From Owenia fusiformis (lineage: Eukaryota; Annelida; Polychaeta; Sabellida; Oweniidae), in contig CAIIXF020000006.1 of NCBI GenBank assembly GCA_903813345.2, positions 40,310,848 to 40,374,847 of the forward strand: 64,000 nucleotides of DNA, in the 5' to 3' direction. Positions 1-64,000 of the stretch are shown in pieces. The notes below the pieces were generated by a model, which did no database searches, had not been told where the DNA came from, and was given only the letters and a program-made list of their open reading frames with translations. Within the stretch, counting starts at the first letter, position 1. Every line of letters begins with the position of its first letter. The translations under genes were made by a program, and so were the position numbers.

Positions 1-129
1 GAAAATATGAAGGAATAAAAATCTCATTACATGAAAAAATCGTGATGTCCCTTGGAAAAATCGAAATTGGAGCGTATTACATGAAAAAATCGTATTGTCC
101 CCGGGAAAAAATCGTATTGGAGCATATTA
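1..129. repeat. Short tandem repeat, about 50-bp period
   Basis: The motif atgaaaaaatcg begins at 31 and again at 81. Each copy is followed by a tgtccc / ggaaaaatcg / attggagc block, so about two and a half units of 50 bp are visible. The array runs off the left edge. No coding potential was seen. Confidence 0.6.
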
Positions 130-212
130 ACCTATTTCGGCTTCCCGGTTATTTTTTCCCGCTTATTTGCATTATCCAAATGTAGCATTTTAGAATGGTG
201 TATTAAGGAATT

Positions 213-396
213 ATTATTTGTGGTCGGGATTACATATGGGTTTTATTCCTCGGAAAATATGATATTTACCTTGGACTAAATGATATTGACACTCGGTCGC
301 TGCGCTCCCTCGGTCAATATCATATATCCTTCGGTAAATATCATATTGTCCCTCGGAATAAAACCCATATTCAATCCCCCCAGTAGATAATCTATA
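213..396. mobile_element. Palindromic MITE-like element
   Basis: The left half (catatgggttttattcc, then atatgatatttacc) is repeated inverted on the right (ggtaaatatcatat, then ggaataaaacccatat). The centre is a GC-rich stretch, ctcggtcgctgcgctccctc. The open frame across it on the minus strand is a by-product of the palindrome. A related copy lies at 17733-17863. No target-site duplication could be fixed. Confidence 0.6.
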
Positions 397-1449
397 TGTA
401 TTGTTTGTTAGATATCTGATAGACATGTTCAGGCCCTTTCAAAAAATCATGCATATTAACAGGATCTTAAGAGGTTCTGGACAAATCATTTGATTCTGGA
501 CTTGTCATATTTTTTTTTCAACGAAATCACATCCAAGGGTTGAATTTTTATTAGCTATTTAGAGAGTGAGTCCTGCCTAGTATTAATTTCAATAAAAAAG
601 TTAAAATAGAACCCTATTTGAGAGTCAATCTAATACTTACATTACATTGATAAATTAAGGCAAATCCTGAAATATTTTTAAAGTGCATTTTTTATGAAAT
701 ATTATCCAGCAAGTATTTAAATGAAACGGTCTTATTTAAATACAAATCATAACATGATATTTTTCATGAAACATTTTTCAATGAAATTCAATTGAAGGGT
801 CAAGATAAAACGAGCTAATTTAGGTGAAAACCCTTACATGATGATGTGTTTTCATAACTTCTTTCATAAAATTCCATCAAGGGGTGAAGATAAAATGATC
901 GAATTTAAGTGATTTAAGGATCACGAGAATATGTTTTCTTTGATATTTTCTATGAAATCCCATCCAATGGTCAAGGTAAAATTTTGATTTTGATTTTGAT
1001 TTGGTCACGTGTTCGAAAGATCCATATAAGGCCCATAGAACCATATAGGAACGTCATTTTGAATGTCACATGATAGATCCATATAAGGCTTTTAGAACCA
1101 TTTATGGAAAGATGAGGGGAAGCCCCTGACACCTGTTTCACGATTTTTATGCACTTCATTATTGTACCGAAGTTTGCCGATTCGATTCGTCGTATTTCGG
1201 AATCCTGGTGACAATTTTATACTCCATTGGAGTATTTTTGACCTACTTCTTATGACGGAAATTCCCGAACCTTGTTCGGATTAATCCGGATTTTCTGACC
1301 TACCTTATCTACCGAGATTTCACGAGTTAACATTCGTCTCATTCCGGAATCCTGGTGACAATTTTATACTCCATTGGAGTATTTTTGATCTACTTTTTCT
1401 GGATTTTGCCCTACTTATTATATCTTGACAACAAGCAAATCAAAAAGTT

Positions 1450-1525
1450 CGACATGAACGGGTCTCGATCAACTAACCTAGACTATGGAAGCCAGGCACG
1501 CTAACCATTAGGCCAACGAGCTAGC
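1450..1525 (-). repeat. tRNA-like segment (left-arm copy)
   Basis: Read on the minus strand, it has an A-box-like tggcctaatggttag and a B-box-like gatcgagaccc at about tRNA spacing. The acceptor and T stems do not pair convincingly, so it is read as a SINE-head-like tRNA derivative, not a working tRNA. The mirror copy is at 4142-4217. Confidence 0.4.
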
Positions 1526-1621
1526 GATATGAAAGAACAAAAGTATTATATATTTATACCGAGCGTCAATTCAAAATGATCCTTACTTTTGTCTCCACTT
1601 AAATACGACTCGTCAGTTGTA

Positions 1622-1694
1622 TCCAGAATAGTAGAACGCCTATGGCGCTAGTGAATAACCAAGTCCCAGGTGAGTGGTTCGTATCCCTCCGTGA
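1622..1694 (+). repeat. Second tRNA-like segment (left-arm copy)
   Basis: It contains an A-box-like tatggcgctagtg and a good B-box-like ggttcgtatccc. It faces the opposite way to the tRNA-like segment at 1450-1525 and lies about 100 bp from it. Stems are poor, so it is probably a tRNA-derived repeat. The mirror copy is at 3974-4048 minus. A shorter relative of its 5' flank (actcgtcagttgtatccag) is at about 2546. Confidence 0.35.
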
Positions 1695-1846
1695 TATACT
1701 ATTTTTGTTTTATTAAATACGACAGAAAGGAGCAAGGTGTAGGTTGAAAACAAGACGTTAGTTTGTTTCAAAACAGTTTGGAAACATTAATCTCTGATAA
1801 TTTAAGGTTTTCCACTCCTGAAGGGCCTCTAGATCTATGAAATTCA

Positions 1847-2506
1847 ATAATCCACTCAGTAAAAATACGATTTCTCTGCAACCTGATGTCCAATCAAGAT
1901 CATTCAAATATATATGTGTTCCTGACACGTTTGGGCGTCCGGGAATAAAATTGCTTGTGAAAACTATTTACAAAAGTGTTCCAGAGACCCTTATCTACTT
2001 GGCTAAGGTTTTATTTGAAGATACATTGCCTTATTAGCAGGTAGAGGGGCATACAGAACACAGAAGCAAATGCTATGTTGAAAATTTGCTATATTTCAAT
2101 TTGAACCTGTGTTTACATGTCACGTAGGCCAGTGTTTTATATGGGGATTATATGTACTTTCCTTGTTTACATGAACGTAAATCATTACATGAAATCTGCA
2201 TTCTTCTGGGTTTAATCTGGGTCTGTATTGTCTTATTGGGGCTTTTCGACTTTAAAACAAACCCTACCTAAATGGATTGTGTCTCGGGAACGTTTTTGTA
2301 AATAGTTATTATAAACAATTCTGAAAGAATATCACATATTTTTGTCTTCCCGATTTCAGTCATGAATTACGTCAATTTCCCGTGCAAACATTGGGTAGAC
2401 GTTTTCATAACCGGATGCCCGAACGTGTCAGAAACATATAGATACTCGAATGATGTTGATTGAACATCAGGGTTGAGAGAAATCGTAATTTTACTGAGTG
2501 GCTTCA
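1847..2506. repeat. Inner inverted repeat within the spacer
   Basis: Bases from about 1847 to 1995 pair imperfectly with about 2274 to 2506. Examples are ccactcagtaaaa versus ttttactgagtgg, and aactatttacaaaa versus tttttgtaaatagtt. This palindrome is nested inside the larger 434-5229 inverted repeat and is more diverged than the outer arms. No coding content was recognised. Confidence 0.55.
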
Positions 2507-3143
2507 CGAAAAAATAAGCAGCACTTTAGGCCACCTAAATACAACTCGTCAGTTGTATCCAGTTGGAATCCCAGCGTAATGTTTTTAATTATATGGTTGT
2601 GCTTTGATTTTACGCTGAAAAGATTTATAACTACGTTAACTTTATATTAAAACATTTATTATCTTTTCAGTTGTATTAAAATGTAAAATATGATATATGT
2701 CAGCTTATTGCTTTCTGGAGAACAGTCAAGGTTTAAAGGATCTTGTACACCTGCCATTATGATCTCCCCATTATTTCTACAAGGTGATTCAAAACGATCA
2801 TCTACAAAAAATATATTTGAGAGTAGATAAATCTGTAAAACCCGTGTGCTATATCAGCCTATTTGATTCTAGAAAACACATTTGACACAACTAAACATGC
2901 TTTACATCAAGGGGTACGGATGGTATGCAATTGGCCCTTTTTATTACCGTCCTAGGAGATATTTCCCGACGAATTAGGAAATTATGAAACACCTTGTTTA
3001 TTGGGTTTATAAGTATAAGTATACGTATAAGTTTTTAAAAAACTTATAACGAAAATTCTCTAATAACGCCCCTCATACCTATTTATTACAGGTCGTGTAG
3101 ACCATTGTTGCCTGATTTATAGCAAAAACATTGACTTTTGCAC

Positions 3144-3168
3144 GTTGATGATGATGATGATGATGATG
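3144..3168 (+). repeat. (GAT)n microsatellite
   Basis: About seven consecutive gat/tga triplets. Confidence 0.8.
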
Positions 3169-3973
3169 CGCCTCTTATAATAGATCTCATATCTTAGAAG
3201 CGTATCAGTTCAAAAAATACTAGAAGACCTTACATATTTTGCCATGCACTGCGCCTATTCATTTGGCAATTCAGTTGTAAATTTTATCTTGAAAAAAATA
3301 AATCTTCCAAATTTGTTGAGTTTTCTTGCAGAAATCGCCTACCCCCCCTCCATCCATTTTGTATGATCACAAGGCGTGATTTAAGCTGCTGATATTCTTC
3401 TTTAAACGAGTCGGATTTTCAAAATCTATAAGTTGGACTCCCTTTATAGAAGCTTTGATGCTTAATGCTGAAATTTTATTGTTTATCCATACATTTTAAG
3501 AAAAAATGTATAAAAAAAGATGTTAAAGCCAAATGTTGCCCAGAAAATGTAAAAAATTTCGAATTTTCTATGTACAGGCCTTGTTGCCCCTTTAAGAAGC
3601 TTAATATGTAAATTATCTAATCAAACACTTCGTCCACCATTTTGAAACACTAATCAATCCAATCTGTGCTAGCGATTCATAGGGCGAGCCAGTGGGATAT
3701 TTCCAGGGTTCATACACACCTGGAAATGTCAGGGAAATTGACTTGATTTTCCAAGTGCTGGAAATGTCAGGTAATTTTAAAATTAGGTCAAAAGGGCCAA
3801 AGATGACCGGGAATTTTGAAACGGTAGACATGTCAGGGAAATTTGTATCAGTGTTGAAAAAATAATGTTCCAGAGATTAATGTTTCCAAACTGTTTTGAA
3901 ACAAACTAACGTCTTGTTTTCAACCTACACCTTGCTCCTTTCTGTCGTATTTAATAAAACAAAAATAGTATAT

Positions 3974-4048
3974 CACGGAGGGATACGAACCACTCACCTG
4001 GGACTTGGTTATTCACTAGCGCCATAGGCGTTCTACTATTCTGGATAC
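3974..4048 (-). repeat. Second tRNA-like segment (right-arm copy)
   Basis: Inverted counterpart of 1622-1694, with the same A-box-like and B-box-like motifs on the minus strand. See that entry for the reading as a tRNA-derived repeat. Confidence 0.35.
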
Positions 4049-4141
4049 AACTGACGAGTCGTATTTAAGTGGAGACAAAAGTAAGGATCATTTTGAATTG
4101 ACGCTCGGTATAAATATATAATACTTTTGTTCTTTCATATC

Positions 4142-4217
4142 GCTAGCTCGTTGGCCTAATGGTTAGCGTGCCTGGCTTCCATAGTCTAGGTTAGTTGATC
4201 GAGACCCGTTCATGTCG
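4142..4217 (+). repeat. tRNA-like segment (right-arm copy)
   Basis: Inverted counterpart of 1450-1525. The A-box-like tggcctaatggttag starts at about 4152 and the B-box-like gatcgagaccc at about 4197. Both mirror copies keep the boxes, which is expected if the arms were made by a recent inverted duplication. Confidence 0.4.
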
Positions 4218-5229
4218 AACTTTTTGATTTGCTTGTTGTCAAGATATAATAAGTAGGGCAAAATCCAGAAAAAGTAGATCAAAAATACTCCAATGGAGTA
4301 TAAAATTGTCACCAGGATTCCGGAATGAGACGAATGTTAACTCGTGAAATCTCGGTAGATAAGGTAGGTCAGAAAATCCGGATTAATCCGAACAAGGTTC
4401 GGGAATTTCCGTCATAAGAAGTAGGTCAAAAATACTCCAATGGAGTATAAAATTGTCACCAGGATTCCGAAATACGACGAATCGAATCGGCAAACTTCGG
4501 TACAATAATGAAGTGCATAAAAATCGTGAAACAGGTGTCAGGGGCTTCCCCTCATCTTTCCATAAATGGTTCTAAAAGCCTTATATGGATCTATCATGTG
4601 ACATTCAAAATGACGTTCCTATATGGTTCTATGGGCCTTATATGGATCTTTCGAACACGTGACCAAATCAAAATCAAAATCAAAATTTTACCTTGACCAT
4701 TGGATGGGATTTCATAGAAAATATCAAAGAAAACATATTCTCGTGATCCTTAAATCACTTAAATTCGATCATTTTATCTTCACCCCTTGATGGAATTTTA
4801 TGAAAGAAGTTATGAAAACACATCATCATGTAAGGGTTTTCACCTAAATTAGCTCGTTTTATCTTGACCCTTCAATTGAATTTCATTGAAAAATGTTTCA
4901 TGAAAAAGATCATGTTATGATTTGTATTTAAATAAGACCATTTCATTTAAATACTTGCTGGATAATATTTCATAAAAAAATGCACTTTAAAAATATTTCA
5001 GGATTTGCCTTAATTTATCAATGTAATGTAAGTATTAGATTGACTCTCAAATAGGGTTCTATTTTAACTTTTTTATTGAAATTAATACTAGGCAGGACTC
5101 ACTCTCTAAATAGCTAATAAAAATTCAACCCTTGGATGTGATTTCGTTGAAAAAAAAATATGACAAGTCCAGAATCAAATGATTTGTTCAGAACCTCTTA
5201 AGATCCTGTTATATATGTTTTTTTGAAAG

Positions 5230-5841
5230 ATCTTTTTTACTCAAATTATTTGGATCTAAACTCCTGTTGCGGACCACAATATAATATTGTTTAATGTTTG
5301 TTTCTCAGTTAAATTACCTTGTAATATGGCTTGTTTGAAAGTGTATTCACTTTTACAATATGTTCTATATTCAAAAGAAAGTAAATAGAACCAGTTTATA
5401 TTTTTTATTCTATGAAACCATAGAGATAGTGTGGTTTTTAGCAATTCCTGAAAAATCCCAAGTCGGCAACTCCACGGCTTAGCAAATTCCAACATTATAT
5501 ATTCATAAATCTGTAATGTCACAATGTAATTATTTACCATCGACTCTAATTCGATCAAATTGGCAGTTATTTAAAGAAAATAATTTAGAGATATATCAGA
5601 ATTACCAACGATTTTATCATTTGGATGACCATTTATGTGTTTCAAAGGCACACATCAAAAAGATAATAAAATTTCGAGATCTAATATAGAATAATTAACC
5701 CTACTCTGTAGAGATCTCCGAAGGAATAGTGAATTCCTACACTTAGCAGCCATTTTGAATTTTCCGAGGCACGAATCAGAAAAAACATAATTATGATGTA
5801 CTCTAGAATTCCTTCAAATTGTGTATAATATAAGTTATTGA
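5230..5841. other. Stretch without recognised features
   Basis: A 100-codon open frame on the minus strand at 5256-5558 shows no family motif, no splice context and no composition different from its surroundings. It is treated as chance. Confidence 0.5.
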
Positions 5842-5957
5842 ATGATCTGAAGTGCAATACAGGATATTTTCTGCTCGAGAAATTCCTTATTGGAACGAGA
5901 CGAAGTCGAGTGCAGAAATACCGAGAGCAGAATATCCCGTATTGCACTACAAATCAT
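5842..5957. mobile_element. Palindromic MITE-like element
   Basis: The outer arms contain gtgcaatacaggatatt on the left and aatatcccgtattgcac on the right. The loop has a small GC-richer hairpin core, acgagacgaagtcgag. The plan matches 213-396: outer AT-rich arms and a short GC hairpin in the centre. No target-site duplication was found. Confidence 0.55.
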
Positions 5958-5971
5958 CGTGTGATCCTCTG

Positions 5972-6058
5972 TGTTGCTACTGAGAATGTCCCCTCCGTAC
6001 CAATATTTTCTGTATTGCGACGGAGATGATCAATGGGGACAATCTCAGTAGCAATACA
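5972..6058. repeat. Second small palindrome
   Basis: tgctactgagaatgtcccc on the left pairs with ggggacaatctcagtagca on the right, and tccgt with acgga inside. It adjoins the previous palindrome with only about 15 bp between, so the two may be one composite insertion. Confidence 0.55.
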
Positions 6059-7378
6059 GATTGGTACAGCACAACAACTGACCAATCAGAAGGCTTCATT
6101 TTACAGATCACACGACAAAGCCATATATTGGTGGTACTGCAGCTTTGAAAGAACGTACACAACAACTAAATTAGACTTAATGACAACATGGGTATGATCC
6201 ACTTGGATCAAGAAAGTTTCCACTCAGACTCCATGTGCTTCGAACTGGGCTTAAATCCGAACAATGGGGCTTCAGGACTAAGTTACCGAGGCTGCAGGTG
6301 TATTAGACAGATATTACAGCAAATCCCAACCCTGCTGAACTGACGAGTATTGTCAATTACACTTGCCTCTCTCGATCGTGTTTTATCTTGCTGTATGAGA
6401 TCAAGTTCAACATTCAAAATATTGATCGTACATGTACCCTTCTCTTGTCACTGTGCATTCTTTGGAATAAAACAATTTTTGTTGATATCTACACTAATAA
6501 TCTTAACTTACTTACAATTATCCTCACCCTATATTTACTAACTCAAACATTGTATAGTAATTACAAACGAAATCGGATTTTACACTTAACTGGCTGTAAC
6601 ATGCAGTACACCGAAGCTAAACCCATTCTAGCCCACTCACACACTTACATACTTCAACCCACATACGTACCTCCAATTAAATAGTCAGAACAAAAGAAAT
6701 CAGATTTTCCAGATTAGATCATGGACCATTTAACTTTCATGAGTGTAAGTGTGGGGTTTACTTACATATTATTACTTACATGTATGTATTACTTACATAT
6801 TTTCCTGTCTCTACAGTATAGGGACGTTTTGATTGAACGTTATATGTTTTGTTATATCTAACCTAATTGGTTCACATTAATAAATACTAGTTTTCAGTTT
6901 TCTCACAGGGCTCCTCCAAGGAGGGGTTTCTGGCTCTGTCTTCGAGTGTAAAATACGAAATATACCAATGAGATATTGCTCGCCAAATATGGCGGTAACC
7001 AAGATAAAATCATAAAAAAACGAGTGGGCAAGAATAAATTGTATTTCAAGTTCTAGTTTTTGAAAAAAAAATTCTGTCATCTCTGTTGGACATATTTGTT
7101 GCACTGTAAATATATAAGCACTGTAAATATAGAGCCAAACTTGTGATTCTATGTACTATTTTGATTATGTACCAGTGAAACATATGACATCTATAATAAG
7201 AAGAAAAAATCTCCCATCCCCCATTTTTCATTCCGTCAAAGCTATTCACGGTTTTGAGAATGAAGTTCATCAATGTGAAAATTCTTTAGAAATATTTTAT
7301 ATAACTGTTTTTGTTAACATTTTTTGTTTTTAGAGCAATTGTTTTTGCTCTGTTCTACCAATTCTTGAAAAATAAATA
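6059..7378. other. Stretch without recognised features
   Basis: AT-rich sequence with several short open frames (for example 6388-6684) that lack family motifs. No tRNA, repeat or exon could be supported. Confidence 0.5.
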
Positions 7379-7667
7379 AAATGTCTTTCCGAACCTTTGT
7401 TGGAACAAGATAGTATATACAACATGTTTTAGACCTCTCAATATTAAAGTTATACAAGGGAATTTTTGGTTGATTTAAAAAAAGTTTTCAAAAAGTTAAA
7501 ATAAAATCCCAACAAAATAGATAAAAATCAAGATGAACTTTTTTATTGCATTAACAAAGTATTTTTTAATCTAATGAAATTTCCTTTGTATAATTAATTA
7601 CGATATTGAGAGACCTAAAAATGTTGTGTTATGTCGTTTTGTTCCAATGACGTACGGAAAGATGTTT
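7379..7667. repeat. Imperfect 290-bp inverted repeat
   Basis: The left part (gtctttccg, gttggaacaa, gacctctcaatatt) is mirrored on the right by aatattgagagacc, ttgttccaa and cggaaagatg. The two arms differ by many substitutions and small gaps, so it is an old palindromic insertion. Confidence 0.5.
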
Positions 7668-7885
7668 CATTTCACTCTGGAAACATGATACCAAGAACAA
7701 AACAAGTGTTTGATGTGTTTTCTAAAACAATATAGATGAAAGTTTATGTATATTTTTCAAATTATATTGTTACAATTTAAAAGATGACCATTAAATTGAC
7801 GATGTGTTAAAATTTGAGATTTTTATGACTGGTTTAAAAGAAACGTGTGTTCAAAAAGTTCTCCATATCGATACCACTCCTTTGA

Positions 7886-8200
7886 ATTTGTACATAATAT
7901 AGATTTAAATGTCTTCTTTTCAAAAGTTATAATTTACTTTTGGTGATATTTCTAGATTCTCAATAAAAGATTATTAGCGCAATACACTGATGAACTTTAT
8001 TCTCGAAATCGAGACTTGTATTTTATTGAATCGGTGTACTTCACCATCTTCTCTGCTTTGGACAATTGCGATATTTTACATCTTGTAGATTTAAATGTCC
8101 TCTTTTGAATATTCATAATTTAATTTTGGTGATATTTCTATATTTTTCATAAAAAATATTAGTCCGGGAGACTTTTTTCCGAACCGAGACTTGTCCTTTT
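7886..8200. repeat. Diverged direct repeat, two copies
   Basis: A segment from about 7898 (tagatttaaatgtcttcttt) through ttttggtgatatttcta to cgagacttgt is repeated from about 8085 (tagatttaaatgtcctcttt) through the same motifs to cgagacttgt. Each copy is about 120 bp. Confidence 0.55.
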
Positions 8201-8873
8201 CGACCAAATTTCCTATCTCCGGATCTAGGAGAGGTATTTACCCACGTTTTTTGTTGTCCGCAAATATAGATATTATATACATCAATTACATTTTGTATCT
8301 TTTTCTGGCTAAGAAAACATTATATGTTGTTTTTAATTGAAAAAGAAGAAAAAAAGTCGCAAAAACCTCATCCTTTTGTTACTATGACCTACTTTTGACC
8401 CAATCTGACCTACTTTTTGAGATTTTAATACACCTCCCTTGAGATATTTGAATGACATATAATACATTAGAGCTACTGGCGTAAATCAAGATTATTTCAT
8501 CGAGTCTATTGCCAAAGGGTGACAACAGTACTGTTGATAGACAGATGCACATAAACAGACTAACAGATAAATGAGTTATTCCAATAGCTCAATTGTAGGT
8601 CCGGGACATGTTACAAAAATGAAACCAAACTGACATAATTATCTAAAGCAAGTATCTGACATGTTGTATGCAAGTATGTGACACTTCATTATAGTATTTT
8701 ACTTGCATTAGATAAATGCAAATGTACATATGTATGAACTTATAATTCATCCATATGTTGGCATAACATAATCAATAACAGTTTGTGATTTAATCGGTGC
8801 AAAAACGGATTTTAAAAAGGCCTTCGCCATTGTTTCGAGCATTTATCTTCGCACTTATATAAGTAATTTAAAC
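8201..8873. other. Upstream region of the glycosyltransferase gene
   Basis: No repeats or ORFs of note. A TATA-like acttatataagt sits at about 8853-8864, only 10-20 bp before the ATG at 8874. That is too close to be the TATA box for this start unless transcription begins inside the ORF, so no promoter is claimed. Confidence 0.4.
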
Positions 8874-9795
8874 ATGATATCGAATATATCGAGAAGAAAA
8901 AAGTATATAATTGCAAGTATCTTGGTTCCACTAGTATTGGTACAGTTCTTCTTGTTCGCGTATTTACATGTATTTAAACGAATTACAAATGACAGACAAA
9001 CAACAAAAATGGTGAAAAACAAAATTAACAATCAAACACGAAATACAAATGACCAAAGGAGTGATGAGAATAAGAAATATGGCACGGGTTCTGGAACATT
9101 GCAGACGGCAGAACAGTTAGCAGCTCTTCGCACCATTTCAAAATTAAGTCAGGGATCGCCAAACAAAAATGGACTTTTGATGCAATACTTCAATTCCAGA
9201 AATTGGAATGAACGCAAGAAAATATTTATTAATTCACAAAATTTCTCAAATGTACCTTGTTATAGCAAAACAAACGTGTTCATAAATTTTGAAAAAAGTA
9301 TTGCTAATATTGAAAAGGCCCTGACACTTGTTGATTCAAAATATGGGCCAATAATTCTTCTCTATGCAGATTCAGGACGATTGGAAGAGCTTCTAAACTG
9401 GTGGTTGCTGGCTAAGTTTATCGCCAAAATGGAGCTTCATAATCTTATTGTTGCGACGGATGATATCAAAGCTTACCCTATACTTTCAAAAGTGTCCATA
9501 AACACAATTTTTATCGTCACTAACACGACAAAATTTCAGAAAAATCGAAAACTTGTGATTTGGACTTACAGACTTATCCTTTGGCGACTCTTGATCTTTT
9601 ATGGCTACGATGTATTCAACTTTGATACGGATGCGTTTGTTCTACACGATCCTATAGGTCATGTTGAGAGAAATTATCCCAACGCAAGTATTGTTTCCTC
9701 TATAACTAACAAATCACCAAAGAATGTTCAGAAAGAATGGGGCTTTACTTTAAACACGGGAAATGTTCTTTTCCGCAAGGAGCTGAATCGTCAAG
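8874..9795 (+). CDS. Golgi-type nucleotide-diphospho-sugar glycosyltransferase, exon 1
   Basis: This exon gives residues 1-307 and the first base of codon 308. A short basic N-terminus (SRRKK) is followed by one hydrophobic segment at residues 11-34, a type II signal anchor, then a Lys/Asn/Gln-rich stem to about residue 130. The catalytic domain resembles the Nucleotid_trans family (PF03407). Residues 249-253 read FNFDTD, with a DxD metal/nucleotide-sugar site at D251-D253, followed by LHDP. GFTLNTGNVLFR at 290-301 fits the acceptor-side segment of the family. The open frame runs on to 9863, but the donor aag|gtgagaatt at 9795/9796 joins in exact phase to the exon at 12506, which supplies the missing family C-terminus. 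The start is the first in-frame ATG before the anchor. By family, it should act in the Golgi lumen on glycoprotein or glycolipid acceptors; donor sugar and linkage are unknown. Confidence 0.85.
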
Positions 9796-11298
9796 GTGAG
9801 AATTCACTACAGCATTTTGTCTTTGCTGGGAAAATAGATTCAAGAATTATGAAAAGGCCTTAGTTTAAAATTAATTAGCTATATATCTTTAAATTCCTAA
9901 GTAAACCAATGGATTCTTTTATTTTCTCTTTTTATCTTTGATTTTTATGAGATACAAGTTCGATGAAGTAATCATTTTTTGATAATGTACATACAATATT
10001 TAAGATGGGTTGTTTTAAACAGAGTTAAAGGAAGTTGTCTAAGCACCTTACAAAAAGGGTAACTACCCACGCCAGATATAACACTTATCAAAAAAGGACA
10101 AGTCTGAAATATAAGAACTTCAATCTGGTAGCTGGTAGATGGTTTTGAGAGAATAAATCGAATTTCTAACCGAAGAAACTTTTTTGAACTGTCAAAATAT
10201 AAATATTGTCTTCAATTATCAAGCAAATTTCAAATGTCAAAATAGAAGTCGGATATTATTTTAACTTCTGAGAATATGTACATGATTATTCTAAAAGTTG
10301 GGTTAGTTTGAGACAAGTTAAAGTGTCTGTGCGATGCTCATGGAGTCAAAATTCAATTTATACATGTTTTAAATGAAGTAAATACCACTTAAAAGTCAAA
10401 CCATGTACCGTTCTTGTAAATCTTTCTATAAATGTGAAATTTGATGTTCAAAATCGGGAACCCAATGTCAAGTGCCAATCATGACATCACGATCAGAACA
10501 GGTTTTGAACATTTTGCTAGAGTGTATGATCTCCGAACGTGCTTATAAAGTGTCAGTGTAATTGATTGCCACTGCATTCAATGCAGTACGGAAATGATTC
10601 AACTTTGACTACTTTGGAGCCACGATTTTTCCTCCGATGAGCGAAAAATATAATACCTCAATTAGAGCTTCCGACCCTGTGGTGCGTTTACACAAAGCTA
10701 GTCATGCAGAATTACATTCTGGCCAGTCAGAATACAGTATAGCAACTATACACGTTGAGTTGATCCTGTTACATAACTCAGTGCTGTTTAAAATCTTACA
10801 ACCAAAAGGCATTTAACCATGAGATGATTTTGAGAAGTATTACTCCTTTCTGGCCAATCAGAACACAGTATAACATGAACACTTTTGAATTTACATTCGA
10901 GTTGCATAACGCATTGCGGATTAAAATCCATAACTGGTTCTGATCGTGACGTCATGTTTTTTTCAGGGAAATCTTATTTTGGCACTGAAAGACAATCAGA
11001 TGAAGTTGTGAGTCTGTTGGTATACTGTTTCTACCAACCAATACCCATTGAATCTATTTGTGTAAAGAAAAATAAATGGAAATTACCGAATTGGCACTTT
11101 AAACATGAATACATGAAACATCCCAAAATTAGTCAAATATTAGGGAAAATAATAAATGCTGAAATAACTATTTGTAGGAATATATAGGCGCAAATGTCAA
11201 AGGGATAAAAGGGTAGGAAATGTCAGTTGTGCTTCCTCTGGTGTGTTCGAGCCTTGAAAGCAGCTGCCTCTAGTCAGATCGACCAACAAAACAACCTT

Positions 11299-11404
11299 TT
11301 TTGGGGTTGTCGAGTTGGCCGAGAATGCTTGAGCGCCAGCATGTTCAGGCTATAGGCGATTGGGCGCCGTAACCACGAGGTTGCGAGTTCGAGACGTGTG
11401 TGCT
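11299..11404 (+). repeat. tRNA-like sequence (Leu/Ser-type with long variable arm), probable SINE head
   Basis: It has the A-box-like gttggccgagaatgcttgag and the B-box-like gcgagttcgagac about 60 bp apart, with extra sequence between them as in class II tRNAs. The acceptor stem is not clean and the B box departs from GGTTCGAATCC, so this looks like a decayed tRNA-derived repeat in the intron. A structure-based tRNA scan would decide. Confidence 0.4.
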
Positions 11405-12202
11405 CCTTGTGTTTATTCATTTATCCTTAGCTGTGTCCTTTTGGACATTAATAGCCTTTTTTCATAGAATCAATAGGCAAATTAAGCATTTATTAACTTC
11501 CCGTGTGTGACATTCCCAGTAATGTTAGCTCCTATCGGTCTCTGATGGCCATCTCCAGGTATTTACAGCTAAGCTGTTACAATGAAAAGTTAGTTTTGAA
11601 GGGGTAATATTTGGCATGCTGAAAATACAAAATTGACTCCAAATAATTATTATCATCCTCAGGTGATAAAAGTCAATTAATTGAAAAGTAATTGGTTTTA
11701 TGTGTGTTTTATGGGAGAAGTTAATTGTTGTTGCGATTGTCAGAATTTGATGTAAACAAATCGGTTACTAGGAAGTAGAGTTGAATGTAGGTCAACGCAC
11801 ATGCGCAGAAGAACGCCATTTTCCATTCATTTCTTGATACAAGGAGAAAGCAGGTTGTTATCTGAGTGAATCTCGCCCGCCAATCCTCCCCCATTTACCA
11901 CCCATGAATTATCCCCCAACTAAGATGAGATCAAGAAATGGTAAGATAGTTATTGTTAGTGGTACATGAAGGTAAGCAACCAAAGTAATCACCATGGTAT
12001 TGATTAGATGTACTATTCTATTTTTAGTTAATTAGAAAAAATAAACAAAAATGTGTAACAATAAAAAATACTCCCTAAGAAACCCACATAAACCAAAAAG
12101 ACAAATAAAAACAAAATAAATAGAAACAAACGTATATGAATAGATGCAGAAAAAGTCACCTTTCAGAAAAAAAATAAAATAAAACAAGTGGCCCTCTGAC
12201 TT

Positions 12203-12330
12203 CACTGGCGGATCCAGCCCCTTAAACCAAAATAGGGCCAAAGGTGGGAAAAGTTAAGGCCCATTATTTGAATGCCCAAAAAGGTCCTACAAAAAATCTT
12301 GGAGCCCCCCCCCCCTGGATCCTCTAGTGG
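12203..12330. mobile_element. hAT-like MITE fragment
   Basis: The left end is cactggcggatccagc and the right end ccccctggatcctctagtgg, which are inverted relatives of each other. The interior is rich in gggcc and a poly-C run. The same ends recur at 50409-50654 and, singly, at about 21366, 61800 and 62320. The TSD is not clear here. Confidence 0.5.
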
Positions 12331-12505
12331 ACATCCGAAAACTCTCGCCAGTTACTAGTCGAGGTGCATTTAAATATGCAGAGATATGTCATTTATATGG
12401 CATAATAAATTTTGCGTGTATCTATGTTGATGTGGTACCTTAATTAGAAATTATATCTTTCCTTCTCATACAAACTAATTCTTTATATAATTGGACTTTT
12501 TTCAG

Positions 12506-12945
12506 CTTCATTTTGGGGTTTCTTGGACGATATGTGTGAAGCAGTCGCATTAACTGCAAATGCTGTTGATGATCAAGTAATGGTCAATGAGGTACTCATT
12601 GGTAGTGGAATCAAATGGAACAACACTACACAACCATTTAATAACCCTGGAAACATAGTCGGCATGACAACAGAAGGACTTTTAGTGAGAACCCTATCTG
12701 CAAAAGATTCCTGCCGAATTACGTGTTATAAAAGAAAGAAACATTATGTATGGCACACTAGACGTAAGTCTGAAAATACAAACTGGTTACTGAAAAATGA
12801 CTGGGAAAAGTTGTTGACTAAAGGGAATAACATAACAATGCTAGTTAACCAGACTTTACATTTAAACTTAAAGGAGAACTTGAACAGCAGTATTAATACG
12901 ACAGGTCTAGCTGAGACTGGATTACATAAGTTGATTAAAACGTAA
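12506..12945 (+). CDS. Glycosyltransferase, exon 2 (C-terminal part)
   Basis: This exon completes the gene that starts at 8874. It gives Ala308 (split codon) and residues 309-453 to the stop at 12943-12945. It opens with SFWGFLDDMCEA and contains DDQVMVNEVL at 329-338. The DDQ(V/I) motif before an LNEAL-like helix is the second hallmark of the Nucleotid_trans family. Several N-x-S/T sites follow (for example NNTT, NQT, NIT), as expected for a lumenal protein. The total of 453 residues is ordinary for the family. The start given here is an acceptor site, not a translation start. No AATAAA was found close after the stop. A cDNA read across 9795/12506 would confirm the join. Confidence 0.85.
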
Positions 12946-14210
12946 TTTAAACACCATCTTCTAAATACTACAATTTTCCTGTTTCGTTCAGTGCGTTCAC
13001 ATCGACCTGATTACTATCGTCCAATCAGAGACTGAAATCAATCATTTACGGAATGTGCAAAAATTGCAACTGTATTTCAAATATGGTGTTATCATTTTAA
13101 TCATTTACATCTCATATTGGTTATGTGCTATCGAAAATATTTAAATGACTGTGGATTTTTATACATTTTGGAATAGACTCGTTGTAACATTGAGGGAGCC
13201 ATTGAAAAATGGTCAAAAGAATACTGAAAATCCCGCCAAGGTCCAGCAGATACAAACACACGGTGACGGTGAGAATACCTTTTGCTTTTGTGAAAATTTA
13301 GACTGGACTAATTTGCTTAGCTCACCTGGAATAACGGCAAATGCAGCATCGTTTGTTCAGTCGTAAGATCTTGGCATTGTTGTCATATTACTAGTTTTCA
13401 AAATTCAACTTAATAATCTCACTTTTTGGTAGCCTTTAGATTTTGGAAAACATAAATCGGGGAATTCGGTATCTATTAAAGTGTCTTAATGCAATTAAAC
13501 GTTATCGGTTCCAGGCTGTCCTTGCTCTTGTTTGACCCCTGGTTTCACCAATTGCCCCAGATTGTCCCGGATTACACCGAATGAATGGTTTCCCGATTTT
13601 CCCGGGTATTCATTCCAACATGGGGTCTCAAGAGAGATCTAGTAATGAAACCAGACCCCGACCTTTAATTTGACTCTGTGCCTAATTGTGTGGTTTGAGT
13701 CCCATTATTCTAGAAGGGGTGACTGGAGAACATACATACACACATTTACACAATGAATGGCAATGGGGCATCATTATATACCATTACTAGGCTATTTCAT
13801 ATAACTATTTCATAAAAGCCGTAATTTTAAAGCTAAATATAATGTCTAATATAATCGACAGGGGTACGCGTTTTTAAGGCAGTACTATGAGTCAGTAACG
13901 TGTTTTATTCCATAATAACATGTTTTCCCTGGGAATTAAACACTAGGGAAAAGAATTGATATTCTAAAAATCCCATATCAGATCCCGTATTGATCCCGTA
14001 TCAGCCAAAATCTAGTATTAGATCCCGTATCAAAAATATTCCCGGGAATTTCTCTTGATCTTTACATTTCTCGTTCTATTTAAAAACGTGTTAATAAAAG
14101 ATGAAAATGTTATATGATATATCAAATTGTATCATTTTATGCAACCATCATTGGGTAATGAAAACATCGAACTTGAAAGTGAATAAGTTTAAAAAAATAT
14201 TATGACATAA
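12946..14210. other. Region between the glycosyltransferase gene and the foldback array
   Basis: No gene recognised. The 73-codon frame at 13145-13366 has no family motif and no splice context. A short run of cccgtat / gatcccgtatc repeats lies at about 13968-14032, and stretches rich in ttcccgg/cccggg at about 13560-13620 and 14038-14050. Confidence 0.5.
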
Positions 14211-17200
14211 TAGTGGGGTCAGTTAGCTGTTCTTGCTATATATAAAACAACATTTTCTTGAAATAAGTATCATTAATACATATATTTTTGATATCTAACG
14301 AAGTGGTGTTGAAAAGTGGCCCCAGTTGAAAATAGTAGGCCTCGAAAATTTTGCTCATTTACATTGAGCTCTATGTTAATTTATCAATCTTCAAAAGACC
14401 CCCTGCAGAACAGTTTTAGAGAAATAATACCCATTCTCCTATTATGTTACAATAACATGATTATCTTCAAAATAAGAAGGGTTAAATTTTTTCTTTTACC
14501 TAGTTCCAAAGAAATTGACGTTTGAATTTTGGAAATTCCCCATTGGCTGCCATTATAAAACGGCTATCAATATGGCTTTGCTAAAGTGTCCTTTTCTCAA
14601 AAAGTCCACTGTGAATTTTTTTAATATTGGAGATTTCTATAGTTGATATATTGATTTTAAAAAAATCAAACAGGTACATTTCTAAAAATTTCTTATTTTT
14701 GATATATTTAGCCGTTAAAAACTATAAAAACCTATATTGAGCCCTATGTTAATTTACCAATCTTCAAAAGACTCCCTGCAGATCAGTTTTAGAGTAATAA
14801 TGCTCATTCTCCTAGTATGTTACAATAACATGATTATCTTCAAAATAAGGGGGGTTAATTTTTTTCTTTCACCTAATTCCAAAGATATTGACGTTTGAAT
14901 TTTGGAAATTCCCCATTGGCTGCCATTATAAACGGCTATCAATATGGCTTTGCTAAAGTGTCCTTTTCTCAAAACGTCCACTGTGAAATTTTCTAATATT
15001 GCAGATTTCTATAGTTGATAATATTGATTTTAAAAAAATCAAACAGGCACATTTCTAAAAATTTCTTATTTTTGATATATTTAGCCGTTATAAACTGTAA
15101 AAACCTTTATTGAGCCCCATGTTAATTTATCAATCTTCAAAAGACTCCCTGCAGAACACTTTTAGAGTAATAATGCTCATTCTCCTAGTATATTACAATA
15201 ACACGATTATCTTCAAAATAAGAGGGATTAATTTTTTTCTTTTACCTAATTCCAAAGATATTGACGTTTGAATTTTGGAAATTCCCCATTGGCTGCCATT
15301 ATAAACGGCTATCAATATGGCTTTGCTAAAGTGTACTTTTCTCAAAAAGTCCACTGTGAAATTTTCTAATATTGTAGATTTCTATAGTTGATATATTGAT
15401 TTTTAAAAAATCAAACAGGCACATTTCTAAAAATTTCTTATTTTTGATATATTTAGCAGTTAAAAACTATATTGGGCCCAGTGATAATTTATCAATTTTC
15501 AAAAGATCCCCTGCAGAGCAGTTCAAAAGTGATAAGTCTATATTCCTAGGATGTTACAATAACACAACTCTCTTAATATAAAAAGGATTACATTTTTCTT
15601 TTGCCTAGTTCCAAAGATATAGACGTTTGAATTTTGTAAAAATTTGGCTGCCATTATAAACACCAATCAATGTGGCTTTACTAAAGTGTCCTTTTCTCAA
15701 AAAAGTCCACCATGAAATTTTCTAATATTGTAGATTTCTATAATTAATATGTTGATTTAGAAAAAATCAAATAGGCACATTTCAGCATTTATTTTATTTT
15801 TAATATATTAAGCCATTAAAAAATAAAAAAATATATGGTGCCCCATGTTAGTTTATCAATCTTCAACTAAATGGCTAAATATATTAGAAATAAGAACTTT
15901 TCAGAAAGGTACCTGTTCAATTTTTTTTAAAACAACTTATTAACCATACAAATCTACAATATAAGAAAATTCCATTAGGGACTTTTTGAAAATAGGACAC
16001 TTTAGAAAAGCCATATTGATAGCGGTTTATAATTGCAGCCAAGGGGTATTTTAAAAAATTCAAAGGCAAATATCTTTGGAACCAGGTAAAAGAAAAAACT
16101 CTACACCTTCTTATTTTGAAGATAATCATGTTATTGTAACATACTGAGAGAATGAGTATTATTACTCTAAAACTGTTCTGCGTGAGGTCTTTTGAAGATT
16201 GATAAATTAACATGGGGCTTAATATAGGTTTTTACAGTTTTTAACGGCTAAATATATCAAAAATAAGAAATTTTTAGAAATGTACCTGTTTGATTTTTTT
16301 AAAATCAATATATCAACTATAGAAATCTGCAATATTAAAAAATTTCACAGTGGACTTTTTGAGAAAAGGACACTTTAGCAAAGCCATATTGATGGCCGTT
16401 TATAATGGCAGCCAATGGGGAATTTCCAAAATTCAAACGTCAATATCTTTGGAATTAGGTAAAAGAAAAAAATTAACCCCTTCTTATTTTGAAGATAATC
16501 ATGTTATTGTAACATACTAGGAGAATGAGCATTATTACTCTAAAACTGTTCTGCAGGGGTTCTTTTGAAGATTGATAAATTAACTTTTTGAGAAAAGGAC
16601 ACTTTAGCAAAGCCATATTGATAGCCGCTTATAATGGCAGCCAATGGGGAATTTCCAAAATTCAAACATCAATATCTTTGGAATTAGGTAAAAGAAAAAA
16701 ATTAGCCCCTTTATTTTGAAGATAATCATGTCATACTAGGAGAATGAGCATTATTACTCTAAAACTGTTCTGCAGGGGGTCTTTTGAAGATTGATAAATT
16801 AACATGGGGCTCAATATAGGTTTTTATAGTTTTTAACTATTAAATATATCAAAAATAAGAAATTTTTAGAAATGTACCTGTTTGATTTTTTTAAAATCAA
16901 TATATCAACTATAGAAATCTGCAATATTAGAAAATTTCACTGTGGACTTTTTGAGAAAGGACACTTTAGCAAAGCCATATTGATAGCCGTTTATAATGGC
17001 AGCCAATGGGGAATTTCCAAAATTCAAACGTCAATATCTTTGGAATTAGGTAAAAGAAAAAAATTAACCCCTTCTTATTTTGAAGATAATCATGTTATTG
17101 TAACATACTAGGAGAATGAGCATTATTACTCTAAAACTGTTCTACAGGGGTTCTTTTGAAGATTGATAAATTAACATAGGGCTCAATATAGGTTTTTATA

Positions 17201-17728
17201 GTTTTTAATGACTAAATATATCAAAAATTAGAAATTTTTAGAAATGTACCTGCTGGATTTCTTTAAAATCAATATATCAACTATAGAAATCTGCAATATT
17301 AGAAAATTTCACAGTGGACTTTTTGAGAAAAGGACACTTTAGCAAAGCCATATTGATAGCCGTTTATAATGGCAGCCAATGGTGAATTTCCGAAATTCAA
17401 ACGCCAATATCCTTGGAAATAGGAAAAATAAAAAATGTAACACTTTTTATTTTGAAGATAATCAGGATATTGTAACATCCTGGGAATATGGGCTTTATTT
17501 CTAAAGAACTGTACTGCAGGGGGTCTTTTGAAGATTGATAAATTAACATGGGGCTCAATGTAAATATGCAAATTTTTCGAGGACTGCTTTTTTCAACTGG
17601 GGCCAATTTTCAACACCACTTTGTTAGATATCAAAAATATAAGCAATAATGATACTTAGGTCAAAAAACTGTGCTTTATATATAGCAAGTGCAATTCAAG
17701 GGTTTTATTGTCATAACTGACTGCACTA
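14211..17728. mobile_element. Foldback-like element of 373-bp units in two opposed arrays
   Basis: A unit of about 373 bp is repeated head to tail. The anchor ggctgccattataaa starts at 14545, 14918, 15291 and 15646 (spacing 373, 373, 355). Beyond the centre at about 15868 the same unit appears in reverse complement, with anchors at about 16026, 16399, 16629, 16990 and 17362; one unit is cut to 230 bp. The outer ends are single-copy inverted repeats: tagtggggtcagttag at 14211 against taactgactgcacta ending at 17728, then tatatataaa and gttgaaaagtggcccc mirrored by ggggccaattttcaac. The taa flank on both sides allows a TA or TAA duplication. Open frames inside are chance products of the AT-rich unit. 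Long terminal inverted repeats made of tandem units are the plan of foldback (FB/TU-type) transposons. Confidence 0.8.
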
Positions 17729-17732
17729 TAAA

Positions 17733-17863
17733 TAGGTTATTGATGGTCGCGATTTTTTCCTCGAGAAAATATGATATAAGCCTCGAAAAATATCACCGGC
17801 CAATATGATATTTTCCTCGGAATAAAATTCATATCCCATCCCTCCCATTAAATAACCTCTATA
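17733..17863. mobile_element. Palindromic MITE-like element, relative of 213-396
   Basis: Left end ggttattgatgg and right end cccattaaataacc. Inside are gaaaatatgatat and atatgatattttc with cctcg blocks. It shares the cctcggaataaaa(c/t)tcatat block with 213-396 and lies only a few bases beyond the end of the foldback array. Confidence 0.55.
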
Positions 17864-18000
17864 TAGTTGCCAAAGAGTGATATTTAACATGAAATGCAAC
17901 ATTATAGAAAATGTAAGAGAAACATGAACTCTTATCCATTTGAATTAGTTTCCATAGCAACTAGTTGACACGATCAGTACAATATTGCATATGAAGTGGG

Positions 18001-18225
18001 CTATATGTTATAATTATATCATGTAAATATGAACTAATGGTTAATTAAAGAGGGAGATAAAAACATGCCATAGGGTTCAGTCATTTTTATTGGAATGCAT
18101 AAAAATGGCAGCATATTTCTTGTATGTTATAATTATAGTATCATGTAAATATGAACTGATATGGTTAATTAAAGAGGAAGATAAAAACATGCCATGAGGT
18201 TCAGAAATGGCAGCAAACTTCTTGA
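18001..18225 (+). repeat. Tandem duplication, about 115-120 bp
   Basis: atgttataattat...catgtaaatatgaact...gttaattaaagag...agataaaaacatgccat occurs at 18001-18119 and again at 18121-18225. The second copy lacks about 20 bp near its end. Confidence 0.65.
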
Positions 18226-19089
18226 ATCATGCAGTCGCTGGGCCCCATTGGACACCGGGAGGTGAAAGCAACATAACATGTGTATATATACTGGGAGTGG
18301 CTGTACAATTCAAAGATAATCAGAAATCAATTATTTTTTGACAGCTTTTTAAACTCCCTGCCAGCAGTTTATTGATCGGATAACATCATTTTTACAATAA
18401 TTGCGTCCTTGGGCAAAATTGATATAACTGTTTTCTCACCTGTGATAGTAGCGACACTTGAATTTGAAATATGGTTTACTTTTGTAGCTCTCGATCTATA
18501 GTGTGTTTAGAAATATTTTTTTCCTGTAACACTACCCTATCATTCTGCGTCTGGGATTAATTTAGAACTACAAAGAAGAACGTTTTATACAACAATGTCC
18601 TTTAATAAGTTGTAAAATAGATTATACGCATGGTGACTTGAAAAACATTTGATTAAATATCTCACCTCAGAAAATACGTATCCGCACCCATGGGACAATT
18701 ATACGCCTCGGAAATAGATCTAATTTGCCTATATTTTCCATGGAAACTTCGTATCCAAGCAAAAATGGAAATATGTGATTTGTTCTCGAATTCATTCTTT
18801 GATTCTTGAACATCGACAATTGGAGCCTAGAGTTTGGTAATTGAAAACTGTCATCTTGAAAATTGTTGGTGTGTTGTACTTATATCAATGAGACCTTGAA
18901 AAGTCTTTTGGAAAAAACTGTTGGGAAACATATCAATCTGTGTCAACATTTAGTTCATGTAAGATCAAGACTATATCAACTGCAAGGGTGTCACTCATAT
19001 TTTGAATTTTCTTAGCTATTGGTCTGAAAAGATGCATCATAACAATCTTTCTAATATGTCATTTCACCAACGTAATTCAGTAAAAATAC
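18226..19089. other. Stretch without recognised features
   Basis: Non-repetitive AT-rich DNA; no gene, RNA or repeat could be supported. Confidence 0.5.
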
Positions 19090-19094
19090 GCCTT

Positions 19095-19983
19095 CACCCT
19101 TGGTATACGCAGCTAACGAAAATTGACCGGTACGTGTCAAAAGCTGGACCGGTACGGGTTAACGGTTTTATTTGAATTTAAAATAGCCATAACTTGCTCA
19201 ATATTGACTTCCTCGTGTCTAATTTGAAATATATGATGCCTCCCGATGCTTTTAAGTACCCCAATTTTTTACAGATTTTTAAACGGACCAAAACTCTCTA
19301 AATGCGCATTTATGCTCTTTTCTCTCGAGAACGACTGTCTCATTTTCACGATAACTTTTATTTAGTACTTCTAACATATAAGATCTATTTTTCCCCATCA
19401 AGGTATGATGTAAATGACATGCTATTTACATCTTGTGAGTTTCAATGACGCGCGTTTGATTTTATAAAAAATGCCAAACTTTGTGACAAAGAATTTCATC
19501 CTGCTTGCATCGAGAAGACGGACCGGTTCGGGGCAATCTGTTTGCAGCGAGAAGACGGACCGGTTCGGGGCAATAGCTGATGAAATTCTTTGTCACAAAG
19601 TTTGGCATTTTTATAAAATCAGACGCGCATCATTGAAACTCACAAGATGTAAATAGCATGCCATTTACATCATACCTTGATGGGGAAAAATAGATCTTAT
19701 ATGTCAGAAGTACTAAATAAACGTTATCGTGAAAATGAGACAGTCGTTCTCGAGAGAAAAGAGCATAAATGCGCATTTAGAGAGTTTTGGTCCGTTTAAA
19801 AATCTGTAAAAAATTGGGGTACTTAAAAGCATCGAGAGGCATCATATATTTCAAATTAGACACGAGGAAGTCAATATTGAGCAAGTTATGGCTGTTTTAA
19901 ATTCAAATAAAACCGTTAACCCGTACCGGTCCAGCTTTTGACCCGTACCGGTCAATTTTCGTTAGCTGCGTATACCAAGGGTG
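19095..19983. mobile_element. 889-bp palindromic transposon with 5-bp target-site duplication
   Basis: The ends are cacccttggtatacgcag and its exact complement ctgcgtataccaagggtg, flanked on both sides by gcctt (19090-19094 and 19984-19988). The inverted arms 19095-19500 and 19579-19983 are about 405 bp and nearly identical. The 78-bp centre is two direct copies of a 37-bp unit (19502-19538, 19539-19575) with the core agaagacggaccggttcggg. No transposase is present. A 5-bp duplication and ends beginning CAC are compatible with Transib-type or 5-bp hAT elements; the superfamily is undecided. Confidence 0.85.
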
Positions 19984-19988
19984 GCCTT

Positions 19989-22900
19989 ACTTTTGCAAAT
20001 AAAAAGTGTTTTCTCTGATGCTGTCGGTGTTACCTTGTCAGATATTTATCAATGACTTAACCCCTTCTGTAAGAATCTATCCAATTAGCGTACAGAATGT
20101 GATGCTTGTCCCTTCATCCTGAGGAACAAGAGCGCATATTTATTTCATGGCCTGAAATGTAAAAATGAAATTTTGTAAAAATATGCCTAAAATGGAAGAA
20201 TATCGAGCCTAACTACAGCCACCTGATTAAGAAATATTATAATGCCGTTAATAATTATGGACTGATTCGCTACGAGCAGGAAAGGTCACCTTATCTTATC
20301 GTAAAGGTGATAGAGATCTAGAAAACCCGTGAAAATGACCCAACAAAACTGAATGCATTTCGTCAATACCAAAACCCTTATAATTTGATGGTATGGTACC
20401 GATAGCAACGTTTTTTTGACAAATAAACCCTCGACGAGCTCCAGCCAGGACTTGGTGGACAATAATAAAGGCAGCGTACAATCATACGATACTGTAAAAC
20501 TTGGAAACACAACTTTTGTCAATCATCACGACGCTATAAATAATTCAATATTGTACACTCATAAATGTTTTACTAACTCAATTAATTTGTTTAGATACAT
20601 CACCAAAAACAATACCATAATGAATCAAAAGAATATATAACACAATCAGACATGTTTAGATATTTGTTTGTTACAAATTGCTTGAGATATGATTGTATTT
20701 ATGCTGGTTCATTTGATTTGCTTTGTCATTCCTTAATTAAGTATTTCATCAATTAAAGCAACCCTTATCGTGTAAGTTATTCAATACTTTTAATAAATTC
20801 CTTCCCCTAGGTCTAGGAATATGAAATTACAAAAATACATGATCGGACCCATAGCCAGCTTTTGACAGTTTTAAAAAAATCTAGGTGGGAGTTTTAATCT
20901 GGCCCTTTACTTAGAAAGGTGTTTTGAAACTGCAGGATTTTGAATAAATTGGTTGGCCGTGAGGAGGTTTGCTCCAATCCCACCCCCGGATCCCCAGAGG
21001 CTAGATAATTAAGTCAGAGATTGTTTACAGAAGCTAGCACACATCCCCATGAATGTACTTGACAACCAGAAGACCCCATTGGGTTATATTTAAGTACCTG
21101 CTTATATTGGATTAGTTGAATCTTTATTGTGTTCGTCGTGAACGATGGGACGCAGATTTATGACAAAGACAGTCTTGATAAAATATTTAAACTACACAAT
21201 CAGGCTTTAATACGTGGTCCGAAAGAGAACATCCGATTGCCGTAATTTAAGAGGGGTTGCGTGATTACCGAGTACAATCGGGAGTTTTTCATTCCTCTAG
21301 ATTATAGGTTATACTCTTTTACGACATTGTTATGATTTAATGTTTTCCCTTTGGCCTACAAACAAGGTGTACACTGGAGGATCCAGGAGCTAACAAGGGA
21401 GGGGCAGATTGCAAGCTCTACAAAAAAAGTCCCATTTTTGAGGCCCAACGATGTTTTTGGGCCTATTTTTGGTGCCCTTAAAAAAAATTCTGGACCCACC
21501 CAGGGGAGGTGCGTCTCCTTACTCCGTATACACGATTGGAAATTTGCTTCTTAACCTCTTACTGGGATGTTTAGCTCATTACCCAAAATACACGTTTAGA
21601 AATAAACAAAAACTCGACAAGTTTGCTGAGCAAAGGAGCGCAGAGACATTCATTTGATCGAAAAGGATTTTCTCTGCAATTTAAACCAAATCCGCAAAAT
21701 CCCCGTTTACTAACAGAATTACTTGAGTTATTTCAGAATAATTAACTTAATTATGAATACTCTAAAAGTACAAAATACTTATGGTATTTTTATTTATGTA
21801 AATAGGCCCACGTTCTCGAAGTATTAAGTAGTAAGTTCTTCGAAGTATTTACTTTCCCGATTTAGTCTAATGGTATGAGGAAAATAGCTTTAATTAGACC
21901 CCTAAAAATAATTCAGGATCCAGTTATCCCAAGGGATTGTGAAATTATACGTTCTCGTACAAGTTCACTTCAAAACGTGTCGCTCAACCTCCCTATTGTC
22001 TCTAAAAAGAAATGTATATATCAGCTATGGCATACGCTTAAAATATTGACGATTGCAATTCATTATTTCTGGCAGGTCTTGATCACTTTCAAGTTCAATT
22101 CAGATGGGATTGTGATATAAAACTTACTCAAAGTATAGTACGTCATTCTAAATCAAACGTTAGTCATTTTGAAATAGGTCATATAGTACGTATAGAGGTC
22201 GTTTGATACCTTGGTGATTTTGAACTTGTGAGAGAACTTGTTATGCGAATGTCAATTTGATACAGGTCGTGTACAATACTCGAGTTCAATTTTTATTTGG
22301 TATATATACTTTTTGAGTTTGGCTCCTCTACTGATGTACTAATTACATTTATATCATCCCTGTTTCGTCCGAGAGGTTCAAATTCTCTTGTGTAGCAGTG
22401 TATGAGATTCATGTTCATTCGATGATGTTACGTATTGTTTTTGTATTTGTATCGTAATTCATTTCTCAAGTTACTGCACAAAGGATAAAAACATTCAGCG
22501 GTCATTCAAAGCAATTAGTCAAAGATAGACGATATCCTTCTTTACAGAATCTTAACAAGAATCGTGTTTTTATTATCAGGATATCATCAAAAACAAGGAA
22601 CCGCTTACTCTAAAATCAGAGTGTTGCATTTTCTGTGCGATTAATGAGATCTCGTATATCTAAGAGAGGGCTTTGCAAATCTGAATACATGCCATGATTA
22701 CGATCAAGCTAGCTGGTGATCAATCTATAACCACTGCGAAAAGCTATGAAAATCATAGGAATTATTACCGTAGATACAGCAATATAGAAGGTGAAGTAAT
22801 GCAATATATACTGAAATGACCGCTTGTATTATATCAGGTTAAATTTTTTCCGTATAATTTGGTGTAATAAAACATCTTATTTCAAGTATGGGATAATATA

Positions 22901-24427
22901 ATCTCGGAGATCTAAGAGGGGGCTTTGTAAATCTGAATACATGCCGTGATTACGATCAAGCTGGTGATCAATCTATAACAGTTTTGTACTTGTAAATGAT
23001 AGCAAACTGCACGTTGATGAGAAGGTATCCAATCTAATAATAAGAGATACGCCTATTGGAGTAAATGTGTATAAATCCGAATTACATTGAAGGCCCTAAC
23101 AAAGTTTGAAAATATATTTCAATGTAGCTATAGGCTTTTCAAATTGAATGAAAAAGTTGCTTTAGACATTTTCCAAAAAAATATAAATGGAAAGCGTAAA
23201 GCCTTTTGCCTTTTAATTATTTGAATTTCCCGCCATTTCCCAAGGTATGTCAAATATTAGTTTTAAGAACTTTTGATAAAGCCATCTGTCAATCATGGAT
23301 TTTGAGGGAAAACGTTGTGGTTGATTGTGTCTTCATCATTCTTTTTTGGAGTTTTGGTCACCAACGAAGATGGTCGAAGATGTAGCCTTAACCCTTCAAG
23401 AAATTCGATTGGTTCCTCAAAGCATCTTCGGCAATATTCGTAATAAAGAAGATGGCCCAAGATGTAACTCAAACCCCTCAATGGATTTAACTGGTTTCTT
23501 GAAGTATTTCAACAATTTTCGTGATGGCATTTTCATTATCGCTGCATTGTACTCTCCTATTCCTGATTCGTTTGTAGATCCATTTTAAAATGTAATGTGT
23601 CACTTTACATTCCCTTTGCTTTGGTTCACGGGTGTTTATGATGTAGCTGTCATATTTTAATCTTTTCAGTTGTCGTTGCTTTGTTCAATTAATTGATGGA
23701 TTGTCATTTCAATACGTCGAGATCACAGAGGTTTGATGACGTCATGTTTCAAACAACCTAATTAACTTCGATTAACAAAGTCGTTTATCCAGCGTCTATG
23801 ATGATCTGGATCGACCCAACTACTAATAAACACAATCTATGATGACAAATAGAGCCAGAGGTATTTTGCCTGATAAAAGAGAGGTTAAGTTACACGTGAG
23901 CCGGTAATATTTCGACCCCGGGGGTTTACCATCCCGCTCCCAATTAAGATTCACACATTAGGAGGGCATTAGCTCTTGAACTATGCGACTATTGTATTAG
24001 CATCCCATTCCATGGTCATATTTTCCATATAGGCATTGATCATTAAAGGACAATGAATTCCTGAGGGTTATTAGCAGAAACTCTGTAAAGTTCCCTAAAT
24101 CGATTAATCGTTAGAGAACAATGAGTTGGGAATTTTTAACTTTACGAAGTTGCTGTGATTGATTCAAAGGATAAGTTGACAAAGCAACATGTGCAAATAT
24201 TAAATCCATACAAAGCCATTTGTTAGTGTATAAACATATGTACTATATTGTCATCAACATTACAATACGACACCATTAAAATACATGTATGATCGTACGT
24301 ACTTTTACAATATGTACCTTAAATAGCCACTGCTTAAGTCACTTTTGTGAGTTTAAGTACAAAAATAAATAAATCGAAAACAATTAAAAATAAATAGTCG
24401 TTTATCTTTGTATTCGATATGTTCAAA
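19989..24427. other. Gene-free region with small repeats
   Basis: No gene recognised. At 21366-21520 there is a hAT-like MITE fragment (cactggaggatccagg, gaggcccaac, tctggacccaccc). Two direct copies of an 80-100-bp sequence lie at about 22650-22733 and 22908-22984, both containing ctgaatacatgcc and tggtgatcaatctataac. At 23350-23500 an agatgg(t/c)c(g/c)aagatgta motif repeats loosely at a spacing of about 90 bp. Open frames here have no family motifs. Confidence 0.5.
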
Positions 24428-25753
24428 TCAGAGATCATTAACACTAGAACTTCTTGGATACCCCTCGTATTTCTTTTCAAAGTCACTAGTGGAGGAATGG
24501 GGAGTCATTGTGTTGAGTGTTATAGAAAGGCCAGTAATGGAAGTCAAGGACGTCTTCCTTGTGAAAAGAACAGATATAAAAGCCTTGACTGCCTTTCTAA
24601 ACTCAACGTGAGCAACCGCGTATAAAAAGAAATTGAGGGCAAGGTTGAGGGCTAAAAAGAGATCGCAAATACACGTTGCTATGACAAAATTATCGCAATA
24701 TAATTCATCACGATCTCGAAATTTTAACATTAATATATTCAAAACAACGGCGGGTCCCTGGCAGATAATGAATGACGCGTTCACGGCGATAATTGTGATC
24801 GTTATTCGGTCATTTCGCCGTCTTCTACTGTTTCTAAGTTTTCTATATTGAGCAGACGCCCTTGATTCCATTCGGCTTCCGCGGACTTTTTTCCTCAAGG
24901 ACATTAACAGTGACGTACTGAGCACAAAACACATGAACCAAGGGAGAAATATATTAAGGACAACCCTCGTTGGATAATATACATTGTTAAACAGTTTGTT
25001 GGAGTAAAATTCAGTCGATTCGATAATTTGGTATGTCATATTTAGATGCTTGATGGGCCTCACTGTCTTCATAAAACAATCCGGAATGTTGAGAACAAGC
25101 GAGTAAACAAATATAAGCGTGATTGTCACTTGGGCCTTGCGGGGAGTGCAGAAAGTGTTCGCTTTTAATGGCAGCCTTACAGCCACATATCTAAAGATTG
25201 TCACCCCAGAAGCTAACGCATTTGATGCTGTGAGGAAAACATTAGTTGGAATGTTAAATACTGCGTAAAATAACTTCCAGGCAATCGGGATTTGTGCAAG
25301 CCATCGGACATCACGATTTTCCAACCATAGCCATTTGTAAGAACTGTAAAAGTATGTGAACGAGACCAGTAGGGTAATGAGGCCACTGGAATCCGCTATA
25401 ACCATTCCCACCAGAAACATTGTTGTGACATTTCTCATATGCGGCCGAGTAAAGATAACTAGAGTGACGATATTCGCTAGAATCCCAACAACACAAATTA
25501 TTGGAATTATAATTCCTCGAGTTATGAACTGTATTTTGATTCTGAGCTCTGTGTCTTGCCAATCGCATGTTCCATCAAGGTCATTAGATAGCGTTGGATC
25601 TTCTGTGGCGTTCATAGAATAGATGGCGCTGTTGAAGTGTTTCGAAGCCTCGGTATCAATTGTATGAATAACATCCATATTCGTTATTTCGTGACTAAGA
25701 TAATGTGGTCTATCCATTCTAGTGGCACTTATATTATTTGTTATGTTAAACAT
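24428..25753 (-). CDS. Rhodopsin-family peptide GPCR, FMRFamide-receptor-like
   Basis: A single uninterrupted ORF of 441 residues. The extracellular N-terminus (1-78) has N-glycosylation sites at N3, N7 and N48. Seven hydrophobic segments follow. TM1 is about 80-102 with the conserved N94, and TM2 about 112-134 with D121. TM3 ends in FRYVAV (R188) in place of DRY. TM4 is about 208-226, TM5 about 262-287. Loop 3 is highly basic (RKLRNSRRRRND). TM6 has FIICQGPAVVLN, with Gln332 where many receptors have the toggle Trp and with P334. TM7 ends in NFFLYAV, in place of NPxxY. The CQxPA, YVAVRLPLKA and NIPDCF features are typical of invertebrate FMRFamide/myosuppressin-type receptors. The Cys normally at the top of TM3 is absent and none is seen in loop 2. 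The C-tail is Ser/Thr-rich. The first ATG was taken as start; M13 or M26 are also possible. It should sit in the plasma membrane and signal through a G protein. The ligand is unknown. Confidence 0.88.
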   Translation of the reverse strand: MFNITNNISATRMDRPHYLSHEITNMDVIHTIDTEASKHFNSAIYSMNATEDPTLSNDLDGTCDWQDTELRIKIQFITRGIIIPIICVVGILANIVTLVIFTRPHMRNVTTMFLVGMVIADSSGLITLLVSFTYFYSSYKWLWLENRDVRWLAQIPIAWKLFYAVFNIPTNVFLTASNALASGVTIFRYVAVRLPLKANTFCTPRKAQVTITLIFVYSLVLNIPDCFMKTVRPIKHLNMTYQIIESTEFYSNKLFNNVYYPTRVVLNIFLPWFMCFVLSTSLLMSLRKKVRGSRMESRASAQYRKLRNSRRRRNDRITITIIAVNASFIICQGPAVVLNILMLKFRDRDELYCDNFVIATCICDLFLALNLALNFFLYAVAHVEFRKAVKAFISVLFTRKTSLTSITGLSITLNTMTPHSSTSDFEKKYEGYPRSSSVNDL

Positions 25754-27139
25754 TCCAATTACTTTGGAAAAAAAACAATTCCAATGTTGTGGGTGAAAGA
25801 TCTGCTGTCTTCTTTGAGGCTACAATTCTGGAAGTAGATGTACAAAAAGAATTAATTGATTACATAATAATCGAAATAACGCCAGCACAACTTTTCGTTT
25901 TTTAGTTCAGTAGGCAGTAAATACATGTAGCATATTGTCTGAAAGTAAGGTGTCTCTACAATATTACATTTATTTTTCAAAATGGCGTCTTGTCTCAAAG
26001 CAGAGACATATTTCTATGTCTCTGCTCAAAGGAGCACCATAATTTGCAAATGTCATATAGATATCTAAGTTATAACTGAAGTTTTGCCATTTCGGTTTTG
26101 GTTCATATTTAAATATAGCATGGTTGCCCGGCCGCTTCTTAACAATGTGTCTTGAAAAATTATTTAGGCCTTGTACACGATAAACTCAAGTACCGCAATT
26201 GAGTATTTATCAATGATTTTTTATACATTTACTGTCGGTGATTGAAGAACGGACAACAACAATAACATTTTCCATGATTAAGTGAGGAATTTACGACTTG
26301 TCGTCAGTGGTTTACTTATTTATTCCTAGTGGATTATCTTTATAACAAAGTCAACACTCGTGTCATGAATAAATTGCTAAGAAATGTGCCAGAGAGTTAA
26401 TTGAGATAGTTGTTAATCTAGTTGTTTGAATAATGTATACACTTTCAATTTGCCTTTACTGACATTTTATTCATGGATCAGTAGATAGTACAATAACATT
26501 GTAATTGGTTCGAATAACTTGTACATATCTTCAAGTGTAACATACCTATCAAATTAATTGCCTAGATACAAATGAGTTATAGCAGGGCTATAAATACTCG
26601 TATTCCATCTGATGAGGTACTACAGTAGGTATATTGTACGGGAATGTACTAGTATCTACTATCTAGGGAGCAGGTTTTAAACCGACATGATTATGGAACT
26701 CTGATACTTGAAGAAAAACAAGTTTATATAATTATGAGATCCTAGAACAATGGGCATCTTACAACATGATTCATAACGATTCAAATTGATGGCTTACAAT
26801 AACAATGACATAATATTTTTGAACTAACAATAGATTTAAAAGGCGATGTCAAGAGATAATTGAAGGTGATAGATTAAAAGGAGGGTAAGACAATCGACTT
26901 CCTCTTATCAAAGTAATGTATTGTTTAGCCATCACACTTACTTATCCATCAGTTCTTAGACAATAGCACGCAAGGTTGTCATAGTCTCAGAACTTTCAAG
27001 AACCTTTTACCAAGCATGCATCAACTTCATGATGCTGTGCAATAATGTAATGTTGCGTCACAACGTTGTTATACATGACATCTCTGGTGTTTCTCTGTAA
27101 CTGCCATATGATCATGTTAGTTTTTTGAATAGTTATATT
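25754..27139. other. Region upstream of the GPCR
   Basis: No repeats, exons or clear promoter motifs were recognised. A short inverted pair, agcagagacata and tatgtctctgct at about 25999-26025, forms a strong small hairpin of unknown meaning. Confidence 0.45.
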
Positions 27140-27590
27140 AGAAACTGCTTGTGAGTCGCCATCTAGCGTGCAGTTTTGCCGCAGTCATTTACTACCTGCA
27201 AGTCGCCCTCTAGTTTTGGGTCGGTAACGACGTGTGAGTCGCCGTAATGTACAGTTTTGCGTCAGTATGAGTCGCCAACAGTTTGGAGTTTGTGGAACGC
27301 CATCTAGCGTGACGTTTTGCGTCAGTAACAACGTGTGGGTCGCCATAATGTACAGTTTTGCGTCGGAATGAGTCGCCAACAGCTTGGAATGTGTGAAACG
27401 CCATCTAGTGTGAAGTTTTTGGCCAGTAACAACGTGTGTATCGCCATCTAATGTGCAATATTGCGTCTGTATGAGTTCCCAACAGCTTGGAATGTTGCGT
27501 CAGTAACAAAGTGTGATACGCCATCTATCGAACAGATTTGCATCAGTAACAATTTGTGAGTCGCCATCTAGTGTGGGGAGTATGTGTGTG
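27140..27590. repeat. Minisatellite with 103-bp higher-order unit
   Basis: The core gtcgccatctagtgtgcagttttgcgtcagtaacaacgtgtg and variants recurs about ten times in sub-units of about 30-45 bp. Three sub-units together repeat every 103 bp: the gtgtgagtcgcc and gtgtgggtcgcc anchors are at about 27231 and 27334, and the next at about 27432. The open frames on the minus strand (27185-27404) are repeat-driven and are not genes. Confidence 0.7.
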
Positions 27591-30500
27591 TCAGTAGCTA
27601 TGCTCTCAATTTTGACGTTCAATGTCATACAAAGGACTGACGTTATAGATGTATATCAGAAGTCAATGCATTGTTCGCCAATGAGAATAATTGGGCCAAT
27701 TTGACCTCATTATGTATTGTCGTGCGCCATTTTCCGAAGCTAGGATACTTTATCAAGAATGTCGATTCAAGGACGTATTTTACCAATGGTTTTTTGTTTG
27801 TTTTGTGTCAGGGAACTCTTTTTTAATTCAATAGATATTATCATTACCAATCTGTCTTACTTGCAATTATTTCAATAGTATAGTTAATGGATTCGATTCC
27901 ATCTATAATCCACACATCTATCACGTCCTGGCCTTTCTGTTCAGCGCAGGATTACTTCTCAGACTTTATTCGATATATTATCATCTGCATTTGATCTATG
28001 CTTGTTATAGTTTTTTTTATATAATTAATGATCTGGGAAACTAACTGGCCAAACAAGAAAGGATTCGTTTATCAATTTAAGCGTATAGTGATTAGTTTAG
28101 CTCATCGGTGCAAATCCTTTATATAACTATTGTGAATTTTAATACAGATTCTTCATTTTTTCTTCAAACTTGTTGCATTTAAATCAAAAGAATCCGTGCA
28201 CACATATATTGCATTCGGCACCAAGTACCTCTACATAGTAGCGATGATGTTCCCAACTTTCAGACGGTGCTTATCTCCAGTAAAATTAGCAAACATGATA
28301 GTCTCATGATGATGTTGGACAGTTAAACCTTTGCGACGCCTATCGCGTGCTTAACACTATTTTATAAATATAATGTTTCAGTTAAAACAACTGAGGCTGA
28401 CATAAGCGCTCATCTAACCTTCATTTTATGTTTAATCCTAACTTCGTTGGGCAAGTCTGTCTGGTTGCAATGGCAAAGTAGTCATTCGTCGATTTCAACA
28501 TTCACGCAGCCAACTGTAAAAGGACATTATGCCACGATAAGCCTGGAGTTCGCCATGTTCGGAGCGATAAGGAATTAACAGACTGATAGTCAACGTATTT
28601 CCCTTCTTACAAGTGATATGTGATGCCAAGTGAAGAGATTAACATGGTAATCTACGACTAAAATGAATTCAAATTTGTTCAAGGTATATGGTCAACTGAG
28701 CAGAAAAATTCTTTATATTTAATTATAACAAATTGTCATTGTTCAGAGCAAGCCACACAGGCCAAAATGTAGAAACACTCATCTCTCTGCTATCTTTTAA
28801 AATGATATGACTGTTTGGTGTCACGACGGTAATTCATTGATATATAGCGAAAAAATCACAAAATTCAAGTTTTGGGTTATATATCGCCATTTTCGAGCAA
28901 ATAAGCCCATATAATGACTATATTTCTGCGTTCCCCTATATATTACCTTCATCTTCACACTACATGTATATTCAACATATAGATTTTGCGTCTCGATTTT
29001 TAAATATCATTTCGCCAACGTAAGGACTCATTTAATAATATCCATACTTCGCCGGTTAAAATTCAAGTAGTTACAGTTCGCGGGACTATATTCTTGCAAT
29101 TTATTCTAAGAATGGTTCAAGAAAGTTCTTGCTCTAAACTTTACATAAATACCTCAAATGGCCACTGAACATGCACTAGACTGACTATAAATACCATTGG
29201 CTTTGACATTACTTCATTTTCAAAGTATTAAAAAACACCGGAAGTGGTATCTACTGTAGTGACACCTTGATAAGTGATAGAAAATGAGACTTGCGGTTCG
29301 TAAACGTATGGAAGGGGGTGTTCAAAATGTGTAAAAATAATGCTTCAATGTTTGACGCTAATCTATGGCATTAAATGGCCACTATCTGTTTTTATATGTT
29401 ATTTATTAATTTCATTAAGAATACAATAGTTTCTACATCCTGGGATATTTTTGAAAGAGGAAACATTAAATTGTACGACCGCTAGTGGTAAAATATCTCA
29501 CAAGCAATGTAGTTCATGAATGTATAACTGTATGTACATGTCAGGTAAATCGAATTGTTGCATTGGCTTGAAGCGCGATAAATATTGAACCTGGGTTGGG
29601 CAATTGCATTATCACCTTTTGTCTGCATTGCTACTCCTAAGTTAGAGCACTGCAAATCTGTCAATAGCTTTTGAGATACGCCCACCTTTTTGTTTTCTCA
29701 GATTTGAGGAAATTGCTCCTATAGAGTGAATAAAGTAGTAAAATTGGATTTGGTACTTTACTTTCTACTAGGGGATGTATTTCAGGTTATCGAAAAATAA
29801 TTTGTATTAAAGTCCATTGATTCTGCAAGACCATTATGAATCAAAAATATTTTAAGGTTAGGGTATACGTGCCTTAAAATACTCGAGATTTTCATCAATA
29901 AATTATCGCCTTCCTTCTTCCATTAGAGACGACATTCTATATGTATGTGGGGGGGGGGGCAATGAAGCTTAAAGGCAGGCCATCCACAATTTGTGTGTCA
30001 TATATAACTCAATATGCAAAAAGAAACAATTTAGTGCCTATTTAAAATGCTGTTTACCTTGATGGATCAAAACGAGGTTAAAAAATACAAAGTATTGGAT
30101 TGGATATACCGTATACCTTGATGGGTCAAGACGAGGTTGAAAAGTGCAGAATGTTTGGTTAATTTGAGTCTTTTCATTGGATTTATTCTAGATTCAACTT
30201 AGATAACCCGTTTAACACAAATCAATAATTACGTGTGAAAGCCTGAAAAATAGAAGAATGTTATCAATTATGGACGATTCAATTGGTTTAATGAACATTT
30301 TTATTGATAGGATAACTAGATTTCTCATGCTCGACATAATGCCAAAGTAGCTAGTATAGTACATAGCGGGCAAGGATGTTTGGCAATCGGTATTCTTTCG
30401 GGATCTCCGTTTGACTGGCATGTACCAATTTGGTAGTGATGGCATCTCCCGACTAAATGCTTATTATAACATTACAGTAATATCTTTACCGATGCCAGTC

Positions 30501-32867
30501 AAAAGTAGATCTCCGAGGAATTCTGGGAGCTGATCCCGCTTGTGTACAAGGTGGTCAAAAAACTTCAAACCTTTTGTTTTGGCATTGTTAATAAATAGGA
30601 CGCGCTATCCAGAGTCCACAACAAGAATCAAAAAAGAATTCATCGAAACTGAGAAAGGTACATGTATTCCAAACTTAGACGGTTGGATTTCTTTTGGGCA
30701 ACCTATTCTGATTCGTAACAGTCTCACTTTATCTACCGCTTCGGTGAGACGGGTGAGACAGTATTCCAAAGGATAATGCTTGCTGTGGATCGCACGATGG
30801 ACCACCCAGTATAGATCATGTATAGCAACTGATACTCATCAGATATTTCTAAGTTGCGATTAGTTCTAATATTTCACGGCTGAATCTCTTAGGTTGCAAT
30901 AATTGTCACGATGTGTCAATGGTATAACAAATCTGCTGTACTAAGCATTAAGATCAATTTTAGCTATTTTAAGAAGCGTATCGTAAAGTGACACGTTTAT
31001 TGAAACGATACTTTCACGCATTTACAGTTAATATCCATGCATGGGTGCCACTTTTGATATAATGGAGTGGTATTCTAGCATGCGATCAGGTTGTGCAAAT
31101 GTCATCTATTTTTAAGGAAATATACTTTGCAAATAATGCAATAATTCTTCCCCATTGAACATCCTGCAGGCTGACGCATGCGTAGTGAATTCTGATTACT
31201 TGGAAAATGCACTTGCCAGAAACCCTTTTTGAGTGAGACACACAAAGAACTAGACCAGCAGAAATACTTGTGTATACTGACTGAAAGAACTTTTGACCAA
31301 TGGAAATGAAAATTCCATCAAAACAATCAGAACAGTCGGACTACCGCCCTCGTTCGAATTCTGATACATGACATTCGACATGCTTCGATTCGTCTATTGT
31401 GCCGTGGACTTAAATCCTTAGTAAACAGGGTCACTTCGGGTCACTAATGGGTGTTACGATATCACTAATTACTTACTGCAATAAGAGCAGAATAGAGTAG
31501 TTATTAAGTAGGTATTAATGAATTATAGGTATCTGAAGCATTCTAGGAATAAACGCACGATAAGTGAATCAGCAGTAGCATTTATAAAACATGCATATCA
31601 TGTCAATCTAAAATTAATTAATGATTACTGGCACATCCATTATGTAGCAATAATGCTTTAATGATTTTCTATTGTGATGAATATTGTCGAACAATACAAT
31701 TCGGAAAAAACATCTCAGAAAAACTCAGGTTGAAAACGTTCGCCTTTCTTGTGGAATGCGGAGGTTGTAATAATTAAGATCTATATTTCAGAAAGTAATC
31801 AGTCTTTGTTTCACATTAACCTTAAGATTTTAGACTACCCAAACGAGTACTCAAACGATAATAAGTATCCTAAAAATCACTGCTCAAAACGTTCAGTATT
31901 AAAGGAGCTATACTTATAGCCCATCAGGATTTATGATGATCATTCCTATTGGCATTAATGACAAAGGGATTGCGTTTTATTACTGCACTATCGTACAAGA
32001 ATGCCAATAACTCTAAAATCATACCATTTGAGTTTTGGAACTCGGTGATCTCGAGCAGACAAAATGGACCAGCTGATATTATATTAGTTGTGCAGGCGTA
32101 AACGTCTGATTCATGAGGTAGATTCGCCAACCATAGTATTTTAGATTCAACCATTTTTTATTTTAGATTCAACCATTTTCTTACATCCAACCTTACCATA
32201 GTATTTTACAGGGGGTCAATCGGAGCCCCTTTGTTCTATTTAAAATTTAAAATAAAGTGCCTCTTCACCTAAAGATTTGGGACCGCTGTTTTACCATTTA
32301 CTCCAATAAATCTATCGGAGCTCCTTTCAATTAAGCTTAACCAAAAATACTTTTTACCTCCGAGTCGGGATATTTGATTGCTATTGCACCCTTCAATAGC
32401 CCCTACCCAGTGCAGATAATGGTAAACAAATGTGTACACCTAATATAAACAACGGTATGTCATGAACCATAATATATTTTTGTATTTTCTTCCTTATCTT
32501 CTTATTCACGAGACTCCTATACTAATGATTAATATCAAGATAATAATCAAATTAAAATTGATCGAAGAAAGATTAGCAGATTAGCTACAAGTTACTTATC
32601 AAATTTATTCAGCGCCAATACATCAAAACAGCGAACGTCACTGATTCACGTTGCATCCTGATATCAATGGGTGCAATACATCTTTTGATATGCAATATGT
32701 GAATCGAATATCTCATCTTATTACCGAACGCAAAATAACAGGAAATGAATTAAATAAACAGGTTGAAAGATAGTTAAATGCTTGATTAATGTCAACGTTG
32801 TTGTTTAAATTATAGCCAAAACATGAATTCGAATTTTCGTGAGGAGACGGCGAATGGTGAAGAAAGG
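27591..32867. other. Gene-free region
   Basis: Over 5 kb of AT-rich sequence with no recognisable exon. Small features: a G run at 29948-29958; a 58-bp tandem pair at about 30056-30165 (taccttgatgg(a/g)tcaa(a/g)acgagg); an inverted pair at 30397-30421 and 30492-30517 (ggatctccgtttgactggca against tgccagtcaaaagtagatct); and a doubled tattttagattcaaccatttt near 32137-32180. Open frames lack motifs. Confidence 0.5.
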
Positions 32868-32932
32868 ATGATGGTATGGTAATACTGATGATGGTATCAC
32901 GGATGATGGTATCACTGATGATGGTATCACGA
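32868..32932 (+). repeat. 18-bp tandem repeat
   Basis: Three to four units of (c/g)tgatgatggtatcac. Confidence 0.65.
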
Positions 32933-34765
32933 TATCATAAACGAGGCAAGAGGCGAGAGTTTTCAAAAGATTCATATTTTTTTATATAAAGAAGTGTGTA
33001 ACCCCGGTGTGTTACTAAAAACGTTGTTGCATCGAGATTAAGTAAAAGAACCATGAGAGTTATTACAAAATATATATAGAATGGTCTAAGGATGAAATAA
33101 CAAAATCTCTTCTTCTATTAAAATTCGATCTTGACTATCAGCTTTCATGATATGGTGCCAATAGATTCTAATTGAAATGATTTAGTTTGTATGGTACACG
33201 TATATGACATGACTTGAAATATTCATTTTAAGAGTCACTTGCGAAATTTCTTGATCGTCCCTTTTATATTCAGGTTCATTACAAATCAAAAGAGGGAGGT
33301 AGTGTAACGGTAGCTACAATTCGCAACTACTTTGACTAAAAATTGAGCTGATACAGTTGACATTAAACCTACTCAGTAGAGATCTGTTATCTAGAGCACT
33401 CTAATTTTAACAACTAATTGCTATTCATGTAATACTTGGCCATATTGCATTCTTCAAATACGGATAAACACAGACGTGAGCTTTTAAAAAGCTTATAATG
33501 ACAACTGCACTAACAGAGTGTGAGATTCGAACTAGTTATTAACAAAACTTTCGATAAAATGTGTTGTAACAAGATCAGCTGGAAATCTAGTGTTGTATTC
33601 TAATTGATCACATTAGGGTGCGGGCAGGGCATCGTGGGGGTTTACTAAATACAGACTACCGAAGGCGAGTATCACTGCAAAAGGGTTGGTCTAATTTTAC
33701 ACCCCATTGTTAAAATAACGGCTTTTCTACAAAGGGTAAGGCCCATCGTCGAGGTTGGCCCATGGGCCCATAGGAACAGAAAATATATCAACTAGAATAT
33801 AAACATAATTGCGCCATGCCGTTAGTTTCCATTATATTTTTAATTACTTGCGGGTTATCTCTACGGCGTTTAGGTCTATGACCAGAACATATATCAACTA
33901 GAATATAAACATTATCACTCTACTATACCTTGCATTGGGTGTTCATGAGCAACCCTTTTGGCTTATTAGTGATGATTATGTTATTTGTTTTCATTTGTCT
34001 GCTCCTTATTAATGGTTTATCGGATGACGTTAGATGTTAATAAAGTACTTTCAAAAATATACTAAACAATACAATTGGACAAACAGAGTATCTTATGCAT
34101 TTCTAGGGCTTAGGTATAGTAGAGTGATTATCGCGCCAAGCCGTTATTCTCCATTTGATTAATACATAGATATATAGCGGGTAATCTCTGCTAATCTCTA
34201 CGATAGTGAAGGTCAAAATAATGTATTGCATCGTCAAATAATATTTTGTCAGAAATTTCTGCCTTCGATGCCACGCGTTTACATATTATTAATAAGCTAC
34301 TCAGAATTTAATAATATAAAATGTATGTACTGTGTATTATATTATCTATAAAAAACAGCAGGTACTAGTATGTTATCGCAAACAATTTCAGACAATTCCA
34401 CCTTGAATTATGATTTTTTCTGATCATTAAAGTACCTTTTAGACCTTTTTATCATCTCAAAGAAAGGTGTTTTTAGAATGATAATTTTAAATTCAATCAA
34501 ACTAAGTGATATTAAATGGGAAACCCTTTTTAAGAATCACAAGACAAAATCGTATGGAATAAATTGCAATAAGATGGTTATTAAGCTTGTTATTATGGTC
34601 TTACTAGTGGTTATTATTGAGTAATGGTACAGGTATCCGATATGGTATTGCAGCTTACACTTAAGTAATGGTACACGTATCCTTGGATTTTAGGCCCGAA
34701 TACCGAGGTTTATTTTTTTGATTATCGTGTATTATTATTTTGTGTTAATATTAGTTAACCATCTA
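32933..34765. other. Gene-free region
   Basis: No gene recognised. The phrase atatatcaactagaatataaacat occurs at about 33785 and 33891, and gcgcca(t/a)gccgtta at about 33812 and 34132, which shows local duplication. The remainder is unremarkable AT-rich DNA. Confidence 0.45.
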
Positions 34766-34774
34766 ACTATTGGC

Positions 34775-34859
34775 TACCCTTTGCATTTGTTTGACTTCAC
34801 TTCTTAAAATAGAGCTTCGTCTTGTAGTTTAACTACATGTAGACTCTGCACGCAGGGTA
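34775..34859 (-). mobile_element. 85-bp micro-MITE, copy 1, 9-bp TSD
   Basis: The ends are taccctttgca and tgcacgcagggta, flanked by perfect 9-bp direct repeats actattggc at 34766-34774 and 34860-34868. It is the reverse complement of the copies at 35401 and 36517. No coding capacity. Confidence 0.85.
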
Positions 34860-34907
34860 ACTATTGGCATGATATTGATAACCTTGCTATATTAATATAG
34901 CGCATAG

Positions 34908-35165
34908 GCGTAGCCAGGGGGATGCGATGGGATGTGATTGGATGCGATCGCACCCCCCCCCCCTCCATAACCAATGGAAATAGAACCATTAGATAGAAGA
35001 GAAAAGTCTTAAAATGCTTTTTTTGAAGCTTCTAGCTCGATTTTGAACGAAGTTGCACCAATTTTTGTAAAATTCAAAACAAATCTTCAAAAACATTTTT
35101 AATGCCACGATCGCACCCCTCCCCCCCCCCCCCCCCCCCCCGACTGAAAGCTGGCTACGCCACTG
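34908..35165. mobile_element. hAT-like MITE (GGCGTAGCCAGG ends)
   Basis: The left end cataggcgtagccaggggg is mirrored by the right end gctggctacgccactg. Both ends carry gcgatcgcacccc and long C runs (35110-35140). Single left or right ends of the same kind lie at about 38224 and 48190. The TSD could not be resolved. Confidence 0.6.
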
Positions 35166-35400
35166 TAACGTGTAATCAATACGCTACATTTTGTATGTTC
35201 AATTTGTATACTAAAAACTGTTATTAATCCACAGATTTAGATGAAGACAAGATAAAAATCCGAATCAAGAATGAAAAGGTGTCTAAGTATATAAATCTTA
35301 AGGGTAATGCATATTTGAATTAAACAGAGGCGGGTTAATTTATATTGTACTATGAATTACGCTATTATTCAAAATTGCAGCTAAGATGCCTGTTTTATGA

Positions 35401-35488
35401 TACCCTGCGTGCAGAGTCTAGTTAAACTACGTATACACTAAGACGAAGCTCTCTTTTAAGAAGTGAAGTCAAACGAATGCAAAGGGTA
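35401..35488 (+). mobile_element. 88-bp micro-MITE, copy 2, 9-bp TSD
   Basis: It begins taccctgcgtgcagag and ends tgcaaagggta, flanked by perfect 9-bp repeats gttttatga at 35392-35400 and 35489-35497. The interior contains agacgaagctctc and agaagtgaagtc, shared with the other two copies. Confidence 0.85.
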
Positions 35489-35497
35489 GTTTTATGA

Positions 35498-36330
35498 AAA
35501 ATATCACGAAAGATGTATTCTAGATATCAGTAGTATTCTCAGAAATTTATTATCCGAAACGGATAACATGTGGCCACTCAGACAAACAATCGCAGACATA
35601 GGCTAAGCTTGTTTATTTAACAGTTAGATTTGTTGACTTACCGATCCGTATTTCAATCTCCGGGAAGACGTTCTTTTCACTTTGTATTTGCGTGCAGTGT
35701 AATATAAGTTGATACTTTTGTTCAAAAATGTACTTTTAATGGCCATTTTATGCCTTTTATTTTCAAATTATGTTTTGATGTAAGTGTGAAAAGTCAAGAA
35801 ACGTCAACCCCGACTTTTAATTAAAAAATGTTGGTTAATCACTTATGGCAAATCACAAGGTTGATGATGTCAACGGACCATGATCGTGGAAGGCTATCAA
35901 TATCAGGTGTATATCGGATAGAAAATAAATATAGATAATTTTTCGCACTGATATGATGATGACTATTCTGGCGAATCGGGTAGATATTTCTCAGTTTTTT
36001 CCGATAATAAAACTATTCATTTCTATCAATTTAACAAACAGGGTCCTTTGAATGCACATTAAAACTATAAAAGTATTTATTGGGCGTACATACTCGTTCT
36101 GTCATGTTACTTTCATTTCATTTGCAAGTTGTCCACATATTAATCCAGCGTTTTGTTTAATCAAATTTCCCGCCCCTTGAGGTTTCCGACTGTAAAACTT
36201 AATATTTAATACTAACCAATGCATCAGTTAATATTTTCAGAATACAAATTTTCCATTTTTATTTCTCTGATAGATAAAGTCTCATTTTGAATCTGTTCGT
36301 GTATTAAAGAGTATGCTTTTATAATGCCGT
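35498..36330. other. Stretch without recognised features
   Basis: No gene, RNA or repeat supported. Confidence 0.45.
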
Positions 36331-36458
36331 GGTCACATTTGCTCAGATTTTCAGCACCGGCGCCCGGCCGATGAGTATTTTGTTCAAAATTGTATTCAAT
36401 TCTGAACAAGATACTCAATCGGCCGGGCGCCGTAATGAAAATCGGAGCAAATGTTACC
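36331..36458. mobile_element. 128-bp hairpin MITE
   Basis: A nearly complete palindrome. The left arm has ggtcacatttgctc and ggcgcccggccgatgagtat; the right arm has atactcaatcggccgggcgc and gagcaaatgttacc. The GC-rich cggcgcccggccg block stands out from its AT-rich setting. The open frames on both strands are by-products. Confidence 0.7.
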
Positions 36459-36516
36459 AAGTCATAACTGATGAAAAATCAAATGAGAACATGAACATGG
36501 ATAATAGGGGCACTAT

Positions 36517-36600
36517 TACGCTGCGTGCAGAGTCTAATTATAAACTACGAGAAGACGAAACTCTCATTTAAGAAGTGAAGTCGAACAAATGCAAAGGGTA
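36517..36600 (+). mobile_element. 84-bp micro-MITE, copy 3, 9-bp TSD
   Basis: It begins tacgctgcgtgcagag and ends tgcaaagggta. The flanks are gggcactat (36508-36516) and gggtactat (36601-36609), 8 of 9 matching. Same family as 34775 and 35401. Confidence 0.8.
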
Positions 36601-36867
36601 GGGTACTATAGAAGGGGATCATATAAAAGCACGATCTATTTTACAACGCCTTTAAGTTTTGTTGCCCTTTGTGCATTTCAAAAATAAAATATCTTAATCT
36701 GATTTGTTCCACCTTTCTTTTCGCTCAGTTCTGCAATATTATGTCCATATGTTGTTTAGGATTATGTCATTTGCGAAATAGCTAGCTGTAAGACATTATG
36801 AGAATGAATATGGGAGTTTCCACGATAATGTTGTTCACATGATTTTATACACATACCTGCACAACAA

Positions 36868-37555
36868 TCGCAGACAGAAGTCTTAATATTGTCCAATAAA
36901 AATAAGAATCTAACATTTAATGATACAAAAGGATTAATTGCTTAGTTCTCTTTGTTTTAGTCTTTGTTTTCTTAAATGCGGAAGTGTACCAACATCACCT
37001 AGATTACATAAGAGATCATCTAACAGTCTAAAATTGCTTTTAATTGCAAGTTAATGCATTCCAACCAAAATTTGTATACCTGTAATTTGGGGGGGGGGCG
37101 ATGTTACATCACATAACTACAACGTTCATATAGAAATATACAATAAGCATGTCCGTATAAAAGCTAAAATTATAAAAACTCATTTCAAAGTCATTCTGTT
37201 CATGGAAGCGTCAAGTTATGAAAAACAATGCTAAACACTCAAACAAATCGACTTGATTACCTTTGAAAACTTCTTGAGAGGAAATGGACAAATGTATTTT
37301 TCTAACTCATTAGAGCGTCTGTCTGATTGAAATACTATTTTTTAAATACAAACATAAATGATTTAATCTTGGTCAGAAGTCTGAACATTGTCCAACAAAA
37401 TAATAAGAATCTAACATTTAATGATTACAAAAGGATTAATTGCTATATAGTCTTTGTCTTTGTTTTTCTAACGGCGGAAGTGTACCAACATCACCTTGAT
37501 TACAGAAGAGATCATCTAACAGTCTAAAATTGCTTTTAATTTCCGGGTTTTAATT
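36868..37555 (+). repeat. Direct duplication of about 175 bp
   Basis: The stretch agaatctaacatttaatgat ... ggaagtgtaccaacatcacc ... agagatcatctaacagtcta occurs at about 36868-37045 and again at about 37374-37550 with small differences. About 330 bp of unrelated DNA separate the copies. No protein family was recognised in either. Confidence 0.7.
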
Positions 37556-39140
37556 ACATTTTATGTATAGACTTTTTGCCTCTATTCTCATTTTTAAAAC
37601 TGTTTCTGTTTGCTTATTTAACAATTGTGATAAATTATTCAGTTAGTGTCGAAATCAAAACAATTTTCTACTTTATAGTCCCCTCCTCTTGCACTGACTA
37701 AATATTAAAATAAGCCAGTCTGATTGCGAATTTACAAATCCTGTAAAAGTAGCTCCAAACCGCCTTTTAATCAGAGAAAACAATAAGTTAATTCATCTGA
37801 TTGCGAAAATACGAATCAATCTGATTATCTGATCCCCATGCTATTTGATTCGTGCATTATCTACAAGTCAGTCGGACAAGGGTGAAATTATTTCATTTGA
37901 AAACAGAAATAAATATCAGAACCCCTCTAGCATAACTATTCGGAAGAAATTCATAAAAAAAATAAGGTACACAACTGATGAAGGGTCGCACACAATGCAC
38001 GCACCCCTCTCCTCCTCCTCGGTGTTTGCCCACACACGAACATATTTGACAATTTTTCTAAAAGCGTTTTCCCCGGGAATATAGGTGTAGCGGTTGCCAG
38101 AAGTCGCACAGCTTGGGAGTCAGGGTATCCTGATCAATGCCTCAACGCCTGACGGGTCTGATATTTAGAGGGGGCGCAAGAATTATTAGGGGGCGGGGTA
38201 AACGTGAAAGTTGCATAAATATCCATAGGCGTAGCCAGGAGGGGGGGATGCGATTGGTGCGATAACAATAGGCTTTATATATGCTTTAATGTTTTATTTA
38301 GCATGATGCTTTTATGTAGGCTATTAATTACAGTTCTTTTTGCAATATAAAACTGGTATGTTTATGCAAATTCCGATTGGACTAATATAAAGGGATATTG
38401 TTTCATTATGTGGACTTGAGAAAGTCCGACATACTCATTGCTTTCAACCCAAAACTTAAAATAGGAAGTTATCAAGATTCCAAGAACACGATCGCTACTT
38501 AAACAATACGTTTGTAAAATCCCGGCGATCGAAATGCAATCAAACTTTCGCAATCAGGTGCCTAATTAGTCTTTTGATCTCTAAAGTTTTACGACTGAAC
38601 GTTTCAATGAACTCGTGAGAAGCAAACGCAATCATCATATAAACATTTTTGAAAAGTCAGTCTCGGAAGAATTTTCCAAGCATTCCCTGCTTCGATGCGT
38701 TTTTATTGCAAGGGCCGTTTAGCGCCGATATGAATTCATTATAGGGCATTAGGGTTGTGCTTTATTTGTTTTATTTATATAATGTTATAAATGTGTACGA
38801 CACTTTAATGAATTATTTTTAGGGTTACAATGCATATTTGACTTTTCCCTCTAAACGTTTAAAATTCATCTTTATACTTTTCTTAGTTTGCTTCAATAAA
38901 ATTTAACATTGGATCCCAGACAGTTATCAAATTCTCAGACATTTGATTAATATAGATATTTGTACTTCCGTTGACCAGTGGTGCTGGTGTGAGTGAGATT
39001 CGAATCTAATATGTTTCATTTTTATGTAAATTGAGAGGAATAAAATTTTATTTTAAGCGTTTTAACAATCTTAACGTTTGGCGTGCAGCTCAACTTAATA
39101 CACAATCAAAGGTCAGAATACAGAAATAAGAACATGCCTT
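37556..39140. other. Gene-free region
   Basis: No gene recognised. A hAT-like MITE end (cataggcgtagccaggaggg) lies at about 38224. The frame at 37845-38084 lacks motifs. Confidence 0.45.
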
Positions 39141-39146
39141 TTATTT

Positions 39147-40010
39147 GTTATTCAAGCTCCAGCAATATCTTTCTTTTGATATTTAGTGCTTGAATGGAGA
39201 CTTGTTTCCACTCCCCGCATTCTAGTAGAATTTATTCAAGCTCCAGCAATATCCCCGTTATAAAACCAAAATAACTGCGGTTAGGTACCATATCTTGATT
39301 ACAGTTAAGACAGGCCATCTCATTTTGGTATGCCAGAGCCACTCTTATCTGCCGATTGTGGAAGGATAAAGACAAAGGGGTCGCGGCTATCGCGATGAGG
39401 CCATCTTATTTCTAGGAATTATTTCTGCCTCTCATTCCTTAAACCGGCTTCGTTAAACAGTGCCAAAATATATAAGTCGGAGCCAAAAACAAGACTATTT
39501 TTATATTTAAATCCCCTCACCTTGTCAATGTCTATGCCTGCATCTGGTTTTCCCACCTTTGGGAGGGAGCCAATATACACATAGATTACTTACTGGCCAT
39601 GGACAGGGGGGGGGGGCACAGAAACGAACATTCTGGGGTCATAAGGGATACTTGGGGAAGAGGGAGGGGTGGTGGTGAATAGTGAAGTCCGGGAGTGAAG
39701 TTAAGGGGTACTGAAATCTTTCTTTTGATATTTAGTGCTTGAATGGAGACTTGTTTCCACTCCCCGCATTCTAGTAGAATTTAAATATTTGATCCAAATG
39801 AGTTATTTTAAATCAAACTTGCATTCCGATTAATTAACACTCCAATGATTGTACCGCTTCACTATTGTCTAAGATAATTATAATGAATTCACGGGACACT
39901 ATAGTATATAGTATATTTAAACTTTAGTGGTTGGATGGAGACTTGTTTCCCCACCCGGTACACTAGTAAATTTGTAAATTTTAAATATTTGATTTAGGGA
40001 GGTATTTGCA
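39147..40010 (+). repeat. Dispersed direct repeats of a 65-bp block
   Basis: A 65-bp block with gatatttagtgcttgaatgg and cactccccgcattctagtag is identical at about 39167-39232 and 39716-39782. A third, diverged copy is at about 39920-39980 (ttggatggagacttgtttcc). The phrase ttcaagctccagcaatatc also occurs twice (about 39150 and 39235), so the first block is itself flanked by direct repeats. Confidence 0.65.
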
Positions 40011-43000
40011 ATCCAACTCTGATGATGCAAGACTAGTCAACCAAGACTAAATTATGAACTTATTATCATTTAGACTATTGAGTTCATTAAATTATAATTC
40101 CATAGATATCATATTTAATCCTGTCAACACAATAATGGTATTAATTGGCATGATATGTAGTCAGAGACGGTTTAAAAAGTTGTTTAGATTAATGATAGTA
40201 TTAGGAAAAATCCTAACTCAAAGTTTTTGTTCTCTCGCAATCCAGAGCAAACCACTCACCGGGCAAGCATTCTTTAAAAACGTGACGTTTTCACCATGTT
40301 GAACAGTTTTGAAAATTGTCCAATTTGAACCATCGCCTTGTATATTTCTGTAACTGCCCCCCCCCCCCCCCCTTGACACTCGAGTGTAAGAATCCTTTCC
40401 ACACTGTCAATGGTTTTACAAAATAGTTCATGTCAGGAAGGGGGAGGGGTGAGTGTGGAGAACAATCACTGACTGCGATTTGTATGATTGAACATTATAC
40501 ACTTATCATAAATTCGTAAAGAATAGTTTTAAAATAAACAGCTTGTTTTATTTTATGATTGGAGTGATGTATGCATAGAAGAATGACACTGGTTTTGAAA
40601 TATCTTAATTATCCCATTGAATGAAGCCATCCGCCCCTCTGTCCATTCTTAACTCATACTAGTGGACTGATTTGATTTAAAGGAGAAGTCTCGGTGTAGA
40701 ACGTGTACACACTAATGGGAACGAATTTTACTCATTTCTATTTAGGATTCGTTCATATACTAGCGGGGCTTTAGAGCATTTACAAACGCACGAATTGTAT
40801 TGTTTTAAGGCAACTTTTATGACATATAATGTATTTAAAGCTGATTAATTTTAGATTATATTCGGTTCAATTTTACAAATAATGAATAGTATTACAGTAT
40901 ATCGAAAAATATACAATGATTTACATTAAATTGCGCAGACTGCAAACAATGTACATGGTTGGCGAATTTGCATGCGCGTTCTTGATAATAAGAATTAAAG
41001 GTTGAACTTAAAAATCAAACATTTTCTTTTTTAAACATAATAAATCTTTAAATCAAGAAAATAAAAATAAGATTGATGATTGAACTTTTCATAGTCAACT
41101 GCGACTGTGTCGACGCATGTTTATTTACTTAGCTAATTAGATATGTAAAATTGTTAATGGCCGCAACGGATAATACGTACATGTAAGCTGTTCGGATAAG
41201 ACATTTCTATATGATTAATAACAAATCCCGGGCAGTATGTTATTCAGCAGTAACAGATCTTATTGGTTATTATTCAATTTGGATAATAAATCTATTATCT
41301 CGTCGTATTGATGTTTATTATATAGTGTTTCTCGTTGTGAATGCTTATCCAATGTTCACGAAAAGTGCAACATTTTATTGATTGCATACTTAGAATGACA
41401 TTTGTGCATTGAGACATGTTCTATTTCCTAAAGGAAAAGTTGATTGCTCCAGGGACTTTAAGGATACTAAATTTGGATGACTAAAATGAACTGAAACCAA
41501 TGGATACCACGAGTTATTTCAACTGAGAAATAACACGGGGAACAATAATTTAAAGGGAATTCTCCTTTGCTTTCAAGAATTAATAGATACATCAAAAATA
41601 GTAATGCATTAAACATTGTGAAAAATGATTGCATCTTTGGTCAAAATAAGGTCAACTTTTTTGAAAAAGCATGTTGATGAGTTAACTGCTTGCTAAATAT
41701 CTCCAAGTCTAACTGACTTCATTATCAACGTATACTTTTCAAATGAGATAATGAATAATAGATCTAAAAGATAAACCTGTTTTCATTGTCAGAATCCAAG
41801 ATATAACCGTCTAAAGATGTTTGCGATAAAACACTTAAATCTTAAGTAGTCAAAATTATATAAACTTTCAAAAGTATACACAATATTAACTCTCAATATT
41901 TTTTTTAAAAGAGTTGAATATAAAACATAATTTATTTCCATTTCCCAGGTGAGTTGATTAATTAATTTAAATTTACCTAAAAAACAAAATATATTAATAA
42001 TATTTACCGTATTTTCCTTCACTTTTTATCCAAGAATGCGTATCGGGAACTCCTTTAACCTCCTTAAATCCCGTTTAGCCATAATTATTGCATTTGGTTG
42101 ATGTTGCTCTATTTAACCAATCCATCTTTTGTAGCTGGATGTTTACAAAGAAAGTCTGACAATTCGTAAGAAGTCGCCTGCTGCTCTGTTGAGTCTCACT
42201 TGACACTTCGCTATTACTTCTGAATTATGACAAACTATCAAAACGCCCGCTCAGCGTAAGGCATATTACTTCAACTGAGGCTTTATCATTTGTCGGCTCT
42301 CTTATATCGTCTTGGCTATTATCGATGTAATGTGTCGACTAGTGATTACACACTGTTGCCGTCTCACGACTTCACCTGGCTAAGCATAAAGTGCATAACT
42401 TTATGTAAAACATTAATAGGTCTGACCAGTAGACCCTGCAACCTTATGATACAAGGTGAGCCAAAAAAGGCAACCCAAACAATTCTTAATAACTAAGTCA
42501 TCTAGCATGGAAGTCATATTTGGCACAATTAAACGTGTATAGTGCCCTTTCATTCTTATTGGTTTCATTGGTCTATTTAATTGTTACTACTAAATGGCCA
42601 TTTTACAAAACATGAAACCTTGTGAAGGGGTAGGCCTATTGTGAATTTCTGGGAACTAATTTCACCAAACTGGTTTGTTTTTCAAAAATAGGCATCGATT
42701 TTGAAAAAAAGATCAGTTTAACCCTAATGTCTGCATCCTTTTTGATAACACTAAGTCGCAGGAGGGGGGCCATTTGGACCCACCCCCTCTGCGATTATTA
42801 TTATATTGTCTGACTTATTATTATTATTATTATTGTGTGAATTGTTGTAAACCTTATTCAATTACCTCTTTAGAAAAGTTTTTTAAAAGTTTGTCTAAAT
42901 AGGTCAAATCGAGGTCAACGTGACCTAGGGGGTGCATATTTTTGACATGTGATAAATTGTCTATTTTCTTTCACAATAATTTTTTGCTTCGATGACTCAA

Positions 43001-44374
43001 AGAATAATCTATCATCTTTCAAATACTACTAATACTACTAAAAGCTTTCCTAGAACTGAAGTTACACATTCTAAGATAGCAGATATCGCGAAATCCCATT
43101 GAAACCAATGTAACGTGAAATTAAATTGTCAGTAATTTCAGCTTGATTTTTGTCTTTAGCAATCATATTTCAAGTATTTACAACAAATGCCAATTACTGA
43201 TAGTGTGCAGATGTATGGATGTCTTCACTCGGTATTGATCCAATATAATTTCGGTCCATGATGTTGCCTAGCAACCACCTAGCAACGTAAAACATCGAAA
43301 TAGTGAAATTGAAAAATTGGGGCAGGGGAGAATAATTTTTTTTTAAATTTGGATGAAAGATGTCAACATAATTCTTGTACGACAGTGTGCATGAACATTT
43401 AGGAATGTGCAAAAAATCGAAGGTATTTATTAGTTCAAATTCATTCATTCAAGCAGTTTTTGAAAAAAAATCAGTTTTTCTCTATAATTCATGAAGAAAG
43501 GGGCTAAGAAAATATCCCTTTCTCGGTTTTTTGCTCGCCTAACATTAAGGTACATGTGTATGCTTTTCTCTGTTTTTCATCAGTGAGTTCACTTTGTTAG
43601 CCGTCAAAGGTACAGAAATAATCTGCCACTAAAAGCCTATAGGCATCGGAAGGTAAAATTACATTATGGTTGAAACATGGTTATTGTTAAAGTACCGAAA
43701 TGGAAATTGAGAGTTTTTTTCTTCGAGGTGAATCCTTTGGAATCTTTATGGATCTAGAAGGTTATTAAGGTTTATATGGTACTGACATTGATACCCGTTC
43801 TGATAAAAACTAGGTTTGATTTTGTGTCAGTCTTTTTCTCAAGGCTATTGAATCTGATTTTACATTGTGAGAGATCACAGATTTCGATCAATTCCTGTCT
43901 AGTTGGAAAATAGATACACGCGAAGAGTATCCAGGCCATTTAAGTCAGTTTTTGCAATTTTATAATTATAAAGTGCAAATGAAATGGTGACAAACGACAT
44001 GCTTTTGAAAGTCTTTTTTGTCTTCGGAGCCGAGCATATTCCATTGAACCATATATTTTATATATCCTTCAAGATTGGGTCTCGAATCGAATAACCCGTT
44101 GAGCAAAAATGGGCTTTATAATGAAAAACGAAATTACAAAAATAGTTATCTGGGACATCACCAGAAGTGCCAATCTTAACCAATTGTCTACATCTTGGTT
44201 GGTGTTTCCCCCGGGGGTGTTTCCCTCTTTTCCATCCCTATAAGTACATGTTTTGCACATCCGTTGTTAAAATACATTTAAATATCTTCATTTGAGAGTC
44301 TCATCTTATCCAACTTCAGCATATTAAGCATGTCTCATGTATCTCCCATTGGATCATTTACATTTAGTGTATCT
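40011..44374. other. Gene-free region
   Basis: No gene recognised over about 4.3 kb. Small features: C run at about 40357-40372; (att)n microsatellite at about 42816-42835. Open frames such as 40054-40302 and 43194-43448 lack family motifs and splice context. Confidence 0.5.
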
Positions 44375-45059
44375 CACCCTATGCTAAGTGAGCGGACCTA
44401 ATTTCAAGGGTGATGGTAAAGACGAGGCAGGGCGCCCAAACCTAACTATGGCGGACCAGCAGTAAGTTTATTTCTCTAAGTTCTACTCTTTATTGGCCTT
44501 GTGCTGGCCTGTAACTAGTAGTCCGGATGTGAAGTGCCATATTTTAAGTGAAGGTGGAAATGCTTATTATATGAACTTTTTTTGCATTTTCTGTTTAAAC
44601 ATGATATCCATATTCAGAAACTGTCGGATGCCCAACGAGCATCCTTGAGGAATTTTTTTGGCAGCCATTTTGAATTTTCACACGTTTTATGTATTTAAGC
44701 CAGCATATTAAAACAGAAAACTAGCATACACATAAACAAATCTTGCTGTTTTTTCTATAATAGAGTTCTAATATGATATATACCAATATGTTAGGTTCCA
44801 GAAATGTTTCTTGACAAAAATAAAAAAAAATTCAAGATGGCCGCCAACCTTACAATTTATGAAATGTCTCATTCTGTGATAATATCAAATTGATATAAGT
44901 GTTTCCTACAAAATTATCAATAAATAATACTAAATACATCTGATTATGATCTCTTTCTCACATATAAAATATCTGAAATGAATAAAAAGTAACCTACATA
45001 ATAATAATGATGTTCCACAAGGGTCATTTCTTGGTGCTATATATATCTTGAATTTATGA

Positions 45060-45853
45060 ATTATCTTCTTTTACTAAGATTTCATCAAGGATTTCCCTCA
45101 ATAAATCCTCATCAGTTTCTTCCAATTATTGTTCAGTTACTGTATTTGTATGTTGTTATTGCATTCATTTCCCTTGCAAACACAGAACAATGTACATGAT
45201 AAAGATGCCTTGGAGCATGAACATCGCCCAGTTCTACATACATTGCCCTCTGATGCACTTAATGAGCTGGAGAATTCCTTCAGGGGCACAGGGTGTATCC
45301 TTGGACATTGTTGTTGGGACAAGTGAGCCCCTGCTGTTAATTTTCCAACCATAATCTGTTGGAAGGATAAGTGGGGGGTCAGGCATATCAGCATTTTTCC
45401 ATACAGCTACTTGGAAATGAGCTGCTTCACATGCTAGGAAAATGCTTCTGTTGTTGGTGGGAGGGATTTTAGCTTTGGTGCATTTGTAATGTGTTTTGCA
45501 GCATTTTATTTGCCCATACAGTATACAGTATATTGAGCTTGAGATGACCTGGTGCTGTTCTTTATGCTATTGTCTTTATATCTGTCAAAGATAAGGTATA
45601 CATCTGATTCGGTTAGGAGTCTCAGGATGTACTTAGTAAAAGCAATACAGAAGTTTTCAATTTTGCCAGCCATCGGCCATGTTATGATCAAAAGGATGGC
45701 ACACCCATCAACGACACGTACATTGCAATTGTTTCCTCTTGAGGCCACCTCAATCTGTAACTTTTGTTTCAGTGTTGATTTTGAAGTTGTGATATTAATT
45801 TCTCCATTTTCATCAAATAGTGATGATGGAGGGAACATCGTCTGGCCGAGCAA
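45060..45853 (-). pseudogene. Broken copy of a CXC-domain transposon-type protein (minus strand)
   Basis: On the minus strand, 45853-45506 is an open 115-codon frame with VYLIFDRYKDNSIKNSTR near its end (residues about 86-103). That FDRY...SIK...TR phrase is familiar from large multi-copy proteins of invertebrates. The frame stops at 45506. Beyond it, 45500-45060 is a decayed duplicate of the C-terminal half found at 46190-46601, with stops and frameshifts (a 6-base deletion in the Cys-rich part and further substitutions). The middle of the protein, with the HGLSGSD motif, is absent here and present only on the plus strand. This is a rearranged relic, not a working gene. Confidence 0.6.
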
Positions 45854-46601
45854 ACATTAACATTAATGTAACCGTAAATGAACACAAATTAAAAATCCCA
45901 AACTTGTTAGCTGTGCATGGTCTCTCTGGCAGTGATACGACATCTTGCATCCATGGAATTGGCAAGCTAACAGTCCTGAAGGTGTTAAATAGATACTCAC
46001 TCGCTAACTTGGGAGATGTCAATGCAGACATAACTGAAGTTGAGAAAACTTCAACAGAATTTGTTTCTAGATGTTATGGAATTACACCTAAAGTCACAGA
46101 CAAAATGTCTGATGTGAGATATGCTGTATGGGCAAAGAAAATGCTGCAAAACACATTACAAATGCACCAAAGCTAAAATCCCTCCCTTCAACAACAGAAG
46201 CATTTTCCCAGCATGTGAAGCGAGCTCATTTCCAAGTAGCTATATGGAAAAATGCTGATATGCCTGACCCCCCACTTATCCTTCCAACAGATTATGGTTT
46301 GGAAATTAAGAGCACGGGCTCACTTGTCCCAACAACAATGCCCAAGGATACACCCTGTACCCCTGAAGGAATTCTCCAGCTCATTAAGTGCACATGTGCA
46401 TCAGAGGGCAATGTATGTGGAACTGGACGATGTTCATGCTCCAAGGCATCTTTATCATGTACATTGTTCTGTGTTTGCAAGGGAAATGAATGCAATAACC
46501 AACATACAATGACAGTAACTGAACAGGAATTGGAAGAAACTGATGAGGATTTATTGAGGGAAATCCTTGATGAAATCTTAGTAAAAGAAGATAATTCATA
46601 A
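45820..46601 (+). pseudogene. CXC-domain transposon-type protein, middle and C-terminal part, frameshifted
   Basis: Two overlapping plus-strand frames make one protein. Frame one (45820-46176) has LLAVHGLSGSDTTSCIHGIG, a signature of multi-copy invertebrate proteins usually written HxLSGCDTTS. Frame two (46128-46601) has FSQHVKRAHFQVAIW, then a Cys-rich segment from about residue 88, with CTC, CGTGRCSCSKASLSC, CVC and NECNN, which looks like a tesmin/TSO1-type CXC zinc-binding repeat. An acidic tail follows. Moving from one frame to the other needs a shift near 46130-46176, so the copy is broken unless a short intron is present. The start given is the first ATG of the open frame; the true N-terminus is missing. 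The GSD...GIG spacing also recalls the helix-turn segment of FEN/XPG nucleases, but that is speculation. Function and element class are unknown. Confidence 0.6.
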
Positions 46602-47639
46602 ATTCAAGATATATATAGCACCAAGAAATGACCCTTGTGGAACATCATTATTATTATGTAGGTTACTTTTTACTCATTTCAGATATTTTATATGTGAGAA
46701 AGAGATCATAATCAGATGTATTTAGTATTATTTATTGATAATTTTGTAGGAAACACGAATATCAATTTGATATTATCACAGAACGAGACATTTCATAAAT
46801 TGTAAGGTTGGCGGCCATCTTGAATTTTTTTTTATTTTTGTCTAGAAACATTTCTGGAACCTAACATATTGGTATACATCATATTAGAACTCTATTATAG
46901 AAAAAACAGCAATATATGTTTATGTGTATGCTAGTTTTCTGTTCTAATATGCTGGTTAAAATACATTAAACGTGTGAAAATTCAAAATGGCCGCCAAAAA
47001 AATTCCTCAAGGATGCCCGTTGGGCATCCGACAGTTTCTGAATATTGATATCATGTTTAAACAGAAAATGCAAAAAAAGTTCATATAATAAGCATTTCCA
47101 CCTCTATTGGCTCTACATCCAGACTATAGGTGCACTGATGCTTCAGATGCCCATAATTAGATTTGTAATGTAAGAAAGATTCATACTTATATGTGAAACG
47201 GATACGAAGTGATGTGAAAAGAAAAATTAATTTTCTGCATATTTTTTTCGATTATTTTCAAAATAATGATACTTCTCCTGCATAGAATTCCTTGATATTG
47301 CATGTAATTATTGTTGATGAACGTATTTGTATCGTAAACCCATCCTTTTCCCAATTTGAGCCGTAATTGCAGTCAAATCAGGAGATTTTGATTCCTCGAA
47401 AGGAAGAGCAATGGTTATGGTAATAAAAGCATGTTTGGACGAGCCGTGGAATAGGGATTACATTTATCCTGTTTATTTTCAGATATGTGGGATTCCAGTG
47501 TTACTACTGTAGTAGGGGAGGGGGTTCCATGTCTGCTAATTTCTGTGAATTTGTGGTATGTTGGGTCCAAATTTAAAAAAATCTGCCCAAATAAATGAAT
47601 TTGGTCTTGGGATACTTTACCTATTTTTTGCTTTTGCAA

Positions 47640-48178
47640 TTGTTTGAGATTTGGTAAACTTGAGAAAATTTGGTAAAATTTTAAATTTTAGCGAATGGGC
47701 AAAAATTATGAAAATTTGGCAACAATGAAACTTTGGCAAAATTTTTCCATTATTGGCATTTAAGTAAAATTGGCAAAACTTAAGTAAAATTTTAGAAACT
47801 TGTCAAAAATTAATTAAATTAGACCAAAATTAAGAAAACTTTGCAAAATTTAAGCAAATTTCGCAAAACTGAGGTAAATTGGCAAACATACAGCAAATTT
47901 GGCAGAATTTCAGCAAATTTGGCAAAATTTCATCAAATTTGGCAAAATATCATCAAATTTGGCAAAATTTAAGCAAATTTGGCAGGCAAGATTTAAGCAA
48001 ATTTTGTAAAATTGAAACAAATTTGACAAAATTTAAGCAAATTTGGCAAAATTTAAGCAAATTTGGCAATATTTAAACAAATTTGGCAAAATTTAAGCAA
48101 ATTTGGCAAAATTTAAGCAAATTTGGCAAAACTTAAGCAAATTTGGCAAAATATAAGCAAATTTGGCAGAAAATATTA
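47640..48178 (+). repeat. 20-bp AT-rich minisatellite
   Basis: The unit caaatttggcaaaatttaag repeats about 15 times, cleanest from about 47925 and more diverged toward the left (for example ttggtaaaattttaaa). The open frame at 47879-48076 is the repeat read in frame. A hAT-like end (cctggctacgccactg) follows directly at 48199-48214. Confidence 0.8.
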
Positions 48179-48287
48179 GAACCCCCCCCCTGACAAATCC
48201 TGGCTACGCCACTGCTACTGTCACGGAAAATCAAAAGACTTTGATGAAATAATACACCACCTGATCAATAAACACCCTACAAATGAA

Positions 48288-49324
48288 ATGAAAATTCGAA
48301 AAATCGTTAATGTCAACGGAATAATAAAATTAATTACAATAAATTTTTCTCATGTGGTTCCTGAAGAAATTAAAGCAAGTGGCAAGAGGATTGTGGTGTT
48401 ACGCGGTAAACACGATACAAAAATATGTCATATTCCGCAACGAATATGGCATATTCACTTGCGGTGTATGACAGATTCACCTGCGGTATATGGCATACAC
48501 ACTAACCAATGAGAACGTGATACGGAAGTACGCAATTGTCAATTGCATCTATTGAACGAACAAGTACAAAACGTTATAAATTATTAAAATGATTACTGAA
48601 TCAAACATTATTGAATATATTAACTTAGCAGAAGTATCAGTCGTGTAATAAACTTACTCAATCAATCCAGGATTCATATATAAGTACTCGACGCACTAAC
48701 TATAGTGGTAATCCAGCGTAGTTTTACATTTAGAGTCGAATTTCGCAACCAATCAAATCAAAGCTTTCTGTATCACGTTTTCACCTGCGGTATATGTCAT
48801 ATTCACCTGCGGTATATGGCATATTCCGCAAGTGAGTATGACATATTCTGCAGGTGAGTATCGGGTATTCACTGAAATCAATGTATCGCATATTCACTGC
48901 GGAATATCGCATACTCACCTGCGGAATATGCCATATACCGCAGGTGAGTATGGCATATTCACCTGTATCACAAATACCGCGCAACCATGAATGTATGCCA
49001 TATATCGCGTAACATGTGGTACAAGACAAGGAGTCAATGACAATTTCTATAACCCAATCCTCAAGTGATTCTCATGTCTTGAAATGCTCTAAATTAGTTG
49101 ACACTACACCAGTTAAGCATTATGCAACATTAAACAATGAAATAAACAATGAAATTGAATGTAATGAAATGGACAATGACAATGAAATAGAAAATAGAAA
49201 TGAAATGAGTGATAGTATAAATATGACATCTAATGATAACAATAGCAATAATGATGCAGCTACAGATGAAAACAACGACGAGTTGTTAAGAGAATTTGCT
49301 GACTGTCAGATGATGGATCTTTGA
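48288..49324 (+). pseudogene. Unrecognised ORF split by a MITE insertion
   Basis: The reading frame 48288-48395 (ending SGKRIVV) is interrupted by the insertion 48397-49014. It resumes in the same frame at 49016 (VVQDKES...) and runs to a stop at 49322-49324. Removing the element and one copy of its 5-bp target duplication leaves one continuous frame of about 138 codons, and the frame is open further upstream to about 48214. The second half is rich in Asn, Glu, Asp and Ser (NNEINNEIE, DNDNEIENRNE) and ends REFADCQMMDL. No family was recognised. Its place inside the 44375-50740 element suggests an element gene or a captured exon. It is listed as broken because the inserted DNA carries stops. 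Confidence 0.5.
48397..49014. mobile_element. 618-bp MITE with 5-bp TSD, inserted in an ORF
   Basis: The ends are tgttacgcg and cgcgtaaca, flanked by tgtgg at 48392-48396 and 49015-49019. The sub-terminal parts are full of the motif cacctgcggtatatggcata in both directions (48430-48500 and 48781-48975), so each side folds on itself. No coding content. Confidence 0.8.
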
Positions 49325-49554
49325 CAACAACTCGTCAATTCTTTCACCTAATCACAACTGACGCGTTCCCGTTAGACAACATCGCCTATAGATGTTTTCT
49401 GGATGTTGTTTAGTGGATGGGGTGCGGTGCTAGCACACAATTTCGTTATAGATTCCCCGATACAATACGCTTCTGGAGGATTGGTTACCGCCTTTTCAAG
49501 GGTAAATTCCTGAGATATATGAATGGGGTCAACGATGGTGGTATATCCAACTTT

Positions 49555-49755
49555 ATTGTTCTAACTAAGGCTGTTCTGACTATATCTGTCATGTTAACAA
49601 TCTCTGACTCTATCTGCCATGTTAACAGCCTCTGACTACACTTGTCATGTAAATAAAGTCTGACTTCATTTATTATGTTAACAATTTCTGAATACACCTG
49701 CCATGTTAACAACCTTTGACATCAACAATTTCTGACTACATCTGTCATGTGTCTG
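49555..49755 (+). repeat. 35-bp minisatellite
   Basis: Five to six imperfect copies of tctgactacatctgtcatg followed by ttaacaa, at a spacing of about 35 bp. Confidence 0.7.
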
Positions 49756-50400
49756 ATTTTTTATGACTTTGTCAACATTTGTTAAAAAAGTGTGGGCCAG
49801 TTACCATTTATACAATTTTAAAATTCTTTTAAGTTATTATATTTATTCGTTCAACAACAAACTTTTTTTGATAAATCATAAAATCAAGTGACAACTTGTT
49901 ATGCAAGTTTTTACCATTGATTGAAGCCAATGACAACCTTGCCCAAATTCAGTAATTTATTAAATGATAGTGTACACTTTAGCTGAATTTAGCAGTACAT
50001 GTAGCAGCTAAGTGCTTGCCCATAGCCACTCCTCTTCGCAAATTACATCGCCATTGCTCGTCATCGAAATTCTGATCGCCGAATAGTAAACATTCATTTT
50101 GTATTGGATGTACATAACTAGAGACCCCCTTATTTCGCATATATGAAAAAATAAAACATATCTAGGTACATATATCTTTATATGTGACATCGATCAGGAA
50201 TTATTGACATATTGACAATATTAGGTTGTAATTTCTTGCGGTAAATTGTATCTTTAAACGACTGTTTCATCTTAACTATTCGTTTTATTGGATGTAAAAC
50301 AAACGGTATGCATAGTTTAACATCTTTCACTTCTAAAAACAGCATAAAATATCACAATATCATCACCTAATGCTGCAATAATACGACTTAAAGGATTATG
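49756..50400. other. Stretch without recognised features
   Basis: No gene, RNA or repeat supported; part of the composite element's right side. Confidence 0.4.
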
Positions 50401-50408
50401 GTACTAGT

Positions 50409-50654
50409 ATGGCGGATCCGGGGGGGGCCCATGGGGCCAGGCCCCCCCCCCCCCCCCTCTAAGTTGGGCCCAGAAAAAACAAGGGCCAAAAAAGGCCTTC
50501 AGGCACCAAAAAGTGGGCCTTTTTGGTCATTACTAGGCCTTCTAAGGCCTTATTTTTTAATTTCAGACCAAATTTTGAAGAAAATGGGCCTCAAGTTTTT
50601 TTCTATGCCCGACAATTTGGGTCCCCTCCCTTGTTGGTTCCTGGATCCGCCACT
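50409..50654. mobile_element. hAT-like MITE nested near the right end of the composite element
   Basis: The ends are atggcggatccgg and ctggatccgccact, with 8-bp flanks gtactagt (50401-50408) and gtactaat (50655-50662), 7 of 8 identical. The interior has C and G runs and many gggcc blocks. An 8-bp duplication and ends of this kind are usual for hAT elements. Confidence 0.7.
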
Positions 50655-50806
50655 GTACTAATATTCTTTGGTTTTTGGGCGCCATGCCTCGTCTTTACCA
50701 TCACCCTTGAAATTAGGTCCGCTCACTAAGCATAGGGTGGGATCTGTTACAGTATATTGGTTCTTAATAAGCTGTATCGGGGTATTTTAAGTGGGATTCC
50801 AATATA

Positions 50807-51885
50807 CGAGGGTTGATCAGGAATTTCTGGACCGTTGGCTCTATTTTTGCCATTTTTTTTATCCTTTCTTGATGATTTTTTCACACAATATAACCCAAAT
50901 ATATAGGATCACACCATGAATATTTCACTGTTCTATGACATCATTATCCTTTTATTCTTGCAACCATGGTAACCGATGACGCGACAAGGTGGAGCTCAGA
51001 AAAAATAACAAATTTGAAAAATCAACAGTAGTTTTATATGATGTTTGGACACTGTATTCATTGCTGAATATGTGTGTATGTATACTGTAATGGGTTGTAT
51101 TATATCATGAACTACATTCATTAATGTAACATTCATTAATGTTTATAGTAACTGTCATTATTCTTCCAACAATTGTAATCCTTCAAAGTAGTTACAAGAA
51201 TTTTGTAAGCATTTGTCATGAAAGGCTTGATACAGACCGTCTTTGCCTACAAAATGTGATTGTTTCCATCGGTTGTGGCCATGTACCACACACACCGTAT
51301 CTCCCAGAATTAGCAGGGTGTGATTTCTATCTTTTCCCAACAGTGAAGAACAAATTATGAGGTATCCACTTTGAGGACATTACTGAGATCATTCAGGAAT
51401 TCACACACCATTCACAGGAATTCACACACGTTACAAAGTAGGCAAAGGCGGTCTGTATCACGTCTTTCAGGACTGGGTGAAAAGGCATAACAAATGCTAA
51501 CAAAGTGCTGGTAACTACTTTGAAGGATTAGAATTGATGGAAGAATAATACTAGTTACTATGAACATAAATGAATATACTTAATGAAATAATACAACCTA
51601 TACATTATGTCAAATATTCAGCAATGAATACAGTGTCCACGTGTGTCTTAACATCATATAAAATTACTGTAGATTTTTCAAATTTTGGTATTTTTCTGAG
51701 CTCCACCTTGTCGCGTCACAAGTTACCATGGTAACAAAAATAACAGGATAATAATGTCATAGATCAATGAAATCTTCATGGTGTGATCCTATATATTTGG
51801 GTTATATTATGTGAAAAATCATCAAGAAAGGATAGAGAATGGCAAAAATAGAGCCAACGGTCCAAAAATTCCTGATCACCCCTCG
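50807..51885. mobile_element. Self-complementary mariner-type element remnant
   Basis: The ends cgagggttgatcaggaattt and aaattcctgatcacccctcg are flanked by TA (50805-50806, 51886-51887), as in Tc1/mariner elements. The arms at 50807-51258 and 51441-51885 are inverted copies of each other over about 450 bp. Both contain the transposase C-terminus, facing opposite ways. Confidence 0.75.
51295..51545 (+). pseudogene. Mariner transposase C-terminal fragment
   Basis: At 51295-51357 the plus strand reads PYLPELAGCDFYLFPTVKN, matching the PYSPDLAPCDFFLFPKLK segment of mariner-type transposases, followed at once by a stop (51358-51360). The frame goes on as GIHFEDITEIIQEF. The region 51441-51545 reads LYHVFQDWVKRHNKC, a stop, then GNYFEGLEL, matching the family's C-terminal W...KC...GDYFEGL block. 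At least two stops and the lack of the N-terminal DNA-binding and first catalytic parts show that it is dead. Confidence 0.75.
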
Positions 51886-51924
51886 TACATTACATTAATC
51901 GAATAGTCTTAAGCAACATAAAGC

Positions 51925-52128
51925 AAAACCTGTACACCTGTCTGATCCGAACACTCCTCAGTGTGTACAATTTTGGTCCAATTTTTCAAAACCTGTACAC
52001 CTGTCTAATCCGAACACTCCTCAGTGTGTACAATTTTGATCCAATTTTTCAAAACCTGTGCACCTGTCTGGTCCGAACACTCCTAGGTGTGTTCACATTT
52101 GGTCAAATCTTTCAAAACCCTGTACACT
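51925..52128 (+). repeat. 63-bp tandem repeat, three and a half copies
   Basis: Units start with aaaacctgtacacctgtct at 51925, 51988 and 52051, exactly 63 bp apart, and contain ccgaacactcct and gtgtgtacaattttg. A partial fourth begins at about 52114. Confidence 0.85.
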
Positions 52129-52998
52129 TATAATATACAATATGATATTCGATAGGTCACAATACCACTTAACGGATTTGGTTCAAATTTCATAGAAAAT
52201 AATGTTTAATTTTTTGTCCGCCTTGGGGGAGCACTTTCAAATGTTAAATACATCAAGATCCCACTATAAACTATTTCCAAAATTGAAACGTATATGGCAA
52301 ATGAATTGAACCATGAGACGTTCTTCCTCATTGACCGGTTTTTTAAAGGCGAGACACAAAAACAGGCAACATTTGTCATGCACTAGTTTTGCCAAGCAAA
52401 TCTATTGACATGGTTGAAACAGTTAAAGTGGTTAATATGAAGAACATGATAAAACGGAAAAATTAGAAATTCGTTTCATAGTAAATGCATTTGTCGCATA
52501 GGACTGAACACATAATGTTATCTATCTTTTGTTTGAAGGCTTAAAATGATTTCAAGGAAATAAGTTGATCCACGTGCGATTCTACGAACGTGACCACCCG
52601 GAAATTGCCTTTTCCTTGCTTCATGGTGAGAAAATACGCAATGAAAAGTCACCACACGACCTCGTTCATCTGGGCAATGCTCTATGCCATGCAGAGTATT
52701 AGCAGATGTATTTCCTCTCTTACAAGAGGAGGGGAAACCCTAAGGTTCGGAGATGAACTCAACTTCCATAGATCACTATGTATGTCATCGCTGATTGGTC
52801 AAATTACATACTAGCAATAAACGGAATCAAAATGGCGGATTCAAAATTTTGTAGAAACGTTTCGAATGGTAATGTTCACTTTTAGCGTATTTACCAATAT
52901 TGTAATTTTACTCACTTGATAAAGAAAGATATATGGAATGTGTGGTATTAAGAAACTAAGTGGTAACATTTTGTAACAAACAAAATTTGGAAGCAAGA
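52129..52998. other. Stretch without recognised features
   Basis: No gene or repeat recognised; the frame at 52590-52814 lacks motifs and splice context. Confidence 0.45.
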
Positions 52999-53000
52999 TA

Positions 53001-54093
53001 TCGTCCAATTATTTCAACATTGTTACAATTGCATTTTCGGTGATATTGAGATATCAGAGGTTGAAGCTTAGGTCTTCATAACTTTTGAGTAGTAATTTTT
53101 AAAACTTATTTTTTCGTATAGGTAATTGTGTGTAGGCTTTGCAGAGCAAAAATCACTGATTAACAATAATAAAACACATCTTTTTTGATGGTTTCTTGTT
53201 TTTGAAACATCAAAATAACCCTGAAAACTGAATTTTGATTCACTTCCATTTTGTTATTGTCTCGTATACCATTATTCTGCCCATCTAATTATAAAGAATA
53301 AAATATGACTCGAGTCCCATATTGACTGATAAGGTACTGGATGAGCTTGGTCCATGTTTTTGCTTACAGTAATACATTTTTCTAATAATGTTAATTATGT
53401 GAAGTATATCATTTCTCATTGATTTTGAAAATAATAGGGTCTAGTTTTTTTCGTGCGAATTATTGCCATTTATACCCCCTGGCTACTTTTATGAGGGGGT
53501 ACTATGATAATCATCCATTATTTCAATAACATTCATATTTCTAGGGATTATGTATCTATATATAATTAGTTGCTATGACAAGTTTGATCATGATTGGTCA
53601 AGTGGTTGCCATAACAACACAACATAAGTGCAAAAATTGTAAATATTTTGGATAAATCCACCAGATCTTTAAAAGGTACATGACAATTAAGTTCACTGAA
53701 TGAACTTTTTTGTTACAAATAATCTCAAATCTGCTTTCTTTTGTTTATACTACATGTATGGTGTCATGATTTATGATCTCCTTTGTTAATTACCTGCAAA
53801 GTCTACTAGTAAGAGATCGTACCATTATTTCCACATTGTTAAAACTATTAGTCACATGATCAAAAGTATGTATCTGATTGGCTCTGCTGCCTACCCAAAC
53901 GGATATGACAAGGTGGTCCTAATTTTTTCCTCATTTTGCATTTATAACAATGTGGCACTGGATATCTCCAAAAGGGGATGATATCCATTGAAATGGACCT
54001 CAGAAATGAATTCCTCGTGAAAATTGAGAAAAAATATACTTATCTCAAAACCTGTGAAAGGGGAGTTATAACAATGTGGAAATAATGGGACGA
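53001..54093. mobile_element. 1.1 kb MITE with TA flanks
   Basis: The left end tcgtccaattatttcaacat and right end atgtggaaataatgggacga are inverted copies (about 25 bp, few mismatches), flanked by TA at 52999-53000 and 54094-54095. A third copy of the end sequence (atcgtaccattatttccaca) lies inside at about 53816. No transposase was seen. Confidence 0.65.
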
Positions 54094-54095
54094 TA

Positions 54096-55413
54096 TATAC
54101 AAGGTAATAATTCGGTCATCTCTTTAACTCAGGGGTTTTCCTTCCTCTTTTCCCTCCTCAGTATCTTTTGATCTTCTTTGGATTGTGGTTTGTCGTAACA
54201 GCGAAAACTGGTGAAACAATCATATTACAAAGTTTAATTAATTGTTTCTATATCATCAGTTTAGCTTTATTACTGTGCCTGCAAACCAAGGTTAAGCATA
54301 GTCATTCTAATATCATTCCAATTAAGAATATCGGATCTGAGTTCATAATTTACGTTTTTAGTAGTAGATAAGGTGAGCCCAACCTACCCAAATGTAATAG
54401 GTTATTAACTAATGCCAAGTTGGAAGTGAAGATAAAACGATCTAGGAGCATCCACGTATATCACGCGGGTCCAACTCTACACGAAGAAACCGTTAATTTG
54501 AATTTAAGACCTACCGGATGTTAGGAAATCAAGAATTGTGAGTCTCATACTTCACCGTTTTTCTTCAAACTTGTTCCATACAAAGCAAAACAAAATGTCT
54601 TTCTGTTGGTTCATTATTCTGTTATACAGAGCCCCTCCTTTTAGCGTTTGGGTCCCCAGTTGTAAGAAGCGCTTCTCAACAAGTTTGAAGAAAAACGGTG
54701 CAGTATGAGAGTCCTTGACAATCCTTGATTGGTAGGCCTTACATTTAAATTAACGTTTTTTCTTGGATAGTTGGACCCGCGTGATCTTATTTTATATCTG
54801 CAAATTGATTGAATACCGTATCGACTGATGTACATAATACTCATGAATAATTAATTAGTAGCAAATATGGGCAAATAATTTATTTTTTCTCCTTCCATCT
54901 CAAAGATCTGCAAATATTTGGAGAATATCCGGAATCCAGATGACAAGAATTCGACATGCCTCGCTGTAATTACGATGACACTATATCCTCTCGGTGGTGT
55001 GGTGAAAAAGCAATCAAAAAATGTCATCGACCAGATTTAAAGCACCAAACATCACCATATCAAACCACAGGGACCACAGGGACCACTGAGAGAAGATTTC
55101 TCCATTGATGAACAGCATATGTCATTCGAAGTATCATCCTATACTAAGGTGAATGACCCGAGATATCTTAGGCTGCAGATCACTGAATGATAACAACGTT
55201 TAGTTGAAGAGTGCCCTGGATTCTTTGAAAAAACTAGTATTTTCCTCAACTTACTCATTAAACTGACTAATGCGCTCCAAAGTAAACGCCATTACGGTAA
55301 AATTAGTAGTTTCAATTCAAAGAATAAATACAAATGCCTCTTTGACAGGTACTAAGGTTAAGTGAGAGCGATTGTTGTTTTTTTATTAAACGCTGAACGG
55401 TGCACTCACTTAC
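54096..55413. other. Stretch downstream of the 55617-55414 exon
   Basis: If the exon at 55414-55617 is real, this is its intron (minus strand). An inverted pair at about 54545-54577 and 54675-54702 (accgtttttcttcaaacttg against caagtttgaagaaaaacggt) is part of a small palindrome running from about 54455 to 54790. The part 55233-55375 has a diverged copy at about 59205-59355. Confidence 0.45.
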
Positions 55414-55617
55414 CAATGGATAGAGCAGCCCGTCGTTAGAATTCATACAAAGCACCCGAGTTCCGTCAAATATGTGTGACATGGAGCCGACCCTTTTACA
55501 AATTACATCACCCACCATAAGTTTGTCAACTAAATGTCCCATTTTGGATCGCTTATCAATAATCAAAAGCCTCTTTGTCTCCGGCGACTTTAAAACGTCA
55601 TCCAATTTGTCATACAT
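55414..55617 (-). CDS. Probable first coding exon of an unrecognised gene
   Basis: On the minus strand, an ATG at 55615-55617 opens 68 codons (204 bp). They end exactly at a strong donor, ttg|gtaagtgag (last exon base 55414), leaving phase 0. The peptide starts MYDKLDDVLKSPETKRLLII and ends NDGLLYPL. It is soluble-looking, with charged Lys/Asp runs, no signal peptide and no membrane segment; GHLVDKLMVGDVICKRVGS lies in the middle. No family was recognised. The open frame continues for 33 more codons past the donor, but that part is low-complexity (LSLSLNLS-like) and looks intronic. Composition is clearly less AT-rich than the flanks. The next exon was not found in this window. Confidence 0.5.
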
Positions 55618-56204
55618 TTCAGATCTATTTTAATTAACACACCGGAATAGCCTGACAACGGTAAAGTCATATACCGTTGTCACAAATGGCGGACATAACT
55701 AAGGAAATAATTATAATTAAGGAACAGTTATGATTTAAACATTAACAGGCGTCACGTTATCCAATCAAAACTTCCGCATGCCAATTGGAAACTGATGGAG
55801 GGGAGTGTAACTGTTCTGCTGCTGATTCGCCTTGAAAAAAGTAAGAGACTATTTCCCCGTTTGATTATGAGTATTACAATTCATTTCATCCCCCATGTTG
55901 GAAAAAAGTAAAAACACTAGCCATGATAAATGCGTTATAGATATAAATGACGAATAATGAGGTTTTGACAACGGATGTATCTCTTTTGTGGTGCAACCTA
56001 GAAGTCTTTAAGGAGCTACTTTTTAACCATCGGAAGTCCCTGGTGAACATTGGAGTAATTATTTACATGAATAACTCATTTTAAAACGATTTAGAAAATA
56101 ATGTAAATATGCGACAATTCCCTCCGGAATCTACCTTTACGTAACTACAGTAAAACTTATCCCTCTCAAAGTCAAGAGATTAACAATTACTTTATATTTT
56201 AGTC
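55618..56204. other. Region upstream of the 55617 exon
   Basis: No repeat or other exon recognised. A short inverted pair around 55650-55675 (tgacaacggt and accgttgtca) forms a small hairpin. Confidence 0.4.
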
Positions 56205-56388
56205 ACTGTTGGAAATATGATTTGATATTTATAGGATATCCTATGATTTTGAGGAATATCATTTTTATCTACGAGGTGATATTGATATCTGCACGAGAGA
56301 GCAAAGCGAATATCACCGAGTAGATTAAAATGATATTCTGAAAAAATATTCATAGGCTGTTCTTATTATCCTACAATTACAAGGAGTG
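56205..56388. mobile_element. Palindromic MITE-like element
   Basis: The arms are tcctatgattttgaggaata then tcatttttatctac on the left, and gtagattaaaatgatattctg then aatattcatagg on the right. The centre is cacgagagagcaaagcgaat. The plan is like 213-396 and 5842-5957: AT-rich arms with atatc/gatat words and a short GC-richer core. Confidence 0.55.
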
Positions 56389-56452
56389 TATTAAATGTAT
56401 AATATCATTAAAAAATGAATTTCATGCAAAATAGAGTCAATTTAGCGGGAAA

Positions 56453-56565
56453 TCAACAAGCAGAGTATATCGTCACAATATCCTCCGCATATTGGGGTTT
56501 CCAGAGTATATCGTCACGTTATCCTCCTCCCGGAGTATATCATCACGATATCCTCCGGTTATTCG
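56453..56565 (+). repeat. Short tandem repeat, about 50-bp period
   Basis: Three copies of agtatatc(g/a)tcac(a/g)atatcctcc, one degenerate. Confidence 0.6.
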
Positions 56566-57782
56566 TTTTGCCAATAAATATCAAATTTATTTTTAATGTT
56601 ATTATACATTTAGTACACTAAGTGTAGGATAATATTCCATATATTTTTAGTTATTCTATATTCATATTTCTTGTTTTGAAATAAGCCTCGTCAGTAGTTT
56701 CTTTTAATTTCCAAAACGTGAAAGTATCATGCATGACAATGTGTGATTACTGACGTCAATGGAAATTCAGGGCTCAATCATTCATTTAACAAAAACGCCG
56801 AGTGTCTGAATAAGCCTCAAACCACATCTATATTGTTCAACAAATGAAAATAGTGCACAATCAAGACACCCTAGATATTTTTGTATATTACTTTTACCAC
56901 AGATGCAATATTCGCCTTAATACAGTATCTACCGATCTACTTTCGCCGAAACAAATTAAATCTGGAATTTGAATATACCGTCCATAATCCATATGCTATC
57001 TGATTGGTCGTTCAATTTTTTTAATCTGAACGTGATTGGGTGCCTAGTTTAAGGCATGTGCGAGCGCCTGTCACTCGACGGGGATTCCCCTCAAGGGCCG
57101 CGGAATCAATTGTGTTTAATTCTGACAGTTTATTGTTCTGTTGATTATTTCAATATATCGACAATAATTCTTTGATAACTTGGTCTCAAAATATGCTTAA
57201 GGTATGTGAGATTATAAGTAATTATATCGGGACATCATTGTTTGTCCAGGAGAAACCCATGGTATAATGCATCTTTAAAGATCGATTAAAAATCGGATAC
57301 ACTTTCTAAAAAAACACAATGTGATCAATGGCCTTTAGCTTACTATTTGAATCTCTTTTACGACGTCCCTTTGTCGTTATATCAGTTGTTAACAATGCTT
57401 ATTAGTTTCTTTTCATTGATGATGGGTGATAACATTCCTTTCTTGCATTAACACATATCTTATGTAATCAATCATTTTTCTGGCTGACCAATAAGAAATA
57501 CGTTCGGTAATCCGATGTAACAAACAGATTTAGACAGCTTTAATGCGATAAAATGGCAATGCTCTGTTCACGATGCCGGTCACCTTGAAAATCATTTCAT
57601 TGAACCTTTCTACATACGTGCTGACATACCCAGTGGTACCTGACATCATTCTGTCTTTAATAATATACGATTTAGTAACCGTAAGCCAATAACCTAGGCA
57701 ACTGGTTAAGTCACCCTTCAAGATCGGGCCTCGCTGAGTTTAGAGAAGATGTGAATAAATTACGTTGTATTATTTGTAAAAT
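56566..57782. other. Stretch without recognised features
   Basis: No gene, RNA or repeat supported; the minus frame at 57530-57721 has no motif. Confidence 0.45.
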
Positions 57783-57787
57783 ACACG

Positions 57788-57974
57788 CAGGCCCGTAGCC
57801 AGGGGGGTTCAGGTGAACCCCTCCCCCCCCTGGCCAAAATTTCTTTCAAAATCATGCAGTTTTTTACCATTCTGACTATTTTTTGAGTGATTTTTGGCCA
57901 AATTTGCCAAAGTGAGCCCCCTAGATTTTTTTGGAAACGTGAACACCCCTTGGAAAATTCTGGCTACGGGCCTG
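57788..57974. mobile_element. 187-bp MITE with 5-bp TSD (CAGGCCCG ends)
   Basis: It begins caggcccgtagccagg and ends tctggctacgggcctg. The flanks are acacg on both sides (57783-57787, 57975-57979). The interior phrase atgcagttttttaccattct is shared with the copy at 60979-61217. Compatible with hAT elements that make 5-bp duplications. Confidence 0.8.
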
Positions 57975-57979
57975 ACACG

Positions 57980-59619
57980 TACATGTATCATAATTTACCT
58001 TATCTAAAATAAGTAAATAACATACGGGTCTAGGACCATAATATTGCCATGCATAGGGATGTGACATTTACATTCCGCTACAATAGTTGAGGTTTTGTCA
58101 CTTGAAACTAGCAGAAGCACATGGACGTTTGCAAATGAAAAAAAAATATACAAACAAAATTGTACATTGTTCCCAAAATTAAAGATGGCCGACATACCAT
58201 GAATAATTCGTATTTGGATGAAACTAAGTGAATCGAAACTTCAGGATCTGCTAGGTAATTATTTTCAAAGCCATCATATGATGTGAAAATCAGATCTATC
58301 ATCTAGAACTATCAATTAGGCTCACAAATGTACTGTTAAAACCCGATGAATTTTAAAAAATCGATACTCAAAATGTCACCGATCAATTTGTGCATGTCAT
58401 TTGGGTCCTCTGCACGGATCTGAAGTCAATTTGAATCTAGGTGTAGACGAAGTTGTACCATACACGAGAGCTCTTCAAACGGGAGGTAACTAAACTGAAC
58501 TAAATTTGATTTCGAAAAATTGTATTATTTCACTAACAGGGGAACAAAAAGCCTGAGGCATTCCTAACTTATCAGACAGTGGAAGATGACAATCAAATGA
58601 GCATTCAAGATCACCCATGGTCATAGCGACATAATAACTAATGGATGGATATTTTCTCATATGACTTTTTGCAACCTAATCATTTCCCAGTAGGCGCTCT
58701 TTGGCGCCAGAGAAGCCCTTCTCACGATATCAGGTAAATTAACGATATGAAAATTAATATGTTGATACATATATCTTCCAACTTCAGCCATGTTGTTTAT
58801 TTCTTCACTCGATACTGTTATGATTAGTTTGGTTCAACAACACCATTTATCAATATATTCTTAACTCTTGGTAAAAGAGGTGACTAAAGTAATAAAGAAG
58901 TAAATTAGAAATTACCGAGCAACACATTACGAAATGCAATACGTTTTATTTTGTTGTTGTTGTTTTTGTCGTTCATAAAGAAATAAATGAATGTAGAAAA
59001 CAAAGAATACATTACACCATCGGCTTTGTATGTTCACCAGGTACATAACAATGTTAACAGTATAGTTACTGCATGTTCTACATACTTCAAGGAAGTGGAA
59101 ATAAAATAGAAAAATATCCAATACATTACACCATCGGCTAAAAAATGTATCGATCAGACGTATCACAAGTCCGTATATTGACGTAGAGACCCCTTTGATA
59201 ACTGAGAAAACGATTGTATTTTAACTTATTCATTAGCTGACTAGTATGTTACAAATTAAACGCTTTTCTAAATTAGTAGTTCCCGAGAATTGATATAAAT
59301 ACCTCTTGACAGGCACTTAGGTAAAATGATAGCTAAATTGTTTTACTAAACGTTACATCCTAATATACCGAGTGGGTATTACTTTAGATTAAAGAACTTA
59401 TTCCTTTGAAAGCATACGTAATGCGACCTGATTCTTGTTTTATACATTGACCTTAAGTATTGATAGCATGACGAAGTAGAGAATATACCCCAAAAATCAG
59501 GATCATAGGAATTCTGGGTGTTCCCCCCTTTTATCATGACGGAAGGAGACTTACCTTTTTGGATAGACGAGGGGGAATAATTGAAAATTGCAGCATTATC
59601 ACCGAGATTAATTGTTTAT
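57980..59619. other. Gene-free region
   Basis: No gene recognised. The phrase acattacaccatcggct occurs at about 59010 and 59124. About 59205-59355 is a diverged copy of the sequence flanking the exon at 55414 (shared aaattagtagtt and ttgacaggyact). Confidence 0.45.
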
Positions 59620-60412
59620 TATCCCAACGAACGAAGTTCGGTAGGGATATAGTGAAGCCCTCCGTCCGTCCGTCAGTCCGTCAGTCTGTCAGTCCGTCAG
59701 TCCGTCAGTCCGTCAGTCAGTCAGTCAGTCAGTCAGTCCGTCCGTCCGTCCGTCCGGAAGATAACTCAAATATTAGTAGACGGATTTTCTTCATATTTGG
59801 TGGAAAGATGTATATTGATGAATAGTTTTACGCAAAAAAAAAATTTCAAGATGGCCGCCGCTTTAAAAATGACGGGACTTTTTCGCAAAAATCATAAATT
59901 TTTCATTCTAAACCAAAGTAATTAATATTATTGTTTGAAATTTTGGTAGTATATTTGCAACATCTATCTATTTCACATATATTCCGTGTTTTTCATCCTG
60001 ACCCCCAGGGGCTGTGTATGGGGGGTCAGGAAAACAGAAATGTTCGCTAATTTTTAGATCTTTCTGAACTATAGCTTTATTATACTCAAATGAAAGGCAA
60101 TTTAGAGTAGATTGCAAATATTGTATCTTTTTTCTGGTTCGAGCCTCGTAAAATTCAAAATGGCCGTCTAATGTACGATTTCGCAATCATTTTTCGATCC
60201 CTTCAAAGTATGGCTATATTATACTCAAATTGAAGGAATTTTGGAGTAGATCACAATTATGCTATTATTTTTCAGATTTGTAACTCAGAAAATTCAAAAT
60301 GGCTGCTTTGCAGGAATTCGCAATTCTAAAATCTAAATTTTTCAATTTTAACCAAAGTAATGAGTATAATTGATTGGAATTCGGTAATTGATATTTTGTT
60401 CGTTGGGATTTG
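59620..60412. mobile_element. 790-bp element with short inverted ends and CCGT/CAGT array
   Basis: The ends are atcccaacgaac (59620) and gttcgttgggat (to 60412). A (ccgt)n/(cagt)n array fills 59660-59757. The rest has three diverged copies of a unit of about 180 bp with ttcaagatggccgc / ttcaaaatggcc and aaccaaagtaat. The Ser/Val-rich frame at 59559-59825 is the simple repeat read in frame. Confidence 0.6.
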
Positions 60413-60978
60413 CTACTCCGCGGAGTTGCCATTATCTAGTTTAAAATTAGGTCTGGAGGTGAGCGCAACTTAATGAATGGATCTCTAATCAGCCACTTCT
60501 ATATTATATCATCTTTGACTATGACATTGACTTTTATCTCCATCCTATATTCCTAGAGAGAAGGATAAAGGGGGGGGGAGAGTTCAGGGTCTTTTAAGCA
60601 AGACTTATATTTTCAAGTCATGATCATTTATGATTAAAGCGGCAGAAAAGATTAGCGAGTGCAAAATGTAAAAAGAAACTTTATTTCCAATACCTCCAAA
60701 TTTTCTCAATTTTTTCCTCAATAACAATAGGTCCACAATTGATGATTTTGATGACATTTTGAAAATCGACATTTCCATGTTAACCAATTTGGTTTTCCTG
60801 AAGTTAAGTATGCACTTTAATGAATATTTAGTTTCTCGGACACTCTGTACATTGCGAACTTTCTTGACTTAGCTATTAATTTTGGTTTGACACGGTTTAA
60901 TTGCGATTAAAACAAATAAGGCTATTTTGGGAAGAATTGCTTAAGCCTAATGCGGGCAACATATTTTTCATAACACTA
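60413..60978. other. Stretch without recognised features
   Basis: No gene or repeat recognised apart from a G run at 60571-60579. Confidence 0.4.
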
Positions 60979-61217
60979 ACGGGCACGGGGGTCAGATGAC
61001 CCCCTCCCCCTGGTGTTTCCAAAGTTGAAGAGCTACAGTAAAAATTAATTTACAATATTATAGGTCACTTAATTAAAAAATCGTTCATGCAGTTTTTCAC
61101 CATTCTGAGCACTTTTTAAGTGATTTTGGCCATTTTAGGACCAAAATTGTCACAAGTGGACCCCCCTGGAATTTTGCAAAAAGTGACCCCCCTTGGTAAA
61201 TCCTGGCTACGGGCCTG
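60979..61217. mobile_element. Second copy of the CAGGCCCG-type MITE, left end decayed
   Basis: The right end tcctggctacgggcctg and the interior catgcagtttttcaccattc match 57788-57974. The left end (gggcacgggggtcag) is altered, and no TSD can be seen. About 50 bp of extra sequence sits in the left part. Confidence 0.65.
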
Positions 61218-63449
61218 AAGGGGTAAGACTTAAAGAAAAGAGAAACAAACATAGGCTAATTTCCTCCGACAATTCTGGATTTCGACGCAACTGTCTCGGA
61301 AATACTACTCGCAGCACTTTTTAGTGGTGGCATAAAAATGACAATGTTTTCCAGATTTGCGGATTAAAAACTGTAAGACTTACATAACTGCATTTTGTCA
61401 ATGTTCTACTCCGAATGATTGTTTGCCATACATGTAGGGTTTCATGTAATTAATTCCATAATAATACGTTTTGATATCATTTTTATGGTAAACAGCTAAG
61501 TGTGTAAGCTTAAGCTTAAGTTACCCATATTCAGACAGCCCTGAGATGGAGGTTTTCTGAAAAAATTGAGCCCCTAAAACCAAATGTTCGGCCCAAATTT
61601 TCAACTTTTTGAAAATAATTTTGACTTAAACAGGCCTAAATACACATGATTTTATTCCAAGGGCCAAGTAATACCAAAAAGGCCCACTTATAGAACGAGG
61701 GGAGTAGGCCTTGAACAAATCTGGAAGATTTATTTTTTCAAAAGAAAGTTTACAACTGAATTGCTAAATGAATACTAGGCTACTCCATATGCCCCCCCCC
61801 CCCCCCCATTTCCTTGGATTCGCCAGTGGTATCCTCGTCAATCTGACTGGAAATAGAGTATGAAAAGACAGAGCCCGGGACTTCTACAGGTATTTTCGTG
61901 CATTATATTGTATCGTGTATTATTTGATGCTCTTTGGTGAGTCTGTTAGCGTACATTCCATTGAGTTTGAATAATGAATATATGAGTATAAGCTTAACCA
62001 AATAACTATAGTATTGTAGATCTAAGGAGTTCATGCTTGTAAGAACAAGTAAGAAAATGCATGGTCGACTGAAATTTTTGTTTTCTCATTTGATTTTTTT
62101 GACATTTTCTTTTCGACTTCGTTTTCTCTGGTTCAAGGGTTGCTCGGACTCCCGGGGGGTTGCTTCTCAGCAGAGGTTCTTTACACAGGCTAGAAAGAAG
62201 ATTTAAAAGAAATACATTATACAGTGAGTGGGGTGGATTTAAACATGGACCTGCTATCTATCTATCTCAAGGTCCATGATTTAAATCTTCTTCCTGTGCC
62301 CTATACCCCTACCCCCCTCCCCTGGATCCGCCAGTACTTCCCAACACAACCTCAGACTCTTAGGCCCACAGTGAGCATCATCAATCTTCATTATTCATTG
62401 TAGATAGATGGTGCTGACTGTGCTTAGGCCCCTCTCCTTTAAACAAGATGGTATCGAAAAAGTTGTCCGCTGTGATGAAGCGTCCTATTTTGCATAGAAA
62501 CTAGTGTTGTCGCGATGTGCCATTATCGTACATCGATGCATCGGCAATTTTCAGTAGTAAACATTGATGCACATCGCGATGTACATCGAGAAAAAGTCAG
62601 AGAAAAGTGCACTGAAATACCGAATTCTAATGCACTAAAATACCGAACAGAACAAATTAATAAGAGTACGCTGGTACATCCGGGAACTTTTGGTAACGGT
62701 GAAATGAAAGTATAGTAAATTTTTTAGATTAATGGTTCATTTCGACTAGATAAAACAGTTTTAAAGCGAAAGAATACCAGAAAACATTGGAAAATGAAAT
62801 AAGACACGAGAAAGGTAAGCGATTTGCGTCAAAATAAGATAAGAAAGGGTAATTTTTAGCAAATTAAATTTTTTTTAAATGACATTGATGTTTTGTTTCA
62901 GACATCAGTGCATCGCCAGAATCAGCTTTGGCGATGTATATCGCGATGTATCGATTAATCACATTAACCACACAATTAATTTTTTACTCATATGTTTCGC
63001 TATACTAAAGAAAATTACTTACTCCATGCAATGGATATATCATTTGCGGGTAACTTTAATTTCTGTTTGAATTTGAAGTCCAACAACGCTAAGAGTAAAC
63101 GCTATTGAAAATGGCGCCCTGAGTATCATACTCCGAAATGTACCATTTATTTTATTTCTTTTTAATGGTACAATATAATGACACGATAATATTTACATTT
63201 GTTTTACATGTTGCTGTTATTCATAGTTATAGTCTCAAACTTTTTGTGAACTGTGTTTGGCACTCAGATTCTGCGGTTGGTGCAAGTGGTGAAATTTTGC
63301 ATGTTAATGCATTCTTGTATTTTCCGTAACATTACACGGCACTGCACATAGGATATTTGTTACAATAAGTGCTGTAAAAATACTCCTTAATTCTTTCAGA
63401 ACAACAATAAGAAAGAATAAAGAAGTCATTCATAATTTCATAAATCACC
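61218..63449. other. Gene-free region with element fragments
   Basis: Right ends of hAT-like MITEs (C run plus ggattcgccagtgg or ggatccgccagt) lie at about 61793-61829 and 62311-62334. From 62510 to 62590 and 62898 to 62960 are several acatcgcgatgtacatcg / gcgatgtatcg words in both directions, which look like the sub-terminal repeats of another DNA transposon (roughly 62505-62965). No transposase was recognised. Confidence 0.45.
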
Positions 63450-63579
63450 ATGCCACGAGTGCCCCAACCAAAGAGAACAGCAGCTCATCAGAAACTAGCT
63501 GAAGAGAATGAGAAGTCAGGGCCTTCAGTATATGACATGGATGAACCCTTGATAACCTCCCCAGTCTCACCAAGCAGAA
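63450..63579 (+). CDS. Probable first coding exon of an unrecognised gene
   Basis: An ATG in good context (aaatcaccATGcc) opens 43 codons, MPRVPQPKRTAAHQKLAEEN onward to SPVSPSR, plus one base. They end at the strong donor gcagaa|gtaagtg (63579/63580), phase 1. The peptide is hydrophilic, with a basic start, a Glu/Lys-rich helix-like middle and a Ser/Pro-rich end. There is no signal peptide or membrane segment. The frame beyond the donor goes on for about 20 codons with no sense of a domain. Composition is richer in G+C than the flanks. No family was recognised, and the rest of the gene would lie downstream, mostly beyond the window. Confidence 0.5.
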
Positions 63580-64000
63580 GTAAGTGTAGTAGAACCTGCA
63601 TATTTGAAACCTCTGTCATGTATGTATTGGGAACGTTCTAATATGAACACCTATCAGTTTTAATCATTGACTCGTTCATTAAAGATTTTGAAACATTAAC
63701 ACCTGCAATTCCAAACAAAAGTGTCTGGTCCAAGATTGCATTCAAATGAGACATGTTTTACTGAATTACTGTGTTATGAAATCTACCCAATATTGTTTTC
63801 AATTTCAAGTTTCTGTTGTTAAAGGAATATTCCTTGCCAAACCATTTCTCTCCTCATATGGTAGCTATAACCATATGTATGCTTGCCATGTTTAGCAAAA
63901 CACGCAAAAATGTTTTGATATGGTCAAATTTGATCACTTAGAAATGTGATGCTCAATTCCAGTAAGCAGCCATCTTTTAAAATTTCACACAGGAAGTGAT
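63580..64000. other. Putative intron to window end
   Basis: No acceptor-exon pair could be supported before the edge. Confidence 0.35.

Follow-up and report, generated by a model that had tools for sequence, protein, structure and literature searches.

The window, by which we mean the whole 64-kb stretch of Owenia fusiformis DNA that was analysed, has a GC content of 34.7% and contains open reading frames, large inverted repeats and a group of three short repeated units. An uninterrupted reading frame of 463 aa on the minus strand (24431–25819) matches the rhodopsin-type receptors (7tm_1, E 2.2e-17), which points to an animal source, and a frame of 363 aa at 8772–9860 matches PF03407, a family of nucleotide-diphospho-sugar transferases (E 6.6e-5). 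A large inverted repeat spans 436–5229, with arms at 436–1796 and 3871–5229 around a spacer of 2074 bp. The arms are nearly identical (100% over 1109 nt after rounding, with a few mismatches in the alignment), and a target duplication was not identified. The structure may stem from assembly or represent a recent long-TIR element. A repeat array whose members recur about every 373 bp, in both orientations, occupies 14245–17677. Further inverted repeats lie at 50801–51891 (arms of about 390 bp, left end AATATACGAGGGTTGA) and at 44519–47126, where the arms are about 1 kb long and one protein fragment (AHFQVA.WKNADMPDPPLILPTDYG) is found on both strands; four reading frames scanned in the latter repeat gave no Pfam match above the cut-off. 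The region 19095–19983 forms an 889-bp palindrome whose arms of about 405 bp are 98% complementary over 376 nt. It ends in CACCCT...AGGGTG and has a possible 5-bp flanking repeat, GCCTT; its end hexamer agrees at five of six positions with that of the short units described below, whereas the duplication length differs.

The three short units lie within 1.9 kb of the 64-kb window. Copy 1 is located at 34775–34859 on the minus strand (85 bp), copy 2 at 35401–35488 on the plus strand (88 bp) and copy 3 at 36517–36600 on the plus strand (84 bp); this placement, with the strands and lengths, had been given in the original prediction and proved exact on inspection of the sequence and by BLAST. No fourth copy was detected in the window by BLAST at E values up to 10. 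Other matches to the unit in the window cover 10–15 bases at E 0.059 or worse, and control searches with reversed queries returned matches of 11–15 bases with a best E of 0.015. Two other features are found close to the units. Between copies 1 and 2, the segment 34907–35161 is bounded by GGCGTAGCCAG and CTGGCTACGCC, contains two C-rich tracts and is perhaps another small transposon. About 50 bp before copy 3, hairpin-like arms of 69 nt, 75% complementary and 4 nt apart, occupy 36324–36465.

Comparison of the three copies reveals two conserved blocks surrounding a variable centre. The left block comprises 20 bp with 0–1 mismatches between copies (35401–35420, plus strand, in copy 2), and the right block comprises 49 bp with 2–4 mismatches between copies (35440–35488, plus strand, in copy 2; BLAST E 1e-18 to 7e-14 between copies). 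Copies 1 and 2 differ at 2 of the 69 positions across these end blocks. The centre measures 15–19 bp and differs by several small indels around an AAACTAC core that is common to the copies. The ends were originally described as TACCCT, paired with AGGGTA at the other end, which holds for copies 1 and 2; in copy 3 the left end reads TACGCT and the right end AGGGTA. The inverted repeat consists of this terminal hexamer alone, with 6/6, 6/6 and 5/6 positions paired in copies 1, 2 and 3, respectively, and positions 7–30 of the two ends pair at 6, 7 and 8 of 24, about the level of chance. Since the inverted repeat stops after the hexamer, the two ends of the unit are unlike. Because the three copies share descent, the agreement of the terminal hexamers should be taken as a single observation. 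By itself, TACCCT is no more frequent in the window than expected (19 occurrences against 20.9). From the pattern of sequence conservation we infer that the short left block and the longer right block are the ends that a transposase binds, each presumably recognised as such; the unit has almost no spare sequence.

Each copy is flanked by a direct duplication of 9 bp, as had been predicted. The duplication of copy 1 is perfect (ACTATTGGC at both 34766–34774 and 34860–34868), as is that of copy 2 (GTTTTATGA at both 35392–35400 and 35489–35497), while copy 3 matches at 8 of 9 positions (GGGCACTAT at 36508–36516 and GGGTACTAT at 36601–36609). When flank lengths of 5–13 were tried for each copy, 9 was the only length to match, and the boundary of the match was common to the three copies. 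By eye, the repeat of copy 1 may alternatively be read as 10 bp long by counting the terminal A as part of it, a reading that copies 2 and 3 do not allow. We estimated the chance of such flank matches from positions across the window at spacings of 80–95 bp, where 9/9 identity occurred at a rate of 1.0e-4 and 8/9 at 4.2e-4. These rates are so low that three duplications at one offset are not due to chance; the rough product for the three is about 5e-12, a figure that assumes independence and applies to a length picked from the nine tried. Read along the element, each of the three duplications starts with G (GCCAATAGT, GTTTTATGA and GGGYACTAT), which at three sites is only a hint of a target preference.

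Outside the units the flanks are unrelated, with 25–35 of 100 positions identical between copies, and BLAST of the 150-bp flanks of different copies gave matches of only 9–10 bases (E 0.09–0.37). Duplications at a common boundary within unrelated flanks indicate that the unit itself moved, three separate times. Movement of the units as such, which the original prediction took the duplications to prove, is therefore strongly supported. A competing account of the repetition is that each unit is a fragment of a longer repeat, or that a single segment was multiplied by local duplication in the absence of transposition. It would suit the close spacing of the copies, since three points placed at random in 64 kb come as near to one another in only 0.22% of draws, a figure to be read in the knowledge that the cluster was picked out in hindsight. 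However, the flanks outside the units show no homology, and local duplication sits badly with a different 9-bp duplication at each copy and with the inversion of one copy relative to the other two; we regard it as extremely unlikely. Constant inclusion in a longer repeat had been named in advance as one of the results that would overturn the prediction, and within the window no such inclusion is seen.

The cluster had also been taken to suggest local hopping. Since their centres differ by separate indels, the copies are not simply recent descendants of each other; for this reason, and because it was noticed afterwards, the cluster is not good evidence that one copy seeded the others. Copies 1 and 2, with so few differences in their end blocks, may reflect an old local transposition, and an insertion bias or chance may also lie behind the cluster.

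What we observe directly is a discrete unit with conserved ends and a variable centre, inserted at three unrelated sites with a 9-bp duplication at each. The units are best explained as one family of very short non-autonomous DNA transposons (MITEs), moved in trans by a DDE-type transposase with a 9-base stagger, a reading to which we assign a probability of roughly 0.88. MITEs are characterised by small size, a lack of coding capacity and flanking duplications of one length, and 84–88 bp leave no room for a coding region. A transposase encoded elsewhere would bind the two unlike conserved ends and cut at the terminal hexamers, in a cut-and-paste manner. The 84–88-bp segment would then be inserted where the two target strands have been cut 9 bases apart, and repair of the staggered target would leave the 9-bp duplication. 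The MITE reading rests on three copies that are related by descent.

Short, repeated units with flanking duplications might also be retroposons of a SINE-like kind. Against this, the duplications are of a single length in 3/3 copies, the terminal hexamers form an inverted match, the units have no A-rich tail, and the window holds no tRNA and no Rfam match at the gathering score. A retroposon origin is thus barely credible. We also considered a role as structured RNA or as hairpin DNA. Single-strand folding of the units is unremarkable (five DNA foldings, with z between -0.84 and 1.71), with 37 to 196 of 200 shuffles folding at least as well, and together with the lack of an Rfam match this led us to reject such a role.

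Assignment of the MITE family to a superfamily is less secure. The 9-bp duplication had been taken to point to a Mutator-like (MULE) or another transposase of 8–10-bp stagger. As a pointer to Mutator in particular this inference is too narrow, because Merlin and hATm elements share the length. In the available part of a survey of MULEs (PMC6446971), duplications of 8–11 bp are given, a range that includes the 9 bp observed here; several MULE groups are listed there without a TIR, and the TIR-bearing MULEs that were analysed have TIRs of 14–500 bp. The 6-bp inverted repeat of our units falls between these two classes. Among the groups in that part of the survey, Curupira has a 9-bp duplication like the units and is listed without a TIR, and the MULE-Mollusca group is likewise listed without a TIR, its duplication length not being indicated (PMC6446971). 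MULE-Cg, which is also molluscan, carries TIRs of 48 and 296 bp (PMC6446971), as against the 6-bp inverted repeat found here. The non-TIR MULE groups are defined by their transposase genes, and none ties the units to those groups. For maize Mu, a target consensus of SWNNNNNWS is given in the available text of PMC2774946. By eye none of the three duplications follows this consensus; MULEs as such are not defined by it. We tentatively favour a short-TIR or non-TIR MULE as the leading guess, ahead of an atypical hAT element or Merlin, with odds well short of even. A superfamily other than these three has a somewhat better chance, not far below even.

A hAT affiliation would make the units hAT-superfamily MITEs, moved by a hATm-like transposase that produces 8- or 9-bp duplications. 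The general end motif of hAT elements is YARNG, and it occurs at none of the six unit ends. The hATm group, as described in the available part of PMC6004678, agrees with the units in making duplications of 8 or 9 bp, and by our own comparison its TAGGGTG terminus and TACCCT share a layout of TA, a triplet of one base and T. However, the hATm ends are TAGGGTG...CACCCTA (PMC6004678), as opposed to TACCCT...AGGGTA in the units, and none of the six unit ends carries the hATm sequence, with 3–5 of 7 positions matching. We therefore consider the hAT reading unlikely. Derivation from Merlin, whose duplications are also 8 or 9 bp long, might draw some support from one reported Merlin family in which the 5' end differs strongly from the 3' end (PMC8101967, available part). 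However, the same text gives Merlin ends as starting with 5'-GG, which is seen at 0/6 unit ends, and Merlin TIRs as 24–462 bp long, far from the 6-bp inverted repeat of the units. Merlin-derived MITEs are accordingly a very improbable identification.

A longer element with the same ends, encoding a transposase, had been proposed as a check on the family, and we searched the window for one. With at most one mismatch per hexamer and ends 40–20,000 bp apart, 13,568 end pairs were obtained. Apart from the three units, four of these reach 8/9 in their flanking 9-mers and none reaches 9/9, whereas the null rates predict about seven pairs with at least 8/9; no longer element beyond chance was thus found in the window. 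A de novo scan for a 14-bp inverted repeat (at most three mismatches) with an exact 9-bp duplication, over lengths of 50–6000 bp, found no element, and by design is blind to units with a 6-bp inverted repeat. The same scan gave 22 matches with an 8-bp duplication and 10 with a 10-bp duplication, most of which by eye are palindromic words in long inverted repeats or lie in a tandem array near 48 kb.

We scanned 19 of the 59 stop-to-stop reading frames of at least 80 aa in the window against Pfam, and none of these 19 matched a transposase family. The only families above the cut-off were 7tm_1, 7TM_GPCR_Srw and Nucleotid_trans; sub-threshold matches at E 0.02–0.07 include a C2H2 zinc finger at 48180–48509. 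Exact-pattern scans with left-end, right-end and both-end patterns returned nothing from viral contigs or prokaryote genome contigs, as expected for a eukaryotic repeat, and blastn of 34760–36610 against phage records gave no match. When four stretches of the unit were sought in literature text, only the 10-mer GCAGAGTCTA occurred among the matches listed, and none of these has a transposon as its subject by title.

The original prediction placed units of under 90 bp near the lower limit for a mobile element. They are indeed small, yet their size is not exceptional when set beside MADE1, a human MITE derived from mariner. Mariner elements duplicate TA. The MADE1 elements resemble the units in carrying no gene and are 80 bp long, according to the available part of PMC9062482. 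They hold two 24-bp TIR elements (PMC9062482), whereas the units have a 6-bp inverted repeat and a 9-bp duplication. As known now, the units are one more small MITE family, ordinary in kind, and slightly unusual only in their ends, which fit neither the hATm nor the Merlin motif, and in their very small size. It is improbable, more so than the hAT reading, that they represent an undescribed group of DNA transposons. Such a group would combine TACCCT ends and an inverted repeat of 6 bp with a 9-bp cut and two dissimilar recognition ends, one of about 20 bp and the other of about 49 bp, and in an element compressed to about 85 bp nearly the whole sequence would be transposase binding site. Should the family prove abundant, its copies of 85 bp would place a lower bound on the size of element for a transposase that cuts with a 9-bp stagger, and would reveal the end sequences that are sufficient for mobility.
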